From positions 240,989 to 304,988 of the forward strand of contig JAAFJN010000003.1 in NCBI GenBank assembly GCA_013298845.1: DNA of 64,000 nucleotides, read 5' to 3'. Shown here piece by piece: positions 1 to 64,000 of this stretch (position 1 is the stretch's first letter; every line of letters begins with the position of its first letter). The DNA is from Chitinophagales bacterium. Its GTDB lineage: Bacteria; Bacteroidota; Bacteroidia; Chitinophagales; Saprospiraceae. The position numbers and the translations under genes were made by a program. The notes beneath the pieces were generated by a model. It did no database searches. It saw nothing but the letters and a program-made list of their open reading frames with translations, and was not told the DNA's origin.

Positions 1-50
1 TGCCCGGCGAAGGCCAGCAGAAATGCGGCAAAGAGAGAAGCAATACGCAT
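1..50 (-). CDS. N-terminus of an exported protein (partial, runs off window)
   Basis: Only the first 16 codons are inside the window. Read on the minus strand from the ATG at 48-50 they give MRIASLFAAFLLAFAG, a basic start followed by a hydrophobic stretch, which is what a Sec signal peptide looks like. The protein is therefore probably exported to the periplasm or surface, but its function cannot be told. The 260 bases between it and the next gene hold no other gene; a short stretch around 105-121 resembles one outer arm of the repeat described at 7331-7418, but only over about 15 bases. Confidence 0.5.
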   Translation of the reverse strand, partial: MRIASLFAAFLLAFAG

Positions 51-310
51 GTTAATAATTTGATTAAGAGCCATTGTACACTTGTAAAGAGTTGGTAGTA
101 CTAATATACTTTGACTCCGATGATAGAATAAAGTAGTTATAAGTTGAAGAAAATCAAAGGATTGTAGTAGGGATTTCAGTATTTTCACAGGTAAAATTAG
201 CAATAACACGGTCAGCAAATTTTCGCTTTTGAAAATTTGAGCGTGCAAAAATAGCCCTTTTTTTATTTGTGCCAAATAAAAAAATAAAAAAATAATGAAA
301 AGGGGTACAA

Positions 311-1402
311 TTACTTCCGTTTCCGCTTTTTGTAACTATCCAATACAAAGGAGCCAAGACCCTCCAGAGAAGAGTAAAATGCCTTGCCTTTGTTGGCTGC
401 CGTGAATGCTTCCACAAATTGTACGAGGTAAGGGTCCTGCGCAATCATAAAGGTGGTAATAGGAACGTCCATTTTTTTACAACGCATGGCCAAACTCAGG
501 CAGCGGTTCACAATTTTACGGTCGAGACCAAAGGAGTTTTTGTAGTAGTTTTTACCAATTTTCAGGCAGGTAGGTTTGCCATCGGTAATCATAAATATTT
601 GTTTGTTCGGGTTCCGGCGGCGTTTCAAAATATCCAGCGCCAGTTCAAGCCCGGCTACCGTATTGGTGTGGTAGGGACCAACTTGCAGGTAGGGAACGTC
701 TTTCAACTCAATGGGCCAGGCGTCGTTGCCAAATACCAAAATATCGAGGGTATCTTTCGGGAAACGCGTTTGGATAAATTCCGCCAACGCCAACGCCACT
801 TTTTTGGCGGGGGTAATACGGTCTTCGCCGTACAAAATCATGGAGTGTGAAATATCAATCATCAGCACCGACGACATGGAACTTTGGAAAAAAGTTTCGT
901 GTACTTCCAAATCTTCCTGCGTGAGCCGGAACTCGTCAATGCCGTTGTTGATGTACGCGTTGCGGAGCGAGTCGGTAACGGCCATCTGTTCCAGCGGGTC
1001 GCCAAATTCGTAAGGTTTAATTTCGGAAGTGTGTTCGTCGCCGCGACCGGTAAAACCCGTTTTGTGGTGGCCGCTTTTGGCGCGTTTTAGGTCTCCAAAT
1101 ATATCATCGAGGCTTTTTTGTCGCAAACTGATTTCCATTTTGCGGGTCGGATTAAAACCGCCCTCCTCATCGCTTGGGTCTCGGTTGATATACCCTTTTT
1201 CCTGCAAATCGCGGATAAAGTCACCCATGCCGTACTCATCGTTCGTCAAATTATATTGGCGGTCCAGTTCATTGAGCCACGCCAACGCTTCCGAAACATT
1301 GCCGGAGGTGTACAACATTATTTCCTGGAATAGTTTGAACAGGCGGTCAAATGGACTGCCGTCTTCGCCGGGCGTGTATTCGCTAAATCTGAATCCTAAC
1401 AT
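311..1402 (-). CDS. VWA-domain protein (CoxE/YehP-like)
   Basis: A 363-residue cytoplasmic-looking protein with no signal peptide. The C-terminal half is a von Willebrand factor A domain: the MIDAS motif DISHS lies near residues 183-187, followed by the conserved FGNDAW and ITDGKPT segments that complete the metal site. The N-terminal half (FRFSEYTPGED start) is of the kind found in VWA proteins that partner MoxR-type AAA ATPases. The frame is open to a GTG at 1417, but ATG at 1400-1402 gives the typical start. It begins about 43 bases after the GH3-family gene and is probably cotranscribed with it. It ends in a lysine/arginine-rich tail. Which ATPase it works with is not shown; two MoxR genes occur elsewhere in the window but not beside it. 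Confidence 0.8.
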   Translation of the reverse strand: MLGFRFSEYTPGEDGSPFDRLFKLFQEIMLYTSGNVSEALAWLNELDRQYNLTNDEYGMGDFIRDLQEKGYINRDPSDEEGGFNPTRKMEISLRQKSLDDIFGDLKRAKSGHHKTGFTGRGDEHTSEIKPYEFGDPLEQMAVTDSLRNAYINNGIDEFRLTQEDLEVHETFFQSSMSSVLMIDISHSMILYGEDRITPAKKVALALAEFIQTRFPKDTLDILVFGNDAWPIELKDVPYLQVGPYHTNTVAGLELALDILKRRRNPNKQIFMITDGKPTCLKIGKNYYKNSFGLDRKIVNRCLSLAMRCKKMDVPITTFMIAQDPYLVQFVEAFTAANKGKAFYSSLEGLGSFVLDSYKKRKRK

Positions 1403-1444
1403 GAAAGTCCTAAACACGAAATGCGCCCATATTGTTTGGAAAAA

Positions 1445-2968
1445 CTACCGGAGGATGGCCAAAACACTTTCAATGTATTCGCGGTGGTTGGCCAGTCGGG
1501 GTACCTTATTTTGGTTGCCAAATTTGCCGCGTTCTTTCATCCAGCGCATAAATGTATCGGGGGGTAAAACCCGCAGTTTCAGCGGGGCCAATGCCATGTC
1601 TTTGTATCGTTTAGCCTCGTAGTCGGAATTGATTTTTTGCAGGTTGTAATCCAGCAGCAGGGCAAATTCTTCGGCGTTGACCGGTGGTTTTTGAAATTCA
1701 ATTAACCACTCGTGGCCGCCACGGCTATCTTTTGATTGGCCAAAAAACACCGGTCCGGCCGTGTATTCGGCCACCACCGCACCCGTGGCTTCGCAGGTCA
1801 GCGACAACGCTTTTTCGGTGTCGCCCACCATCACTTCTTCCCCGAAAGTATTGATAAACTGTTTGGTTCGGCCCGAAATGCGGAAGCAGTGCGGATAATG
1901 GCGGGTAAATACCACCGTGTCGCCGGGTTGATAACGCCACAGGCCGTTGTTGGCCGAAATGAGTACGGCGTAATTTTTGCCAATTTCCACGTCGGCGAGC
2001 AACACCGTTTTGGGATGGTCTTTCTCCCATTCTTCCATCGGGATAAATTCGTAAAACACCCCGTTGTCGGCCAGCAGCAGCATATCTTCTTTGCCAAAAT
2101 CGCATTGGGCACCAAAGAACCCTTCCGAGGCATTGTATATTTCCTGATAAATAAAATCGTCGCTGGGAATAAACTCTTTAAAGGTTTGCCGGTACGGCCC
2201 AAAACCCACGCCCCCGTGCATATACGCCTGCAAATGTGGCCATACTTCGAGCATATTCTGTTTGCCGGTTTTTTCCAAAATCATTCGGAATAGCACAATA
2301 ATCCAGGTGGGGACCCCGCCAAACATCACAATATCGTCCTGTTCGCTGCACGTTTCGGCTACGCGCCGGATTTTATCTTCAAAATTCGGCAACAGCGCGG
2401 TTTCAAAATCGGGGGTGTAAAACCAACGGGCAATAAAAGGCATGTGTTGGGTGAGTACCGCGCTCACATCGCCGTAATACGTGTGCGGATGTTCCGAAAA
2501 AGCCGAAAAACTACCGGGCATCAGCAGGTTTTTTCGGCGGAATATTTGTAAATCTTTGCGGTAATCGTGCATGAGGGCCAGCGCATCCCAACTGCCGGCC
2601 AGGTGGCACTCCTCCAGATTAGCGGGGGTAACCGGGATGAATTTACTTTTATCGCTGGTGGTACCGCTGCTTTTGCTGTACCATTGGATTTGGCCCGGCC
2701 ACAAAATATCGCGTTCGCCGTGCATCATCCGATTGATGCTGTCTTTGAGGCTGTCGTAATCGTGCACTGGCACGCGTGCGGCGTATTGATCGGGGGTCGT
2801 TATTTCCGAAAACCCGTACTTTTTACCAAATTCGGTGTTTTGTGCAGTTGAAAGCAGGTTATGAAACCATCGCTCCTGCGCCACACCGGGCTGAAGCATG
2901 TACTCCTCTACCCGTTGAAGGTGATAGCGGAGGGTGATTTTCATAATTTCATTCACTAACCATTTCAT
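1445..2968 (-). CDS. GH3 auxin-responsive-promoter family protein (acyl-adenylate ligase-like)
   Basis: A 507-residue protein of the GH3 family, relatives of the plant enzymes that adenylate a carboxylic acid and conjugate it to an amino acid. Family signatures seen are YSKSSGTTSDKSKFIP near residue 100 (the phosphate-binding loop of the ANL superfamily), YNASEGFFG near residue 285 and YQPGDTVVFT near residue 355. Length and order of motifs fit a complete enzyme. No signal peptide. GH3 homologues are frequent in Bacteroidota, where the substrate is unknown; auxin chemistry should not be assumed. The gene is divergent from mfd and shares a 40-100 bp promoter region with it; a near-consensus -7 box TACCTTCG lies just upstream on the minus strand. 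Confidence 0.88.
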   Translation of the reverse strand: MKWLVNEIMKITLRYHLQRVEEYMLQPGVAQERWFHNLLSTAQNTEFGKKYGFSEITTPDQYAARVPVHDYDSLKDSINRMMHGERDILWPGQIQWYSKSSGTTSDKSKFIPVTPANLEECHLAGSWDALALMHDYRKDLQIFRRKNLLMPGSFSAFSEHPHTYYGDVSAVLTQHMPFIARWFYTPDFETALLPNFEDKIRRVAETCSEQDDIVMFGGVPTWIIVLFRMILEKTGKQNMLEVWPHLQAYMHGGVGFGPYRQTFKEFIPSDDFIYQEIYNASEGFFGAQCDFGKEDMLLLADNGVFYEFIPMEEWEKDHPKTVLLADVEIGKNYAVLISANNGLWRYQPGDTVVFTRHYPHCFRISGRTKQFINTFGEEVMVGDTEKALSLTCEATGAVVAEYTAGPVFFGQSKDSRGGHEWLIEFQKPPVNAEEFALLLDYNLQKINSDYEAKRYKDMALAPLKLRVLPPDTFMRWMKERGKFGNQNKVPRLANHREYIESVLAILR

Positions 2969-3026
2969 ACCCGGACATTATTGAATCAGGGCGCGAAGGT
3001 AAAAAGAATTTGGATTCATCGTTTAA

Positions 3027-3060
3027 TTTGAGCGGTTTTACAAAGGCCGTTGTATTTTTG
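3027..3060 (+). promoter_or_regulatory. Bacteroidota-type promoter of the truncated mfd
   Basis: TTTG at 3027-3030, a 22-base spacer, then TATTTTTG at 3053-3060, a full match to the Bacteroidota -33/-7 pattern TTTG...TAnnTTTG. The rmuC promoter at 18536-18569 has exactly the same spacing. Transcription would start around 3065-3070, which is after the first ATG of the open frame (3010), so that ATG cannot be the start on this transcript. Confidence 0.65.
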
Positions 3061-3141
3061 CGCCTTATTGCGTTTGGCCAACGGCAAATTTTTTACCACC
3101 GCGCAAGGCTTATTTCTCACAACAATACCCTCATATCCCCA

Positions 3142-5559
3142 GTGCTCATTCCGTTAACGCCGCCCGTTGTTTTTCAAGCCCGGCCCCAGCCTTCGTTCAA
3201 TAAAAATTTTGAACTCCTTATTGCCCAACTCCGCCAGTGGAAAGCGGAAGGGTACGAAATTTTTATTTGCTCCGATAATACCAAACAACTGGACCGCCTC
3301 AACGCGATTTTGACCGACCTGAAGGCAAAAGTGGAGTGGGTGCCCATTGAATCGGCGATTTCGGAGGGGTTTGTGGACGAGCAACTCAAAATGGTGGTAC
3401 TCACCGATCACCAAATTTTTCAACGTTTTCACCAGTTTAAACTGCGCACCGGTTACACCCGCGAACAGGCGCTCAACGTGCGTTTGCTCCGTGACCTGCA
3501 ACCGGGCGATTTTGTGACGCACATTGACCACGGGGTGGGTAAATTTTCAGGTTTGCAAAAAATTGAAGTGGGCGGCCAATTACAAGAAGCCGTTCGCCTC
3601 ATTTATAAAAACAACGATATGCTTTTTGTGGGCATTCACTCGTTACATAAAATCAGTAAATACGTTGGCAAAGAAGGTACCGAACCGCAACTCAACAAAC
3701 TTGGCTCCGATGCCTGGCAACAAACCAAAGCCCGCACCAAGAAAAAAATTAAGGATATTGCGGTTGAACTGATTAAATTATACGCCAAACGCCGCGCCAC
3801 GCCGGGACATGCCTTTCCGCCCGACGGCTATTTGCAAAATGAATTGGAGGCTTCTTTTATTTACGAAGATACGCCCGATCAGGTGAAATCTACGGCCGAC
3901 GTAAAGGCCGATATGGAAAAAGATTACCCGATGGATCGCCTCATTTGTGGCGACGTGGGTTTTGGTAAAACTGAAATTGCGGTTCGTGCCGCCTTTAAAG
4001 CCGCCACCGACGGCAAACAGACTGCCATACTGGTACCTACCACTATTTTGGCCCTGCAACACTACCGCACTTTTAGCGAACGCCTCGCCGATTTGCCGGT
4101 CACCGTTGATTTTGTTAACCGTTTTCGCACGGCGAAGGAGAAAAAAGAAATTATGGCCAATTTGGCGGCGGGCAAAATTGACATCGTCATCGGGACGCAT
4201 GCGCTGCTGGGAAAAGACACTAAATTTAAGGATTTGGGCCTTTTGGTGATTGACGAAGAGCAAAAATTTGGCGTTGCCGCTAAAGAAAAACTGCGCTCCT
4301 TGCAGGTCAATGTGGATACTTTGACGCTTACCGCCACACCCATTCCGCGCACCCTGCAATTTTCGCTCATGGCCGCCCGCGACATGAGTATTTTGCGCAC
4401 ACCGCCGCCCAACCGGCAGCCCATTCACACCGAAATTCGGGTGTTTAACGAGGATTTAATCAAAGATGCCCTTTATTACGAAATCCACCGGGGCGGGCAG
4501 GTCTTTTTTGTCCACAACAGCATCAAGGAGTTGCCCAAAATGGTTGATATTTTACGGCGCCTTTGCCCCGATGTGGAAATTCATCTTGCGCACGGACAAA
4601 TGCCGCCCGAAACCCTCGAACAGGTATTGATTGATTTTATCGAACGCCGCAGCGACGTGTTAGTGTGTACCAATATCATCGAAACGGGCCTGGATATTCC
4701 CAATGCCAACACCATCATCATTAACCGTGCCGATATGTTTGGTTTGTCGGACCTGCACCAGTTGCGCGGTCGGGTAGGGCGTTCCAATACCAAGGCATTT
4801 TGCTATTTGTTTGCGCCGCCGTTTTCGGTACTTACCCCCGAAGCGCGCAAACGCCTCAAAACCATCGAAGATTTTAGTGAATTGGGCGACGGTTTTCAGG
4901 TGGCTATGCGCGATATGGACATCCGGGGAGCGGGTAATTTGTTGGGCGGTGAACAAAGTGGTTTTATCGCCGATATTGGTTACGAAACCTACCAAAAAAT
5001 TCTTGATGAGGCTATTTTGGAACTAAAAGAAACCGATTTTAAGGATTTATTCAAAGACGAATTGGCGAAAAAAAGCGATTTTGTGCGCGATGTCATCATC
5101 GAAACCGACGTGGAAATGCGGATTCCCGACGAATACGTGACCAATACGCAGGAGCGTTTGGCGTTGTACACGCAGTTAAATGACATTAAAGATGAAGAAG
5201 GCATCGAGCGGTTCCGAACCATGTTGGTGGACCGCTTCGGGCGGTTGCCGGTGCCGGTAAATACCTTGTTTGAGGCGTTGCGGATGCAGTGGATGTGCAA
5301 AAAAATCGGGTTCGAGCGGTTGGTGCTCAAAGGTGGTAAACTGCGTTGTTATTTTTTGTCAAAACCCCAGTCGCCCTATTATCAAACCGAAGAATTTGGT
5401 CGAATTATCAGTTTTATTCAAAAATACGGCCGAAAAATGAATATTTCGGTCAAACAAACCACCAAGGAATTTATTTTCGTGCAAGATGATGTACGGGGGA
5501 TGAAACAAACCAAAAGCACGTTGGAGCAATTGATGCTGGCAGTAGAAGGAAAAGTGTAA
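3142..5559 (+). CDS. mfd: Transcription-repair coupling factor Mfd lacking the N-terminal UvrB-like module
   Basis: Mfd is a DNA translocase that removes stalled RNA polymerase and recruits UvrA. The sequence begins exactly at domain 3 (PQPSFNKNFELL) and then has the RNA-polymerase-interacting domain (GDFVTHIDHGVGKFSG, 3508), Walker A GDVGFGKTE (near 3950), DEEQ box (4252), TATPIPRT (near 4330), the helicase C-lobe with QLRGRVGR, and the C-terminal D7. What is missing is D1a-D2-D1b, roughly the first 330-340 residues that bind UvrA; the family is usually 1,100-1,150 residues. The frame is open from 3010 (849 codons), but the promoter at 3027-3060 lies inside that extension. The GTG at 3142 is my best start and is uncertain; no in-frame ATG occurs until about 3390. 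The divergent GH3 gene 40 bp away leaves no room for the missing part. Confidence 0.85.
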   Translation: MLIPLTPPVVFQARPQPSFNKNFELLIAQLRQWKAEGYEIFICSDNTKQLDRLNAILTDLKAKVEWVPIESAISEGFVDEQLKMVVLTDHQIFQRFHQFKLRTGYTREQALNVRLLRDLQPGDFVTHIDHGVGKFSGLQKIEVGGQLQEAVRLIYKNNDMLFVGIHSLHKISKYVGKEGTEPQLNKLGSDAWQQTKARTKKKIKDIAVELIKLYAKRRATPGHAFPPDGYLQNELEASFIYEDTPDQVKSTADVKADMEKDYPMDRLICGDVGFGKTEIAVRAAFKAATDGKQTAILVPTTILALQHYRTFSERLADLPVTVDFVNRFRTAKEKKEIMANLAAGKIDIVIGTHALLGKDTKFKDLGLLVIDEEQKFGVAAKEKLRSLQVNVDTLTLTATPIPRTLQFSLMAARDMSILRTPPPNRQPIHTEIRVFNEDLIKDALYYEIHRGGQVFFVHNSIKELPKMVDILRRLCPDVEIHLAHGQMPPETLEQVLIDFIERRSDVLVCTNIIETGLDIPNANTIIINRADMFGLSDLHQLRGRVGRSNTKAFCYLFAPPFSVLTPEARKRLKTIEDFSELGDGFQVAMRDMDIRGAGNLLGGEQSGFIADIGYETYQKILDEAILELKETDFKDLFKDELAKKSDFVRDVIIETDVEMRIPDEYVTNTQERLALYTQLNDIKDEEGIERFRTMLVDRFGRLPVPVNTLFEALRMQWMCKKIGFERLVLKGGKLRCYFLSKPQSPYYQTEEFGRIISFIQKYGRKMNISVKQTTKEFIFVQDDVRGMKQTKSTLEQLMLAVEGKV

Positions 5560-5564
5560 TATTG

Positions 5565-6131
5565 CTACCGTTTAAGTACCTCATTGGGGCATTTATCGCA
5601 CCGCGTTACCGTAGAAGCGTTGTAATCGAAGAGCCAACAATTGTTATACAGGTCCAAATACCATATTTTGGCGTGAATGCCCTTTTCTTTGTCGTTATAA
5701 TATTGCCAAAATTGCCTGGCCTGACCCGGCTTCAGGTGATCCAATACAAACAAGGTGTACTTGTTGGAATTTGCGCGAATAACCCAGCCCGGCAACAAGT
5801 CACTTTTAGTAAACCAGATACCCGTGGGACTATTGAATTCGTATTTTCCAATTTTGAGAAAATCAGCGACAGGTTCCCAAAAACTGGTATACGTTGAGTC
5901 GCCCAGCCGCACTTCCACGCCACTAATAAACGCTGGTCCGAGGCCATCGTTACTGAGGTAGAGTTCGATGCGCTCTTCGCTGGAGTTATAAGCGGCGGTC
6001 ATGTACGGAAACGCCGATGCCTGCTGTTCCTCGGATGCTATTTTGAGTTGGCGCGAGGACACGTACAAAGCGCAACAACTGGTGATAACAGCCGTTATGG
6101 AAAGGAGTGATTTCCAATCTAGTTTTATCAT
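5565..6131 (-). CDS. Membrane-anchored hypothetical protein
   Basis: A 188-residue protein. Residues 5-25 or so (SLLSITAVITSCCALYVSS) form one hydrophobic segment near the N-terminus, which is probably a membrane anchor, followed by a soluble domain with several aromatic residues and a CDKC pair near the C-terminus. The frame continues to a TTG at 6140, but ATG at 6129-6131 is a better start, 11 bases after the stop of the upstream barrel gene, so the two are likely cotranscribed. It ends five bases from the stop of the convergent mfd gene, with no obvious terminator between them. I do not recognise the family. Confidence 0.7.
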   Translation of the reverse strand: MIKLDWKSLLSITAVITSCCALYVSSRQLKIASEEQQASAFPYMTAAYNSSEERIELYLSNDGLGPAFISGVEVRLGDSTYTSFWEPVADFLKIGKYEFNSPTGIWFTKSDLLPGWVIRANSNKYTLFVLDHLKPGQARQFWQYYNDKEKGIHAKIWYLDLYNNCWLFDYNASTVTRCDKCPNEVLKR

Positions 6132-6142
6132 TATGCTCAAAT

Positions 6143-7279
6143 CTACATTTTTACCAAATCCATCGAATAGTACGCCGAAATGCTGCGCAGCAGCACGCGT
6201 TCATTACAAAGCAAAGGGTTATCGCAGCGGCGGCGGTACAAGCCATCAAGATCCGTGATACCCATGTTAAATCGCACACCGATTTTGCCGTTCAAGTCCT
6301 TTTTTCCCAAGTTCATTTTGTACTGCACACCGCCCAGTAAACCAAAATCATTGCGTTTCAGGTCGGTGTTGGAGTTGAAAAGTTTGTTGCGGCTGGGTGG
6401 GGTAGCGGTACCGTTGAATCGGTTAGAAATCAAACGGCCGTAATATGGACCAACAAGCATCGAGAAACGTCCGTCGCGTTTGAAGGTAAACTCAGGAAAA
6501 ACGGATGCATTGAACCACACTGTTCGGTACGAGCCGTCGCGTCTGTACAACAGCGTATCGTCATAAAATTGCGACGTCACCGAAGAATATTTGCCCGTTA
6601 AACCAATTTCAACGTTCATGGATAAAAAACCGCCCCGGCCTTTAAACGCCGTTCCAATCCCAATTTCCCAACCCGGGCGTGCGCCAAAATCGGGGCCTTC
6701 CAAATCGCCGGTTTTTCCAAATTCCCGTTCTTTGATCAAAGAAGCCGCGTTTATACCCGCCCGCACCCGAAATTCGGTGGTGCTGGCGCTAAATTCCCGC
6801 TCAAAAACAAACTCACGGGTAACGGTACGGTTGTTTTTTTTGCCCTCGGTGGTTACCTGCAATTCGCGATTACCCAGCAATATGTACCGGATAGTTTGCG
6901 GGTCATCGTGAAGCGGATTGGAAAACACAAATTCGTCGCGCCAGGCTTCAATCAATTTATAATCAACGGGTTTGTTGGCGTTTTGTCCACGCACAGTGGC
7001 CGAATACACAATATTTGTATCGCGGAGGGTTAGTTTGAGGGTTTCCAACAATACGGAGTCGCCATCTTCCGGTTTAATCCGTACCGAGCGACCAGTCATG
7101 GTACTATCGTCTACTACTGTCCATATTTCAAGGCGATCACCCCGGTCCGTTGGCATAAACCAAACGCCTTTTATCGTTTTGAGGTCGTTAAATGCCCGTT
7201 CCGGGTTAAATTCTTGGGCCTTCATAACAAGAGGCGAGCATATGGCGCAAATCAGTGCGAGAATCCAGGTGTATTTCAT
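6143..7279 (-). CDS. Exported protein: DUF6265-like domain fused to an outer-membrane barrel
   Basis: A 378-residue exported protein. The start chosen, ATG at 7277-7279, gives a clear signal peptide (MKYTWILALICAICSPL, cleaved after MKAQ); the open frame to 7393 runs through the interspersed repeat and is not credible as coding. Residues about 25-160 resemble DUF6265 (IKGVWFMPTDRGD, then a WTVVDDSTMTGRS segment and FSNPLHDDPQTIRY). From about residue 170 the sequence alternates polar and hydrophobic residues with glycine/aromatic turns (VRAGINAASL, GWEIGIGTAF, LVGPYYGRL, LLGGVQYKMNLG), as in a PorT-like outer-membrane barrel. The function is unknown; a surface sensor or binding protein would fit. 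Likely cotranscribed with the small membrane protein downstream. Confidence 0.72.
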   Translation of the reverse strand: MKYTWILALICAICSPLVMKAQEFNPERAFNDLKTIKGVWFMPTDRGDRLEIWTVVDDSTMTGRSVRIKPEDGDSVLLETLKLTLRDTNIVYSATVRGQNANKPVDYKLIEAWRDEFVFSNPLHDDPQTIRYILLGNRELQVTTEGKKNNRTVTREFVFEREFSASTTEFRVRAGINAASLIKEREFGKTGDLEGPDFGARPGWEIGIGTAFKGRGGFLSMNVEIGLTGKYSSVTSQFYDDTLLYRRDGSYRTVWFNASVFPEFTFKRDGRFSMLVGPYYGRLISNRFNGTATPPSRNKLFNSNTDLKRNDFGLLGGVQYKMNLGKKDLNGKIGVRFNMGITDLDGLYRRRCDNPLLCNERVLLRSISAYYSMDLVKM

Positions 7280-7330
7280 AATCTTATTTTGATGCAAAAA
7301 AAGGGAAAAAGGCTGTACCGGTGGTAATAT

Positions 7331-7418
7331 TATACGGAGCGTCGCTTGGTTTTGTGCATAAAAGCCTTGAGGTGTACCTATAATGTGATGCACAAAACCT
7401 ACGTAGTCGAAGTATAAT
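7331..7418. repeat. Interspersed inverted-repeat element, copy 1 (centre flipped)
   Basis: An 88-bp element bounded by TTATAC and GTATAA, with an inner inverted repeat GGTTTTGTGCA / TGCACAAAACC around a 30-bp centre. Left arm contains GAGCGTCGCTT, right arm contains GTCGAAGTATA. Two more copies lie at 47617-47700 and 50904-50991. In this copy the centre is in the opposite orientation relative to the arms. It abuts the stop codon of the small ORF at 7421 and lies in the untranslated region between two minus-strand genes. Confidence 0.8.
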
Positions 7419-7420
7419 TG

Positions 7421-7714
7421 CTACCATTCCCAGCCATCCGGAATGCCTTCGTCGCCTACCGTTGTATTTTTTTTAATGGCCCAGCGCTGTTTTTGGCGTT
7501 CCAGGACCAATTTGGCCAAAGCCACCGCCGCTGATACATCGGTACCGGGGTGCAGGGCGTGGTGAATGGCTTTTTCCTCCACGTCCATGCGGTAGAGCAG
7601 ACTCATCAGTAAATCCGGCTCTTGTTCCAATAGGGTTTCTACGCGTTGAGTGAGCAGCGCCAGTAGTTCGTCGTCCGACAACGCGGGGCCGCTCAGGTCA
7701 AGATCAAGGTTCAT
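7421..7714 (-). CDS. Small conserved-looking protein coupled to the RsmI-type methyltransferase
   Basis: A 97-residue acidic protein without signal peptide or membrane segment; probably all helical (DDELLALLTQRVETLLEQ, VSAAVALAKLVLERQKQRW) with an aspartate/glutamate-rich C-terminus ending DGWEW. Start is the ATG at 7712-7714, which overlaps the TGA of the upstream methyltransferase by four bases (ATGA), a classic sign of translational coupling. The longer frame to 7786 overlaps the methyltransferase and is rejected. I do not recognise the family. Its job is probably tied to its operon partner, but nothing in the sequence says how. Confidence 0.72.
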   Translation of the reverse strand: MNLDLDLSGPALSDDELLALLTQRVETLLEQEPDLLMSLLYRMDVEEKAIHHALHPGTDVSAAVALAKLVLERQKQRWAIKKNTTVGDEGIPDGWEW

Positions 7715-8424
7715 CGGCCAGATTTTTTGTAAATGAGAAAAACAGCGGGGGCTTTTTCCTGAATGGAGACAGGATTGGCCTTCCACTGGGCAATAGTAAG
7801 GGACCGAATCATTTCATTGGCCCCGGTAATATCCTGCGCAATGCAAAATTTCGTGCCGGGTTGCAGGGCATCGAGCGCTACTTCCAGTACCATTTTGCTG
7901 CGATAAGGTGTTTCAATAAAAATTTGAGTTTGATCCAGGCGTTCAGCGGCTTGTTCCAGTCGGCGCAAATCGCGCAGAAGTTCGGGTCGTTTAGGCGATA
8001 AATAACCGTGAAAAACAAACTGCTGACCATTCATACCGGCGGCCATCAGGGCGAGCAGGATGGAAGAGGGGCCGGTAAGGGGCTGCACCCGCATCCCCAA
8101 CTGGTGCGCCTGTTCCACCACCAATGCGCCGGGATCGGCTACACCGGGGCAACCGGCTTCGGAGAGCAGGCCTACATCTTTCCCCGAACGAAAAGCCGAT
8201 TGTAGCGCACGAGACGCTACAATCGGATCTTTATCATCAATTTCAGTGACTTCTACTTCGGGCAGTGGCCGTTTAATACCGGCTGCTTTCAGGAAATGCC
8301 GCGCTGTTTTGGCCCGTTCCACGATAAATGTATCGAGGTGTTGCGCAATTTCGATGGTGCGCGCGGGCAAGGTGTGGAGGGCATCATCAGCAACCGGAAC
8401 GGGTATCAGGTACAATACGGGCAT
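7711..8424 (-). CDS. rsmI: RsmI-family SAM-dependent methyltransferase (tetrapyrrole methylase fold)
   Basis: A 237-residue methyltransferase resembling RsmI, which 2'-O-methylates C1402 of 16S rRNA. Seen: LYLIPVPVADDAL at the N-terminus, LLSEAGCPGVADPGA near residue 90 (the SAM-binding loop), LTGPSSILLALMAAGMNGQQF near residue 117, and FIETPYRS near residue 165. It lacks the C-terminal extension of E. coli RsmI (286 residues), as Bacteroidota paralogues often do, so the exact target is less certain than the fold. ATG at 8422-8424 overlaps the stop of citrate synthase by one base (TAATG). The frame extends upstream into citrate synthase but that part is not real coding. Confidence 0.85.
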   Translation of the reverse strand: MPVLYLIPVPVADDALHTLPARTIEIAQHLDTFIVERAKTARHFLKAAGIKRPLPEVEVTEIDDKDPIVASRALQSAFRSGKDVGLLSEAGCPGVADPGALVVEQAHQLGMRVQPLTGPSSILLALMAAGMNGQQFVFHGYLSPKRPELLRDLRRLEQAAERLDQTQIFIETPYRSKMVLEVALDALQPGTKFCIAQDITGANEMIRSLTIAQWKANPVSIQEKAPAVFLIYKKSGR

Positions 8425-9743
8425 TATTGTTCCCCTTCTGACTTCTTGACGTATTCTTTTAACCACTGGAAGGTAACCGATTTGGGGCGTTCCAGCGGGA
8501 GTGAAAGCGCACGCGCCCAGCACTGTGCTGCCAGTACACCCAATGCACGGCTTACCCCAAAAATAACGGTGTAGTAGTTGTACTCTTTCAGGCCGTAATG
8601 CACCAGAATGGAACCACTGTGCGCATCTACGTTAGGCCAGGGGTTTTTCACCTTGCCCAAGTCTGACAAAATGGGTGGTACCACATCGAATACTTTCCAA
8701 ACGATTTTTACCAAATCGCTGTCTTGGATGTTATTTTCGGCAAATTCCTTTTGCGCCATAAAACGCGGGTCGGGTTTGCGCAGAACGGCGTGGCCATAAC
8801 CCGGTACAACGCGACCAATCGCCAACGTGCTTTTTACGTAGTCGGCAATTTGTTCGCGGGTCGGTTTGCTTGTGCCAAGGGTATCCACCATTTTTTGGAT
8901 CCAACGCACTACTTCCTGGTTAGCCAAACCGTGCAATGGACCGGCCAACGAGTTCATGCCGGCACTGAGCGAAAGATAAGGGTCACTCAGGGTAGAGCCG
9001 GTGAGGTGGGTGGTATGTGCCGAAGCGTTACCACCTTCGTGGTCGGCGTGAATGGTCAGGAACAAACGCATGTATTCGCTGAAACCTTCGTTATCGAAGC
9101 CCAACATGTGTGCAAAGTTGCCGCCCCAGTCGAGGGAAATATCGGGCAGGGTTTGGGCACCATTGCGATAGATACGGTTATAAATATAGGCCGCGATACG
9201 TGGGAGGCGCGCGATGATATCCATCGTATCTTCGTAAGTGGCATCCCAGTATTCGGATTTGTTGAGGCCCATGGTGTAGCGCTGCGCAAATACGCTGGTA
9301 TTTTGCATGGCGAGGATACCAATCGACAATTGTGTCATGGGGTGGGCATCAATGGGCAGTGCTTCGATGGCCGTAAACACGTGATCGGGCACGTGCGAGC
9401 GGCGAACCCAGGCTTCGGTGAGCCATTTTACCTGCTCCTTCGTGGGGATATCGCCGGTGAGCATGAGCCAAAACAAACCTTCGGGCAGTGGTTCTTTGCC
9501 GTTGGGGGCGGAAGGAAGTTTTTCCTGGAGTTCAGGAATCGAATAACCACGGAAGCGGATACCCTCGGAGGCATCGAGGAGCGAAGGCTCCCACAACATG
9601 GAGGTAATATCGCGCATGCCGCCTACTATTTGATCAAGCGTAACATCGTCAACGTGACGTGCACCGTATTCCTTGGTAAATTCTTTTAATTCTTTGGCTT
9701 GGGCTTGCGATTTTTCAAAAAATATCTGTTTAAGAGCGTCCAT
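8424..9743 (-). CDS. gltA: Citrate synthase
   Basis: A 439-residue citrate synthase that condenses acetyl-CoA and oxaloacetate in the first step of the TCA cycle. Seen are the catalytic histidine regions ADHEGGNASAHT (near residue 235) and GPLHGLANQE (near residue 275), PGYGHAVLRKPDPR near residue 325 (the catalytic aspartate region lies further on), and the C-terminal SRALGVLAAQCWARAL. The sequence resembles the long form typical of mitochondria and of many Bacteroidota rather than the short bacterial hexameric enzyme. First gene of the cluster gltA > rsmI-like > small ORF with overlapping junctions, so all three should share one mRNA. Confidence 0.95.
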   Translation of the reverse strand: MDALKQIFFEKSQAQAKELKEFTKEYGARHVDDVTLDQIVGGMRDITSMLWEPSLLDASEGIRFRGYSIPELQEKLPSAPNGKEPLPEGLFWLMLTGDIPTKEQVKWLTEAWVRRSHVPDHVFTAIEALPIDAHPMTQLSIGILAMQNTSVFAQRYTMGLNKSEYWDATYEDTMDIIARLPRIAAYIYNRIYRNGAQTLPDISLDWGGNFAHMLGFDNEGFSEYMRLFLTIHADHEGGNASAHTTHLTGSTLSDPYLSLSAGMNSLAGPLHGLANQEVVRWIQKMVDTLGTSKPTREQIADYVKSTLAIGRVVPGYGHAVLRKPDPRFMAQKEFAENNIQDSDLVKIVWKVFDVVPPILSDLGKVKNPWPNVDAHSGSILVHYGLKEYNYYTVIFGVSRALGVLAAQCWARALSLPLERPKSVTFQWLKEYVKKSEGEQ

Positions 9744-9810
9744 AAAAATGTGTTGGAAAGGTTTGGGTGGTTAAAGGCTGGAAATAATAAGCAGAGATAA
9801 AAGCACAAAA

Positions 9811-9837
9811 GCGAAGTACCCCACAGGGCAACTTCGC
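9811..9837 (-). terminator. Rho-independent terminator after the PurA-like gene
   Basis: GCGAAGT and ACTTCGC form a short stem with a 13-base loop; on the minus strand it is followed by TTTTGTGCTTTTAT. It lies about 145 bases after the stop of the RGG/PurA gene and just upstream of the citrate synthase gene. The 140 bases between (9838-9982) hold no gene that I can support. Confidence 0.55.
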
Positions 9838-9982
9838 TTCTGATTATCTTTCATTTATCCTTGCTGACCTGCGCTACATTGCATAACATCATCAGGCAAC
9901 GCTTGGTTGCAAGGAAACGAACATTATTAAAATTACCGATTGTAACAGTTATTAGGCTGCCGTTTGAAACCGGACCACGCGT

Positions 9983-10726
9983 TTACCAGGAAACGTCGTC
10001 GTCTTCAGTTTTTTCTTTTTTACGGTCAGTCTTGGCTGCGTCATCGTCCTCGGAGAAGTCGTCGTTGCCGGCATCTTGGTGATCTTCGTCATCATCATCC
10101 ACGCGATTTTGCGCTTCCCATTCTGCCTGACGGCGATCAAATTCTTCGTAATCGAAATTGGGCATCAAGTCTTTTTTGACGTGATCTACCACTTCGTTCA
10201 ACGAAGCCACAAAACGGTTGAAATCTTCCTTGTAGAGGAAAATTTTGTGCCGTTTGTAACCGAAACCATCTTCGCGGCGTGTGCTTTCCGTAATGGTGAT
10301 GAAATAATCTTCACCGCGGGTTTTACGCACGTCCAGAAAATAGGTACGACGTTTACCGGCGCGTACTTTTTTGGAAAATACGCTTTCGTCCGAATCACGA
10401 TCGAATCCGCCACGGTCGCCACGGTCACCGCCGCGATCATTGCGTTCGTAACGGGAACGGCCACCAAAGTCGCCACCACGGCCACCACGGTCGCCACCAC
10501 CGCCGCCGCCATAACGTGGGCGGTCGTTGAAACCGCCGCGGCGATCACCACCACGGTCGTTGTTACGGTCGCCACCACGGTCGTTGCTGCGGTCGTTGTT
10601 GCGGTCACCGCCACGATCGCCACCGCGATCATTACGGCCATAACGGTCTCGGTCTCCTCCGTAACGCGGGCGGTCATTACCCCCTCTGTCGTCACGGTCT
10701 CCCCTGCTAAATTTCCCGAATTCCAC
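9983..10726 (-). CDS. PurA-like (DUF3276) nucleic-acid-binding protein with RGG/DRGG-repeat N-terminus
   Basis: A 247-residue protein in three parts. Residues about 1-115 are low-complexity and disordered, built from DRGG, NDRGGDR and GGGGGG units rich in Arg, Gly, Asp and Asn. Residues about 115-190 are the DUF3276/PUR-alpha-like domain (FSKKVRAGKRRTYFLDVRKTRGEDYF split over strands, then HKIFLYKEDFNRFVASL), a single-strand DNA/RNA-binding fold; ordinary bacterial members consist of little more than this domain. The C-terminal 50 residues are strongly acidic with a KKEK patch. The RGG region is expected to bind RNA or drive condensation, as in eukaryotic RGG proteins (inference). Single-gene unit with a -7 box at 10773-10780. 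Confidence 0.85.
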   Translation of the reverse strand: MEFGKFSRGDRDDRGGNDRPRYGGDRDRYGRNDRGGDRGGDRNNDRSNDRGGDRNNDRGGDRRGGFNDRPRYGGGGGGDRGGRGGDFGGRSRYERNDRGGDRGDRGGFDRDSDESVFSKKVRAGKRRTYFLDVRKTRGEDYFITITESTRREDGFGYKRHKIFLYKEDFNRFVASLNEVVDHVKKDLMPNFDYEEFDRRQAEWEAQNRVDDDDEDHQDAGNDDFSEDDDAAKTDRKKEKTEDDDVSW

Positions 10727-10772
10727 TATATCTATTGTTTTGGTGAAAAAGTATAATTGTTAAAACTTGGGA

Positions 10773-10780
10773 CAAAGGTA
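10773..10780 (-). promoter_or_regulatory. -7 box for the RGG/PurA gene
   Basis: TACCTTTG on the minus strand, a full match to TAnnTTTG. It lies 46 bases before the ATG, leaving a leader of roughly 40 bases. No good -33 TTTG is seen at the expected distance. Confidence 0.5.
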
Positions 10781-10868
10781 TATTTTTCATCCACAGTTAG
10801 TATGTCCTTTGAAAAAAACATTCTTAAAATTAGCAAAATAGCCTAATTTTTGCTTTAAAATAGCAAAA

Positions 10869-11447
10869 TTACTGGGCAGTCGGTACGCTTAATGTATCTT
10901 TTGCCTGTTGTTTGGCCATTTCTTCCGTAATTCTTTTCAGATTTTCCAAACCCATTTCGTAGTCTTTTCCCAATGCTTTATCCACATCGGTAAACATCAT
11001 AAAACCATTCATCGGAAATGGAGCCTTCATGTCAAATGTCCAGTGCACTTTGGTTACATTGCCTTTTTCTTCAAAAATAAAAGCCGTTGGTGATGTGCTT
11101 TCAAAAGGGCGGATAAACTCCGTTTTGCAATCAATACGGGTGGGCGACATTGCCGTAATGGTTTGGCTGCCTTCACCCACGTTATCGTTGCCATTCCACG
11201 AGTGCTTCGCGCCAACTTCCCCGTCGGGGCCGCTCACCGTGGTTTTTTGCTGCGGGTCCAGGGCCGTCCAGGGCGACCAGGCATCAAAGTTTTTGAAATG
11301 ACGCACGTAGTCATACACCAACTGTTTGGGCGCGTTAATTTCCATGCTGCGTTCGATGTGGTATTCTTTTTTGGCAAAAAGGCCCAACAAAACAATAAAC
11401 CCGGCGATGCCTAACGCGATGTACAATAATATTTTTAAAAATTTCAT
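10869..11447 (-). CDS. SRPBCC/START-like protein with N-terminal membrane segment
   Basis: A 192-residue protein. Start is ATG at 11445-11447; the open frame to 11576 crosses the promoter region and is rejected. Residues about 3-24 (LKILLYIALGIAGFIVLLGL) form one membrane segment. The rest is an SRPBCC (polyketide cyclase/START-like) hydrophobic-ligand cavity domain: HIERSMEINAPKQLVYDYV, FKNFDAWSPWTALDP and VHWTFDMKAPFP are typical of the family. Such proteins bind lipids or other hydrophobic small molecules, or act as transcription cofactors; the ligand here is unknown. Divergent from aroQ; the two genes share a promoter region of about 100 bases. Confidence 0.82.
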   Translation of the reverse strand: MKFLKILLYIALGIAGFIVLLGLFAKKEYHIERSMEINAPKQLVYDYVRHFKNFDAWSPWTALDPQQKTTVSGPDGEVGAKHSWNGNDNVGEGSQTITAMSPTRIDCKTEFIRPFESTSPTAFIFEEKGNVTKVHWTFDMKAPFPMNGFMMFTDVDKALGKDYEMGLENLKRITEEMAKQQAKDTLSVPTAQ

Positions 11448-11474
11448 AATTGCTGTTTTAGTCGGGCAAATTTT

Positions 11475-11482
11475 CAAAACTA
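11475..11482 (-). promoter_or_regulatory. -7 box for the SRPBCC gene
   Basis: TAGTTTTG on the minus strand matches TAnnTTTG. It lies 27 bases before the ATG at 11447. A TTTG occurs 25 bases upstream, slightly farther than usual. It supports the start chosen at 11447. Confidence 0.5.
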
Positions 11483-11537
11483 TTTTGCATATTTTTGCTT
11501 TTTTGGACAAAGGAATTTTAAAAACGGGCTTAAAAAC

Positions 11538-11545
11538 TATATTTG
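11538..11545 (+). promoter_or_regulatory. -7 box for aroQ
   Basis: TATATTTG matches TAnnTTTG and lies eight bases before the ATG at 11554, so the mRNA would have a leader of only a few bases. No convincing -33 element. Confidence 0.5.
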
Positions 11546-11553
11546 CCCCTGAA

Positions 11554-11976
11554 ATGAAAGAAATCCACATCATCAATGGGCCTAACCTGAATCTTTTGGG
11601 GCGCCGCCAACCCGAAATTTACGGCAGCCAAACCTTTGAGGCGTATTTTGCTACTTTGCAAGCGGCCTTCCCGCAGGTACGGTTACATTATTTCCAAAGT
11701 AACCACGAAGGAGCGCTGCTCGACTATATCCACGAACACGGTTTCCGGGCCGATGGCTTTGTACTCAATGCCGGGGCTTATACGCACACCTCCATCGCGC
11801 TGGCCGATGCCATTGCCGGGGTGAAAACGCCGGTCATTGAGGTGCACATCAGTAATGTTTACGCCCGCGAAAGTTTCCGGCACCATTCGTTTATCGCTGC
11901 TGTGTGCAAGGGCGCTATCGTTGGGCTGGGCCTGCGCGGTTATGCGTTGGCCATTACGGCACTATTGGATGAATAG
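11554..11976 (+). CDS. aroQ: 3-dehydroquinate dehydratase, type II
   Basis: A 140-residue type II dehydroquinase, which dehydrates 3-dehydroquinate to 3-dehydroshikimate in the shikimate pathway. Seen: IINGPNLNLLGRRQPEIYG at the N-terminus (with the catalytic tyrosine), QSNHEGALLDYIHE near residue 48, NAGAYTHTSIALADA near residue 73, and the catalytic histidine segment EVHISNVYARESFRHHS. Length is normal for the dodecameric enzyme. The frame is open from 11326 but ATG at 11554 is the family start and sits eight bases after a -7 box. Its last codons form half of a 16-bp hairpin stem (see 11951-11987). Confidence 0.95.
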   Translation: MKEIHIINGPNLNLLGRRQPEIYGSQTFEAYFATLQAAFPQVRLHYFQSNHEGALLDYIHEHGFRADGFVLNAGAYTHTSIALADAIAGVKTPVIEVHISNVYARESFRHHSFIAAVCKGAIVGLGLRGYALAITALLDE

Positions 11977-11987
11977 TGCCGTAATGG
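11951..11987. terminator. Strong hairpin overlapping the end of aroQ
   Basis: CCATTACGGCACTATT at 11951-11966 is perfectly complementary to AATAGTGCCGTAATGG at 11972-11987 with a five-base loop; the aroQ stop codon (11974-11976) is inside the right arm. The U-run after it is weak (GGTTTTAG). It sits between the convergent aroQ and T9SS-protein genes and can act in both directions. Confidence 0.65.
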
Positions 11988-11997
11988 TTGATCGGTT

Positions 11998-13689
11998 TTA
12001 GCGTACTACCGTCAGTTTGTGCACGGCGGTGCCGGTGTTATCGGTCATTTGCAGGAAATACTGCCCGTTGGGTACCGATAATTGAACATCTACCTGCTGC
12101 GCAAGGATATTTTGCCGTTCAAAAACCAATTTGCCCGAAATATCCACCACACTCAGGCGGCCATCTTGTGGAATATGGTCGAAACGTACCGTAAAATTAC
12201 CCGACGATGGATTGGGCGCAACCAACATCTTCGTTTGAACCGGTGCGGTGGCTACCCCGGAAGTGCCGGTGTTGATTTTGGCCACAAATACCCCGTTGCC
12301 GGAGAAAAATTGCCCGCCTATGGTGCCGCCTTCCACCAGGGAGCCACTGACGTACAGGTAACCCGCGTCATCCACGTCAATGGTGTTGCCGTATCCAATA
12401 TTCACAACGCCTTCGCACCCAATACCGCCAATATTGGCCGCAGCGGGTGGCGTGTTAGGGTTGCCGGTAGCCACGAGGGCATCGGCGCAATCCACAAATT
12501 CCAAAATATTGTTGTCAATCACCACTGTTTCATCAAAGAGAAAACCACCGGAGTAATAGTTGTTGCTGTCGTCAACGGCTACGCCCAGAAACACGTACGA
12601 TTCGTTGTTGTTAGTGGCGTACATGGGGATGCTGAACGCTGTTGGTCCCAAAACCATAACACAACCCGCAAATTCGGAAGTGCTCGTGTTAAGGATATTG
12701 GTTCCGTCCAGTTGGAGGGAACCCGCAAAATCAAGGGTCAGGTAAACCGACCCCGAATTATTAAGGTCAATATCCAGAATGTCCATGTATTCGTCGCTGA
12801 TAAAACTGCGCGCCCATTGCGGTTCACCGAGTTCATTGTACAGCACAACGTACTGTCCTCCGCCTACGCCGGGGCTTTCCAGTACCACATTATTACCAAA
12901 GTTGACCCCATTGATATAATCGCCGGAGAGCGCAAATTGCCCGTTGGGGGCCACCGAAAACGTGTAGGGCTTTGCCTGGTTCGAGCCTGGTTCAAGCGTT
13001 TTACCCCAAATGAGGGTACCATTTCCGTCCATCTTTAGCACAAACTGACTGTTGTCGGCTTCGTTCGTAAAGGTATTGCCGTCCACTACAATGGTGTTGT
13101 TGTCGGTGCTGGTGGCCAGGTACAGGTTGCCAGCGGCATCGCACCCGAGGCCAGCGGGCAGCAGACCTGTGCCGTCTTCCGTTTCGATGGATTTTGCCCA
13201 AACCGGCGTGCCTTCAGGGTTTAGTTTGGTAATAAAAAGGGCGTTGCAATTGCAGGCTGGCGGTGGGAGCGTAACGGAATTGCCCAAGTCAACGGCCTGG
13301 TTGTACAACGTGGCAATGTAGATATTACCCGCGTTGTCACCCGCGATGCGCGCCTGTGTTTCCTCTGGGTCACCGAAATCCGTTACCGTTGGAAATGTTT
13401 TTTCCCGAATAAATTGACCCTCATCATTCGTATTAAAATAATACAGGGTAGTGGTGGGAGACTCTTCACCAACAATGGTGACCGAGTCGGCTTCGATGGG
13501 GGAATTGGCCGCCATTAATAAATGGCTGTTGCCGTCGGCATCTACCCAGAAATCGGCTACCAAGCCGTAAAATTCGGACGTGCTGCCCAGTAGGCGGTAG
13601 TTTTTTACCCAATCCACCTCGTTAATTTGAGCGGAAAGGGAATAGGAAATGGTTGAAAATAACAGTAATGTGAATAGTAGTTGTTTCAT
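11998..13689 (-). CDS. T9SS-secreted protein with type A C-terminal sorting domain
   Basis: A 563-residue secreted protein. The signal peptide is MKQLLFTLLLFSTISYSLSA (cleavage before QINEV). The body contains several degenerate repeats of the form DxxGNxYxA / DDAGYLYVSG together with FITKLNPEGTPVWAKS, FVLKMDGNGTLIWGK and YNELGEPQWARS, which look like the SBBP/beta-propeller type repeats seen in many Bacteroidota secreted proteins. The last 80 residues are a T9SS type A sorting domain (MLVAPNPSSGNFTVRF, VVDISGKLVFE, NGQYFLQMTDNTG, HKLTVVR). It should be exported through T9SS and attached to the cell surface or released. The function of the propeller-like part is unknown. Single-gene unit. Confidence 0.85.
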   Translation of the reverse strand: MKQLLFTLLLFSTISYSLSAQINEVDWVKNYRLLGSTSEFYGLVADFWVDADGNSHLLMAANSPIEADSVTIVGEESPTTTLYYFNTNDEGQFIREKTFPTVTDFGDPEETQARIAGDNAGNIYIATLYNQAVDLGNSVTLPPPACNCNALFITKLNPEGTPVWAKSIETEDGTGLLPAGLGCDAAGNLYLATSTDNNTIVVDGNTFTNEADNSQFVLKMDGNGTLIWGKTLEPGSNQAKPYTFSVAPNGQFALSGDYINGVNFGNNVVLESPGVGGGQYVVLYNELGEPQWARSFISDEYMDILDIDLNNSGSVYLTLDFAGSLQLDGTNILNTSTSEFAGCVMVLGPTAFSIPMYATNNNESYVFLGVAVDDSNNYYSGGFLFDETVVIDNNILEFVDCADALVATGNPNTPPAAANIGGIGCEGVVNIGYGNTIDVDDAGYLYVSGSLVEGGTIGGQFFSGNGVFVAKINTGTSGVATAPVQTKMLVAPNPSSGNFTVRFDHIPQDGRLSVVDISGKLVFERQNILAQQVDVQLSVPNGQYFLQMTDNTGTAVHKLTVVR

Positions 13690-13710
13690 AAGCGTTGATA
13701 TTTATGGTTA

Positions 13711-13749
13711 AAAAATGGCGTTTATGCCGCAAAAAGCCACATAAACGCC
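13711..13749 (-). terminator. Terminator after moxR
   Basis: GGCGTTTATG at 13717-13726 pairs with CATAAACGCC at 13740-13749; on the minus strand it is followed by ATTTTTT, a good U-run. It lies about 60 bases after the stop of the minus-strand moxR gene. The opposite face, followed by GTCTTTTATT, could also work but no plus-strand gene ends there. Confidence 0.65.
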
Positions 13750-13811
13750 GTCTTTTATTAGAAAGGTTGTCTAATGTTTTTCAAAAAACGTTAGCGTACC
13801 TCAGGATCTAC

Positions 13812-14825
13812 CTATCTCGGAACTTCAATTTTTTTCAAAATGCTGTCAATGACCTCGCGGGTGGTGTAACCCTCCATTTCGCGCTCGGGGGTCAGAATAA
13901 CGCGGTGGTTGAGCACCGGATAACTCACGTAACGAATATCATCGGGGGTAACAAAATTACGCCCGGCCATGGCAGCGACAACTTTGGCCGTTTTCATGAT
14001 GGCCAATGAGGCGCGCGGGCTGGCCCCGAGGTAAAGATCGGCATCTTCGCGGGTATGGTGTACCACGGCGGCAATGTAGTCGAGCAGTTCTTCGCGGATA
14101 AACACCTGTTCGGCCCGTTTGCGGCAGTCGGCAATATCGGCGGGAGAAAGCACGGAGGAAACCGTTTTGCGGATTTCGCCCGAAAAGTCATTCACGAAGC
14201 GGCGCAAAATTTGCTGTTCTTCGCTGAGTTCGGGGTATTTCATCACAATTTTGAACAAAAAACGATCCAATTGTGCTTCCGGGAGTTTGTACGTGCCTTC
14301 CTGTTCGATGGGGTTTTGGGTAGCCAGTACAAAAAACGGTTCCGACATTTTGTACGTGTGGCCATCTACCGTGACCTGCAATTCTTCCATGACTTCGAAC
14401 AACGCCGATTGGGTTTTGGCCGGGGCGCGGTTGATTTCGTCAATGAGAATAATATTGGAAAATACCGGACCCGATTTAAAGTTAAACTCCGATGTTTTCA
14501 TGTTGTACACCGGCGTACCCACCACGTCGGCGGGCATCAGATCGGGGGTGAACTGAATGCGGCTAAAAGCAGCGTCCACCGATTGGGCGAGCATTTTGGC
14601 GGCCAGGGTTTTGGCAATACCCGGTACACCTTCGAGCAGCACGTGACCACCGGCGAACAGCGCGGTGATCATCAGGTCGAGCATATCGTCTTGCCCAACG
14701 ATCACTTTACCCATTTCCTGCCGGATGCGCTCGGCGCGGGCCTGAACGGGCGAAACATCCACCCCGTGGTGTTGAATTTCCGGCGTTTCTTCCGGTTGCG
14801 GTTGTTGTTCGTTTAGTTCTTCCAT
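13812..14825 (-). CDS. MoxR-family AAA ATPase
   Basis: A 337-residue MoxR ATPase, a chaperone-like AAA+ protein that usually acts with VWA-domain partners in protein or cofactor maturation. Seen: Walker A GVPGIAKTL (near residue 80), Walker B ILIDEINRAP (near residue 127), sensor-1 ATQNPIEQEGTYKLPEAQLDRF, and the C-terminal GASPRASLAIMKTA helix. The start follows three bases after the stop of lpd, so the two form an operon, an unusual pairing. No DUF58, BatA or VWA gene lies next to it. A second MoxR (45465-46421) is a different subfamily. Its N-terminus carries a glutamine/proline/glutamate-rich stretch of about 20 residues. Confidence 0.92.
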   Translation of the reverse strand: MEELNEQQPQPEETPEIQHHGVDVSPVQARAERIRQEMGKVIVGQDDMLDLMITALFAGGHVLLEGVPGIAKTLAAKMLAQSVDAAFSRIQFTPDLMPADVVGTPVYNMKTSEFNFKSGPVFSNIILIDEINRAPAKTQSALFEVMEELQVTVDGHTYKMSEPFFVLATQNPIEQEGTYKLPEAQLDRFLFKIVMKYPELSEEQQILRRFVNDFSGEIRKTVSSVLSPADIADCRKRAEQVFIREELLDYIAAVVHHTREDADLYLGASPRASLAIMKTAKVVAAMAGRNFVTPDDIRYVSYPVLNHRVILTPEREMEGYTTREVIDSILKKIEVPR

Positions 14826-14828
14826 ACC

Positions 14829-16235
14829 TTAAATATGTATTGCGCGGTTGCCGGTAGCGGCCAACGCGGCTTCTTTCATGGCTTCGGTGTAGGTGGGGTG
14901 GGCGTGGCTCATGCGGGCGGCATCTTCGGCGGAGGCGCGGAATTCCATGAGCGTCACGGCTTCGGCGATCATATCGGCAGTCCGGGCACCCACCATGTGT
15001 ACGCCCAAAATCTCGTCGGTTTCCTTGTGGGCCAATACTTTCACCATGCCGTCGAGGTCCATACTGGCGCGGGCGCGTCCGAGGGCGCGGAAGGGGAATT
15101 TGCCCACTTTATACGGGGTTCCGCTTTCTTTTAACTGCTCTTCGGTGTACCCTACGGCTGCTACTTCGGGCCAAGTGTAAACAACGCCCGGAATCAGGTT
15201 GTAGTTGATATGCGGGTGCTGACCGGCAATGACTTCGGCCACAAAAACACCTTCTTCTTCGGCTTTGTGGGCCAACATGGCACCTTGTACCACGTCGCCA
15301 ATGGCATATACGCCGGGAACACTTGTTTCGAGGTGGTTATTCACCGGAATACGACCTTTCTCGTCGGGGGTAATGCCGATATTTTCCAAACCAAGGTTAT
15401 CGGTATAAGGGCGGCGACCAATGGCCACGAGGCAGTAATCTACCTCCATCGTGAGTTGTTTGGATTCGTCGTCGCGGCTTTGGGCAACCACTTTTACCTT
15501 TTTTGCCGATGGTTTTACGTCGGTTACCGCGTGGCGGAGGTGAAATTGCATACCAATGTTTTTGAGTGATTTCATCAGTTCGCGGCTGCAATCGCTGTCC
15601 ATGGTCGCAATAATGCGGTCCATGTATTCGATGACGTGCACTTCGGTACCGAGGCGCTGGTACACGCTACCCAATTCCAAACCGATCACGCCACCGCCGA
15701 TGATCACCATACTTTTGGGTACGGATTCGAGTTTGAGGGCTTCTGTGCTGGTGATTACGCGTTTTTTATCGTAGTTAAACGCGGCAGGAACGATGGGTTT
15801 TGAACCCGTGGCGATGATGATTTTTTGCGTTTGGAGGGTATTGGTCGCGCCATCGCTGGCCGCAACGGCAACGGTATTTTTATTGACGATGGAGCCGTGT
15901 CCGTAATGTACGTCAATTTTATTTTTTTTCATCAAAAACTCCACTCCCTTATTGTTGTCGGTCACCACTTCGGTTTTGCGCTTCATCATTTGCGCCATAT
16001 TTACTTTTACCGAGTTCACATCAATGCCGTGGGTGGCGAAAGTATGCGTGGCGTTGTGGTAATGCTCGGAGGAGTCGAGCAACGCCTTGGATGGAATACA
16101 ACCCACGTTCAGGCAAGTGCCGCCCAAAACGGGGTAGCGCTCTACAATGGCGGTTTTCATTCCTAATTGTGCACAACGGATCGCAGCCACATATCCACCC
16201 GGGCCGGAGCCTATAACTATGACATCGTAATTCAT
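14829..16235 (-). CDS. lpdA: Dihydrolipoyl dehydrogenase
   Basis: A 468-residue FAD flavoprotein, the E3 subunit of the pyruvate, 2-oxoglutarate and branched-chain 2-oxoacid dehydrogenase complexes, which reoxidises dihydrolipoamide with NAD. Seen: FAD-binding GSGPGGYVAAIR at the N-terminus, redox-active disulfide GGTCLNVGCIPSKAL near residue 40, NAD-binding GGGVIGLELGSVY near residue 180, AIGDVVQGAMLAHKAEEEG near residue 315, and the C-terminal active-site HAHPTYTEAMKEAA. Full length, no anomalies. It leads the operon lpd > moxR and has a -7 box at 16272-16279. Other complex subunits are not in the window. Confidence 0.96.
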   Translation of the reverse strand: MNYDVIVIGSGPGGYVAAIRCAQLGMKTAIVERYPVLGGTCLNVGCIPSKALLDSSEHYHNATHTFATHGIDVNSVKVNMAQMMKRKTEVVTDNNKGVEFLMKKNKIDVHYGHGSIVNKNTVAVAASDGATNTLQTQKIIIATGSKPIVPAAFNYDKKRVITSTEALKLESVPKSMVIIGGGVIGLELGSVYQRLGTEVHVIEYMDRIIATMDSDCSRELMKSLKNIGMQFHLRHAVTDVKPSAKKVKVVAQSRDDESKQLTMEVDYCLVAIGRRPYTDNLGLENIGITPDEKGRIPVNNHLETSVPGVYAIGDVVQGAMLAHKAEEEGVFVAEVIAGQHPHINYNLIPGVVYTWPEVAAVGYTEEQLKESGTPYKVGKFPFRALGRARASMDLDGMVKVLAHKETDEILGVHMVGARTADMIAEAVTLMEFRASAEDAARMSHAHPTYTEAMKEAALAATGNRAIHI

Positions 16236-16271
16236 ATTTTTATTTTAAAATTTGTTCAAGAATTGGACGGA

Positions 16272-16279
16272 CAAAGGTA
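16272..16279 (-). promoter_or_regulatory. -7 box for lpd-moxR
   Basis: TACCTTTG on the minus strand, 36 bases before the lpd ATG. No clear -33 TTTG at the usual distance. Confidence 0.5.
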
Positions 16280-16583
16280 TATGTTTCAGGCTGTATTATT
16301 GGAAGAAATTTTGAGTATCGGTTGGGTTAGATTTGGGCTGAAATGCCGCCGCCGTACCTGGCTTTTGTGAAAAAGCGTCTCAGTGGAGACAAAATGAAGG
16401 TTAATGCCTCAAAAAACAAATAGAAACCATTCCGGCGGCGTTTTGTTATCCGTTGTGTTGCGCGCAATGCCGGGTAAACGGAGACGGCCCCTGCACTTTT
16501 ACCCAACTGGCGCTGCCGCACGTTTTATCCAAGTACCGGCGCAGCCGCGAACCCCGCGATGCTGCGTTTAAATTTTATCAAAA
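16280..16583. other. Intergenic region between lpd and msrA, no gene recognised
   Basis: About 300 bases between divergent genes. The part nearest msrA (16430-16560) is more G+C-rich than typical intergenic DNA of this window and has short open frames on both strands, none with a recognisable domain or good start. A small GTCTC/GAGAC stem lies near 16377-16390. I cannot support a gene here; it may be a decayed coding remnant. Confidence 0.4.
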
Positions 16584-17237
16584 ATGCACAAATTACCCAT
16601 TTTTATTGCTGTCATTGCCCTGTTTGTTGCCTGTACCAGTAAAACCAATACCGCAGCGCAACCGATGACCGAAACCCACGCCACCACCGATAGTACGGTG
16701 TACGGCACGTTGGATACTGCCACTTTTGCCTCGGGCTGTTTCTGGTGTGTGGAGGCCATTTTTGAAAGCCTGAAAGGGGTTAAAGAGGCCGAATCCGGGT
16801 ATTCGGGCGGGCGCACCCAAAATCCGACCTATGAACAGGTTTGTTCGCACACCACCGGCCACACCGAAACCGTTCAGGTGTATTACGACCCCAAAATCAT
16901 CTCTTATCAAACCTTGCTGGAAGTATATTTTGCTTCCATGGATCCCACTCAGGTGGAAGGACAGGGGCCGGATCACGGTGATTCGTACCGCTCGGTGATT
17001 TTTTACCGCACGGCGCAGGAGCAACAACAGGCCGAAGCCTACAAAAAACAATTGGGCGAATCGGGGAAATACAATAAACCCATCGCGGTGATTATTGAGC
17101 CGTTGAAGGTGTTTTATATTGCCGAAGATTACCACCAGAATTTTGAAAGAAACCACCCCGAGCAGCCTTACGTTCGGGCCGTATCTATTCCGCGTTTAAA
17201 AAAGATGCAGGCGCAGTTTCCGGCGTTGTTGAAATAG
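16584..17237 (+). CDS. msrA: Peptide-methionine (S)-S-oxide reductase, lipoprotein form
   Basis: A 217-residue MsrA that reduces methionine S-sulfoxide in damaged proteins. The catalytic motif GCFWC is near residue 50, followed by GVKEAESGYSGGRTQNPTYEQVC, EVYFASMDPTQ, QGPDHGDSYRS and the C-terminal EDYHQNF that completes the substrate pocket. The N-terminus MHKLPIFIAVIALFVAC is a lipoprotein signal with a lipobox ending in Cys17, so the enzyme is probably anchored in the periplasm or outer membrane rather than cytoplasmic, suggesting repair of envelope proteins. Start at ATG 16584 is fixed by this signal. It ends two bases before the stop of convergent rmuC. No MsrB is fused or adjacent. Confidence 0.94.
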   Translation: MHKLPIFIAVIALFVACTSKTNTAAQPMTETHATTDSTVYGTLDTATFASGCFWCVEAIFESLKGVKEAESGYSGGRTQNPTYEQVCSHTTGHTETVQVYYDPKIISYQTLLEVYFASMDPTQVEGQGPDHGDSYRSVIFYRTAQEQQQAEAYKKQLGESGKYNKPIAVIIEPLKVFYIAEDYHQNFERNHPEQPYVRAVSIPRLKKMQAQFPALLK

Positions 17238-17238
17238 G

Positions 17239-18531
17239 CTATCCTTCATCCAGCAAGTCGCTGGGCAATAATTTGGTCGTTTTTGCGCCCAATTCCCGAA
17301 TTTTTTCCGCTTTCCCGATGAGGGTATCGCCGGGCCGGGTCGCCGAAGTTAACTTGTTCATGGCGTCGCCGTAGGCTTGTTGGGCCTGATCGAGGCGGCT
17401 GCCAATACTGCGCAGGTCTTCCACAAAAGCCACAAATTTATCGTATAACAGACCGCTCTGCCGTGCAATCTCCACGACAGAGCGGTTTTGTTTATCCTGT
17501 TTCCAGAGGTGGGCCACGGTGCGCATGGTGGCCAACAGGCTGCTGGTGGTGACCAAAACAATGTTGCGGTCGAGGGCATCGGAGAAGAGGCGGGGATCGG
17601 CTTGGGTGGCGGTGGTGAGGGCCGATTCGAGCGGAATGAACAACAGCAGATAATCGGGGCTGTTGACCTGCTGGAGGAGTTGGTAGTTTTTGCTGCTCAG
17701 GTTGTCCACGTGCGACCGGATGCTGTCCACGTGCGCCTTGAGGTGGCGTTCTTTTTGGGTCGGGTCGGGGTCGTTGAAAAAGCGTTCAAAAGCCGTGAGG
17801 GATACTTTAGAGTCAATAATGAGTTGTTTGTTATCGGGCAGTTGAATGATAAAGTCGGGGCGTTTGGCGGCACCGTCTTCGTCGCGGTAAGTCGTTTGGG
17901 TAAGGAAGTGCACCCCTTTTTGCAGGCCAGATTTTTCGAGCAACACTTCCAACTGAAATTCTCCCCAATCGCCCTGGGTTTTGCTTTGCCCTTTGAGGGC
18001 GGTGGCCAGGTTGTGGGCATCGCGGCTGAGTTGCTGGTTGAGGTCGCGGAGTTGTTCAATTTCTTTGCGTAATCCCGATTTTTCGCGGGTTTCTTCGGTA
18101 AATTTCCGATCAATTTGCGTTTCGAACTCCTGAATTTTTTCGCGCAGCGGCTGCAAAATGAGTTGCATTTGTTGGGCGTTGTGCAGGCTCATTTGCGCGC
18201 CTTTTTGTTCCAGCAAACGGTTGGCCAGGTTTTCAAATTCTGTTTTCAGGCGTTCTTCCGATTGGGCGGCTTCGCGTTGTTGGTGGAGCAAACGTTCCTG
18301 TAAATGGCTAATTTGTTGGTCGCGGGCGGCCAATTGGGCCGAAAATTCGCGAATTTCCTGCTCTTTTTGTTGTTGTTCGAGGCGTAGTTGCTCCAGTTGA
18401 GCCAACGTCGCGTCGTACAGGGCTTTGGGCACCTGAGCAGTGGGCGTTGAAAGATCGGGTCGGTTGCGCAGCAGCAGCAACACCACAATAACCGCCACAA
18501 TGGCAATGGCGAGGTAAACGATGGTATCCAT
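17239..18531 (-). CDS. rmuC: DNA recombination protein RmuC
   Basis: A 430-residue RmuC, a membrane-anchored protein with a predicted nuclease-like core that limits recombination at inverted repeats. Seen: one N-terminal membrane helix (TIVYLAIAIVAVIVVLLLL), a long coiled coil rich in Gln and Glu (about residues 35-185), then the RmuC domain with QGDWGEFQLEVLLEKSGL, PDFIIQLPDNKQLIIDSKVSL (PD-(D/E)XK-like acidic/lysine core) and FIPLESALTTA. Single gene with one of the best promoters in the window, whose -7 box ends four bases before the ATG. In a genome with inverted-repeat elements its role is of some interest. Confidence 0.93.
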   Translation of the reverse strand: MDTIVYLAIAIVAVIVVLLLLRNRPDLSTPTAQVPKALYDATLAQLEQLRLEQQQKEQEIREFSAQLAARDQQISHLQERLLHQQREAAQSEERLKTEFENLANRLLEQKGAQMSLHNAQQMQLILQPLREKIQEFETQIDRKFTEETREKSGLRKEIEQLRDLNQQLSRDAHNLATALKGQSKTQGDWGEFQLEVLLEKSGLQKGVHFLTQTTYRDEDGAAKRPDFIIQLPDNKQLIIDSKVSLTAFERFFNDPDPTQKERHLKAHVDSIRSHVDNLSSKNYQLLQQVNSPDYLLLFIPLESALTTATQADPRLFSDALDRNIVLVTTSSLLATMRTVAHLWKQDKQNRSVVEIARQSGLLYDKFVAFVEDLRSIGSRLDQAQQAYGDAMNKLTSATRPGDTLIGKAEKIRELGAKTTKLLPSDLLDEG

Positions 18532-18535
18532 TGGG

Positions 18536-18569
18536 CAAAGGTAGTGTTTTTGATATTTTTTGTTTCAAA
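18536..18569 (-). promoter_or_regulatory. rmuC promoter, leaderless type
   Basis: On the minus strand TTTG (18566-18569), a 22-base spacer, then TACCTTTG (18536-18543), followed after only four bases by the rmuC ATG. With the usual distance from -7 box to start site, the transcript would begin at or next to the A of ATG. Confidence 0.65.
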
Positions 18570-18583
18570 AATAAAAATACCAA

Positions 18584-19336
18584 TCACATATTATCGCCGA
18601 TAAACGCCCGAAACGCCTTGAGGTAACTGTCAGAAATGGGCAAAGACATATTTCCGATTTGCACGCGCTCCTTTTGCACCGCGTCAATCCAGTCGAGACT
18701 CACAATATACGAGTGGTGGATGCGGATAAAACGGTCGGTGGGTAGCATGGTTTCCATGTTTTTCATCCGTTGGTGCACCACAAATTTTTTCTGCGGGGTA
18801 TGGATGGCCACGTAGTCTTTCATGCCTTCGATGTATTTAATGTCAGCAAGACGAATTTTAACCAGGGTAGTCCCATCTTTTACAAAAATAAAGGAGGGCT
18901 GAGGTTCGGCTGAAGTAGCGTCGGGTTTGTCGGTAGTGTCGGGTGTGGAGGGTGGTGTTTGTTCGGGAGCCTGAACGAGTTTGAGACGTGCGGAGGCTTT
19001 TTCCATAGCCTTAAAAAAACGTTCAAACGTAATAGGTTTCAATAAATAATCCATTACATCGAGTTCGTACCCTTCAATGGCGTATTCTGAATAAGCGGTG
19101 GTGAGAATGACGTAAGGTTTTTTGGAAAGAACTTTCAGCAACCCGATACCCGTAATTTCGGGCATTTGGACGTCGAGAAAAAGGATATCAATGGGGGTAT
19201 TGTGCAATACCTCAATGGCCTCAATGGGGCTGGAGCAGGTTTTTTCCAGCCGCAAAAACGGAATTTTTTTTACGTAATCGCTCAGCAATTGGCGGGCCAG
19301 CGGTTCGTCGTCCACGATGAGGCAATTTAAAGTCAT
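18584..19336 (-). CDS. LytTR-family response regulator
   Basis: A 250-residue response regulator. The receiver domain (about residues 1-120) has the acidic pocket IVDDEPLA, the phosphorylated Asp in ILFLDVQMPE (near residue 56), and TTAYSEYA and LLKPITFERF with the conserved Lys. A linker of about 40 residues rich in Pro/Thr/Asp follows, then a LytTR DNA-binding domain (FIFVKDGTTLVKIRLADIKY, IEGMKDYVAIH, RFIRIHHSYIVS). It overlaps the upstream histidine kinase by four bases (ATGA) and is surely its partner. Targets are unknown; the divergent barrel gene at 20616 is a candidate by position. Confidence 0.93.
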   Translation of the reverse strand: MTLNCLIVDDEPLARQLLSDYVKKIPFLRLEKTCSSPIEAIEVLHNTPIDILFLDVQMPEITGIGLLKVLSKKPYVILTTAYSEYAIEGYELDVMDYLLKPITFERFFKAMEKASARLKLVQAPEQTPPSTPDTTDKPDATSAEPQPSFIFVKDGTTLVKIRLADIKYIEGMKDYVAIHTPQKKFVVHQRMKNMETMLPTDRFIRIHHSYIVSLDWIDAVQKERVQIGNMSLPISDSYLKAFRAFIGDNM

Positions 19337-20376
19337 ATCAATTGTATGGTTAAATCAATGCGATAACGGTCGGGGAGCGAGGTGACCTCCAACTGATAAC
19401 GATTGGGGTAACTCAAATCGAGGCGGCGGCGCACATTTTGCAACCCGATGCCCGGCTTTTCGGTGGTGTTTTCGCCTTTTCCGGCAATAATACTGTTTTC
19501 GACGGTATATTTTAGGGTTTTATGGTCACCGGCGAGGTGGGCTTTGATCCAGGCGTCGGGGGCATTGTTACTAACGCCGTGTTTAAAGGCATTTTCGAGG
19601 AAAGTAATGAGGATCAGCGGAGTTACCTGCGTTTGTTCATTCACGCCATCCCACACAAATTCGATGGGGATTTCGTGGTTAAGGCGCATTTTTTCGAGGC
19701 TGATATAGTTTTCCATGTATTCCACTTCTTTGTGCAGCGGTACTGCCGCGTGGTTGGAATCGTAAATCATGTAACGCATCATTTGCGCCAGTTTGGCCAC
19801 TACATCGGGGGTTTTGGGTGATTGTGAAAACGCCAGATAATAGAGGTTATTGAGGGTATTAAACAAAAAATGGGGGTTAATCTGGGCTTTGAGGAAGCGC
19901 AATTCGGCGCTTAATTTTTCGTGTTCCAGTTCTTTGCGCTGCGCATCCAGTTGAAGCCAGTCTTCCACAAATTTCAACATGGCCACAAATAAGACAATAA
20001 ATATGGTGTTTACCACAAAAATAACGGCAAACCGGGTACTTCGCAAAAACTCCATCGTGCGCTGAAAATCGGCGGCAATATGTTGCTTCCACTGAATGGT
20101 CAGGTAAATCACCACCGCAAAAGGAATTAAATATTCCAGAATGTACCGGGCGGGATTTTTGTGTTGTAAAAAACGCGGGAAGAAGATAAAATAATTGAGG
20201 TACGCCGCCGCCATCATCGCCAGCACGTGAGAGCCTGCATCCACAATTAATTCGCTGGTAGTACGGCCCGGCATCCAGGGCGAATAAGAAATCTGGTACA
20301 AAAAAAAGGAAAAATACACGCACCAGAACAGGGCGTGAATCCAGAATATGCGGCGGTGAGGTGAACTGTGTTGCAT
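19333..20376 (-). CDS. LytS/YpdA-type sensor histidine kinase (His_kinase family)
   Basis: A 347-residue membrane kinase. Four or so hydrophobic segments fill the N-terminal 140 residues (IFWIHALFWCVYFSFFLYQI, HVLAMMAAAYLNYFIFFPRF, YLIPFAVVIYLTI, FAVIFVVNTIFIVLFVAML). Then comes the His_kinase box with the phosphorylated His in ELRFLKAQINPHFLFNTLNN, and a short ATPase domain with ITFLENAFKHG and GIGLQNVRRRL. No separate periplasmic sensor domain is evident, so the signal is probably sensed in the membrane. Start is ATG 20374-20376, ten bases after a -7 box; the frame to 20430 lies upstream of that promoter. Operon with the LytTR regulator. Confidence 0.92.
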   Translation of the reverse strand: MQHSSPHRRIFWIHALFWCVYFSFFLYQISYSPWMPGRTTSELIVDAGSHVLAMMAAAYLNYFIFFPRFLQHKNPARYILEYLIPFAVVIYLTIQWKQHIAADFQRTMEFLRSTRFAVIFVVNTIFIVLFVAMLKFVEDWLQLDAQRKELEHEKLSAELRFLKAQINPHFLFNTLNNLYYLAFSQSPKTPDVVAKLAQMMRYMIYDSNHAAVPLHKEVEYMENYISLEKMRLNHEIPIEFVWDGVNEQTQVTPLILITFLENAFKHGVSNNAPDAWIKAHLAGDHKTLKYTVENSIIAGKGENTTEKPGIGLQNVRRRLDLSYPNRYQLEVTSLPDRYRIDLTIQLI

Positions 20377-20386
20377 CGTATGACTG

Positions 20387-20394
20387 CAAAGATA
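20387..20394 (-). promoter_or_regulatory. -7 box for the LytS/LytTR operon
   Basis: TATCTTTG on the minus strand, ten bases before the kinase ATG at 20376. It decides the start, because the upstream in-frame ATG at 20430 would precede it. No -33 TTTG seen. Confidence 0.5.
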
Positions 20395-20615
20395 GGGATG
20401 CTGTTTCGGATTGTGCCGTATTTCGGCCATTCGGCCTTTTTGTGGGTTATTCCCGTTTTTTCTTTAGATAAGTGGGCTTTTTTTTCAAAAATACCCTTTA
20501 TCGGAATTGGCATAAAAATAAGTAGAGCCTGCCGATGAAAAAGGGGTAACTATCGAATGAAGTGCAACGGTGCCCGCCAATGTCCGGTCTTTTGCAGCAA
20601 ATTATACACTAATTC

Positions 20616-23360
20616 ATGAAAATTAATACCATCGCATCGGTTAAAAGATCGGCCATTTGGGCTGGCTTGTTGAGTTGCACTTTATTGTTTGTTTCGGCCA
20701 TGACGCTGGTTGCGCAACCCACGGGTGCACCCGCCGGTGCTGCCGGTTTTGATCCTTCCAAAATGGAAATTGGCCGTTTTTACGGTAAAGTAGTGGACGA
20801 AAAAGGTAAAGGCGTGGGTTACGCAACGGTGAAGTTATTGGGCAAAAAATTTGACCCCCAAACAAAAACCTTCAACGAAACCCTCATCGCGGGTCAACTC
20901 ACCGAAGAAAATGGCGATTTTAATTTAGAAAAACTCCCGGTGGTGGGCGATTTTACCCTCAAAATTTCGTTTCTCGGATACGGGGAGGTGACCCAAACGG
21001 TCACTTTTGGCATTAAACCGCCCCCAATGCCCGGCAAACCCGGTGGTATGCCCGCCGATTCGACCAATAAAGCCAGTGGCGCTCCCAAGGCTCCGACGGG
21101 CGGTTTTACACCTCCGGCCGGTGGTTTCCCCGGCGGTGGCGGATTTCCCGGTGGCGGTCAGAAATTTGAAAAAGACCTGGGCAATATCCGCATCAGCGAA
21201 GACAGCAAAGTGCTGGGAGAAGTGACCATTACGGAACGCGCCAGCGTGGCTACATTGGCCATTGATCGCAAATCGTACCGCGTGGACAAAGATATTTCGT
21301 CGGCGGGTGGTACTGCCCAGGATGCCCTGAAAAACGTTCCATCCTTGTCGGTAGATTTGGATGGTAACGTGAGTTTGCGCAACGGCGCGCCGCAAATATT
21401 TGTGGATGGTCGCCCCACAACCCTTTCGCTCGACCAAATTTCGGCCGATGCCATTGAATCGGTAGAGGTCATTACCAATCCATCGGCCAAATACGACGCG
21501 GGCGGCGGAACGGCGGGCATCATCAATATTGTGTTAAAAAAAGAGCGCCGTTTGGGCTATAACGGCAATGTGCGCACCGGCGCTGATTCGCGCGGTGGCT
21601 ACAATTTTGGCGGCGATCTGAACGCACGCGGTGGTAAAATAAATCTTTTTGCTTCGGCAAATATTAATAAAAATAAAAACTTTGGCGATGGCGAAACCAT
21701 TCGTCAAAACAATTTCGGGGCTCCCCTGAGCAATATCACACAAACTACGCACAACAACATCAACGGCCTGTTTGCCAATGGCAGGGCCGGGGTTGACTTC
21801 CTGCTCGACAATCGGAATACACTTACCCTGAGCGGTAACTACACCCGGGGTAAGTTTCGGCCCAGCGACGAAATCGTGACGGTCACGGACTATCTTTACC
21901 CTACGGAAACCATTTCTGACAGTTATACTCGTTTGGCGGATCTGGACCGGAATTTCCGCAATGTGGGGGCATCGGTGCAGTTTAAACATTTGTTTCCCAA
22001 ACAAGGACACGAATGGACGGCCGATTTTAATTACAACCGCGTTCGGTTCCGGGGTGGCAGTGATTACATGACCAATTACGACAACGGGATAACCAGTTTG
22101 GAACGGCAGGCGGCATTGGGTCGGGGTAATATTTTTACATTCCAGACGGATGTGGTAAATCCCATTAATTCCAAAACCAAATTGGAATACGGTGCGCGGG
22201 CTTCTGCACGCCTGAACCAAAATGAGAACGAAAATTTTTATTTTGACAATGCCAACAATGAGTGGGTGCAGGTGACCCAAATTTCGGATCGTTATAAATT
22301 TAGCGATAACGTGGCGGCGGCTTACCTGCAAGGTTCCCGTCAAATGGGTAAATGGGGTTTCCAAGCGGGGTTACGGGCCGAAAGCAGCCTTTATTCCGGC
22401 GCATTGCTCGATCGCGATTCGTCGTTTGCCATTGTTTACCCCATTAGTTTGTTCCCCAGCGTTTTTGTGACGCGCAAACTTAACGAAAGTGCCCAAGTGC
22501 AATTGGCGTACACCCGTCGCGTCAATCGCCCGAATTTTTTCCAAACCATGCCTTTCACCGATTTTAGCGATTCGTTGAACCTGCGTAGGGGCAACCCGCA
22601 GTTGATCCCGGAATTTACCAATTCCATTGAGGCCACGTACCAGAAAATTTTTAACAAAGGGCATAATTTATTGGTGTCGCTGTATTACAAACAAGCGACC
22701 AACCTGATTACAACGTACCAATTTAATGAATACAACAGTGAATTGGATCGCGAAGTAGTCGTTACAAGTTACGCCAACTCCGACTACGCGGCGGCTTACG
22801 GGGCCGAAATTACCCTCAAAAATTCGTTTTTTAAATGGTTGGATTTAACCACCAACGTCAACGTATATCAATCGGATGTAGATGCCACCAATGTAAGCGC
22901 GGGTTTAACGGTGAGTCAATTGAGCGCATTTGTGAAAGAAACCGCGCAATTTAAACTGCCTAAAGGGTTTTCTTTTCAGATCAACGGTGAGTACCGCACC
23001 CGCACGGCATTTACCCCATCCAATAACAATGACCCATTCCGTGGAGGTCCCATGGGTGGACAAAATATTAACACTGCCCAAGGGTACGCGCTGCCTAACT
23101 GGTTCGTGGATTTATCGCTCCGCAAAGAGTTCATGAACCGCAAGTTTATTGCATCGTTGAGTGTGCAGGACGTATTTGCCAGCCGCAAATTTGGTTCGTA
23201 CACCTACACCGATTTTTTTGTGCAGGATTCGTACCGCATTATGGCGCAGCAGACCGTGCGTTTAAACCTCACTTACACCTTTGGAAAAATGGACACCTCG
23301 TTGTTCTCCCGGAAAAACAACCGGATGAATATGCAGGGTGGAGATATGATAGGTAATTAG
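20616..23360 (+). CDS. Outer-membrane TonB-receptor-like barrel (OMP_b-brl_3 type)
   Basis: A 914-residue outer-membrane protein. After a long signal peptide (LLSCTLLFVSAMTLVAQ) comes a CarboxypepD_reg-like beta-sandwich (FYGKVVDEKGKGVGYATVKL, residues about 53-130), then a linker of about 55 residues made of Pro, Gly and Lys (PPPMPGKPGGMP, GGFPGGGGFPGGGQ), a plug domain (TAQDALKNVPSLSVD, GAPQIFVDGRPTTL, IESVEVITNPSAKYD) and a large barrel ending in LNLTYTFGKMDTSLFSRKNN. This is the family that resembles SusC/TonB receptors but lacks a recognisable SusD partner; none is nearby. Substrate unknown. Divergent from the LytS/LytTR pair with 240 bases between. A terminator follows. Confidence 0.9.
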   Translation: MKINTIASVKRSAIWAGLLSCTLLFVSAMTLVAQPTGAPAGAAGFDPSKMEIGRFYGKVVDEKGKGVGYATVKLLGKKFDPQTKTFNETLIAGQLTEENGDFNLEKLPVVGDFTLKISFLGYGEVTQTVTFGIKPPPMPGKPGGMPADSTNKASGAPKAPTGGFTPPAGGFPGGGGFPGGGQKFEKDLGNIRISEDSKVLGEVTITERASVATLAIDRKSYRVDKDISSAGGTAQDALKNVPSLSVDLDGNVSLRNGAPQIFVDGRPTTLSLDQISADAIESVEVITNPSAKYDAGGGTAGIINIVLKKERRLGYNGNVRTGADSRGGYNFGGDLNARGGKINLFASANINKNKNFGDGETIRQNNFGAPLSNITQTTHNNINGLFANGRAGVDFLLDNRNTLTLSGNYTRGKFRPSDEIVTVTDYLYPTETISDSYTRLADLDRNFRNVGASVQFKHLFPKQGHEWTADFNYNRVRFRGGSDYMTNYDNGITSLERQAALGRGNIFTFQTDVVNPINSKTKLEYGARASARLNQNENENFYFDNANNEWVQVTQISDRYKFSDNVAAAYLQGSRQMGKWGFQAGLRAESSLYSGALLDRDSSFAIVYPISLFPSVFVTRKLNESAQVQLAYTRRVNRPNFFQTMPFTDFSDSLNLRRGNPQLIPEFTNSIEATYQKIFNKGHNLLVSLYYKQATNLITTYQFNEYNSELDREVVVTSYANSDYAAAYGAEITLKNSFFKWLDLTTNVNVYQSDVDATNVSAGLTVSQLSAFVKETAQFKLPKGFSFQINGEYRTRTAFTPSNNNDPFRGGPMGGQNINTAQGYALPNWFVDLSLRKEFMNRKFIASLSVQDVFASRKFGSYTYTDFFVQDSYRIMAQQTVRLNLTYTFGKMDTSLFSRKNNRMNMQGGDMIGN

Positions 23361-23382
23361 TGAATATATTTTGAGTTTTGAT

Positions 23383-23418
23383 AAACCGGAACCTGAAGTA
23401 ATTTGGGCGCCGGTTTTT
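23383..23418 (+). terminator. Terminator after the large barrel gene
   Basis: AAACCGG at 23383-23389 pairs with CCGGTTT at 23410-23416 and runs into a T-stretch (GGTTTTTTTG). It lies 23 bases after the stop codon on the same strand. Confidence 0.6.
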
Positions 23419-23490
23419 TTGTGGGTTTCCCAACGATGATAGGGTTAGTGCCGTCTAAGGTAATTATTCACTTCTTGTAATCTAAAGACT

Positions 23491-24114
23491 ATGAAACAAG
23501 CAATTACCTTTATTTTAATACTTATTGGCAGCCTTCCCTTTTATGTACAAGCGCAACGCTTCAGTGCAGGTCTGGTAGCCGGAGCGGGCAACCGGATGTT
23601 GGGGGCAGAAAATTCTATGAACCCGCTACAGTATAATTTGGCTATCGGGCTGGATGGCGATGTTCGCATCTGGCGGCAATTATACGGCGTGAGCCGCGTT
23701 GAGTTTACCCGGAAAAATTACACCCAACCCATTTTTTCCACCACAATATTGGGGGAAACTACGCTCCTGCAACAAGATGCCGTGCGGTATTTTGCGGGTT
23801 TGGGCTGGAAAACGAAGTCTTTTTATACCAACGCCGGTTTTTTTTACAATGATTTTTTGGGTGGGAGTGAGCCGTATCCTCAAAATCTTATCTGTTGCGT
23901 CGGCGATTGCGCTCCGATTATTCCGGAGGGCAAAAAGGAAAAGTTTAACGTATGGGGTTATTACGGCGCGGCCGGGTTGTTGCGGCCGTTAACACCCCGT
24001 ACCGAGGCGCTGTTTGAACTAAACTACAGCCAAGAAATGGGGGTTTTTTACAGCAATTCCATTGAAACATTTAGCGCTTTAGGTTTTCGAATAGGTATGA
24101 AATACCGCATTTAA
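23491..24114 (+). CDS. Small outer-membrane barrel protein, paralogue 1
   Basis: A 207-residue exported protein. Signal peptide MKQAITFILILIGSLPFYVQA, cleaved before QRFSAG. The mature part alternates strands and turns typical of an eight-stranded barrel (SAGLVAGAGNRMLG, GVSRVEFTRKNY, FYTNAGFFYNDFLGG, AALFELNYSQEMGVF-like segments) and ends in an aromatic strand, FRIGMKYRI. It contains an extracellular-looking loop with several cysteines (ICCVGDC). It is a paralogue of the next gene, sharing FY-A/T-AGxxxxD--GGE/S and the final LGxRxGM/V strand. Function unknown. Confidence 0.75.
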   Translation: MKQAITFILILIGSLPFYVQAQRFSAGLVAGAGNRMLGAENSMNPLQYNLAIGLDGDVRIWRQLYGVSRVEFTRKNYTQPIFSTTILGETTLLQQDAVRYFAGLGWKTKSFYTNAGFFYNDFLGGSEPYPQNLICCVGDCAPIIPEGKKEKFNVWGYYGAAGLLRPLTPRTEALFELNYSQEMGVFYSNSIETFSALGFRIGMKYRI

Positions 24115-24181
24115 CCGGCCTTCTAATTACAGTATCCGAAAAAATTTGCCTTTTATTTTAACTTTAAATACGATAAACAAC

Positions 24182-24823
24182 ATGAAAAAGATCACTACAG
24201 TTATTGTTTTTTGCCTTTGTTTTTGGCAAATGTCGAGTGCGCAGCACCGCGTCACGCTTGGAATTATTGGCGGCGGCGGCGGCAATGTGTTTTTGGACAA
24301 AGACACCGATAAAAACTCGGCGCAATTGAACACGGCTTTTGGGGTGGATATGGGTTGCCAGGTTTGGGAAAAGTTTTATCTCAATGCCCGAAGCGAATAT
24401 CAGCAGCGGTATTATTTTATTGATCCTTATTTGGCGAATACCTACAACAACCGGAACAATTGGAAAACCAGAGCCGCGTTCACCCATCAGTTGGGATTGG
24501 GTTGGCGAACCCGTGCCTTTTACGCAACGGCCGGGGCCACCTTCACCGATGATGTATCGGGGGGCGAACAGTATAACCCGGATTACCTGCTCTGCGGTCT
24601 GATGACTCCTCAAGAGTTGGCATTATTGGAAAAACCCAGTTACGAGACTTTTAATAATTGGGGCGTTTTTTTTAGGACGGGGTTTACGCCCAAAATTGGG
24701 GCGCATACGCGCTTAATTACCGAAATTCAGTGGGCGCAAGAACGCAACACCAACATAAAAAGCAACTATTTGCAGGCTTTTGGCGCGTTGGGCGCACGCA
24801 TGGGCGTGCAGTTTGAACTTTAG
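24182..24823 (+). CDS. Small outer-membrane barrel protein, paralogue 2
   Basis: A 213-residue exported protein. ATG at 24182 gives the signal peptide MKKITTVIVFCLCFWQMSSA; the frame to 24146 adds 12 residues with no signal character. The mature part starts VTLGIIGGGGGNVFL, continues with barrel-like strands (WEKFYLNARSEYQQRYYF, LGLGWRTRAFYATAGATF, LITEIQWAQERNTN) and ends LGARMGVQFEL. It matches the preceding gene in length, strand order and several motifs, so the pair arose by tandem duplication; they lie 67 bases apart and are probably cotranscribed. Function unknown. Confidence 0.75.
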   Translation: MKKITTVIVFCLCFWQMSSAQHRVTLGIIGGGGGNVFLDKDTDKNSAQLNTAFGVDMGCQVWEKFYLNARSEYQQRYYFIDPYLANTYNNRNNWKTRAAFTHQLGLGWRTRAFYATAGATFTDDVSGGEQYNPDYLLCGLMTPQELALLEKPSYETFNNWGVFFRTGFTPKIGAHTRLITEIQWAQERNTNIKSNYLQAFGALGARMGVQFEL

Positions 24824-24869
24824 TAACTGCTTCCCTGAGGGTTATGTCGCGTTTTTTTGACAAACAACC

Positions 24870-24877
24870 TATCTTTG
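24870..24877 (+). promoter_or_regulatory. -7 box for the AAA/PD-(D/E)XK gene, leaderless type
   Basis: TATCTTTG ends four bases before the ATG at 24882, so the transcript should start at or within a base or two of the start codon. No -33 TTTG at the usual distance. Confidence 0.55.
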
Positions 24878-24881
24878 TGCC

Positions 24882-26429
24882 ATGCAAAAATTACCCATTG
24901 GCATACAAACCTTCGCCAGAATACGGGAAGAAGGCTATCTTTATGTGGACAAAACAGAACAAATTCACCGGTTAGTCACCAGTGGCGGTTATTTCTTTTT
25001 GTCCCGTCCGCGCCGTTTTGGCAAATCGCTGACCTTGTCCACCATCAAAGAAATGTACAGCGGCAGCCGAGACTTGTTCAAAGGATTGTGGATCGAAAAC
25101 CGATGGGATTGGGATAACATACACCCGGTAGTGCATATTCAGTTTAACGAAATTGGCTATGCAACTGCCGGATTAGAAACGGCGCTGCACAAACTGCTCG
25201 ACCGGGAAGCCGGGAAACACGGAATTGTGCTAAAAGAGACGGAGTTTGACCAAAAATTCAGGGAATTATTGGAGATGCTTGCAACCAATAAAAAGAAAGT
25301 GGTGCTGCTGATAGACGAATACGACAAACCGCTGATTGATTATTTGGAAAAAGAAGAACTACCCATTGCGTTTGCGCACCAAAAAATCCTGAAAAACTTT
25401 TACAGCATTATCAAAAGCGCGGATCCATACATCGAATTGCTAGTGATTACGGGGGTATCGAAGTTTAGCAAAGTGAGTATTTTTAGCGACCTGAATAACC
25501 TGCACGATATTACCCTGCACCGCGATTTTGGGGATTTGGTGGGTTACACGCAAGCGGAGTTGGAACATTATTTTGAGGCGTGGATCGAAAAAGTGCTGCC
25601 TTATTTTGAGGGTTTTGATAAATCGGCCCTGTTAAACGATATTAAATCGTGGTACAACGGCTATTCGTGGAACGGTACAGATTACGTCTATAACCCGTTT
25701 TCCATTTTACACTTTTTTTCCGGCGGCAGTTTTGAAGATTATTGGTTCAAAACGGGAACACCGTCGTTTTTGATTAAAAAAATGACCGAAGCGGGTTATT
25801 TTAAATTAAATGAACAACGGGTAACGGCGATGACCTTTGAGAGTTATACGTTGGATAATCTTGATCTGACCTCGTTATTGTTTCAAACCGGTTACTTGAC
25901 CATAAAAGAAAAAAATCCGCTCCGAGGAACTTTTTTGCTCGATTATCCGAACCGGGAAGTGGAGCAGTCCATGTCGAATCACCTTATAGGGGCATTGATG
26001 CGTAAGTCCTCTAACGAAATTGCGGCACCAATCGAGCAGTTGGAAACGGCATTTGTTCAAAACGAACCGGAACAAGTGGCCGTTATCATCAACGCCATGT
26101 TGAAAGGAGTGCCCAGTTTGCTGTTGGCCAACCAGGACGAGCGTTTTTACCACGCCCTGGTGCATTTGCATTTCCGGTACCTCGGCTTTTTTATCGAAAG
26201 TGAAGTGCATACCTCCGATGGTCGCATGGACGCGGTGGTGCACACGCCTGAACGTATTTTTATTCTGGAGTTCAAAATCAACGAAAGCGCGGCGGCTGCA
26301 CTGCAACAAATAAAAACCAAAAACTACGCGGCCCGCTTTAAAACCTCCGGCAAAGAGATTATTGGCTTGGGCATTAACTTCAACACCGAAAAACGGTGCG
26401 TAGACGACTGGGCCACCCAACATTTATAA
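24882..26429 (+). CDS. AAA-ATPase-like / PD-(D/E)XK nuclease-like protein
   Basis: A 515-residue protein of the AAA-ATPase-like plus DUF1703 family, which is often multicopy in Bacteroidota. Residues about 1-280 hold the ATPase part: LPIGIQTFARIREEGYLYVDKT, a P-loop-like RPRRFGKSLTLSTI (near residue 42), Walker B-like VVLLIDEYDKPL (near residue 143) and a sensor segment ITGVSKFSKVSIFSDLN. Residues about 420-510 are a PD-(D/E)XK nuclease-like domain: SEVHTSDGRMDAVV and IFILEFKINESA, which contain the acidic residue and the E-x-K pair, then the KTKNYAARF helix. The cellular role of the family is not established; defence and mobile-element housekeeping have been suggested. Stand-alone gene; it overlaps the convergent GNAT gene by six bases. 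Confidence 0.88.
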   Translation: MQKLPIGIQTFARIREEGYLYVDKTEQIHRLVTSGGYFFLSRPRRFGKSLTLSTIKEMYSGSRDLFKGLWIENRWDWDNIHPVVHIQFNEIGYATAGLETALHKLLDREAGKHGIVLKETEFDQKFRELLEMLATNKKKVVLLIDEYDKPLIDYLEKEELPIAFAHQKILKNFYSIIKSADPYIELLVITGVSKFSKVSIFSDLNNLHDITLHRDFGDLVGYTQAELEHYFEAWIEKVLPYFEGFDKSALLNDIKSWYNGYSWNGTDYVYNPFSILHFFSGGSFEDYWFKTGTPSFLIKKMTEAGYFKLNEQRVTAMTFESYTLDNLDLTSLLFQTGYLTIKEKNPLRGTFLLDYPNREVEQSMSNHLIGALMRKSSNEIAAPIEQLETAFVQNEPEQVAVIINAMLKGVPSLLLANQDERFYHALVHLHFRYLGFFIESEVHTSDGRMDAVVHTPERIFILEFKINESAAAALQQIKTKNYAARFKTSGKEIIGLGINFNTEKRCVDDWATQHL

Positions 26430-26954
26430 AATGACGTATTGTTCGGCGGCATTAAAGTGTTTCCAATAGTAGCGGTGTATGGAGTGATATTGGCCATCGG
26501 GCATAATATCTGAGGTCGTTTCTTCCAATTTTCCGCCCATTCTTTCGTAAAAAACGCAAGCAGCGGCGTTTTTTTCCAATACCCACAAATAAAAATGCCG
26601 TTCACCAAATCGGCTCTCCACTTCAGAAGAGATATGTTGCATTAACGATTTACCAACCCCTTTCCCCTGACTATTTGTTGCAACATGCAAGTTGTCGATG
26701 TACGTTCCATACACGGAGTCTTTTTGCCAAACGACGTGAATAAAGCCAATAATATTATTTTCTTCTTCAAAAACAGCCGTGTAATGATTGCCCGGTGGTT
26801 GTTTTAAGGCGGCCTGCCATAACTTTTGTTGGTAGCGGTGTACAGCGTTATCCAAAAAATCATCGGTCAAAATACCCCGGTAGGCTTTTTGCCAACTGTT
26901 GGCGTGCAATTGGGCAATGGTGTTGGCATCTGGGAAAGTCGCTATTCTAATCAT
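26424..26954 (-). CDS. GNAT-family N-acetyltransferase
   Basis: A 176-residue acetyltransferase using acetyl-CoA; the acceptor is unknown. The GNAT fold is seen from the N-terminal IRIATFPDANTIAQLHANSW, the central IDNLHVATNSQGKGVGKSLM (motif A with the Q-x-x-G-x-G/A acetyl-CoA pyrophosphate loop) and FYLWVLEKNAAACVFYERMGG (motif B). The first helix with W-x-x-AYRG-I-x-D resembles GNATs that include many resistance-type and unassigned members, so no substrate is claimed. Single gene with a -7 box at 26978-26985, and its 3' end overlaps the previous gene. Confidence 0.9.
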   Translation of the reverse strand: MIRIATFPDANTIAQLHANSWQKAYRGILTDDFLDNAVHRYQQKLWQAALKQPPGNHYTAVFEEENNIIGFIHVVWQKDSVYGTYIDNLHVATNSQGKGVGKSLMQHISSEVESRFGERHFYLWVLEKNAAACVFYERMGGKLEETTSDIMPDGQYHSIHRYYWKHFNAAEQYVIL

Positions 26955-26977
26955 GCTTACCTTGTTATTTGATTGGG

Positions 26978-26985
26978 CAAAATTA
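26978..26985 (-). promoter_or_regulatory. -7 box for the GNAT gene
   Basis: TAATTTTG on the minus strand matches TAnnTTTG, 23 bases before the ATG at 26954. Confidence 0.45.
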
Positions 26986-27028
26986 AAATGACTCCGCTTA
27001 TTATTTCGATCTTACTTATCAGTTTTGC

Positions 27029-27036
27029 TACCTTTG
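27029..27036 (+). promoter_or_regulatory. -7 box for the acyl-CoA reductase gene
   Basis: TACCTTTG lies eight bases before the ATG at 27045; a near -33 element TTTC is at 27004-27007, 21 bases upstream. The predicted leader is only a few bases. Confidence 0.55.
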
Positions 27037-27044
27037 CCCCTTAA

Positions 27045-28079
27045 ATGACACTACAGGAACGAATTGCTATTCTGACGGAACTGGGCGACTTTTTGCAAAA
27101 AGACACCGATGATGCCGCCTTAAACGCGGTGATTGAACGCTCATACATCGAAAACAAGTGGTTTACTCCCGAAAATACGCGTCGGGCACTACAATCTATT
27201 GCCGAACACATGTTGCAGCGCCATTTGCTGGAACAATGGGTGGCCCAATACGCCATTAAAGATCAGTTACACCCCGAAAAAACGGTTGGCATCGTGATGG
27301 CTGGCAACTTGCCCTTGGTGGGTTTTTACGATTGGCTCTGTGTTTTTTTGGCCGGGTACCGCGCCAAAGTAAAATTGTCCGAAAAAGACCGTTTACTGTT
27401 GCCTTTTTTGGTGAATCTATTGGGCGAATGGTCGCACGAAACCCGCGAATACACCATTTTTTGCGCCGAACACGAACCCCTAAAAGGTTTTGATGCCGTT
27501 ATTGCCACGGGCAGTAACAATACGGCCCGCTATTTTGAACAGTATTTTGCCAAATATCCCCACATTATTCGTCGGAATCGCAATGGTATTGCCGTTTTGG
27601 ACGGCACCGAAACCGCCGAAGACTTTTTGGCCCTGGGCAACGATATTTTTGCTTATTTTGGTTTGGGGTGCCGCAACGTCAGTAAAATGTACGTGCCACG
27701 CGGTTATGATTTTTCACCCCTGCTCGAAGTGCTGCACGATGCGTACAACGATTTGGCCAACCACGACAAATACCGCAATAATTTTGACTACAACACCACG
27801 CTTTGGTTGTTGAATAGCCGACATTATCTCAACAATGGATGCGTCATTTTGTTAGAAGACGTGTCTTTAGCCTCACGGATTGCTACCGTCCATTACGAAT
27901 ACTACGATGACTTGTCGGTGCTGGCGCAAGATTTGGCCCAAAAGGCCGACGAAATTCAGTGCATTGTCGGAAAGGTGGCAATGTCCGGTATTTCTGTGCT
28001 ACCTTTCGGCCAGTCGCAGTCGCCCGGCTTATCCGATGCTCCCGACGGAGTAGATGTAATGGCTTTTTTGGTTGATTAG
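27045..28079 (+). CDS. Acyl-CoA reductase, LuxC family
   Basis: A 344-residue protein of the LuxC/acyl-CoA reductase family, which reduces fatty acyl-CoA (or acyl thioester) to aldehyde with NADPH. Seen: GIVMAGNLPLVGFYDWLC (near residue 82, nucleotide-binding), KLSEKDRLLLPFL, AVIATGSNNTARYFEQYF (near residue 150), RRNRNGIAVLDG and FGLGCRNVSKMYVP (near residue 205), with the catalytic Cys expected in the last. No luciferase, LuxD or LuxE genes are present, so bioluminescence is not implied; in Bacteroidota such genes stand alone and probably serve lipid or wax metabolism. Followed 12 bases later by the BatA-type gene, with which it may be cotranscribed. Confidence 0.87.
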   Translation: MTLQERIAILTELGDFLQKDTDDAALNAVIERSYIENKWFTPENTRRALQSIAEHMLQRHLLEQWVAQYAIKDQLHPEKTVGIVMAGNLPLVGFYDWLCVFLAGYRAKVKLSEKDRLLLPFLVNLLGEWSHETREYTIFCAEHEPLKGFDAVIATGSNNTARYFEQYFAKYPHIIRRNRNGIAVLDGTETAEDFLALGNDIFAYFGLGCRNVSKMYVPRGYDFSPLLEVLHDAYNDLANHDKYRNNFDYNTTLWLLNSRHYLNNGCVILLEDVSLASRIATVHYEYYDDLSVLAQDLAQKADEIQCIVGKVAMSGISVLPFGQSQSPGLSDAPDGVDVMAFLVD

Positions 28080-28091
28080 AATTAAAGAAAA

Positions 28092-30146
28092 ATGAGTTTA
28101 CTTTTTCCCGCATTTCTCACCGCCCTTGGTGTAATTGCAATACCAATTATTGTTCACCTCTTTTATTTTCGGAGGTTTAAAAAGGTTTATTTTACCAACG
28201 TTCGTTTTTTGAAAGAGGTAAAAGAAGAAACCAGCAACCGGCAAAAGTTGCGGAACCTTTTGGTATTGGCTATGCGTTGCCTCGCCATTGCTTTTATGGT
28301 GTTGGCCTTTGCACAGCCCTTTATTCCCAAGTCCGACGACGTCAAACGCGGCGAACAGGCCATCAGTTTGTACATTGATAATTCGTACAGCATGAACACG
28401 CGTTCTAAAGACGCGCCCCTGCTCGAATTGGCCAAAAAACGCGCTAAAGACATCGTGGCGGCGTACGGCGTGAGCGACCGTTTCCAAATAGTCACCAACG
28501 ATTTTGAAGGCCGCGACCTGCGCCTCATCAGTAAAGAAGACGCACTCAGCCGCATCGAAGAAATTCGGATGGGGCCGGTGACCCGCGATTTGTCGAAAGT
28601 ACTGCTCAAGCAGTCCCAAACCCTCGCCACCGGAAAAGCGCAAGACCGTACCGCGTACCTGCTCACCGATTTTCAGCGCAATAGCAGTGACCTCAAAAAT
28701 TTTAAAGACACCACCATTCAGGTGGCTTTGGTTCCCATGCGTTCCGTGCAGGAGCGCAATGTGTCCATTGATTCGGTTTGGTTCGACAGCCCGGTGCAAA
28801 TTTTGAATCAACCCGCCAATTTGTTGGTGAAAATGAGCAATCGCAGCGACGTTGAAAGCGAAGAAGTGCGCCTTTCTCTCTTCCACGATGGCCAAAGTAA
28901 ACCCGTGGGCGCGTTGCGTATTCCGCCCCGTGGCACCCGAATGGATACGGTGAGTTTCACCATTTTACACCCCGGTTGGCACGAAGCACGCCTCTCGCTC
29001 ACCGATTTTCCGGTGCAATTTGACGATGATTATTACATGTCTTTTTACGTGGCCGAACACATCAACGTGTTATCGGTCAACGGCGGACAACCCAATAAAT
29101 ACCTGAGTAATGCCTTTGCGGGCGCGCGTTATTTTACCCTCGATAATGTAGAGGCCCGCGCCATGGATTATTCCAAACTGAGCAATTACCAGTTGGTGGT
29201 ACTGAATGATGTCAACACCGTATCATCCGGTTTGGTGCAGGAATTGCGCACATTTGCCCAAAACGGCGGCAATGTTGTGGTGTTCCCTTCCCGCAATGCT
29301 GATGTTGCCAGCCTCACGGCGCTTTCAACAACGTTTGGCGGCGGGGAAGTTGGGGCGTTTGAACCAACAGTGCGACAAGCCACCCAAGTCAATACCGATG
29401 AGTTTGTGTTTAAAGATGTTTTTTTGAATAAAAGTGCCAATTTGCGTTTGCCCACGACCCAAGGCAACTACAAAATAGCCCCCAATCGCGGCGAATACAT
29501 CCTCACGTACCGCGATGGTTCGGCCATGATGGCCAAATACACCGTGGGCGAAGGCGCTTTGTATTGCTGCGCGGCACCGCTGGACGATACCCAAAGTGAC
29601 TTGGTGCGCAACGGCGAAATATTTGTGCCCATGTTGTTTAAAATGGCCATTGCGGGGGCTAAAGGCCGCCAAATTGCCTACACCATCGGGAAAGATGAAA
29701 CCCTCGAAGCACGCCATAAAGTAGCCGCCTCCGGCGAAATTGTGTATAAATTGCGCAAAAGTAAAACCCTGCAAACCGATGCCAATGCCAGCGAAGCAGA
29801 GTTTATTCCCGAACAACGGATCTTGGGGGCCAAAGTATTGCTCACGCCCGGCAAAGCCATCAACGAGCCGGGTTGGTACCAACTCCACCTCACAGCCGAT
29901 ACGACGCTGGCCGAATACGCCTTTAACCTCGACCGCAAAGAAAGTGACCTCAGTTACCTGACGGAAGATGAACTGAACGCCAGCGTTGGCCCCAACGTAA
30001 AAGTATTTGAAGAAAGTGCGGAGGCCAGCCTGACGCAGGTAGTGGACGAACAAAACCAGGGGATTGTCCTTTGGCGTTGGTGTATCGTGTTCGCGCTGTT
30101 GTTTTTGGCGCTGGAAGTGTTGTTTTTGCGGTTGTGGAAGGGTTAG
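28092..30146 (+). CDS. BatA-domain / VWA membrane protein
   Basis: A 684-residue inner-membrane protein. The N-terminus is a BatA-type domain: SLLFPAFLTALGVIAIPIIVHLF followed by RRFKKVYFTNVRFLKEV, then a second helix (LLVLAMRCLAIAFMVLAFAQPF). A VWA-like domain follows (LYIDNSYSMNT near residue 95, a DxS-like MIDAS start, and YLLTDFQRNSSD), then a long periplasmic beta-rich region with a glutamine-amidotransferase-like segment (INVLSVNGGQPN, YQLVVLNDV, GGNVVVFPSRNAD), and a final membrane helix (WCIVFALLFLALEVLFL). Proteins of this build occur in Bacteroidota next to MoxR/DUF58 genes, but here the partners are absent. Function unknown. A strong terminator follows. Confidence 0.85.
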   Translation: MSLLFPAFLTALGVIAIPIIVHLFYFRRFKKVYFTNVRFLKEVKEETSNRQKLRNLLVLAMRCLAIAFMVLAFAQPFIPKSDDVKRGEQAISLYIDNSYSMNTRSKDAPLLELAKKRAKDIVAAYGVSDRFQIVTNDFEGRDLRLISKEDALSRIEEIRMGPVTRDLSKVLLKQSQTLATGKAQDRTAYLLTDFQRNSSDLKNFKDTTIQVALVPMRSVQERNVSIDSVWFDSPVQILNQPANLLVKMSNRSDVESEEVRLSLFHDGQSKPVGALRIPPRGTRMDTVSFTILHPGWHEARLSLTDFPVQFDDDYYMSFYVAEHINVLSVNGGQPNKYLSNAFAGARYFTLDNVEARAMDYSKLSNYQLVVLNDVNTVSSGLVQELRTFAQNGGNVVVFPSRNADVASLTALSTTFGGGEVGAFEPTVRQATQVNTDEFVFKDVFLNKSANLRLPTTQGNYKIAPNRGEYILTYRDGSAMMAKYTVGEGALYCCAAPLDDTQSDLVRNGEIFVPMLFKMAIAGAKGRQIAYTIGKDETLEARHKVAASGEIVYKLRKSKTLQTDANASEAEFIPEQRILGAKVLLTPGKAINEPGWYQLHLTADTTLAEYAFNLDRKESDLSYLTEDELNASVGPNVKVFEESAEASLTQVVDEQNQGIVLWRWCIVFALLFLALEVLFLRLWKG

Positions 30147-30180
30147 GTTAGGGCTATATTACAGCAGTTTTTAGAAAAAA

Positions 30181-30219
30181 AAGCGTCATCTCGGTTTTTG
30201 GCAAACTGAGATGACGCTT
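30181..30219. terminator. Bidirectional terminator
   Basis: AAGCGTCATCTC at 30181-30192 pairs with GAGATGACGCTT at 30208-30219, flanked by an A-run on the left and a T-run on the right, so it works for both converging genes (BatA-type and amylase). Confidence 0.85.
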
Positions 30220-30242
30220 TTTTTATTCTAAAATTCCCCTCC

Positions 30243-33089
30243 TTACATCTTCACCATTTTCTGCACGGCAACACCGCCATCGGCAGTGGATACTTTTACA
30301 AAATAGACCCCCGCTTGCCACGAAGCGCACGGAACCAATGCGCGTTGGTCGCCCGCGCTCATGTCCTGCGTACCGGAGGTGTACACGAGGCGGCCCGTGT
30401 TGTCCAAAATATCAATTTGGGTCTGCGCCGATTTGTTCAACGTGAACCATACCATAAACTGGTCGTTGGCCGGGTTGGGTGCCACTTCCAAGGCTTCCGG
30501 TGCATCGGGTAGGGTAGCGGTGGAGGAGATTACCACGCCCGCCGGCAATGGCACAAACTGACTGGTGTACAAACGGTATTCGCCGGGTTGTAACGGCATG
30601 GGTTGCTGGCCCGTAGTGGTCACTTCCAGCGTTTGGCCCGTGTAGTACTCGTACCAGGTCCCCGCCACCGGGAAGTTCACCGAACCGTTGGAGTTGGTGC
30701 TGCTCACATTGGCTGCTACCACTACGTCAATATCGGAGCCATCGAGGTACATGGAGCGCACCTGCCCGCCGCTGATATTGAGTTGGTACGTATTGGTGTG
30801 AAATACCTCGTAGTTTTTGCGCAAATGCAGCAGCGCGGTGGTTACCTGGCGCAGGCGGTTGCGGTAAGGATCATCGAGGTAATCCCATTTGATGGGTTTG
30901 GGGTCCGTGCGGCAATCGGTGTTAATGCTGCCATTGGCGCACCAGTTGATGGAGAAATCGTAGCCCAATTCGCCGAATTGCCACAACATTTTGGGGCCCG
31001 GAATGGGGTAAAACAAGTTCGACAACATTTCAATGCGGCGCATGGCCACGGGTGTTGTGCGAATATTGTGGGTAGGGTTTTGGTTGCCGAACGTTTTGCA
31101 TTCGTAGGCAATGCGCTCTTCGTCGTGGCTTTCCATGTACCCAATGAGGTGCGGGTTGTTCCATTGGCGGGTTTTGTAGTTGATTTGCGCCAATGAAGTA
31201 CTCACATTCCCGGAGAAACCCAAGGCCAATTCTTTGTACGCACCCCACATATTGCCCCACAACATCATGCCGTAGTTGGCCAATTCTTTTTCTTCCGAGT
31301 TGTCGGCAAAATGCTCCAGAATGACATACAAATCGGGGTCAATATTCCACATAAAATCCGCGTAATCTTTCCAAATAGCCACTCGACTGGCGTCGTACTG
31401 GCCCCAGGCCCCCACGTTCGAGCCGGAGTTTACCTGCGTAAAACCTTTGGACAGGTCGAAGCGGAAACCATCCATCCGGTATTCTTCCATCCAGTATTTG
31501 ACGCAGTTTTTGGTGTATTCTTTGGTGGCTTGACTTTGGTGGTTAAAGTCGTTAAAGACGTTAAACGGGTGCGTCGCCGTAGGATTTAACCAGGGGTTGT
31601 TGGACGCGGGGCGGTTGTTGGCCGAATCCCAGTATAGTTGCGCCAATGGACTGCCGCCGGTGGCCTGGTTAAAGACCACGTCTAAAATCACCGCAATGCC
31701 CCGGTTGTGGCACTCGTCAATGAGTGTTTTGAGGGCATCGGGCGGGCCGTAGTATTTGTCCAATGCTTTGTGAAATGCCGGGCCGTATCCCCAGTTTATA
31801 TTGCCGTCAAATTCGCTCAATGGCATAAATTCAATGGCATTAATGCCCAAATTGCTCAAATAATCGAGGGTATCGAGCATTGTTTGGTAATCGTGGCGGG
31901 TGATAAAATCGCGCACCAACAATTCATACACCGTCAGTTTGGTTTGGTCGGGACGAACGTAATTGGTGGTTTGCCAGTTAAAAGGCGTTGCGCCGGGTTG
32001 AATTAACGTCACTACGCCAGTGGTTTTGCCCGAAGGATAGGCGGGCAAATTGGGGTAAGTTACCGCCGGGATAAACGGGTCATTCCACGGGTCCAAGACC
32101 AGCGTACTCAGCGGATCAGCAACTTTCAGGGTGCCATCTACGAGGTACTGAAAGCGGTAATATTGGCCCGGGGTAAGGCCGCCAATTTCAATCCACCAGT
32201 TGTTGCCGTTGACGGTTTTGCGCATTTGGTAATCGGTATTGGGCACCCAATTGCTAAAATCGCCCACCACAAATACGTTTTGTTTGCCCGGCGCGTGCAG
32301 CATTAGCCGGACGGTTTGGCCGTCAATGTAGTTGATGCCCAATTCGGTGCCCGCCGGTGCGTCCTGCGCGGTGAGGTTGGCGGGTGTCAGGTACGTAAAC
32401 ACCGAAGTATCGGAGAGGTTATTGGCGGTAGCCACCAATTGAATCGTGTGAAAACCATCGGCGGCGTTGAGGGTCGTTTCGATGGATTCACCGGTTCCGG
32501 CGGTGATTTCAACGCCATTGTCGAACAATTGCAACGCCGAAGGCAACGAAGCCGCTCCTTTTACCGCAATGGATTGGCCATTTTGGGTAATAAACGACGC
32601 GGCGGCGGGTGCAATAAATTTGGAGCGCAATTGACCGTCGTCGGGATAGACATCGTAAAAAATGTCACTGCCGTCGGCGGCGCGGCCAACGGTGCTGCCG
32701 GAGGTGTTGCGGAACACAAAAGCCAGTTTAAGCACGGTTTCGTTGGCCGGAATGCCAAAAAACGTGCGAATATTAAAAGTTTTGGTCCATGTATTGGGGC
32801 CGGCATTGGTCATCAGACCTTTGGCATCGGCAACGCCCCAGTTGGTTTGCACGTATTTCCAGTCGCTGTTGCTTTGGCTGAGGTTGGTAATAACACCCAT
32901 GTGGGCGTACACCGGCCCGGCAAAGTTGTTGAGGGCGGCGTTGCCCTCGTTCGCGTGGAAAGTAATGGTAACCTCGTCGTCGGTGTTGGGAAAAACCGGA
33001 ATACAGGAGACCTGTGCGGTCAGGTGCGGAAGCACCAATGCCATTAGTATCGCTACCGTGGCAGTTCTTAGCGTGATAAATAGTTGCAT
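30243..33089 (-). CDS. Secreted alpha-amylase-family glycoside hydrolase (GH13) with T9SS type A sorting domain
   Basis: A 948-residue secreted enzyme. ATG at 33087-33089 gives a signal peptide (TATVAILMALVLPHLTAQ); the frame to 33164 is upstream of a likely promoter. The first 250 residues are beta-sandwich domains, including a CBM48/E-set-like module (VFVVGDFSNWVPNTDYQM near residue 275). The GH13 barrel follows with NAIEFMPLSEFDGNINWGYG, the nucleophile Asp in GFRFDLSKGF (near residue 544), the acid/base Glu in ILEHF (near residue 590) and the third acid in ESHDEER (near residue 654). The last 80 residues are a T9SS type A signal (EVAPNPANDQF, KMVKM end). It should degrade starch or glycogen outside the cell; linkage preference cannot be told. 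Confidence 0.93.
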   Translation of the reverse strand: MQLFITLRTATVAILMALVLPHLTAQVSCIPVFPNTDDEVTITFHANEGNAALNNFAGPVYAHMGVITNLSQSNSDWKYVQTNWGVADAKGLMTNAGPNTWTKTFNIRTFFGIPANETVLKLAFVFRNTSGSTVGRAADGSDIFYDVYPDDGQLRSKFIAPAAASFITQNGQSIAVKGAASLPSALQLFDNGVEITAGTGESIETTLNAADGFHTIQLVATANNLSDTSVFTYLTPANLTAQDAPAGTELGINYIDGQTVRLMLHAPGKQNVFVVGDFSNWVPNTDYQMRKTVNGNNWWIEIGGLTPGQYYRFQYLVDGTLKVADPLSTLVLDPWNDPFIPAVTYPNLPAYPSGKTTGVVTLIQPGATPFNWQTTNYVRPDQTKLTVYELLVRDFITRHDYQTMLDTLDYLSNLGINAIEFMPLSEFDGNINWGYGPAFHKALDKYYGPPDALKTLIDECHNRGIAVILDVVFNQATGGSPLAQLYWDSANNRPASNNPWLNPTATHPFNVFNDFNHQSQATKEYTKNCVKYWMEEYRMDGFRFDLSKGFTQVNSGSNVGAWGQYDASRVAIWKDYADFMWNIDPDLYVILEHFADNSEEKELANYGMMLWGNMWGAYKELALGFSGNVSTSLAQINYKTRQWNNPHLIGYMESHDEERIAYECKTFGNQNPTHNIRTTPVAMRRIEMLSNLFYPIPGPKMLWQFGELGYDFSINWCANGSINTDCRTDPKPIKWDYLDDPYRNRLRQVTTALLHLRKNYEVFHTNTYQLNISGGQVRSMYLDGSDIDVVVAANVSSTNSNGSVNFPVAGTWYEYYTGQTLEVTTTGQQPMPLQPGEYRLYTSQFVPLPAGVVISSTATLPDAPEALEVAPNPANDQFMVWFTLNKSAQTQIDILDNTGRLVYTSGTQDMSAGDQRALVPCASWQAGVYFVKVSTADGGVAVQKMVKM

Positions 33090-33091
33090 AG

Positions 33092-33121
33092 TAAAAATAC
33101 GATTGTGTTTGTCTTTAACAA
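33092..33121 (-). promoter_or_regulatory. Likely promoter of the amylase gene
   Basis: On the minus strand TTG (33119-33121), a 19-base spacer and TATTTTTA (33092-33099), one mismatch from TAnnTTTG. It ends two bases before the chosen ATG, again a leaderless-type layout, and excludes the longer frame. Confidence 0.4.
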
Positions 33122-33211
33122 CTGCCCAAACGACGTTATGGCTTTTGGGGAATAATAAAACCAATTCGGAACAGTCGCTCAGGCAAAATTAGCCGAAAAA
33201 ACCAAAGTGGC

Positions 33212-34009
33212 TCAAACAACTTTGGTTTTTGCAATAAGATTGGCAAAATATCGGGGGAAAAAACGTTTCACGTACACCCCAAGCACTTCTTTACCGCCGA
33301 ACCATACTTCCTGTTTGTCCCGCTCAATAGCGCGCATAATTTTGTAGGCTGCTTCTTCGGGCGACAGACCATTGTCGGTGGCCTCGTCCATGGTGCCCTG
33401 CTGCGTGCCGCTGCCGGTCAGCGCGTTCACACTGACGTTGGTCCGCACGTATCCGGGGCAAACTAAGGTTACTTTAATGGGCGTTTGGGCCAGTTCGGCG
33501 CGCAAACTGTCGAAAAAGCCGTGTAAAGCGTGTTTGGAAGCCGCGTAAGAACTGCGCAAAGGAGTGCCAAATTTGCCCGTGAGGCTGGTAATGGTTACAA
33601 AATGCCCCAATTGGTGCAATAACATGGACGGCAGAACCGCTTTGGTGAGCGCCACCGTGCCAATATAATTCACGTTCATGAGCCGCTGATCTACCTCAAT
33701 ACTGGTTTCTTTGGCCAAAGAGCGCTGCGATATGCCGCCGTTATTGATTAAAATGTCCAGTTTGCCAATTTGCTGAATGACTTGTTTGGCAATCACCGGA
33801 ATGGACGCTGTATCGGCCAGGTCTAAGGGTTGCACTAGCACCGATGCGGCTCCGGCGGCGGCACATTCGGCGGCTACTCGTTGCAGTTCGCGTTCATTGC
33901 GGGCCGAAATAATGAGGTGCGCACCCTGCGCGGCCATTGCTTTACTGAGGGCTTCTCCCATGCCGGATGAGGCTCCGGTAATCCAGATTCGTTTATGTTT
34001 AAAGTACAT
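33212..34009 (-). CDS. Short-chain dehydrogenase/reductase
   Basis: A 265-residue classical SDR. Seen: cofactor loop TGASSGMGEALSKA at the N-terminus, the D-L-A-D segment for adenine binding, NNGGISQRS (near residue 90), catalytic Ser in TITSLTGKFG and Tyr-x-x-x-Lys in SSYAASKHAL (near residue 155). The C-terminus has GGKEVLGVYVKRFFPRYF, as in DHRS7-like members, which are often membrane associated. The ISARN segment after the second strand suggests NADP preference. Substrate unknown. It is the last gene of the operon type B T9SS protein > GGGP synthase > SDR, 35 bases after the synthase. Confidence 0.9.
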   Translation of the reverse strand: MYFKHKRIWITGASSGMGEALSKAMAAQGAHLIISARNERELQRVAAECAAAGAASVLVQPLDLADTASIPVIAKQVIQQIGKLDILINNGGISQRSLAKETSIEVDQRLMNVNYIGTVALTKAVLPSMLLHQLGHFVTITSLTGKFGTPLRSSYAASKHALHGFFDSLRAELAQTPIKVTLVCPGYVRTNVSVNALTGSGTQQGTMDEATDNGLSPEEAAYKIMRAIERDKQEVWFGGKEVLGVYVKRFFPRYFANLIAKTKVV

Positions 34010-34044
34010 GATACAGAACGTTTTCGACTAAAAAATGAGTTGTT

Positions 34045-34770
34045 TTACCGGGCGGCGGCCATTTCCCGAATGAGGCCGGGATCGGTTTCAATGGCGTTGC
34101 CTACCACTACTAAGTCGGCACCGGCGCGGTAATTAGCCGCTACTTTTTCCGGGGTACGAATACCACCACCCACAATCAGTGGAACCTGAACGGCCCCGCT
34201 AACGGCTTCGATCATTTCGGTGGAAATGGGCGTTTTAGCCCCCGAACCCGCGTCCATATACATGGTTTTGAGGCCCAACATTTCACCTGCTACCGCCGTA
34301 CACACCGCAATATCGGCTTTGTGGGCCGGAATAGGGTAAGTGTTGGACATGTATTGCACGGAGGTTTGCACCCCGCCATCAATCAGCATATACCCCGTAG
34401 AGATGATTTCGAGGGGCGACATTTTGAGAAAAGGAGCGGCAATCACGTGCTGGCCAATAAGTAACTCGGGGTTGCGGCCGCTAATGAGGGATAAAAACAA
34501 AATGGCATCGGCGCGGTAACTCAACTGGAAGGAATTGCCGGGAAACAACACCATCGGGATATCCGAGCGCTCTTTTACCGCGCTCAGTACTTCGTCCAGC
34601 ATATTGTTGACGATCAGGCTTCCGCCGATAAAAAAAAAGTCAACGCCGCATTCAACGGCCGCATCCACGGCCTGGTTCATTCGCCCCAACCGCATTTTGT
34701 CGGGGTCAAAAAGCACGGCAATTTTTTTTGAGTTGGCTTTTTTGGCCGTTACGAGGTGGTTGTAAATCAA
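34045..34770 (-). CDS. Geranylgeranylglyceryl phosphate synthase-family protein (PcrB/GGGPS)
   Basis: A 241-residue TIM-barrel prenyltransferase that joins a polyprenyl diphosphate to glycerol-1-phosphate to give an ether lipid precursor. Seen: VLFDPDKMRLG near residue 20, FFFIGGSLIVNN near residue 47, LFPGNSFQLS, GYMLIDGGVQTSV, TMYMDAGSGAKTPIS near residue 170 and PLIVGGGIRTPEKV near residue 200. Group II enzymes of this sort are common in Bacteroidota; the physiological product there is not settled. The start is a TTG at 34768-34770 (MIYNHLV, the normal family start); no ATG fits. It begins eight bases after the stop of the type B T9SS protein gene. Confidence 0.92.
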   Translation of the reverse strand: MIYNHLVTAKKANSKKIAVLFDPDKMRLGRMNQAVDAAVECGVDFFFIGGSLIVNNMLDEVLSAVKERSDIPMVLFPGNSFQLSYRADAILFLSLISGRNPELLIGQHVIAAPFLKMSPLEIISTGYMLIDGGVQTSVQYMSNTYPIPAHKADIAVCTAVAGEMLGLKTMYMDAGSGAKTPISTEMIEAVSGAVQVPLIVGGGIRTPEKVAANYRAGADLVVVGNAIETDPGLIREMAAAR

Positions 34771-34778
34771 AATTTTGT

Positions 34779-36515
34779 TTATTTTACCAAGGTCACGTCG
34801 CCTTGTAAACGGCGGGACAAGGGTTGGCCTAAAAATTCAGTTTCGTAGTCCAACAGCCAAATGAACACTCCGGGAGCCATACTTTTGCCCCTGAAATCAC
34901 CGTCCCAATCTCCATCGGGGTTACTGGTTTCAAAAACCATATTGCCCCAGCGATCATACACCCGCAAATGATAGGTCAAAAACGGGCAATTGGAAAATCC
35001 CAAAAAACGGTCGTTGTCCCCGTCGTCATCGGGTGAAAAAGCGTTGGGAACGTACACTTTGCACTCTTCGCAGTTCACGTAATTCACCGTAATTTCATCC
35101 GAAAACACGCAATTGTTCACTTCTGAAGTGATGGTAACAGCGTAAGTACCCGCCGCCGTAATCAGGATCGAGGTGGAGGTGGAACCGGTACTCCATGTCC
35201 ATTGGCTGTATTCCGGTTGCAAAGGTATAGTAAGTTTTAGGGAATTTTCGCGGCAAAGTAAAGTATCGTTCCCCAAATCGCCCAGCGGCGTGGCAACCCG
35301 GACGGTAACCTGGGCGGTATCGCTGGGGCATTGCTCCGATCCGCTGCTCACAATGTACAAAAATTCCCGGTTGTTGTCCACCGCCGGGTCGAATGTACTG
35401 CCGTTGGCAAAAGCCGGTTCCCAATATCCGTACGTGCTGAATTGCCCACCGAGGTAGTTTTTTAGGTCGCTGGCCGCGTCGCCGGGGCAAAAATCTACGG
35501 AGCCATCTTCTCCGGCGGAAGCGGGTGGGAAATAGGGAATTCGGGCAACGGCCTGGCCCAATGGCCCGCAAACCGTGTACACCGTCACCTGTATCAACCG
35601 CACGCCCTGCGAACTTGGGAACGCCGTATCGCGGTGAATGATGGCCTGAAGTGCCTGCCGGAACAACGAAGGCGTGGATTGGCCATTTTGTAAAAACACC
35701 ATTTTGCGGGTGCCATTGCCCGTGACGGTTGGCCCGGCGGCCGATAGCGGAGCCGTTAAGGCCAAAAACTCTTGATTGCCGTCGGGGGGCGTGACTAATT
35801 GCACCACTACGGAATCAATCCCGGATTCGGAGAGGAGGAGCAAGTCCGTGTCACAAATTTTGGAACCATCGGCGCAGGAGGAGTCCTGCACAAAGTTTTT
35901 GGAATTGGGTGGGGTAGTGCTGTCGTTTTCATCCAGGTCAAAACCAAAGGCGGTTTGCCCCAAAATAACGTTGTCTAAGCCGCCGTAATCTTCGGCTTGT
36001 TGTAAATATTCGCCCCTGATTTGTAAGGAAGACAAATTTTGCAAAACCCCCACAAATTGCGCTTTGGTAGGTATCGGGCCGGTGACGTTGTTCATGCGCC
36101 AGCCCGCGTCTTCTTTCATGGTAACGGAAAAATTGGTCCAAACCGTGAGCGGATCGTATTGCAGGTTGTACACAATGGTAAGGCCGTCGCCCTGCAAAAT
36201 AATATCGGCTTTGGTGTTATTGGTCACCTGCTCTGAGGTTTTAATGTCAAAACTCAACGTCATGCCGTAAGCACCGCAAGCATTGCCCAGTACAACATCG
36301 GGAGCGACCCAATGCCAGGTGCCGCCCGTCGAAATATCGAACGCCGAAATCCATCCGCCGGGATTTCCCCCCGTGCTTTCCCAGACCGGATCGGAGCCGT
36401 CGGCGTTGGTGGTCCAGCCTTCGGAACTGGTGTCAAAGGTAAAATTTTGCCCTTGGGTCGGGTTATTTACCCCAATTAATACAACAAAAATGATAAAACG
36501 GATCAGGATTTTCAC
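34779..36515 (-). CDS. Secreted protein with CHU_C (T9SS type B, gliding-associated) C-terminal domain
   Basis: A 578-residue secreted protein. GTG at 36513-36515 starts a signal peptide (KILIRFIIFVVLIG). The first 180 residues look like a laminin-G/jelly-roll lectin-type sandwich (FTFDTSSEGWTTNADGSDPVW, FDISTGGTWHWVAPDVVLG, LSFDIKTSEQV), then Ig-like domains with a cluster of cysteines, and finally the CHU_C sorting domain: VYVPNAFSPDDDGDNDRFLG, YHLRVYDRWGNMVFETSN, GVFIWLLDYE. Such proteins are translocated by T9SS and stay at the surface. The role is probably adhesion or binding of an external polymer. It leads the operon with GGGP synthase and SDR; a -7 box is at 36541-36548. Confidence 0.85.
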   Translation of the reverse strand: MKILIRFIIFVVLIGVNNPTQGQNFTFDTSSEGWTTNADGSDPVWESTGGNPGGWISAFDISTGGTWHWVAPDVVLGNACGAYGMTLSFDIKTSEQVTNNTKADIILQGDGLTIVYNLQYDPLTVWTNFSVTMKEDAGWRMNNVTGPIPTKAQFVGVLQNLSSLQIRGEYLQQAEDYGGLDNVILGQTAFGFDLDENDSTTPPNSKNFVQDSSCADGSKICDTDLLLLSESGIDSVVVQLVTPPDGNQEFLALTAPLSAAGPTVTGNGTRKMVFLQNGQSTPSLFRQALQAIIHRDTAFPSSQGVRLIQVTVYTVCGPLGQAVARIPYFPPASAGEDGSVDFCPGDAASDLKNYLGGQFSTYGYWEPAFANGSTFDPAVDNNREFLYIVSSGSEQCPSDTAQVTVRVATPLGDLGNDTLLCRENSLKLTIPLQPEYSQWTWSTGSTSTSILITAAGTYAVTITSEVNNCVFSDEITVNYVNCEECKVYVPNAFSPDDDGDNDRFLGFSNCPFLTYHLRVYDRWGNMVFETSNPDGDWDGDFRGKSMAPGVFIWLLDYETEFLGQPLSRRLQGDVTLVK

Positions 36516-36540
36516 GTCGCTTCGAAATGTTTTTAGAAAA

Positions 36541-36548
36541 CAAAGGTA
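36541..36548 (-). promoter_or_regulatory. -7 box for the type B T9SS / GGGPS / SDR operon
   Basis: TACCTTTG on the minus strand, 25 bases before the GTG start at 36515. Confidence 0.45.
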
Positions 36549-36690
36549 ATTTATTGGCTATGCGGTTGTGCGATAATACGCATGGCTGTTCAATTATGGC
36601 AAAATAATGTCTTTTTACCACGGACCAATGTCTTTTTAAGGGCCTTTTTTTTCAAAAAGTTGCATTTCAAACCCTTTGCGTGGTTTTATC

Positions 36691-37176
36691 CTAACTTTTT
36701 CGATCCGGGTGCAGTCCTAATAAATGGGCTTCTATTTTGGATAAATCTACTAATGTTTCGCTGGTGTTTTCCCAAACTGCCAGGGCGGGCATAACAACGC
36801 CATAGTTGTCGAAGGTGTAAAAAATAAGGAGGTAGTTTTTGTCGGCTTGTAACAACACTTCTGCAATGGCCAAACCTTCGGCGATGGAGGTACTGCCGGA
36901 TTCGGTAGCGACAAAACTGTGGTGCCCGGCCAATAGGTGGAGACCGGCGGGGCTGCCATTGGGCGTAACCGATTCGGCGGTTTTTTGGTCGTTGATATAA
37001 ATATCGCAGTTGCCAAAATCCGGTGCCATGTTGATGACTTGTAAACGCGTGTTCTGCGCTTGGGCCAATACACCCGACGCGCTCAATAAAAAGAACAAAA
37101 AGATACGTTTGGAAAGATTCTGCTTACGGATGGTGCGGAAAAAGCCCCGAAACAGGGGAAACGCTGATGTGTGCAT
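36691..37176 (-). CDS. Exported DUF4397-like protein
   Basis: A 161-residue exported protein. The N-terminus has a long basic region and then a hydrophobic core (RIFLFFLLSASGVLAQAQ); no better start exists downstream. The mature part fits a DUF4397-type beta-sandwich: TRLQVINMAPDFGNCDIYIND, LHLLAGHHSFVATESGS, and a YLLIFYTFDNYGV strand, similar to proteins that describe 'name, value' style extracellular domains of unknown role in Bacteroidota. A short C-terminal helix follows. Function unknown. Between this gene and the downstream type B gene lies about 175 bases with only the operon promoter. Confidence 0.65.
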   Translation of the reverse strand: MHTSAFPLFRGFFRTIRKQNLSKRIFLFFLLSASGVLAQAQNTRLQVINMAPDFGNCDIYINDQKTAESVTPNGSPAGLHLLAGHHSFVATESGSTSIAEGLAIAEVLLQADKNYLLIFYTFDNYGVVMPALAVWENTSETLVDLSKIEAHLLGLHPDRKS

Positions 37177-37280
37177 GTGGATAAAACTTCTTTGCCGTTA
37201 TGGTACTCTTGCAGACGCAGATACCCGGCTGGGTAACACGGGGTGTGTGCTTTTGGCTAATAAGAGACATTTTTTTGGGT

Positions 37281-37361
37281 GGGAATAGTGGTTCTTGCAC
37301 AGTTGGGCACCCACGAGGGGGGGAAATAGTGGTTCCTGCACAGTTGGGCACCCACAAGGGG
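37281..37361. repeat. Tandem duplication of a 40-bp unit
   Basis: The unit GGGAATAGTGGTTCTTGCAC... (37281-37320) is repeated at 37321-37361 with three or four differences, including one extra A. Each unit contains CAGTTGGGCACCCAC. The second unit leads straight into the hairpin at the end of the aminotransferase gene, and GGGCACCC/GGGTGCCC can form an alternative stem. Both units are noncoding. Confidence 0.7.
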
Positions 37362-37362
37362 T

Positions 37363-37409
37363 GCCCCAACGCCTCACCTCTCCTAACGGAGGGAGGTGAG
37401 GCGTTGGGC
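37363..37409. terminator. Hairpin overlapping the end of the aminotransferase gene
   Basis: GCCCCAACGCCTCACCTC (37363-37380) and GAGGTGAGGCGTTGGGC (37393-37409) form a 17-bp stem with one bulge. The right arm is the last eight codons or so of the minus-strand aminotransferase and the stop at 37383 is in the loop. No U-run follows, so it may be an attenuator or 3'-end protector rather than a classical terminator. Confidence 0.5.
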
Positions 37410-38531
37410 GGCTTCGAGTAGCACGTCTTCGGTTTTGGCAAAACAAACGCGAATGACCCGGTCGTCGCGTTTGTCGGAGAAAAATGCCGAAACGGGGATG
37501 GTGGCCACGCCGTACTCGCGGGTAATCCGTTTGCAAAATTCGAGGTCCGGCTCATCGCTAATACCCGAATAGTCGTACAATTGGAAATACGTACCCGCGC
37601 AGGGCAGGGGCCGTAATCGCGCACTTTCCATGGCCTTTCGGAAAAAGTCGCGTTTGTTCTGGTAAAACGTTTGTAGCCCTTTGTATACCGTTTTTTCGGT
37701 CAAATAATCGGCAAAAGCCGCCTGCATCGGGTGGTTGCCGCTAAAAACGTTGAATTGGTGGATTTTCCGAAATTCCGTCGTGAGTACCGGCGGGGCCACT
37801 ACGTACCCGGTTTTCCAACCGGTGTTGTGAAACGTTTTGCCAAAAGAATAAATGGCCAACGAGCGTTCGCGCAATTCGGGGTGTGCCAATACCGTGGCGT
37901 GTTCCTGACCATCAAAAATTAAATGTTCGTACACTTCATCGCTGAGGTGGATAATATCGGTGCCGCGCAGGATAATCGCCAGCGAATCCATGTCTTCGCG
38001 GGTGAGAATAGTGCCCGTTGGGTTGCAGGGCGTATTGGTGCAAATCATGCGGGTACGCGGCGTAATCATGCGGCCAATTTCGGCCCAGTCAATTTTATAA
38101 TCGGGGGCCGAAAGGGTGTAAATGACCGCTTTCCCGCCCACGGTTTCCACCGAAGGCCGGTACGAATCATAACAGGGTTCAATCAAAATCACCTCGTCGT
38201 CGGGGCGCACAAAAGCCGCAATGGCGCAAAAAATACCTTGGGTCGCACCCGCAGTAACCGTAATTTCGGTATCGGGTTGCACCGAAACCCCGGCGTAGGT
38301 ATCGGCAATTTTTTCGGCAATACGTTCGCGCAGCGACAGCAGTCCGGGCATGGGTGCGTATTGGTTAGCCCCGCGTTCCATGTGTTCAAACACCAGGTGC
38401 CGGAGCATCGGATCGGGGTCAAAATTGGGGAAGCCCTGCGACAGGTTCACCGCGCCGTATTCCTGGGCCAATCCCGACATGACGGTGAAAATGGTGGTGC
38501 CTACGTGGGGCAATTTTGATTCAATCTGCAT
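37383..38531 (-). CDS. PLP-dependent aminotransferase, methionine aminotransferase-like (class I/II)
   Basis: A 382-residue aminotransferase resembling E. coli YbdL, which transaminates methionine and aromatic amino acids. Seen: NLSQGFPNFDPDP near residue 30, VTAGATQGIFCAIAAFV near residue 92, TNTPCNPTGTILTREDM (near residue 165), LSDEVYEHLIFDG (PLP-binding Asp/Tyr, near residue 197) and the catalytic Lys in IYSFGKTFHNTGWK (near residue 230). It could serve the last step of methionine salvage; no other salvage gene is in the window. It follows the GT39-like gene by six bases in the operon CdiI_3-like > GT39-like > aminotransferase. Its last codons form one arm of a hairpin. Confidence 0.92.
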   Translation of the reverse strand: MQIESKLPHVGTTIFTVMSGLAQEYGAVNLSQGFPNFDPDPMLRHLVFEHMERGANQYAPMPGLLSLRERIAEKIADTYAGVSVQPDTEITVTAGATQGIFCAIAAFVRPDDEVILIEPCYDSYRPSVETVGGKAVIYTLSAPDYKIDWAEIGRMITPRTRMICTNTPCNPTGTILTREDMDSLAIILRGTDIIHLSDEVYEHLIFDGQEHATVLAHPELRERSLAIYSFGKTFHNTGWKTGYVVAPPVLTTEFRKIHQFNVFSGNHPMQAAFADYLTEKTVYKGLQTFYQNKRDFFRKAMESARLRPLPCAGTYFQLYDYSGISDEPDLEFCKRITREYGVATIPVSAFFSDKRDDRVIRVCFAKTEDVLLEAAQRLTSLR

Positions 38532-38537
38532 TGTTTT

Positions 38538-39905
38538 TTATCGCTTTTTGTACAATTCAATCCATACCGGCCAACCGCCAAAACGCTGCACCATGATCCA
38601 GTTGCGTTGTAAGAGGGCGTATTCCGGCTCGTCTATGTCATTCAGTACATTAGAAGTCATTATCCAGGTATTTTGTTCAAAATCAACGGGTTGCATGATG
38701 CGTTGGTCGCCATTGAGCAAAATATATTCATTCGTATTGAGGTTGGGAAAACTGGTGCCCACCGTGGCCCAATCTACCCCGTTTTCGTCTAACCAGGTTT
38801 GTGCCTGCTGCCGCAAATGGTGGTAAGGCAAATGGGCCAAAGTACTGTCCCAGTCCATCGAAACCCCACGCGGATACGTCCAGCAATTACCGAGCAAAAG
38901 CATTCCTGCAAGCACAATCCGCTGGATGTTTTTTCGGGAAAAAGGGTATGCTTCTATCGCCGAAAAAGCCAAAATATTGAGCGCCGCAAAGATGGGTAAA
39001 AAATAGCGGTGCGCCGATAAATTCTGATAAATCAACGCCGAGGGGGTGAGAAAAACCACGAGGCAAACCAATAACTGCACCCAAATCCGGTGGCGACGGT
39101 ACCAAAAGGGTAAACCGGTTTTCAGCGCCACAAAAAGAAGCAGCGCCCACACCCAAAAACGATTCATATCGAGCCAGCGCCAGCCCAAAATGGCCACGTT
39201 GCGCACGAATCCACGCGCATCCACGCGCGCAAACGCTCCCGCCCACGTGGAGCCTTCAAAATGCCCGGTCCAGCCCGTCGCCCGGTGGTGCCACACCAGA
39301 AAGGCCAGTCCGGCCAATACGCCGGGGACCAGCGGCAGGGCGGCTTTTATTTTGGTCGCCATATGCCCCGGAGTGCTCCACAGCGCCCAAACGCCCAGTG
39401 CGGCCGCGCACATCATGCCGCGCATGCTGCACGTGCACAGCAGCAGTCCACCCGCCATGAACAGGTGCCATTGGCGATTGTTCAGGCCATTAATGCCCAA
39501 AAACAAACCGGTGAGTACTAAAATATCGGGACTTACCAGCGATGCCTGGCCCAAAAACACAGGGTCAAGACCCACGATGGGCACTAGTAACCAACCCCAT
39601 TTGGGGCTAATTGCGGCGCCAACGCGGGCGATTTGGTGCAGCAGAATGGCCAAAAATGGGAACATGGCCCAATGGCTGACGGCGAGGCTTTTGCCCAAAA
39701 AAGTCCAGCAAACGGCCAAATAATACCCCAGCAACGGCGGGTGTCCGCTGTCCATATCGGGTGGTAGGGCGGTCCATTGCAGGTGATTTTCGTAAAAAAA
39801 GTGCGCGTGTTTGGAAGCCAATTGGATAGTGTCCCAAAAAAACGGGATGTGTTGGGTCATTCCCATCCACAAGGCGGCGATGATGCCCGGATAAAGGCGT
39901 TGCAT
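38538..39905 (-). CDS. Polytopic membrane glycosyltransferase-like protein (GT39/ArnT-like)
   Basis: A 455-residue integral membrane protein with about 9-11 hydrophobic helices and an extracytoplasmic C-terminal domain of about 110 residues. An acidic motif after the first helix (ALPPDMDSGHPPLLGYYL, near residue 50) corresponds to the D-E/D-x-x-H-P region of the GT39/ArnT/PMT superfamily, which uses polyprenyl-phosphate sugars to modify lipids or proteins on the outer face of the inner membrane. It is the middle gene of a three-gene operon, three bases after the immunity-like gene and six before the aminotransferase. Acceptor and sugar are unknown; related Bacteroidota genes are annotated only as glycosyltransferase family 39. 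Confidence 0.78.
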   Translation of the reverse strand: MQRLYPGIIAALWMGMTQHIPFFWDTIQLASKHAHFFYENHLQWTALPPDMDSGHPPLLGYYLAVCWTFLGKSLAVSHWAMFPFLAILLHQIARVGAAISPKWGWLLVPIVGLDPVFLGQASLVSPDILVLTGLFLGINGLNNRQWHLFMAGGLLLCTCSMRGMMCAAALGVWALWSTPGHMATKIKAALPLVPGVLAGLAFLVWHHRATGWTGHFEGSTWAGAFARVDARGFVRNVAILGWRWLDMNRFWVWALLLFVALKTGLPFWYRRHRIWVQLLVCLVVFLTPSALIYQNLSAHRYFLPIFAALNILAFSAIEAYPFSRKNIQRIVLAGMLLLGNCWTYPRGVSMDWDSTLAHLPYHHLRQQAQTWLDENGVDWATVGTSFPNLNTNEYILLNGDQRIMQPVDFEQNTWIMTSNVLNDIDEPEYALLQRNWIMVQRFGGWPVWIELYKKR

Positions 39906-39908
39906 TGT

Positions 39909-40355
39909 TTAAGCAGGCGTTACTTTGGCAAATTCATCAAAAGCCTCAAACCAACCACTTCGGATGCGTTCAAGGGTATCGGTTTCTTCTAATCGGTGGC
40001 GATTATTTTGAAAAATACTGCACATAAAGGCGTGGTTGGCCGGTTCTTTTTTCCAATAAGCAACGTCGCTTTTCAGTACGACGTACAGCAGGTCGCCCGG
40101 ATAAAAATGCCCGCTGACGAGGATGTTTTCGTTGAGCGTTTGTAAGGCCAACGGAATGAGGTAAGCCAAACTAATGTTTTGGCCAATCATAATCCGGAGG
40201 TCTTCCGGCTCGAAGTATTTGAGTTGTTTTTTCCGAAGTTGTGAACAGGTGGTGATTAAATAACTGTTTTCTTCAGTTTCTTTCCAGTAGTCCTGTTCAA
40301 GAAATTCGAGGGTTTTAAAAAGTAGTTTTCCGGGGATACGGGTTGGTTGTGTCAT
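39909..40355 (-). CDS. CdiI_3-like contact-dependent inhibition immunity protein (orphan)
   Basis: A 148-residue cytoplasmic protein. It has the pattern I recall for the CdiI_3 family: LLFKTLEFLEQDYWKE, SYLITTCSQLRKKQL, EPEDLRIMIGQNISLAYLIPLAL, and HFYPGDLLYVVLKSDVAYWKKEP. CdiI proteins bind and block a toxin domain delivered by neighbouring cells. No CdiA/CdiB, Rhs or other toxin gene adjoins it; it is the first gene of an operon with a GT39-like gene and an aminotransferase. It may therefore be a solitary immunity gene acquired as protection, or a housekeeping protein that shares the fold. Identification is by memory of family sequences. Confidence 0.7.
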   Translation of the reverse strand: MTQPTRIPGKLLFKTLEFLEQDYWKETEENSYLITTCSQLRKKQLKYFEPEDLRIMIGQNISLAYLIPLALQTLNENILVSGHFYPGDLLYVVLKSDVAYWKKEPANHAFMCSIFQNNRHRLEETDTLERIRSGWFEAFDEFAKVTPA

Positions 40356-40484
40356 ATTATCTTAACGTCGCAAACAAAGTATTTGGGGGTATGGTGTTGA
40401 TGAAAGGGCGAATTTACGAAAAAAACAAAAAAGGGCGCGGGGAAATTGTGGGGAGTGGTTGTGTGGGGGGGCAATTTTCTAAAA

Positions 40485-40533
40485 AAAGCCGTCAGCGAAA
40501 TGCCCCAATTACGGGTTTTTCACTGACGGCTTT
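40485..40533 (-). terminator. Terminator after glgP
   Basis: AAAGCCGTCAGCGAAA (40485-40500) pairs with TTTTTCACTGACGGCTTT (40516-40533) with one G-T mismatch; on the minus strand it is followed by a run of seven T. It lies about 30 bases after the stop of glycogen phosphorylase. Confidence 0.8.
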
Positions 40534-40561
40534 GTGTTACTAACTCAAAAATAGTATTCCT

Positions 40562-43141
40562 TTATAACCAACGCACTAACCCGAAATCCTGGCGATGTAC
40601 CAGCATGGGGTGCTTGGGGAACATCCGGAAACCGTACTCAAATACGCCGGATTCCGTGGGAACAATGTCGCAGGTGTAGGTAACGTCCGTGCCGGATTGT
40701 TTACCCGCCGTGAGTGCGTGTACGCTTAATAAATCGAGTTCCGTTTCCGATTTACGACGGAAAAAGACCAGTTCCACGCCAATATCTTCGCTGTGTAACT
40801 CCTGAATATTGAGTTGTACGCTGGCTTTAAAACGTTGGCCCAACGGAAGCGAATGGTTAAACGTATCGGGGGTTTGCAAATCGAGCAATTCGATGGCATC
40901 CCAAATGCGGCGAACGCGGTTTTTCCAGGCCACCAATTCCGTCGCGTGTTTCAGTTTCTCCCCTTTGATCCGCTGGCTGGATTCGTGCAGTTTGGAATAG
41001 AAATTATTGTGGTAATCGTCGAGCATACGGCCCATAACAAACTGGGGCGCAATGTCGGCAATGGTATTTTTGATATGGCTCACCCAACGCTCCGAAATGC
41101 CATTTTGGTCGCGGTCGTAGTACGTTGGGATAATGTCATTTTCCAAAATATTGTAAATCGTTTCCGCGTCGAGTTCGTTCTGGAGTGCGGTATCTTTATA
41201 GGTATCGTGCTCCGGCAATGCCCAACCCGCACCGGGGCGGTAACCTTCGCACCACCAACCGTCGAGTACCGAAAAGTTCATTACTCCATTCATCACGGCT
41301 TTCATCCCCGATGTGCCGCTGGCTTCCTGCGGGCGCGTGGGGTTATTTAACCAAATATCTACGCCTTGCACCAGCAATTTGGCCATTTCCATACTGTAAT
41401 TTTCGAGGAAAATCACTTTGCCTTTGAACAGCGGATTTTTGGTGGTATTGTAAATGAGGCGGATAAACTCCTGACCAAATTTATCGGCCGGGTGCGCTTT
41501 GCCCGCAAACAGGAAAATAATGGGGCGATCGGTGTTGTTCACGATTTCGGCGAGGCGTTTTTCGTTGGAAAACAACAACGTAGCGCGTTTGTACGTGGCA
41601 AAACGGCGCGCAAAACCAATGACCAACGCGTCTTCGCGGAGTGAATTGGTAATTTCAAAAATAGCGCGTGGATTTTCGCCTCGGCGCATATAATCGGTGT
41701 TCAGGCTTTCGCGTACCCAGTGGAGCAAACGCGCTTTGAGTTTATTCCGAATGGCCATAATATCGGAGGCGGGTGCCTGGTGAATTTTGGCCCAATATTT
41801 TTTATCCACCTGATTGTCTTCAAAACCTTTGCCAAATTGCTTGCGGTAAAATTCCAACCACTCCTGGGCTACCCACGTGGGGAAGTGAACGCTGTTGGTC
41901 ACGTGGCCAATGTTCGATTCCGAATAGTGATAATCGGGGTTGAGTTCCACAAACATCTTGCGGCTCACTTCGCCGTGCAGGCGGCTTACGCCGTTGACTT
42001 CCTGACAGGTCCGAATGGCCAAATGGCTCACCGAAAACGGTTCGGCGGGGTTGGTGGGGTTGACGCGACCAATGGCCACTAAGCGTTCCCACGAAATATC
42101 GAGCGCGTAAGTGTATTCGTAGAGGTAATCGCGCAGGAGGCTTTCGGAAAAACTATCGTGACCGGCGGGAACGGGCGTGTGCGTGGTAAACAATTGGGTA
42201 GAACGCACTACTTCCAGCGCCGATTCGAGGGAAAGCCCCTTTTCTTTAATGTAATTGCGCAAACGCTCCAAACCAAGGAACGCCGCGTGGCCTTCGTTGA
42301 GGTGGTACAAATCGGCATCAACGCCCATTGCTTTCAGGGCGCGGAGGCCACCAACGCCCAGCAGTAACTCTTGTTTGAGGCGGTGCTCGTTGTCGCCACC
42401 GTACAATTGGTGGGTGAGCGAGCGGTCTTCCCAGCGGTTGTCGTCAATGTCGGTATCGAGCAGAAACAGTGACATACGGCCTACTTTAAGTTCCCACACT
42501 TTGGCCCATACGGTGCGACCGGCCAGGTTAATGTGGATTTTGATCCATTCGTTATTGGCATCGCGTACGGGATTCAGCGGGAGTTGGGTAAACTTGGCCG
42601 CATCCATGATGTGCTGTTGTTCGCCTTGCAGGGTAATGCCTTGTTGGAAATAGCCGTAGCGGTACAGCAAACCGACTGCCACGAGGTTGTAGTTGCGGTC
42701 GCTGACTTCTTTCAGGTAGTCGCCCGCGAGTACACCCAAACCACCCGAATACAGGCGAAGGCTTTGTTGCAGCCCGTATTCCATGCAAAAATACGCTACT
42801 TTGGGGCCTTTTGGCGCGGGTGCGCCGATATAATCGTTGAACCGGGCGTACACTTCTTTCATGTTTTTCATAAAAGTTTTGTTCGCTACCAGTTCATTGG
42901 CATTCTCGATGGTGAGGTTATCGAGCAGGGCAATGGGGTTAAAATTGTGCTTTTCTAACAAGCCTTCCCCGATGGATTTGAACAATGCCGTAGCCTCGTG
43001 GTCCCACGACCACCAAAGGTTGTGCGCCAATTCCATGAGCGGCTTTAAACCCTCCGGCAGGTTTGGCTCAACAAATATTCGTTTTAATTTCAGTCTGTTA
43101 TCAGTTAAATTTCCAACCATAGCCTCGTTAATTTTTGTCAT
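40562..43141 (-). CDS. glgP: Alpha-glucan (glycogen/maltodextrin) phosphorylase with N-terminal DUF3417
   Basis: An 859-residue GT35 phosphorylase that releases glucose-1-phosphate from alpha-1,4-glucan. ATG at 43139-43141 gives a start MTKINEAMVGN and the DUF3417 region (LPEGLKPLMELAHNLWWSW, residues about 15-115) found in the short-glucan, actinobacterial-type subfamily. The catalytic core is seen from VAYFCMEYGLQQSLRLYSGGLGVLAGDYL, through YHLNEGHAAFLGLERL and TTHTPVPAGHD, to the pyridoxal-phosphate lysine segment QEASGTSGMKAVMNG. The frame to 43219 includes the promoter region and is rejected. It uses the glucan that the cell stores or imports; a secreted amylase sits at 30243. Own promoter at 43206-43213. 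Confidence 0.95.
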   Translation of the reverse strand: MTKINEAMVGNLTDNRLKLKRIFVEPNLPEGLKPLMELAHNLWWSWDHEATALFKSIGEGLLEKHNFNPIALLDNLTIENANELVANKTFMKNMKEVYARFNDYIGAPAPKGPKVAYFCMEYGLQQSLRLYSGGLGVLAGDYLKEVSDRNYNLVAVGLLYRYGYFQQGITLQGEQQHIMDAAKFTQLPLNPVRDANNEWIKIHINLAGRTVWAKVWELKVGRMSLFLLDTDIDDNRWEDRSLTHQLYGGDNEHRLKQELLLGVGGLRALKAMGVDADLYHLNEGHAAFLGLERLRNYIKEKGLSLESALEVVRSTQLFTTHTPVPAGHDSFSESLLRDYLYEYTYALDISWERLVAIGRVNPTNPAEPFSVSHLAIRTCQEVNGVSRLHGEVSRKMFVELNPDYHYSESNIGHVTNSVHFPTWVAQEWLEFYRKQFGKGFEDNQVDKKYWAKIHQAPASDIMAIRNKLKARLLHWVRESLNTDYMRRGENPRAIFEITNSLREDALVIGFARRFATYKRATLLFSNEKRLAEIVNNTDRPIIFLFAGKAHPADKFGQEFIRLIYNTTKNPLFKGKVIFLENYSMEMAKLLVQGVDIWLNNPTRPQEASGTSGMKAVMNGVMNFSVLDGWWCEGYRPGAGWALPEHDTYKDTALQNELDAETIYNILENDIIPTYYDRDQNGISERWVSHIKNTIADIAPQFVMGRMLDDYHNNFYSKLHESSQRIKGEKLKHATELVAWKNRVRRIWDAIELLDLQTPDTFNHSLPLGQRFKASVQLNIQELHSEDIGVELVFFRRKSETELDLLSVHALTAGKQSGTDVTYTCDIVPTESGVFEYGFRMFPKHPMLVHRQDFGLVRWL

Positions 43142-43205
43142 TAAGAATAGTATAATTAGTGATTGAGTTGCCGTTTTACGGGAGAATAATCTGGTGAGAG
43201 CGGCC

Positions 43206-43213
43206 CAAAGGTA
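43206..43213 (-). promoter_or_regulatory. -7 box for glgP
   Basis: TACCTTTG on the minus strand, 64 bases before the ATG at 43141, leaving a leader of about 60 bases, one of the longer ones in this window. It lies inside the longer open frame and so argues for the internal start. Confidence 0.5.
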
Positions 43214-43314
43214 CGGCAAAAAAGTGGAACGCAGTGCAGGTGGTGTAATATCGGTGCAAAATCGCGGGCTGATTTAACCTACCGCAGGGGATAACAGCAA
43301 TGGGGATTTTATCG

Positions 43315-43322
43315 TATTTTTG
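43315..43322 (+). promoter_or_regulatory. -7 box for the broken nuclease-like gene
   Basis: TATTTTTG matches TAnnTTTG and lies 42 bases before the ATG at 43365. An intact promoter in front of a truncated frame suggests recent decay. Confidence 0.45.
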
Positions 43323-43364
43323 TACGTCTTACGGTAATGCTGAATCATCTGAAGATACATAGCG

Positions 43365-43718
43365 ATGAAAAAATTTAAAACGATAGACGACGTGGTCAAC
43401 CACTTTCAACTCTATCATCAAAAAGAAAATTTCCTGACCAATTTTAACGCCATTGAAATGCCCGATTATATTTTAGCCAAACAATCTGTTCGGGGAAAAA
43501 TCATTTTTGGCAAACCTTTGTTGGCGGTAGTAGAAGCAAAAAAAGACGATTTTGAAGGTGGTTGGGCGCAGTGTTTGCTGGAGATATTACAGCCGAATCG
43601 CTCTTTGCAACGAAATATGCGCCGCAAAATGGCTCAAGTTATACGTTGGATTGGAGAAAAAGGGAGATGTATCCACAATATCCGTGGGCGCGTACACGTA
43701 CCGTACCGAAGTAGTTAA
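43365..43718 (+). pseudogene. Truncated PD-(D/E)XK-like (restriction-enzyme N-terminus-like) remnant
   Basis: An open frame of 117 codons. The first 70 residues look like the start of a restriction-endonuclease-type protein: MKKFKTIDDVVNHFQLYHQ, FNAIEMPDYILAK and then LLAVVEAKKDDFEGGWAQCL, in which V-E-A-K is the E-x-K part of a PD-(D/E)XK nuclease core. After about position 43580 the frame reads into DNA that is antisense to the 3' end of the barrel gene, becomes arginine-rich and loses any nuclease character. The natural protein is expected to continue for 100 or more residues, so I call it a remnant cut by a rearrangement near 43580. Promoter still present. Alternatively a short functional protein cannot be excluded. 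Confidence 0.55.
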
Positions 43719-44282
43719 GAAAAAACGTGCACCAATGGGTTGGCTGTATTGCAACCCTCCAATGTATTCCGTGATTGTACCATCGTAATGCCCGTGAGAC
43801 AGGGTGATTGATTCGTATCCCCCCGACCGATTTTTGGTTTTCGATTTTGAGTCTAATATTACGGAGCCACCAAAGCCAACAAACGGCGAAAAACGCTGTA
43901 AAACGCCAGGGAGTTGAACCCCAGTGAGTAGTTCAGCACCTCCTGATAAATGCTTTGTTCGTCGGATAAATTCGGTGCCGCTGGTATTATTTATAATGTC
44001 AGAGGGGAAGAAAAACTTTCCAATAATACCTTTATACGTTAAGGACTTAGCCGTAAGCCCGGCTTTTACCCAAAGTGCTTTTTTAAATTTCCAGGTATAA
44101 TTTAGGTTCAGGCTGGGGCCTAATTCGGTTTCAAAATGCTGATTAATGTTACTCCCGTACGAGCCTGTACTGTTGGGCTTCGTAGCCATCATGCCCACTT
44201 CTACGCCCCAAAGGGCCTTTTGACCGGATAAATGACTACAAAAAGCAGAAAAAAGGAGGTGAAAAAAGAGATGTTTAGACAT
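43587..44282 (-). CDS. Outer-membrane beta-barrel protein
   Basis: A 231-residue exported protein. Signal peptide MSKHLFFHLLFSAFCSHLSG, cleaved before QKALWGVEVG. The mature part has the strands expected of an eight-stranded barrel: LNLNYTWKFKKALWVKAGL, ELLTGVQLPGVLQRFSPFVGFGG, GTITEYIGGLQYSQPIGARFFL, TTSVRYVYAPTD. It ends SLQRAIRL instead of an aromatic residue, so the natural last strand may have been replaced: its final 40-odd codons are antisense to the truncated nuclease-like frame, and the join near 43587 may have altered this C-terminus too. Function unknown. Confidence 0.7.
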   Translation of the reverse strand: MSKHLFFHLLFSAFCSHLSGQKALWGVEVGMMATKPNSTGSYGSNINQHFETELGPSLNLNYTWKFKKALWVKAGLTAKSLTYKGIIGKFFFPSDIINNTSGTEFIRRTKHLSGGAELLTGVQLPGVLQRFSPFVGFGGSVILDSKSKTKNRSGGYESITLSHGHYDGTITEYIGGLQYSQPIGARFFLTTSVRYVYAPTDIVDTSPFFSNPTYNLSHFAAHISLQRAIRL

Positions 44283-44342
44283 TAACTGCTGCTGTTGAAA
44301 AGAATGGGTGACAAATGTACGAACTTGCCCATTATCACAACT

Positions 44343-45371
44343 TTACACCACCCGCAAAAAAGCATTCGCCAGGGCCAATCCCTGTACTTGCGACTGCACG
44401 TATTGCTGCAATGCGTCGTAATCGCCCCGGGCGTGGCGCAAAAAACTACTGGCTTGCCCGTACACCGCCGGGAGCGCCGATTTTTGGGTGAGGTAATACC
44501 CATCGAGGAAATGACTAACCCCGCCGGAAATAATCAGGTGTTTGGTTTTAATGTCGTTCCGACCGTATTCGTCCACAATGTCGTTCGACCATTGCAACAT
44601 TTGTTCGGCGGTGTGGCCCACGTGGGCTATTTTTTCAAAAATTTCGCGTTTCACCGGATCGCTGCGCAGCAATTCGAGTTTGGCGAAATTGGTGCCACCG
44701 GCGGCGGCAAATTCCACGGCGGCCAAAGGTAATTGCAACAGCGCTTTTAAACTTTCGGGGCCAAAACCCTGACCCACTTCTTTTACAATAATGGGAAACG
44801 AAAACCGCCCTAATACCTCTTCGATAATTTCAAGCGGGGAGCGTTTGAAGTGGTCACCTTCGGGCTGCATGGCTTCCTGAAGCGGATTCACGTGCACAAT
44901 TAAACCATCGGCGCGGAGGTCAGCCACTAATTGTTCGATGCGTTCGGTTTCGCCCGTTTCCATCAGTTGTTCAATTTGCGCCACACCGAGGTTGGCAAAC
45001 AGCGGCAAATCATGGCCAATGGTATTGCGTACGTCAAAATCTTCGAGGTGATCTTTGCTGTACAGCAGTTGTCGGCACGAACCGAGGCCCATGCCCATGC
45101 CAAATTCGGCGCAGGCCCGCGCCAAATTGTGGTTAATCACCGAGGCCAGCGCGGTGCCACCCGTCATGGACGATACCCAAATGGGTGCCCGCAGGGTTTT
45201 ATCCAAAAATGGCACCGGCGGCACAACCCCTTTTTCCGGGTGGCCGGTCAGCATCGGTTCGTAATAAAAACGATTGTCCACCACGTGCGCCTCTACCTGA
45301 CTGTTAAAAGCCAGTTCGATATGGTCACTTTTTCGGTTAACCGCCGTTGGGTCGTTGTCGTGGAAAGCCAT
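44343..45371 (-). CDS. fni: Type 2 isopentenyl-diphosphate delta-isomerase
   Basis: A 342-residue FMN-dependent isomerase that interconverts isopentenyl and dimethylallyl diphosphate. Seen: RKSDHIELAFNSQVE at the N-terminus, WVSSMTGGTALASVINHNLA near residue 66, GMGLGSCRQLLYS near residue 95, HVNPLQEAMQPEGD (near residue 158), IIVKEVGQGFGPES near residue 195, and AAAGGTNFAKLELLR near residue 220, which carry the FMN and phosphate sites. Full length and intact. It supplies allylic primer for isoprenoids, which are also the substrate for the GGGP synthase at 34045. Single gene; start at ATG 45369-45371. Confidence 0.93.
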   Translation of the reverse strand: MAFHDNDPTAVNRKSDHIELAFNSQVEAHVVDNRFYYEPMLTGHPEKGVVPPVPFLDKTLRAPIWVSSMTGGTALASVINHNLARACAEFGMGMGLGSCRQLLYSKDHLEDFDVRNTIGHDLPLFANLGVAQIEQLMETGETERIEQLVADLRADGLIVHVNPLQEAMQPEGDHFKRSPLEIIEEVLGRFSFPIIVKEVGQGFGPESLKALLQLPLAAVEFAAAGGTNFAKLELLRSDPVKREIFEKIAHVGHTAEQMLQWSNDIVDEYGRNDIKTKHLIISGGVSHFLDGYYLTQKSALPAVYGQASSFLRHARGDYDALQQYVQSQVQGLALANAFLRVV

Positions 45372-45419
45372 TTTATTACGTGTTTGTTTTAAGAGTGTAT
45401 GCGCTAAAATAAGTTTAAA

Positions 45420-45458
45420 AAGGCGCGGATTTGACCCAAAAAGCCAGATCCGCGCCTT
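45420..45458 (-). terminator. Terminator after the second moxR
   Basis: AAGGCGCGGAT (45420-45430) pairs with ATCCGCGCCTT (45448-45458); on the minus strand it is followed by TTTTTAAAC and preceded by the moxR stop at 45465. The plus-strand face also has a T-run. Confidence 0.8.
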
Positions 45459-45464
45459 TTTTAT

Positions 45465-46421
45465 TTAAAGCATCGTTTCGATGATGTTTTCTTCCGTGAT
45501 GCCCTCTGCCTCGGCTTTGTAGTTGCGCACAATACGGTGGCGCAGCACCAGGTTGGCAATGGCTTTTACGTCTTCGATATCGGGGGCGTATTTGCCTTTA
45601 ATGGCGGCGTGGCATTTTGCACCCAGCACGAGGTATTGGCTGGCGCGGGGGCCTGCTCCCCAACCGAGGTAATTATTGGCCTCTTTGGTGGCGCGGGCGG
45701 TGCCGGGACGGGTTTTGGATACCAAACCAACGGCGTATTCCAGCACGTTATCGCTCACCGGAATTTTGCGGATCAGTTGTTGGTATTGGATAATTTGCTC
45801 CGAAGTGAGGATGTGTTTCAATTCCACTTTTTTGGACGAAGTTGTATTTTTTACCACTTCTACCTCCTGCTCGTAAGTCGGGTAGGTGAGGGGAATATTA
45901 AACATAAAACGGTCCAATTGCGCTTCGGGAAGGGGGTAAGTTCCTTCCTGCTCAATGGGGTTTTGGGTCGCCAATACAAAGAAAGGTGCCGGAAGTATGT
46001 GGCGTTGGCCGCTCACGGTTACCGAACGCTCCTGCATGGCTTCGAGCAGCGCCGCCTGGGTTTTGGGCGGGGTACGGTTGATCTCATCCGCCAATACGAT
46101 ATTGGCAAAAACGGGGCCGCGTACAAAGCGAAAATGGCGATCTTCGTCCAAAATTTCCGAACCGGTAATGTCCGAAGGCATCAAGTCGGGTGTAAACTGA
46201 ATCCGTTTAAAATCCAGGTCAAGGACTTCGGCGATGGTGCTCACCAACAAGGTTTTAGCCAACCCCGGTACACCTACGAGCAGGGAGTGCCCATTGGAAA
46301 ACAGCGAAATAATGACGGCACGAACAACGTCATCCTGGCCAACAATCACCTTGCCAATTTCGGCCGATAAATCTTTGTACGATTGCGCGAGTGAATCCAC
46401 CGCTGCTACATCTGATTGCAT
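45465..46421 (-). CDS. MoxR-family AAA ATPase (second copy)
   Basis: A 318-residue MoxR protein. Seen: GQDDVVRAVIISLFSNGHSL, Walker A GVPGLAKTL (near residue 48), RIQFTPDLMPSDITGSEIL, Walker B VLADEINRTPPKTQ (near residue 107), sensor-1 ATQNPIEQEGTYPLPEAQLDRF, and GPRASQYLVLGAKCHAAI near the C-terminus. It differs from the first copy in the tail and linker, and resembles the subfamily that pairs with DUF58 and BatA/VWA proteins. Those partners are not adjacent. It follows the GT2 gene by 52 bases on the same strand and ends at a terminator. Confidence 0.92.
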   Translation of the reverse strand: MQSDVAAVDSLAQSYKDLSAEIGKVIVGQDDVVRAVIISLFSNGHSLLVGVPGLAKTLLVSTIAEVLDLDFKRIQFTPDLMPSDITGSEILDEDRHFRFVRGPVFANIVLADEINRTPPKTQAALLEAMQERSVTVSGQRHILPAPFFVLATQNPIEQEGTYPLPEAQLDRFMFNIPLTYPTYEQEVEVVKNTTSSKKVELKHILTSEQIIQYQQLIRKIPVSDNVLEYAVGLVSKTRPGTARATKEANNYLGWGAGPRASQYLVLGAKCHAAIKGKYAPDIEDVKAIANLVLRHRIVRNYKAEAEGITEENIIETML

Positions 46422-46473
46422 ATTTTTTACTTAATTGTTTGTAATTGTTTGAGTTAATCCGGATGGATGGTGT

Positions 46474-47193
46474 TTATTTTGACCAAAGGTTGTATTTCAA
46501 AATGCAATAAATAGCCCGGAAACCGTCGCGCCAGCCAATTTTTTTCCCTTCGGCGTACGAGCGGCCATAATAAGAAATGCCCACTTCATAAATGCGAATT
46601 TCCGGAATCCGGCTGATCTTGGCGGTCACTTCAGGCTCAAATCCAAACCGGTTTTCCTTTAGCGTAAGACCTTTAACAATATCTGCGCGAAACAGTTTAT
46701 AGCAGGTCTCCATATCGGTGAGGTTAAGATTTGTCATGACATTAGACAAAGAAGTGAGGAACTTGTTGCCTATGCTGTGCCAAAAAAATAAAATTCGGTG
46801 CGGACGACCTCCCATGAAGCGCGAACCGTACACCACGTCGGCAAATCCGTTGAGAATGGGGCGCAGCAGGATATTATACTCTTCGGGGTCATACTCCAAA
46901 TCGGCATCCTGAATAATGATATAATCGCCCGTTGCTTCGCGGATACCCGTGTGCAAAGCGGCGCCTTTCCCTTTGTTTACCTCGTGTTTGCGGTACTGAA
47001 TATTCATTTCAGGATTGGCCTCCATGTACCGTTTGATGGCTCCTTCGGTGTCGTCTTTGGAGCAGTCATTGGTAATGATAATTTCCTTTTTTATGCCGTT
47101 GGGAAGTTGTACCACCTTCACTTTATCCAAAATGTGGTGAATGGTGCGTTCTTCGTTGTACGCCGGAATAACTATAGAGAGCGTTTGACTCAT
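46474..47193 (-). CDS. Glycosyltransferase family 2 (dolichyl-phosphate-mannose synthase-like)
   Basis: A 239-residue cytoplasmic GT2. Seen: [18 protein letters not shown] at the N-terminus, [14 protein letters not shown] near residue 39, [28 protein letters not shown] spread over residues 75-102 (the D-A-D metal motif) and [12 protein letters not shown] near residue 120, then the [15 protein letters not shown] and [14 protein letters not shown] segments. It transfers a sugar, probably to a polyprenyl phosphate, from a nucleotide sugar; this would feed enzymes such as the GT39-like protein at 38538 (inference). No C-terminal membrane helix. It has a -7 box at 47239-47246 and is likely the first gene of a unit with moxR. 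Confidence 0.9.
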
Positions 47194-47238
47194 ACAAAAA
47201 GGGCTGTTTTTTGGTCAAAGGTGCAGCCCGAAGCGCCG

Positions 47239-47246
47239 CAAAGGTA
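47239..47246 (-). promoter_or_regulatory. -7 box for the GT2-moxR unit
   Basis: TACCTTTG on the minus strand, 45 bases before the GT2 ATG at 47193. A weak TTT lies about 16-18 bases upstream. Confidence 0.45.
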
Positions 47247-47408
47247 ACTCTTTGTCGGGAAATCAGATATATTGCTTAAAAACAGTGTTAAAACTCCACT
47301 GTTTAACATTTTGTTGGAAACTAAAGGTATGAAATTTGCGTTAATATTCATTGACAATCAGGATATTACGTCTTACGTCTCATCTCTTCAATCTCAAATA
47401 CAAAAACT

Positions 47409-47582
47409 ATGCACACAAAAAAATCAAATTTCGTTCGTTTGTGGAACAAATCTCCTCGCTTTGTTCTGGTAGCCCTTTTTCGCCGATTCACGCGCAAAGC
47501 CAAACAGTTAATTCCCACCGAGGATTGGAATTTCAACAATTTGGGCGAAGAAATGCGCCCTTACAATAGTTTGCACCAGTGA
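47409..47582 (+). CDS. Possible 57-residue small protein
   Basis: ATG to TGA encodes 57 residues, starting MHTKKSNFVRLWNKSPRF and ending LGEEMRPYNSLHQ. The N-terminal half is basic with a short hydrophobic stretch (FVLVALF) and the C-terminal half has PTEDWNFNNLGEE, a composition that looks like real protein rather than a chance frame. It stands alone in a 546-base gap and ends about 35 bases before a copy of the interspersed repeat. No family recognised, no clear promoter. Could be a small functional protein or the remnant of a larger one. Confidence 0.4.
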   Translation: MHTKKSNFVRLWNKSPRFVLVALFRRFTRKAKQLIPTEDWNFNNLGEEMRPYNSLHQ

Positions 47583-47616
47583 AGGCGCGCCGGTTGTAGC
47601 CCGGTATTTCAATGTT

Positions 47617-47700
47617 CTACTGAGCGTCGCTTGGTTTTGTGCATTACATTAGGGGTAGGTCCCAGGGTTTTTATGCACAAAACCTACGGAGTCGAAGTAT
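47617..47700. repeat. Interspersed inverted-repeat element, copy 2
   Basis: Same element as at 7331-7418 and 50904-50991: GAGCGTCGCTT, then GGTTTTGTGCA, a 30-bp centre with CATTA..GGGTA.GTCCCA..G, TGCACAAAACC and GGAGTCGAAGTAT. The outermost TTATAC is degraded (left end reads TTCTAC, right end GTATGAG). The centre has the same orientation relative to the arms as copy 3 and the opposite of copy 1. It lies between the small ORF and the convergent GH36-like gene. A possible open frame on the plus strand here reads through the element and is not coding. Confidence 0.8.
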
Positions 47701-47740
47701 GAGAAGCCATTCCCGTCGGGTATGGCTTTTTTTTATGCTA

Positions 47741-49333
47741 CTACATACATTCGTAACCGCCGAGCACCACTCCACCGTCGTTCACGGCTTTTTTGCCGGT
47801 ATTCAGGCGCAATTGATACGTTTTTTTATCCAGCGTGTATTGTAGGTGCAGCACTTGTCCCGTTCCCGGCTGCACCGTTACCCGTTCGGCCCGGTGTAAA
47901 CTGAGGGCTTCTTCCATTTCGCATTGTACTTCCGGCGGATAGGTGCTCATGTCGTCCTGAACAATGAGCACATCGGTGAGCAGGGCATTGGCCACCAGCC
48001 AACTGTATTGCGCGTTGGCGTTGAGTTGGTTGTTCACGGGACGCAAGGCCACCGGATGGCTGCACAACGACCAACTGCTGTTGCGCAAAGCCTGGGCCGC
48101 CAGCAAAGGTTGCAGGGGAAGCCCCTGGTGCGGTAATTCCAGACGGTCATTGTGCAGTTGGAAAGCCGGAATACCGGGAATAATGGCGTCAAAATACCCC
48201 GCAGCGGCGGCTATGGGGACCTGCCCCCCAACGAGTACTGCATTGCCCGTTATTTGCCGGAGCAACGAAATGCCTTCGTGCATCACCTGGCCGCGCGTTT
48301 TTTCGGCTTTGGGCACCAAACAGGCCGCGTATACGTCTTCCAAAACAAACATGTCGTAACCACAACGTTCGTGAAACAGGTGAAATACGCCGCTCAAGTA
48401 TTCGCGTACTCCGCCGTGATACACATCCAAAGCGTACACCAAACTACCGTTGGCGGCGGTTATTTGCACCGGTTGGCCGTTGTGTTGCAACAGCCAGCCG
48501 GGGTTGCGGCGGGCCAATTCGGAGTGGATACCCGCCGTAAATGGCGACAAGGTGAGGGCGGGTTTTAGGCTGTGTTGGGCGATGATATTGGCAAATACCT
48601 GCGCATTCCGGGCTTGGAGCCAGTCGCCGTGGTGCGTTTGCCAGCCACTTCCCAATAAAAAATGGGTAAATGGCCAATTGTTTTCGCGATTTTTTTCCAA
48701 ATAAGCCACCAATTGCCCTTCGCTGAGGTTGCCCGGTTGCGCGGCGACCAACGCTTTGACCGGTGGTCGCGCGTGTTCGGGCGCGGGCGCATCCGGCCCG
48801 ATGCTGAGGTCCAGCGCGGGAAAAGAGTGGGTCATGCGCATACCGCGGCCCACGTCTTTGCGAATGGTAAGGATTTGTTGACCCGCGTCGTACAAAAGCG
48901 ACGTAAATCCGGTGGATTCGTTGGTGGAAGCAACCCATAGTTGTTGTCGCTCCCCTTTCAAGTGCAGGAGTGACCATGAGTGTAGCAATCCTTTACCCGC
49001 CGGAGTGGACGGCAGATAAGGATCGTTTTTGAGCAAACCCGTGGGCGGCGTTGTTTTTTGGTCAAAAGCCAACGTGGCACTTTCGGTGGCCGAATGCAAA
49101 CCGTAGGTCACCGCGTGGCGAAATGCCGACGAAGGAATTTCAAACTGTAGTTCAATTTTTTCCACCAATACATCTTGTTTGGGGTGAATAAACAAAACGT
49201 ACCGCACGCCCCGATTGGCCGTGTCTTCGCGCTGAAAATCAACGTAAAAGGTGTCAAAAGAATTGATTTTGCCCGGTATTAGTTGGTATTCAGCCTTATC
49301 TAATACCAAAATGGCTTGTCTGAAATGGGTCAT
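47741..49333 (-). CDS. GH36-like (alpha-galactosidase clan) protein with altered catalytic residues
   Basis: A 530-residue protein without signal peptide. An N-terminal beta-sandwich (about residues 1-200) is followed by a TIM-barrel resembling GH36 alpha-galactosidases: GSGWQTHHGDWLQARN (near residue 236), FANIIAQHSLKPALTLSPF, ALDVYHGGVREYLSG and GYDMFVLEDVYAACLV, then GGQVPIAAAAGYFDAI and a C-terminal beta domain. Where typical members have D-D-G-W-Q the protein has G-S-G-W-Q, the nucleophile strand K-L-D is V-L-E, and the R-I-G-P-D segment holding the acid/base is I-P-G-I-P. The active site is therefore not the standard one. It starts four bases after the Xaa-Pro aminopeptidase gene, so the two are likely cotranscribed. 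Confidence 0.72.
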   Translation of the reverse strand: MTHFRQAILVLDKAEYQLIPGKINSFDTFYVDFQREDTANRGVRYVLFIHPKQDVLVEKIELQFEIPSSAFRHAVTYGLHSATESATLAFDQKTTPPTGLLKNDPYLPSTPAGKGLLHSWSLLHLKGERQQLWVASTNESTGFTSLLYDAGQQILTIRKDVGRGMRMTHSFPALDLSIGPDAPAPEHARPPVKALVAAQPGNLSEGQLVAYLEKNRENNWPFTHFLLGSGWQTHHGDWLQARNAQVFANIIAQHSLKPALTLSPFTAGIHSELARRNPGWLLQHNGQPVQITAANGSLVYALDVYHGGVREYLSGVFHLFHERCGYDMFVLEDVYAACLVPKAEKTRGQVMHEGISLLRQITGNAVLVGGQVPIAAAAGYFDAIIPGIPAFQLHNDRLELPHQGLPLQPLLAAQALRNSSWSLCSHPVALRPVNNQLNANAQYSWLVANALLTDVLIVQDDMSTYPPEVQCEMEEALSLHRAERVTVQPGTGQVLHLQYTLDKKTYQLRLNTGKKAVNDGGVVLGGYECM

Positions 49334-49337
49334 TGTG

Positions 49338-50714
49338 CTAAATATGCATGGCCTGTTCTACCTCCTCGATGGTGCGCGGTACCTGCGGGCCTAACATCCG
49401 CGCGTCGGCATCGGTGATGAGGTAGTTATCCTCGATGCGGCAACCACCTTCGTTGCGGAAATCCTGCAAACGGTCGTAGTTGATAAAATCTTTAAATTTT
49501 CCTTCCGATGCCCAGCGGTCAATGAGCGGCGGAATAAAATAAATGCCCGGTTCGATGGTGAGCACAAAACCCGTTTCGAGCGTGCGCGCGAGGCGCAGCG
49601 ATTTGAGGCCCATGAGGGTGCTGCGTTCCTGTCCGGCTTCGTAACCCACGTGGTTTTCGCCCAGGTTCTCCATGTCGTGTACGTCTAAACCGAGCATGTG
49701 CCCCAAACCGTGCGGCATAAACAACCCTGGAACGCCCAATTGGGCCATTTCGGCGGCGTCGCCCTTCAAGATACCCATGTTGGTTAAGCCTTCGGCGATG
49801 GTTTGCCAGGCCAGCAAATGGCATTCGCGGTAAGTGGTGCCGGGCCGGGCGGCTTCGGCGGCGTTGGTGTAGGCTTGGAGTACGGTTTGGTAAATATCGC
49901 GCTGAACAGGCGAAAACTTGCCCGAAACGGGAATGGTGCGGGTCAAATCGGAGGCATAGTGCATTTCCGATTCCGCCCCGAGATCGGCCACTACCCATTG
50001 TCCGGCTTGCATGGTATTGCCGTAATGGTGGTTGTGCAACACGTGGCCATTCACCGAAAAAATGGGGGTATAGGCCATTTGCCCGTGCGCTGCTCCCGCA
50101 ATGCCCACGATACCGCCCACAATTTCGTATTCTTTTTTACCGGGTTTGGTGTGCTGCATGGCGTACCGGTAAATGTCAAAAGTGGTGTGGAGCGAGCGTT
50201 CAATTTGGGCAATTTCCAGGTCCGATTTATAACTGCGCTGGGCAATAATGGCTTTGGTGAGTGCCACCGAGGGCGTTAATTCGGGCGTACCCAACCAATC
50301 GGCGAGGGCTATTTTTAAATCGCTGTGGTAAGGCATCAGGTAGTGCACAGGCTGCCCTTTTGCGATGGCATTTTGCAAATAAGCGGCCAAATCGGCGTAT
50401 TCTTTGGTGTGGCCAATGCCCGCCGAAGCGGCGAGATCGGACAAAGACGGGAGTGGACCTTCCCAAATGACATCATCAATGGTGGGGTCGTGACCAAACA
50501 GAATTTCGTTGCCGCTGTCGGCGTCCATCACCAGCGCCATTCCGGGCAGGTCAAGTCCTGCAAAATAGAGGAAACTGCTGTCTTGCCGAAAGGGAAAAGT
50601 ATTGGCGGTGTAGTTAAATGGTTGGTAATTGTTACCGGGCAAAAGCAATATACCATTGCCGGTATTCTGGGCCAATTGGCGGCGACGTTGGGCGTAAACA
50701 GAGGCTTGAAACAT
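49338..50714 (-). CDS. pepP: Xaa-Pro aminopeptidase (M24B, aminopeptidase P type)
   Basis: A 458-residue metallopeptidase that removes the N-terminal residue before proline. The creatinase N-domain (FQASVYAQRRRQLAQN, LYFAGLDLPGMALVM) is followed by the pita-bread fold with the five metal ligands: two Asp in VVADLGAESE and YASDLTRTIP, His in MPHGLGHMLGLDVHD, and Glu in LTIEPGIYFIPP and GGCRIEDNYLI. Full length. Cytoplasmic, as no signal peptide is present. First gene of the unit with the GH36-like gene; a one-mismatch -7 box (CATTTTTG) lies just upstream. Confidence 0.93.
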   Translation of the reverse strand: MFQASVYAQRRRQLAQNTGNGILLLPGNNYQPFNYTANTFPFRQDSSFLYFAGLDLPGMALVMDADSGNEILFGHDPTIDDVIWEGPLPSLSDLAASAGIGHTKEYADLAAYLQNAIAKGQPVHYLMPYHSDLKIALADWLGTPELTPSVALTKAIIAQRSYKSDLEIAQIERSLHTTFDIYRYAMQHTKPGKKEYEIVGGIVGIAGAAHGQMAYTPIFSVNGHVLHNHHYGNTMQAGQWVVADLGAESEMHYASDLTRTIPVSGKFSPVQRDIYQTVLQAYTNAAEAARPGTTYRECHLLAWQTIAEGLTNMGILKGDAAEMAQLGVPGLFMPHGLGHMLGLDVHDMENLGENHVGYEAGQERSTLMGLKSLRLARTLETGFVLTIEPGIYFIPPLIDRWASEGKFKDFINYDRLQDFRNEGGCRIEDNYLITDADARMLGPQVPRTIEEVEQAMHI

Positions 50715-51095
50715 GTTGTTGGTGTGTAATATTGGGCAAAAATGCGCAAGATCTTTTTAAAAATCAAACATTTGCCGAAAAAGCCGCTGAAAAGCAGCGA
50801 ACGGGGAATAAAGTGACTCTATCCTTATTGAACATTAGGGAGATTTTAGGTTAAAGTTATTTCAGTGTAAAAAAATGGTTTTACCTTAGCCATTCGAAAT
50901 TATTTATACGGAGCGTCGCTTGGTTTTGTGCACCACATTATGGGTACGTCCCAAGGCTTTTAGGCACAAAACTTACGGAGTCGAAGTATATAATCCTATT
51001 GTACCCGTTTTGGTCCCTGACTTCATTTAATCCAGATTTGTACATTTTCGTTGTCTGAAAGATAGCGTAAGGGTGTTTATTTTATCAAATTTACG
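50715..51095. other. Intergenic region between pepP and the first giant adhesin gene
   Basis: About 380 bases between divergent genes. It is A+T-rich, contains copy 3 of the interspersed repeat (50904-50991), and otherwise no gene I can support. The 75 bases before the adhesin ATG at 51096 hold no full -7 box match. Confidence 0.5.
50904..50991. repeat. Interspersed inverted-repeat element, copy 3
   Basis: 88 bases from TTATAC to the GTATAT end, with GAGCGTCGCTT on the left, GGTTTTGTGCA, a 30-bp centre (CATTATGGGTACGTCCCA...) and GCACAAAAC followed by GGAGTCGAAGTATA. Centre orientation equals that of copy 2. The centre itself can form a small GGG/CCC hairpin. Located between divergent promoters of pepP and the giant adhesin. 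Confidence 0.8.
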
Positions 51096-54000
51096 ATGTT
51101 GCTTTTTACTAAAAACGGTGCTCGCTTCGCGCGACTTGGTATTCTATTTTTCACTTTTTTGATCGCGTATACTAACGTTGTTTCGGCGCAAGGATGTGGC
51201 TGTACGAATTGCCCCCAGTTTATGCCCGATAACTTTGTTGGCTCCTTCTTTATCAACGTACAAAATGCCGATAACCCCACCTTAGGCCAAAATGGCCAGG
51301 GCGTGTGCGGGGTAACCATGAATATCAATCACGAATACATTGGTGATTTGTCCATTACCCTTACTTCGCCCTCGGGCCAGTCGGTAACGCTGGTCGGCCC
51401 CATTGGTTTGTTTGGTGAAACCGACGGTACCTCCTGGAATGTTGCCTTTGTGCCCTGTGGCGAAGCGGCGGACCCAGATCCGGGCTTCAGCAATACCTGG
51501 AACAACAACCAAGTCTGGGGTTTGGGTGGCTCTTATGGCGGTAGTTATTATCCCAGTTCCGGCTGCCTCGAAAATTTTAATTCCGGGCCGGTAAATGGCA
51601 CCTGGACCCTCACCGTTGTGGATGGCCAGGCCAGCGACGTGGGTAACTTCCTTGATTACGATATTATTTTTTGCGACCCAAGCGGCATTGATTGCTTTTC
51701 TTGCGCGGCCAACGCCGGTGAATTGCCACAACCCGACGTATCCGCTTGCGAGGGCAGCACCACCCTCGATCTGGAATTGCCACCTTCCTACGTGGCACCC
51801 AACGTAGCACCCCCTCCGGCGACGTACTCTTACACCTATGTTATTAGTGGACCGGGCGGCATTATCCTTGATTTTGATCCCAACGCCGATTTGAGTGCGT
51901 ATCCCACCGGAACTTATTCGGTGTGTGGTATGTCGTACCTCACGGCCCAGCAGGATTTATTGCCATCGCCCAACGGCAGCCTCACGGTGAACCAGTTGCG
52001 AACGCAGTTGAACTCCGGTACGGCTCCTTTTTGCGGGAAAATTACCAATAACTGCGTCAACGTAACCATCAACCCCGCACCCGAAGACCAGGAACTTTTT
52101 GTGGAATTGTGCGCGCCGCAATGTTACCTGTTTAATGGTATCAATCGGTGTGTTTCCGGGACTTATACGGCTAATTTATTGCAAAATGGCTGCCCTTACA
52201 CGGCTACTTTATACCTCACCGTAGGACAACCTAAATTTACCAATCTCACTGAATTTATTTGCAATGGCGGCTGCTCGGCTAATCCTTTGTTTCCCAATGC
52301 CTGCGCAACGGGTTCTTATCAGGAAGTATTACAAACTTCGCTGGGCTGCGATAGTACCATTAACCTGAACGTCAGTGTGATTTCGGCCAATGCTAATATT
52401 TCTAACCAACCCGTTATTCCTTGCGGCGGCGGGACGGTGCAATTATCCGGTGTGGGTTCCAGCACCGGCGGTTATTCGTACCTCTGGACGGCCTCTAACG
52501 GGGGCAATATTGTAGGCAGCCCCACCGCAATTAATGCCAATATTAACGCAGCGGGCGATTACCAACTGCGCGTTTGCCGCACGCAGGCCGGGGTTACTTG
52601 TTGCGATTCGGCTCAGGTAACCATCGAATCGGCAACGACCACGCCACCGGCCCCGGCCGGAATCAGCGGCTCAACAACCCTGTGTCAGGGGCAAACGCTG
52701 GATTATTTTATAACGCCGGTCAACGGTGCTTCTTCGTATACCTGGACAGTTCCTTCGGGGGTGACCATTAATTCCGGGGCAACGGGTGTATTAACCAATG
52801 TTACTTGGGCCAGTGCCACCGGCGGCCCCGTTTGTGTAACGGCCAACAACGGTTGCGGCCCCAGCGCTCCTATTTGCGTGAACGTTACCGTCGGTAGTGC
52901 GCCCACGGCCTCCGTGCCACAAGGCAATGCGACGGTGTGCGCAGCAAATACCACAACTTATACCATTCCGGCCGTGGCCAACGCGGCGGGTTATACCTGG
53001 ACGGTCACTGCCCCGGCCCAAATTGTATCCGGGCAGGGCACCAACACCATTCAGGTAACCTGGAACGGTGCAACTTCGGCCAATGTGTGCGTTACTACCA
53101 ATAACTCCTGCGGTACCAGTCCGCAACAGTGTCTGCCGGTAACCATTGGGGCCATCCCCGGGGTTCCGGTGATAACGGGTGCCAATACCGCCTGTACGCA
53201 GGCGACCGAAACATACTCAATTACACCCATTGCGGGGGCATCGTCTTATATCTGGACGGTAACGGGCGGGGTAATTGCCAGCGGACAAGGCACGGCATCG
53301 GTGCAAGTGACGTGGAACAACAACGCCACTTCCGGTACCTTGTGCGTCAAGTCCAGCAATAACTGTGGCGACAGCAACGATCAGTGTTTTAATGTCACAT
53401 TGAGCGCACCACCCGCGCAACCGGCCATTTCGGGCGAAAATACTTTGTGCCCCGGCGATACAGCCGTGTACACCTCCACAACGGTCGGCGGTGCTTTGGG
53501 TTACACCTGGACGGCCCCGGCGGGCGCGACCATTATCGCGGGACAAGGCTCTACCAGTGCCACCATCGTATTTGGCACCGCACCGGGCGGCAATGTATCC
53601 GTGGCGGTTAATGGCAATTGCGGTACGGCTCCTCAGGTTACTTTCCCGGTGACGGTGAATCCGTTCCCGGTAGCCAACGCCGGAATAGACATTGTTCAAT
53701 GCGGTAATGGTACGGCGTTGAATGCTTCCGGTTCGGGTGTTTGGTCGCAGTTAAACGGCCCGGCCCCGACGGTGTTTGCCAATAATAACGCGGCAAATTC
53801 GGGGGTAACAGTTTCTCAAACCGGCGTTTACAATTATATATGGCTGGTCAACGTGGCGGGTTGTGTTTCGACGGATACTGTGACGGTGAATTACGAATCC
53901 ATCCCGGCTGCCGGAGTGTTGAGTATCGTTTGTGATCAGGCCAACGAAAATTATACCGTATCGTTCCCCATTATCGGCGGTTTGGCACCCTTTACCGTTG

Positions 54001-57000
54001 CCGGTGGAACGGTCACCAACGGCGTATTTACCTCAACTCCAATTGTAAGTGGTACTCCGTATCAATTTACCATTGTGGATGCCAATAACTGCGTTAGTGT
54101 GCTCATTCAGGGTACCCAGAACTGTAATTGCTCCACCAACGCCGGAACCATGTCGCTAACCCCTTTGCAAGCCTGTGGTACCGCAACGGTTACGGCTGTA
54201 CAACAAACGCCACCCATTTTGGATGCCAATGACACCGGGGTTTTTGTATTGCACACCGGTTCAGGAAATACAATTGTTAACCCCGTTGCGCAAAATACAA
54301 CCGGGGTATTTGCTTTCCAAAGTGGTATGACCTACGGCCAAACGTATTATATTTCGTTTGTGGCGGGTAACAACGTAGCCGGATCTCCCTCGGCGTCCGA
54401 TCCGTGTTATTCCGTGGCGCAGGGGCAACCCGTAACGTTTTTTGCCATTCCGGTGGCCGATGCGGGAACCATTTTAGAAAATTGTGGTAATTCCATTACC
54501 CTCAACGCGACGGGATCGGGCACCTGGTCGGTCGTGAGCAGTCCCACCAACGGTAGTGTACAATTTACCAATAATAATGACCCCGTTTCGGAAGTAAGCA
54601 CCAGTGTTTTTGGTACTTACACGTTACAATGGACGGTTGCTGCTAATGGCTGTTCTTCGACGGATCAAACGGAAATTACTTTTAACCCCAATCCGGTGGT
54701 GAGTAGTATTGACCGGATTTGTGATCCCACGAACCAGTTTTTCTCCGTGATATTCGACCTCAGCAGCGGTACCGCACCTTATATAGTGGATGGTATAACT
54801 ATTGCCGGTACGGCTTATGTCAGCAGCCAGTTTGCGAGTGGTCAGTCGTATAACCTCACCGTTTCGGATAGTCGGGGCTGTACAACCACGTCCGTTGTGG
54901 GTTCTTACGCCTGTAACTGCGCCACCGATGCCGGAACCATGAGTAATGCACCATTGAAGGCTTGTGCCACGCAAACCGTCCAGGCGGCGGCCAATAACGA
55001 TGCAACGTTGGACGGCAACGATGTAGTGGCCTATATTCTCCACGATGCGCCCGGTACTATGGCGGGCGCTATTTTGGACCAAAATACCACGGGTGTTTTT
55101 GGGTTTGTTCCCGGTATGATATTGGGCCAAACTTATTATATTTCTCGAATTGCCGGTAATCCATTGGCAGGCTCCGTGGATCCCAACGACCCTTGTTTTA
55201 GTGTGTCGGCGGGTCAGGAAGTGGTATTTCTCGAAATTCCCGCCCCCGATGCCGGTCCCGATGTGGCGGTTTGTGGCAATGATGCGGCTTTGGACGGCGT
55301 TCCCGGCGGCTTCTCTGGTCAATGGAGTGTTGTGAGTGGACCGGGTACCGCCAGTATTGCTTCGCCACCGGCGCTGAATACCAACGTAGGTGTAACGCAG
55401 CCGGGAACCTATGTTTTCCGCTGGACGGCCACCAACGATATTTGCACCGGTTCGGATGAAGCAACGGTTGTTTTCCGGCCTTTGCCGCAGGCAGCGGTGG
55501 CCAGCGAAGATTGCAACAATACCAATACCCAATACCAGATTACCGTTAACGTAAGCGGCGGTACGGCACCTTATATCGTGAATGGCGTTGCCGGAACCTT
55601 TGCCGGAACCGTATTCACTTCGGGATTTGTGACCAATAATACCTCGTATTCATTTACGGTCACGGACGCTTTGGGATGCACTTTTGGCCCGGTAACGGGT
55701 CTCGAAAACTGCAACTGTGCCACCGACGCTGGTTCGATGAGTACCGCGCCGTTGACATTTTGCGCCGACCAACCCGCCGTGGGTGTTTGGGATAATAATG
55801 CCCAATTGGACGGCAACGATACCTTGCGGTTTGTGTTGCACAGCGCGGCCGGGTTGACTTTGGGGCAAATTTTTGCCACCTCCAATACCCCGGAATTTAA
55901 TTTTACGAACAGTTTGACCTTGGGGCAGACCTATTATATATCGGCCATTGCCGGGGATAATTTGAACGGAAACGTTGATCCCAACGATCCTTGTTTTTCC
56001 GTTACCGCCGGTACACCGGTGCAGTGGAAAGCCTTACCGACGGCAACATTGGCGGGAACAACCACCATTTGCGTTGGCGGTACAGCGCAATTGGTGCTGA
56101 ACGGTACGGGCCAATATCCGCTCACGGTGTCGTGGACCGATAACAGTGGCCAAACCCAAAGCGCGGCAATTACCAGCGCGCAGGGTGCCCAGGTTAATGT
56201 CGCTCCCGGCAGTACAACCGTGTACACCTTAACCGGCGTCACTGATGGCGGGCTTCCGGTGTGTGCCAACCAGGCTACGGGCAGCGCAACCATCACGGTA
56301 AATCAGCCGGTAGAAGCCGGTACGGCCCTCGCCGCCCTTGAGTTCTGCGTAGGTACACCCGATGTTGTGGCCTTGTCCGATTTATTAACGGGTGAAAGTG
56401 CGGGCGGTATATGGACCGAAACTTCGTCGGCTCCTTCGGCCGGTGGTGCCTTTAATGCCGGTGCCGGAACGTTTGCGGTGGTGAATCAGGTGCCGGGACT
56501 GTACCAGTTTTTGTACAAAGTAACGCCGTTGGCACCTTGCCCGGCGGCAGAAGCCTCGGTTTCGGTACAGATTCGCCCCGAACCCACCGCTAACGCCGGA
56601 CCAGATAAAGTTATTGATTGTGATACGCCAACGGCCATATTGGGCAATAGTGGGGCCGGATTGGGTCTGACCTACGTTTGGTCGCTCAACGGCGCACCGC
56701 TGACCAATGCCGGGCAAAACCTGTTGGAGGCCAACGCCGGTGGGGTATATACATTATTGGTGACCAATGTATTTGGGTGTACCAGTTCGGACGAAACCAC
56801 GGTGACTACCCAACTGGAGGCGCCGGTATTTGAGCAGGTCGCCAAAACCAATATTTCCTGTTTTGGGGAAAGAGATGGTTTTATCGAAATAAAAAATGTT
56901 ACGGGTGGCACCCCGCCCTATTTGTATTCTTTTAACGGTGGCGCATTTAGCAGCACTACCAAATATGGGCCGTTGTCTGGCGGGTCTTATTCCATCGAAG

Positions 57001-57605
57001 TGAGTGATGCCAACGGTTGCACAACGGTGTCGGATGTGCTTGAGATTGTGGAGCCAGCCCAACTTATTGCGCAGTTAGGCCCCGATATTTTGGTGAAATT
57101 GGGCGATAGTGCAAGTGTTACTTTACAATTGGGCGCAAATACCGATTGGGGGAGCATTGACACCATCGTTTGGAATCCACTATTGGATACAGCGGGGGTA
57201 GGGCAGCCTCACCAAATATTTTTCCCGACCCAGCACTCGGCCATTCAGGTTTTGGTGCGGGATACCAGTGGTTGCAGTGCCGAAGACCGGCTGGAGTTTA
57301 GGGTTGATCGCCGCCGTAATATTTACGTTCCAAATATTTTTTACCCGGCAGGCAGCGAAAATAACATTGCCATAATCTTTGGAGGGAACGACGTTGCGGA
57401 AATTAAATATTTTCAAATTTTCGACCGGTGGGGAGCGATGGTGCATGAAACAACCAATTTCCAACCGGGAGATTTGTCGAAAGGCTGGAATGGCACCGTA
57501 GGAAATCAACCGGCACAACCGGCAGTTTTTGTTTGGGTGGCGGCAGTTTTGTTTAAAGACGGACTTACAGAGTTATTTAGTGGCGATGTTACAGTGACGA
57601 AATAA
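51096..57605 (+). CDS. Giant modular surface protein with P-domain, PKD-like and SprB repeats and CHU_C sorting domain
   Basis: A 2,169-residue secreted protein. Signal peptide (GILFFTFLIAYTNVVSAQ). Residues about 40-200: a proprotein-convertase P-domain (VQNADNPTLG, ISLTLTSPSGQSVTLVGP-like strand, GGSYGGSYYPSSG, NGTWTLTVVDGQASDVG). About 520-855: four PKD/Ig-like repeats of about 83 residues, each with SYTWTV/I and N-x-C-G. About 1,008-1,640: three copies of a module of about 264 residues (CNCATDAGTM ... DGND/NDTG ... GQTYYIS.IAGN). A repeat of SprB type (NISCFGERDGFIEI, about 1,918) precedes the CHU_C domain (NIYVPNIFYPAG, IFDRWGAMVHET, from about 2,072). It is a T9SS type B cargo, probably an adhesin or surface filament component. 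A paralogue follows directly. Confidence 0.88.
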   Translation: MLLFTKNGARFARLGILFFTFLIAYTNVVSAQGCGCTNCPQFMPDNFVGSFFINVQNADNPTLGQNGQGVCGVTMNINHEYIGDLSITLTSPSGQSVTLVGPIGLFGETDGTSWNVAFVPCGEAADPDPGFSNTWNNNQVWGLGGSYGGSYYPSSGCLENFNSGPVNGTWTLTVVDGQASDVGNFLDYDIIFCDPSGIDCFSCAANAGELPQPDVSACEGSTTLDLELPPSYVAPNVAPPPATYSYTYVISGPGGIILDFDPNADLSAYPTGTYSVCGMSYLTAQQDLLPSPNGSLTVNQLRTQLNSGTAPFCGKITNNCVNVTINPAPEDQELFVELCAPQCYLFNGINRCVSGTYTANLLQNGCPYTATLYLTVGQPKFTNLTEFICNGGCSANPLFPNACATGSYQEVLQTSLGCDSTINLNVSVISANANISNQPVIPCGGGTVQLSGVGSSTGGYSYLWTASNGGNIVGSPTAINANINAAGDYQLRVCRTQAGVTCCDSAQVTIESATTTPPAPAGISGSTTLCQGQTLDYFITPVNGASSYTWTVPSGVTINSGATGVLTNVTWASATGGPVCVTANNGCGPSAPICVNVTVGSAPTASVPQGNATVCAANTTTYTIPAVANAAGYTWTVTAPAQIVSGQGTNTIQVTWNGATSANVCVTTNNSCGTSPQQCLPVTIGAIPGVPVITGANTACTQATETYSITPIAGASSYIWTVTGGVIASGQGTASVQVTWNNNATSGTLCVKSSNNCGDSNDQCFNVTLSAPPAQPAISGENTLCPGDTAVYTSTTVGGALGYTWTAPAGATIIAGQGSTSATIVFGTAPGGNVSVAVNGNCGTAPQVTFPVTVNPFPVANAGIDIVQCGNGTALNASGSGVWSQLNGPAPTVFANNNAANSGVTVSQTGVYNYIWLVNVAGCVSTDTVTVNYESIPAAGVLSIVCDQANENYTVSFPIIGGLAPFTVAGGTVTNGVFTSTPIVSGTPYQFTIVDANNCVSVLIQGTQNCNCSTNAGTMSLTPLQACGTATVTAVQQTPPILDANDTGVFVLHTGSGNTIVNPVAQNTTGVFAFQSGMTYGQTYYISFVAGNNVAGSPSASDPCYSVAQGQPVTFFAIPVADAGTILENCGNSITLNATGSGTWSVVSSPTNGSVQFTNNNDPVSEVSTSVFGTYTLQWTVAANGCSSTDQTEITFNPNPVVSSIDRICDPTNQFFSVIFDLSSGTAPYIVDGITIAGTAYVSSQFASGQSYNLTVSDSRGCTTTSVVGSYACNCATDAGTMSNAPLKACATQTVQAAANNDATLDGNDVVAYILHDAPGTMAGAILDQNTTGVFGFVPGMILGQTYYISRIAGNPLAGSVDPNDPCFSVSAGQEVVFLEIPAPDAGPDVAVCGNDAALDGVPGGFSGQWSVVSGPGTASIASPPALNTNVGVTQPGTYVFRWTATNDICTGSDEATVVFRPLPQAAVASEDCNNTNTQYQITVNVSGGTAPYIVNGVAGTFAGTVFTSGFVTNNTSYSFTVTDALGCTFGPVTGLENCNCATDAGSMSTAPLTFCADQPAVGVWDNNAQLDGNDTLRFVLHSAAGLTLGQIFATSNTPEFNFTNSLTLGQTYYISAIAGDNLNGNVDPNDPCFSVTAGTPVQWKALPTATLAGTTTICVGGTAQLVLNGTGQYPLTVSWTDNSGQTQSAAITSAQGAQVNVAPGSTTVYTLTGVTDGGLPVCANQATGSATITVNQPVEAGTALAALEFCVGTPDVVALSDLLTGESAGGIWTETSSAPSAGGAFNAGAGTFAVVNQVPGLYQFLYKVTPLAPCPAAEASVSVQIRPEPTANAGPDKVIDCDTPTAILGNSGAGLGLTYVWSLNGAPLTNAGQNLLEANAGGVYTLLVTNVFGCTSSDETTVTTQLEAPVFEQVAKTNISCFGERDGFIEIKNVTGGTPPYLYSFNGGAFSSTTKYGPLSGGSYSIEVSDANGCTTVSDVLEIVEPAQLIAQLGPDILVKLGDSASVTLQLGANTDWGSIDTIVWNPLLDTAGVGQPHQIFFPTQHSAIQVLVRDTSGCSAEDRLEFRVDRRRNIYVPNIFYPAGSENNIAIIFGGNDVAEIKYFQIFDRWGAMVHETTNFQPGDLSKGWNGTVGNQPAQPAVFVWVAAVLFKDGLTELFSGDVTVTK

Positions 57606-57643
57606 GAGATTGGAAAACCAGGTTCTTTATAAATTTTTAGCAG

Positions 57644-57672
57644 AAGGCTTTGATAATCAATATCTTAGCCTT
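57644..57672 (+). terminator. Weak hairpin after the first giant adhesin gene
   Basis: AAGGCT (57644-57649) and AGCCTT (57667-57672) flank a 17-base loop and run into TTTTG, 38 bases after the stop codon. Weak stem, so only a possible terminator. The remaining 200 bases to the next gene are A+T-rich with no gene. Confidence 0.35.
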
Positions 57673-57876
57673 TTGTTGAAAATTCTCTTATCCAAGCCCT
57701 TAGTTATATAAAAATATTAAATGTAGAATACGATACTGAAATCAAACCGAAACATCTTTTTTTTGCACCCTTCAATCGATCTATCCCGTAACCAAAGAAG
57801 AAAAATATCTTCAATTTAATCCAAACTTCTTTTAAAAAGGCCAATGGCCAAATTTACTATTTTGCTAAAACTACGG

Positions 57877-60800
57877 ATGTTTATGTCAAAAAAACTACTC
57901 CTTTTTTGCGCATTACTTGTTTCTTCTTTTGCAGTAATGGCGCAAGTGCCCATTCCGGAACCTTGCGAGCCGCCCGGAACTACCGTTCCGGCCGAAGACT
58001 GTCAAAGTGCTTGTATTAACTGCGATTTTAACGGTTATATGGGTAACTCCGGCGGCTGGGCTGGTAATCCACCGCCACAAGGTTGGTGTAGCCAGATTCA
58101 AAATGACCTTTGGTTAGGCTTTATTGCGGGTGCTGGTGGTGCTACCTTTACCATTACCCCCAGCAACTGCGCCAATGGTGATGGTTTGCAAGCCGCTGTA
58201 TATCCAGCCGGTTGTAACGATGATCCGCTCGGTTGTAATGCAGGTTGCCAAGGATGCGGTACGACACCGGTGTCTTTTTCGGTTTCGTTAACACCGGGTA
58301 GCAATTATTACCTCATTATTGATGGTTTTTCGCAAGATGCTTGTGATTTTACGATTTCGGTTGTTCCTCCCATTGCGGTAGAAGCCCAACCTTTGGGTTT
58401 GACCGGCCAAATTGCCGGACCGGCAACTGGTTGTCCGGGTGGTACCGCTACTTATACATTACCCAACGTATCCAACGCCGGTTTTTACACGTGGTCTAGC
58501 CCAACACCAGGAGTACTGTTTAACGGTGTTGAAGGTCCGGTTACTTTTGAAGCACCCGGTGGCCGTATTGTTCAGGTAACCTATCCTGCGAACGTAACGG
58601 GTAATATTACAATTTGTGTGGATCCATCGAACTCTTGTTTTACGGGTACACAACGTTGCCGTACGATCAATATTCAACCAAAACCACCAACCAATCTGCC
58701 AAAAGCAGTAGTTTGTTACGAAGACACTCCTTACACGTTACCTTGGGGCGACGAAGCCAACGCTACGGGTAACTATACCACTACATTAACATCGTTTCAA
58801 GGTTGCGACAGTATCATCAATCAAATGGTACAAGTATTGCCACAAAAGGTTACAAACCAAACCCGTTACGTATGTACCGGCGATTGTTTTACGGTTTGTG
58901 GTGAAGAGTATTGCGATCAGGGTTTGCACGTAAGTATGTGCGAATCATTCCAAGGTTGTGATAGTACGGTCAATCTTACCTTGAACGTATTGGCACCCAT
59001 TGCCCAAATTTTGGGTAATCCGGTCTTGTCTTGTTCAAATACATCAGTGACCTTGACCTCGGTTCCGTCCCCAAATTTTCCGGGAGCGAGTATTAAAATC
59101 TGGCGTTCACTGCCCAGTAATACTGTTATCGCCAACGGCGAAACCTGCGTTATTACCCAGCCGGGTACTTATTACCTCACCACAACCATGAGTGCGGGTA
59201 GTATCCAGTGCGTATCGCGGGATACTATTGTGGTAACGGGGAATACTGTTCCACCTACCGCAACGGGGGTGAATGGTGTCATTGGCTGTGTTTCAGGACC
59301 AGTTCAGATTGGCGTAACAACCAATGCCGCAAATCCAACTTTCCAGTGGAGCGGTAATAACTTTACATCTACCCAGCAGTCGCCATTTGTATCGGCTGGT
59401 GGTACGTATACCGTTGTAGTAACGGATAATGTAACGGGTTGTTCTCAAACCGCAGTTGCCACGGTGGCAGGAAATACCACACCACCAGTTGCCAGTGCTA
59501 CGGGGGCTTTGTTGAATTGTACGAATCCAACCCAAACCGTTTCTGCTACTTCTAATGTACCGTCTTCTTTTGCATGGAGCGGCCCTGCATCGGGGACCGG
59601 ACCATCGTTGAACGTTTCCGCACCCGGCGTTTATGTCGTAACCGTAACCGCCAATTCCAATGGCTGTACATCGGTTACTTCGGCTACGGTAACCACTGAC
59701 TTTGCAACGCCCGGCGCACTTGCCGGTGCCGGTGGAACAATTTCTTGCCCAACGCCAGTCATTACCCTCAATGGTAGTTCACCCGCCAGTAACGTTTCGT
59801 ACGCCTGGAGTGCCGGTGTAACGGGGACCGGAGCAAGCGTTACCGCCAGTGTGGCCGGTACGTACACCGTAACGGTTACCGGTACAAACGGTTGTACCAG
59901 TTCGGCAACGGTTACCTTAAATGGTGACACTAACCTCCCGAACGCCGCCGCAACGGGCGTTACTTTGAGTTGTAATTCACCCAGCCAGCAAGTAAACGCA
60001 ACCTCTTCTACGCCGAACGTAACGTTTGCGTGGACAGTAGGCTCCAATACGATTAACAGTAATACCGCAATAGTAACCAATCCTGGTACCTACACCGTTA
60101 CAGTGACGGCAGTAAACGGTTGTACTTCTACCGCAAATGCTTTGGTGAATGGCGACTTTGCCGCACCAAACGCTTCGGCTACGGGTGCTACTATCAATTG
60201 TGGGGTGAATACGGTTTCGTTGTCCGGTAACTCAACAACGCCCGGCGTAACTTATTCCTGGGTAGGTCCCGGCGGTACACCTTATACCGGTCAAAACCCG
60301 GCGGTAAGTGTAGTTGGTGATTATACCCTGGTGGTAACATCCACTAATGGTTGTACCACAACGGCAGTGGCTACGGTAGTTCCGGATGCCAACATTCCAA
60401 ACGCTACAGCAGTGGGTGATACCATCAACTGTTTGAGCGCCAGTGCTATGATCTCGGGTAATTCTACTACCCCCGGCGTAAACTTCACCTGGACGTTTGG
60501 CGGGGTTCCATTGCCCAACCCAACCAACGCGACCCAAGCGGTATCGCAGAATGGTCTTTACACGCTTACAGTATCCAACCCGGCCAATGGCTGTACCGCT
60601 ATTGCAACGGCTTTTGTAACCCTGGACACCGATGCACCGGGCGCAGCAACGCAGGGCGCTACACTTACCTGTTCTTCTTCAAGTCTCGATTTAACGGCGA
60701 CCTCTCCAACGAATAACGTTTCATACACCTGGACGGGTAATGTGAATAATCAAATTTTAAATGTTACAGCCGCCGGAACTTATACGGTGACGGTGACTGC

Positions 60801-63800
60801 GGCCAATGGCTGTACTTCAACTGCATCGGCGGTAGTTGCAGCCGATCAGGGCATTCCGGTGCTTTCAACCGCTGCTTCAACCTTGACCTGCGCTACTCAG
60901 GTGGTTACCATCAATACGACTTCTTCGTTGCCGGTAGGTTTCTCTTGGAGTGGTCCGGTTGGTTTCGCAACGACCACGGATGAAGATCCACAAGTAACGC
61001 TTCCCGGTAACTACACCGTATTGGCTACGGCTTCCAACGGCTGTTCGGCTACCGCAACGATTACCGTTAACCAGGATATTGCAGCCCCTAACGCAACGGC
61101 TACGGGTGGTGTATTGACTTGCGCTACTACTGCGTTGTCGTTGTCATCTGGCTCAGCAACACCAGGTGCTATATTTTCCTGGCCTGCTTTGAATACCAGC
61201 AACCAAAATCCGGTAGTTAGTGTCATCGGTACTTATGTGGTTCAGGTAACGGGTACCAACGGTTGTACCAGCACCGCCGCCGCTACGGTAACCAACAACA
61301 TTGAAAAAGCCGATATTGATATTGCCATTCCGACGGAATTGACGTGTGCAACACTGACTTCGGATTTACAAACAACCATTACTGCGGTAAACAATACTGT
61401 ACAAAGCATCGCGTGGTCCACCAATGACACGGCGGAAGACATTACGGTATCGGCCCCCGGTACGTACACGGTAACCGTTACCTTGAGCAACGGTTGCACC
61501 GAATCGGCAGTGGTATCCGTAACGCAAGATATTGTGCCTCCGGCGGTTACGGCTACGGGCGGCACCTTGAGTTGCACATTGCCTTCCATTAGTATTAGTG
61601 GTTCTTCTTCGACCCAGGGTGCTACTATTGCCTGGTCGAATGGTTTGCCCGCTACCACTAACCCAACGGTTTCAACGGCCGGTACCTATACCATTACGGC
61701 TACGGGCACCAATGGTTGTACTTCAACTGCATCGGTATTGGTAGGTATTGACACCATTGCGCCTGGTGCGGCTATCGTTTCCAGCAATATTATTACCTGT
61801 AACGATCAGGAATCAACCCTGACTGCCAACACAACGTCTGGTGTGTCTTATGCATGGTCGGGTCCGGGTGTACTTAATGCGGCTACTCCGAGTGTTACGG
61901 CGCTTACCGCCGGTAGTTACGTGGTGACTACAACGGCGAATAACGGTTGTACATCGGTGGCTACATTCAATCAAACTTCCGATTTGACTCCTCCTGACGT
62001 TTCGGCGACCGGTGGTACCATTGATTGTATTTCGGGCGCCGCCCAAATTGTTGGTTCATCCGTGACCACGGGTGCAACTTACGAGTGGAGTGGTCCAAAT
62101 CAGTTTAGTTCATCTAACCCAACCCCCACTGTATTGGAAGCCGGTATTTACCAACTTACGGTAACTGCGTTGAATGGTTGTACCAGTTCTGCCACAACCG
62201 AAGTATTGGAAAATACCCTTTCGCCCAACGCAGATATTGACAACTCCATGACGCAATTGACGTGTGCTGTCACCGCAATTGATCTTACGGGTACAACCAC
62301 TACGGCCAATACATCCATTGAATGGACGTTGCCCGGCGGCACTAACAGCACCAACGCGACTATTTCGGCCGTGGTTCCTGGTCAGTACGCGTTTGCGGTA
62401 ACTTCCAACGATAACGGTTGTGTAACGATCCAAACTATTACATTATCACAGAATATCACACCTCCCGGCAACTTGCAGGCCGATGGCGGTACATTGGATT
62501 GCAGCAACCCAACGATTGCTTTGTCAGGTGGTTCTAACGTAACCAATGCAACGTATTTGTGGACGGGTCCCGGTGGTGAAACCTATCCGGTACAAAACCC
62601 CAATATTGCGTCGTCCGGTACTTATACTTTGGTGGTGACCAACCCGGCCAACGGTTGTACGGCATCTACCAGTGCTACCGTTGCATCCAGCACCGATTTG
62701 CCCGAAATTACCGTGGTCGCCGATATTCTTACTTGTTTTGAACCAGAAACAGTATTGGATGCCCAAACCAACGTAACGAACGCCGAATTTACCTGGAACG
62801 GCCCCCAGTCGTTTACGTCTACTTTGTCGGATCCAACAACACCTACGCCCGGTAGTTATACCGTCGTGGTGCGCAACCCCGACAATGGCTGTACTTCAAC
62901 CTTTGCTATTGATGTTGTAGAGGATAAAGTAACGCCGAACGTTTCGGTTCAAAATGCACAAATTACCTGCCAACAGCCAAGTATTGCGCTGCAAGGTAAT
63001 TCTACAACGGCAAGTGTAACCTATCTCTGGACGGCACCTGGTGGCGAAACTTATCCTGTGCCGTCGCCAACCGTAAGCCAGCCCGGTAACTACGTATTGG
63101 TAGTGACCAACACCGTGAATGGTTGTACTTCCAGCGCAACCGCCAATGTAGCACCTGACCAAAACGTACCGGTAGTGTCTGTAACCGGTGGCGAAATTAC
63201 TTGTAGAATTGATACGATTCAGTTGACGGGTGCTGTTAACAAACCCGATGTGACTTGGTCTTGGTCTGGTCCAGGTAACTTTACCTCACAACAGCAGAAT
63301 CCAAACATTTACGTGGCTGGTACGTACACGTTGGTAGTAACTACTCCCGTGAACGGTTGTACCGGTCAAGCCTCGATTGTGGTAACGGAAGATGTGGTAA
63401 CGCCCGTAGTAAACGTGGCTAACCCTGATCAGTTGGATTGCTCAACTACGCAAGTGAACCTCCAGGCGTCAGTGGCGGCTGCCGGTACTTACACTTTTGA
63501 GTGGTCTTCAACGGCCGGTACCATCCTCGCCGGTGCTACTTCGGCTACTCCAACGGTGAGTCAGGCGGCTATTTACACTTTGATTGTGACCAATACCGAT
63601 AACGGTTGTACCTCAACCCGCGACGTAGAAGTACTGGTAGATCCTGCCATTCCATCGGCTATTTTAACGGCTCCTGACGGCGTATCCTGCTACGGCTTCA
63701 CGGATGGCTCGGTGGCTATTCAAGGGGTAACCGGTGGTACTACGCCATTTGTATTCTCCATTGATAACCAGCCATTTATTGCGGCGGCGGCGTTTAATAA

Positions 63801-64000
63801 CCTGCCTCCCGGCATTCACTCTTTAAAGGTACAGGATGCTAATGGTTGCGAATTTGAAACAACGTTTGAAGTAACCGAGCCCGCCGAATTGTTGGTAAAC
63901 CTCGGCCCGGATACAACGATTCGCCTCGGTGATGAAATTCAAATTAACGTTGACAGTTCTAACGTTACGAATTTCGCCAGCATCGAAACAACCAGCCTGA
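57877..64000 (+). CDS. Giant T9SS-type surface protein with 19 Ig/HYR-like repeats (partial, runs off window)
   Basis: The frame is open from ATG at 57877 to the end of the window (2,041 codons) without a stop. Signal peptide KKLLLFCALLVSSFAVMAQ. Residues about 60-170 form a PPC-like beta domain (NDLWLGFIAGAGGATFTITP), then Cys-rich segments (GCDSIINQMV, GCDSTVNLTLNV). From about residue 458 to 1,928 are 19 repeats of 73-82 residues, each with a Cys in the first strand (L-x-C) and a second in the ending N-G-C-T, presumably a disulfide, and a Y-x-W strand between. A SprB-type repeat follows (VSCYGFTDGSVAIQGV) and then LGPDTTIRLGDEI, as in the first giant gene just before its CHU_C domain, so a CHU_C domain is expected beyond the window. 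Probably an adhesin exported by T9SS. Confidence 0.88.
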   Translation, partial: MFMSKKLLLFCALLVSSFAVMAQVPIPEPCEPPGTTVPAEDCQSACINCDFNGYMGNSGGWAGNPPPQGWCSQIQNDLWLGFIAGAGGATFTITPSNCANGDGLQAAVYPAGCNDDPLGCNAGCQGCGTTPVSFSVSLTPGSNYYLIIDGFSQDACDFTISVVPPIAVEAQPLGLTGQIAGPATGCPGGTATYTLPNVSNAGFYTWSSPTPGVLFNGVEGPVTFEAPGGRIVQVTYPANVTGNITICVDPSNSCFTGTQRCRTINIQPKPPTNLPKAVVCYEDTPYTLPWGDEANATGNYTTTLTSFQGCDSIINQMVQVLPQKVTNQTRYVCTGDCFTVCGEEYCDQGLHVSMCESFQGCDSTVNLTLNVLAPIAQILGNPVLSCSNTSVTLTSVPSPNFPGASIKIWRSLPSNTVIANGETCVITQPGTYYLTTTMSAGSIQCVSRDTIVVTGNTVPPTATGVNGVIGCVSGPVQIGVTTNAANPTFQWSGNNFTSTQQSPFVSAGGTYTVVVTDNVTGCSQTAVATVAGNTTPPVASATGALLNCTNPTQTVSATSNVPSSFAWSGPASGTGPSLNVSAPGVYVVTVTANSNGCTSVTSATVTTDFATPGALAGAGGTISCPTPVITLNGSSPASNVSYAWSAGVTGTGASVTASVAGTYTVTVTGTNGCTSSATVTLNGDTNLPNAAATGVTLSCNSPSQQVNATSSTPNVTFAWTVGSNTINSNTAIVTNPGTYTVTVTAVNGCTSTANALVNGDFAAPNASATGATINCGVNTVSLSGNSTTPGVTYSWVGPGGTPYTGQNPAVSVVGDYTLVVTSTNGCTTTAVATVVPDANIPNATAVGDTINCLSASAMISGNSTTPGVNFTWTFGGVPLPNPTNATQAVSQNGLYTLTVSNPANGCTAIATAFVTLDTDAPGAATQGATLTCSSSSLDLTATSPTNNVSYTWTGNVNNQILNVTAAGTYTVTVTAANGCTSTASAVVAADQGIPVLSTAASTLTCATQVVTINTTSSLPVGFSWSGPVGFATTTDEDPQVTLPGNYTVLATASNGCSATATITVNQDIAAPNATATGGVLTCATTALSLSSGSATPGAIFSWPALNTSNQNPVVSVIGTYVVQVTGTNGCTSTAAATVTNNIEKADIDIAIPTELTCATLTSDLQTTITAVNNTVQSIAWSTNDTAEDITVSAPGTYTVTVTLSNGCTESAVVSVTQDIVPPAVTATGGTLSCTLPSISISGSSSTQGATIAWSNGLPATTNPTVSTAGTYTITATGTNGCTSTASVLVGIDTIAPGAAIVSSNIITCNDQESTLTANTTSGVSYAWSGPGVLNAATPSVTALTAGSYVVTTTANNGCTSVATFNQTSDLTPPDVSATGGTIDCISGAAQIVGSSVTTGATYEWSGPNQFSSSNPTPTVLEAGIYQLTVTALNGCTSSATTEVLENTLSPNADIDNSMTQLTCAVTAIDLTGTTTTANTSIEWTLPGGTNSTNATISAVVPGQYAFAVTSNDNGCVTIQTITLSQNITPPGNLQADGGTLDCSNPTIALSGGSNVTNATYLWTGPGGETYPVQNPNIASSGTYTLVVTNPANGCTASTSATVASSTDLPEITVVADILTCFEPETVLDAQTNVTNAEFTWNGPQSFTSTLSDPTTPTPGSYTVVVRNPDNGCTSTFAIDVVEDKVTPNVSVQNAQITCQQPSIALQGNSTTASVTYLWTAPGGETYPVPSPTVSQPGNYVLVVTNTVNGCTSSATANVAPDQNVPVVSVTGGEITCRIDTIQLTGAVNKPDVTWSWSGPGNFTSQQQNPNIYVAGTYTLVVTTPVNGCTGQASIVVTEDVVTPVVNVANPDQLDCSTTQVNLQASVAAAGTYTFEWSSTAGTILAGATSATPTVSQAAIYTLIVTNTDNGCTSTRDVEVLVDPAIPSAILTAPDGVSCYGFTDGSVAIQGVTGGTTPFVFSIDNQPFIAAAAFNNLPPGIHSLKVQDANGCEFETTFEVTEPAELLVNLGPDTTIRLGDEIQINVDSSNVTNFASIETTSL

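What the first reader, a model, noticed from the sequence alone, without database searches (positions are those of the whole stretch)
7331..7418. Interspersed inverted-repeat element whose centre is flipped in one of three copies
All three copies on the plus strand have GAGCGTCGCTT on the left and GTCGAAGTAT on the right. In copies 2 and 3 the 30-bp centre reads CATTA..GGGTA.GTCCC..GG.TTTTA, but in copy 1 the centre reads in reverse complement between the same arms. The centre is bracketed by a perfect 11-bp inverted repeat (GGTTTTGTGCA/TGCACAAAACC), so exchange between these arms would invert it. I know of no described element with this design.
Basis: seen in the sequence. Interest (0 to 1): 0.75.

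Follow-up and report, generated by a model that had tools for sequence, protein, structure and literature searches.

The report
One flipped loop in hairpin repeats
A short hairpin-forming repeat scattered through this bacterial genome has, in one copy, had the stretch between its two mirror-image arms turned round, most likely by a known kind of copying slip, so it looks like a real but ordinary rearrangement and not a working switch.

Summary
Window 7332-7415 is one copy of an 84-nt hairpin repeat: outer arm, 11-bp inner arm, 30-nt centre, inner arm, outer arm. Its centre is reverse-complemented relative to its arms. Of 77 places found in the genome, 61 could be scored for centre orientation; 60 are canonical and only this one is inverted. 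In a related species, 31 of 31 scored copies are canonical (3 more unscored). The nearest copy is the same by outer arms (31 of 32 identical) and by reversed centre: window 50906-50989. So this is one family with one inversion, not two families. The 60:1 skew argues against a freely working switch; slow or rare flipping is not excluded. Perfect arms 30 nt apart, paired changes in the arms across copies and shortened centres in other copies point to template switching at a hairpin. That gives "inverted-repeat spacer inversion", which is already described (PMC8604942, passages). The repeat family was not seen in the papers listed by my searches. No transposase carrying its ends was found. Interest is low to moderate.

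The parts
7332..7415 (+). Whole repeat, copy 1, with inverted centre
   Evidence: CM match 65.6 bits for the full element; the core alone (model positions 17-68) also matches on the opposite strand at 43.5 bits
7332..7347 (+). Left outer arm, canonical orientation
   Evidence: Outer arms together 31 of 32 identical to copy 3
7348..7358 (+). Left inner arm GGTTTTGTGCA
   Evidence: Exact match; perfect complement of 7389-7399
7359..7388 (-). Inverted 30-nt centre, reads canonically on the minus strand
   Evidence: Orientation score: only negative value among 61 scored copies; best reverse-complement match is copy 3
7389..7399 (+). Right inner arm TGCACAAAACC
7400..7415 (+). Right outer arm TACGTAGTCGAAGTAT, canonical orientation
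47617..47700 (+). Copy 2, canonical centre (47644-47673), perfect 11-bp inner arms
50906..50989 (+). Copy 3, canonical centre (50933-50962), 9 of 11 inner-arm pairs; closest relative of copy 1

Best explanation
The feature is one copy of a dispersed, non-coding, hairpin-forming repeat (probably a small non-autonomous mobile element) in an uncultured Bacteroidota genome. In the lineage of this copy, after it parted from the copy at window 50906-50989, the 30-nt centre was inverted. The likely mechanism is as follows. When the locus was single-stranded during replication, the 11-12-bp arms could pair. The growing strand, while in one arm, switched to the complementary arm, copied the loop from the wrong strand and switched back, leaving arms and flanks unchanged and the loop reversed. 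Shown: the inverted centre, its limits within the inner arms, its uniqueness among 61 scored copies, and that outer arms and reversed centre have the same nearest canonical copy. Inferred: the template-switch step, the number of flips (one by parsimony), whether it came before or after insertion here, and the mobility of the repeat.
For: 60 of 61 scored copies are canonical and 1 is inverted; 31 of 31 scored copies in related species G003 are canonical. The nearest copy by outer arms (31 of 32) and by reversed centre (score 20.0, control maximum 10.5) is the same one. Inner arms of copy 1 are 11 of 11 complementary, a class that holds 11 of the 61 copies. Across 85 aligned copies, 13 of 17 stem pairs have at least one change on both sides (8 of the 11 inner pairs), against a shuffled mean of 4.3, with 0 of 500 shuffles reaching 13, as arm homogenisation or pairing constraint predicts. 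12 of the 77 places have centres under 20 nt, as deletion at hairpins would give. Copy 1 folds as single-stranded DNA with z -3.16 and -3.55 on its two strands. Flanks of copy 1 and of copies 3, 2 and two others (L042, L038, L040, L037) show no similarity beyond shuffles, so these are separate insertions. Spacer inversion by template switching is described in yeast: ten events, arms longer than 9 bp, in nine of ten genes with arms already perfect (PMC8604942, passages). Template switching at quasipalindromes is documented in E. coli (PMC7202029, abstract and opening of the introduction).
Against: No sister strain with the uninverted state at this very locus was available; in G003 the bases printed upstream of the orthologous gene show a different neighbour and that contig has no model match. 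The yeast spacer inversions changed only 2 to 5 bases, while this loop is 30 nt. Copy 3, its closest relative, has imperfect arms and folds less well (z -1.62, 13 of 200 shuffles at least as good). The paired changes could equally reflect selection on the hairpin; related sequences inflate the shuffle test, and slid versions of the structure still give 6 to 10 pairs changed on both sides, with a covariation score of up to 0.080 against 0.098. No clear target-site duplication proves mobility.
Confidence: 0.8

Rival explanations
1. A phase-variable switch: a site-specific recombinase acts on the arms and flips the centre back and forth.
For: Perfect inverted repeats bracket the flipped segment, and copy 1 lies 52 bp upstream of the putative start codon at 7279 of the minus-strand gene. 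In yeast, spacer inversions are reported to recur and to revert (PMC8604942, passages), so slow two-way flipping, without a recombinase, is possible.
Against: 1 of 61 inverted; if each copy were equally likely to be in either state the chance of at most 1 is 2.7e-17, and 0.006 for the 11 perfect-arm copies alone. 0 of 31 scored copies in G003. A 30-bp spacer is very short for pairing two duplex sites (general knowledge, not tested). No recombinase search was run.
Confidence: 0.04
2. The flip happened during transposition, when the element was a folded single strand or hairpin intermediate, rather than during ordinary replication.
For: The repeat looks like a mobile hairpin: unrelated flanks in the five copies compared and a long imperfect hairpin structure.
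Against: No transposase with these ends was found in the searches made. No other inverted copy among 61 scored, although they represent many insertions.
Confidence: 0.1
3. Two independent repeat families that share arms, one with the centre in each orientation.
For: None found beyond the orientation itself.
Against: The inverted type has one member among 61 scored, and its outer arms and reversed centre share the same nearest canonical copy.
Confidence: 0.01
4. An assembly artefact of the hairpin.
For: The genome is a draft in 89 contigs and reads were not available.
Against: The centre has point differences from its nearest copy, so it is not a misplaced piece of a known copy, and 84 nt fits within one short read (inference).
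Confidence: 0.05

Closest known systems
Inverted-repeat spacer inversion by polymerase template switching (PMC8604942; passages seen)
   Same: Complete inversion of the loop between short perfect arms, arms unchanged
   Different: Here in a bacterial non-coding repeat with a 30-nt loop; the described yeast events changed 2 to 5 bases within genes and some recurred
Quasipalindrome template-switch mutation in E. coli (PMC7202029; abstract and opening of the introduction seen)
   Same: Replication stalls at an imperfect inverted repeat and switches template; arms become more perfect
   Different: The described outcome is arm correction, not loop inversion
Hairpin-associated small inversions of chloroplast non-coding DNA (search listing only; the rest recalled)
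   Same: Small loop flanked by inverted repeats found in either orientation
   Different: Organelle DNA; recalled to be often recurrent, whereas here 1 of 61 scored copies
GTAG and CGTC REP elements (PMC3733652; passages seen)
   Same: Dispersed palindromic repeats in many copies; CGTC-type are reported from Bacteroidetes among others and without a dedicated transposase
   Different: CGTC stems are 8-9 bp with 4-5-nt loops; here an 11-bp inner stem, about 30-nt centre and distinct outer arms
Bacterial MITEs such as RUP and NEMIS (named in PMC3733652 passages)
   Same: 70-300 bp with 15-30-bp terminal inverted repeats and no coding capacity, as that paper defines them
   Different: No matching insertion sequence found and no clear target-site duplication

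Membership tests
IR spacer inversion by template switching | Loop inverted between short complementary arms with arms and outer sequence unchanged | tested here: met
   By comparison with the nearest paralogous copy
IR spacer inversion by template switching | Perfect arms of about 10 bp or more | tested here: met
   11 of 11 pairs
IR spacer inversion by template switching | Ancestral orientation seen at the same locus in a close relative | tested here: inconclusive
   Only paralogous copies show it; no model match on the G003 contig that bears the orthologous gene
CGTC REP | 8-9-bp stem and 4-5-nt loop | tested here: not met
   11-bp inner stem and about 30-nt centre (definition from passages)
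RAYT-mobilised REP | The repeat flanks a RAYT gene in the genome | tested here: not met
   Around six Y1_Tnp matches no inner arm with up to 1 mismatch, only scattered single outer-arm-like matches; of the five scanned for flanking inverted repeats four carry other repeats and one (L032) nothing above shuffles; L036 was not scanned for them
MITE | Terminal inverted repeats, no coding capacity, many copies, unrelated flanks | tested here: met
   77 places, shared layout, flanks of copy 1 compared with four other copies
MITE | Target-site duplication | tested here: inconclusive
   80 length-and-offset tests gave z up to 2.9, none clear; a TA duplication cannot be told from the conserved ATAC/GTAT ends
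MITE | A parent insertion sequence with the same ends | tested here: inconclusive
   The 42 left-arm sites all fall, by my coordinate check, in places matched over model positions 1-84; 18 isolated exact inner-arm sites have no exact opposing partner within the 4-5 kb fetched; the genome is a draft
Site-specific invertible switch | Both orientations common | tested here: not met
   1 of 61 and 0 of 31 scored copies
Site-specific invertible switch | A recombinase acting on the arms | not tested
   No recombinase search was run

The most novel reading that the evidence does not exclude
The repeat is a mobile DNA hairpin moved as a single strand, and its loop can flip at the moment of insertion (a bacterial counterpart of flip-flop terminal hairpins), so that inverted loops mark individual insertion events.
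Probability: 0.07. Interest if true: 0.55.

Novelty: new member of a known kind. Interest (0 to 1): 0.27.

Why it matters
It gives a clean natural example, in a bacterium, of a complete 30-nt loop inversion between 11-bp arms. Because the repeat is present in dozens of copies, the share of flipped copies can be read from the genome: 1 of 61 scored copies here. It also brings to notice a hairpin-repeat family in this genus with unknown means of spread.

Tried and rejected
A RAYT as the mover: around six Y1_Tnp matches there is no inner arm with up to 1 mismatch, only scattered single matches to outer-arm words. Four of the five scanned have flanking inverted repeats of other sequence; the fifth (L032) scored below the shuffle maximum; the sixth (L036) was not scanned this way.

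An insertion sequence with the same ends: 18 isolated exact inner-arm sites were picked from the capped list (where the exact matches come first) and fetched; none had an exact opposing partner within the 4-5 kb taken. Two of them (L216, L218) look by eye like decayed copies.

Target-site duplications: none clear in 71 own-genome and 34 G003 copies; 80 tests, z up to 2.9.

Further inverted copies: three other places gave opposite-strand core matches of 27.5 to 30.6 bits (C34:43365, C78:4408, C5:55224), but all three score canonical (L071 +3.2, L081 +2.8, L076 +7.3). The other 12 opposite-strand rows, apart from copy 1 itself, match over positions 1-84, as a near-palindrome does.

Orthologous site: the gene beside copy 1 has a match in all 25 genomes (own included), but only the closest (G003) was read upstream, by eye; it has a different neighbour there and no model match on that contig. 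A second attempt beside copy 2 met a contig end on the side that mattered and was not informative.

Rfam: no match in the window at gathering thresholds. Viral contigs: no exact match to the left-arm pattern.

Rows dropped before counts: of 93 model rows 16 are the opposite strand of a place already listed, leaving 77 places. Of these 4 had no parseable arms, 12 had centres under 20 nt and 61 were scored. Of 34 G003 copies at E up to 1e-4, 3 had no parseable arms (canonical by eye) and 31 were scored. The model search scored 150 of 3481 first-look candidates, so 77 may be a lower bound. The model R1 was built from 22 canonical copies, which may lower its reach for inverted ones; copy 1, not in the model, still ranked 40th of 93 rows, and the 42 left-arm sites, found without regard to the centre, add no further inverted copy. 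Alignment A2 used 85 of the 111 copies held (77 + 34): 54 own and 31 G003 of 80-86 nt, with seven named weak ones left out.

Literature: (the last for the letters of the arms) listed no paper whose title or abstract start describes this repeat family; several lists were capped (for example 12 of 95, 10 of 649, 15 of 36), and the library lacks most subscription papers. No paper was read whole.

Full report
What is there. Window 7332-7415 is an 84-nt repeat laid out as outer arm (16 nt), inner arm GGTTTTGTGCA, 30-nt centre, inner arm TGCACAAAACC, outer arm (16 nt). Two further copies lie in the window at 47617-47700 and 50906-50989. The window is part of a 6.37-Mb draft genome in 89 contigs. A search with the 22-nt left arm found 42 places with up to 3 mismatches and 0 with the pattern read backwards. 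A covariance model built from 22 canonical copies (copy 1 not included) gave 93 rows, which are 77 distinct places once opposite-strand rows are removed. A genome of its genus, G003, shares contig lengths with a public MAG titled "Chitinophagales bacterium" (JAAFHO01), so I take the window to be from an uncultured Bacteroidota.

The inversion. Each centre was scored forward and in reverse complement against all others. Of 77 places, 4 could not be parsed and 12 have centres under 20 nt. Of the 61 scored, 60 are canonical and one, copy 1, is inverted, with an orientation score of -7.1 while the others lie between +2.1 and +12.1. Its best reverse-complement score is 20.0; 1000 shuffles reach at most 10.0 and the reverse complements of other centres at most 10.5. 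In G003, the closest relative by the gene beside copy 1 (73% identity), 34 copies were fetched; the 31 that could be scored are all canonical.

One family. Ranked by outer arms alone, the nearest copy to copy 1 is the one at 50906-50989 (31 of 32 identical); ranked by the reversed centre it is the same copy. With the centre read in reverse the two agree at 76 of 84 positions, as it stands at 63 of 84; the five differences within the centre are all transitions. The 300-nt flanks of copy 1 and of four other copies, this one included, are no more alike than shuffles, so they are separate insertions. By parsimony the centre turned round in the lineage of copy 1 after the two parted; whether before or after its insertion here is not known.

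Not a free switch. If both orientations were equally likely, the chance of at most 1 inverted in 61 would be 2.7e-17; for the 11 copies with perfect inner arms, where flipping should be easiest, it is 0.006. Rare or slow flipping is not excluded, and the yeast work reports spacer inversions that recur and revert (PMC8604942, passages). No reads were available and no recombinase search was run.

Mechanism. The inner arms of copy 1 pair perfectly and it folds as single-stranded DNA with z-scores of -3.16 and -3.55 on its two strands; three of the four other sequences folded gave -2.80 to -3.17, but copy 3 only -1.62. On an alignment of 85 copies (54 own, 31 G003), 90.7% of stem cells pair and 13 of 17 pairs have at least one change on both sides against a shuffled mean of 4.3, with 0 of 500 shuffles reaching it. 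Relatedness inflates such counts; slid versions reach 6 to 10 pairs and a covariation score of up to 0.080 against 0.098, so the excess is moderate. It is what arm homogenisation or selection on pairing would leave. Twelve of 77 places have centres under 20 nt; in one (L113) the two arms overlap as GGTTTTGTGCACAAAACC. Perfect arms, a flipped loop, homogenised arms and lost loops are all expected from replication through a hairpin. Template switching between short inverted repeats is reported to produce "IR spacer inversion": ten events in yeast coding sequence, on arms longer than 9 bp, in nine of ten genes with arms already perfect, with changes of 2 to 5 bases (PMC8604942, passages). Template switching at such repeats is documented in E. 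coli (PMC7202029, abstract and opening of the introduction). I therefore commit to this mechanism; the step itself is inferred.

What the repeat is. It is dispersed, bounded by conserved TTTATAC and GTATA ends in the 71 copies profiled and mostly between genes (9 of 77 fall inside a roughly called ORF). It has the form of a MITE, but no clear target-site duplication was seen and no insertion sequence with these ends was found. It is not a CGTC REP by stem and loop size (definition from PMC3733652 passages). Around the six Y1_Tnp genes of the genome there is no inner arm of this repeat with up to 1 mismatch; four of the five scanned carry other inverted repeats. With the model, 7 of 40 genomes searched, own included, had a match at E up to 1e-4, all within the 25 of the same genus and none among the 15 of other families. 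With an exact pattern, 4 of 42 genomes of the genus, own included, had one. Related hairpins with the same inner-arm core but other outer arms and centres occur in G007, G009 and G021, and in G008 and G023.

Verdict. The inference of an inversion between the arms is right; the suggestion of a new invertible design is not supported. The repeat family was not seen in the papers listed by ten searches (titles and abstract starts, some lists capped), and the inversion is a good bacterial example of a known process.

Noticed in passing
L115-L117, L121, L166-L168 (G007, G009, G021) and L118, L119 (G023, G008): Related hairpin families with inner arms that mostly read GTTTTGTGC/GCACAAAAC (L117 has paired changes) but different outer arms (ATACCTCGCGC or ATACGCCG) and different centres, the first about 115 nt with a long central palindrome: a modular superfamily that keeps its inner stem.
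   Followed up: partly
77 places of the own genome: By rough ORF calls the repeat sits 22 times between divergent genes and 4 times between convergent genes, of 77; gap lengths were not controlled for.
   Followed up: partly
L113 (G000:C34:43153-43202): A copy with the whole centre lost so that the arms overlap as a perfect palindrome; another copy (L071, C34:43349-43431) lies about 150 bp away.
   Followed up: no
L031, L033, L034, L035: RAYT-like genes are flanked by what look like three different repeat types, so several REP-like families may coexist in this genome.
   Followed up: no
window 51096-57605 and 57844-63999: Two giant neighbouring open frames; the first has PKD-like, proprotein convertase P and SprB repeat domains, the second runs off the window.
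   Followed up: no
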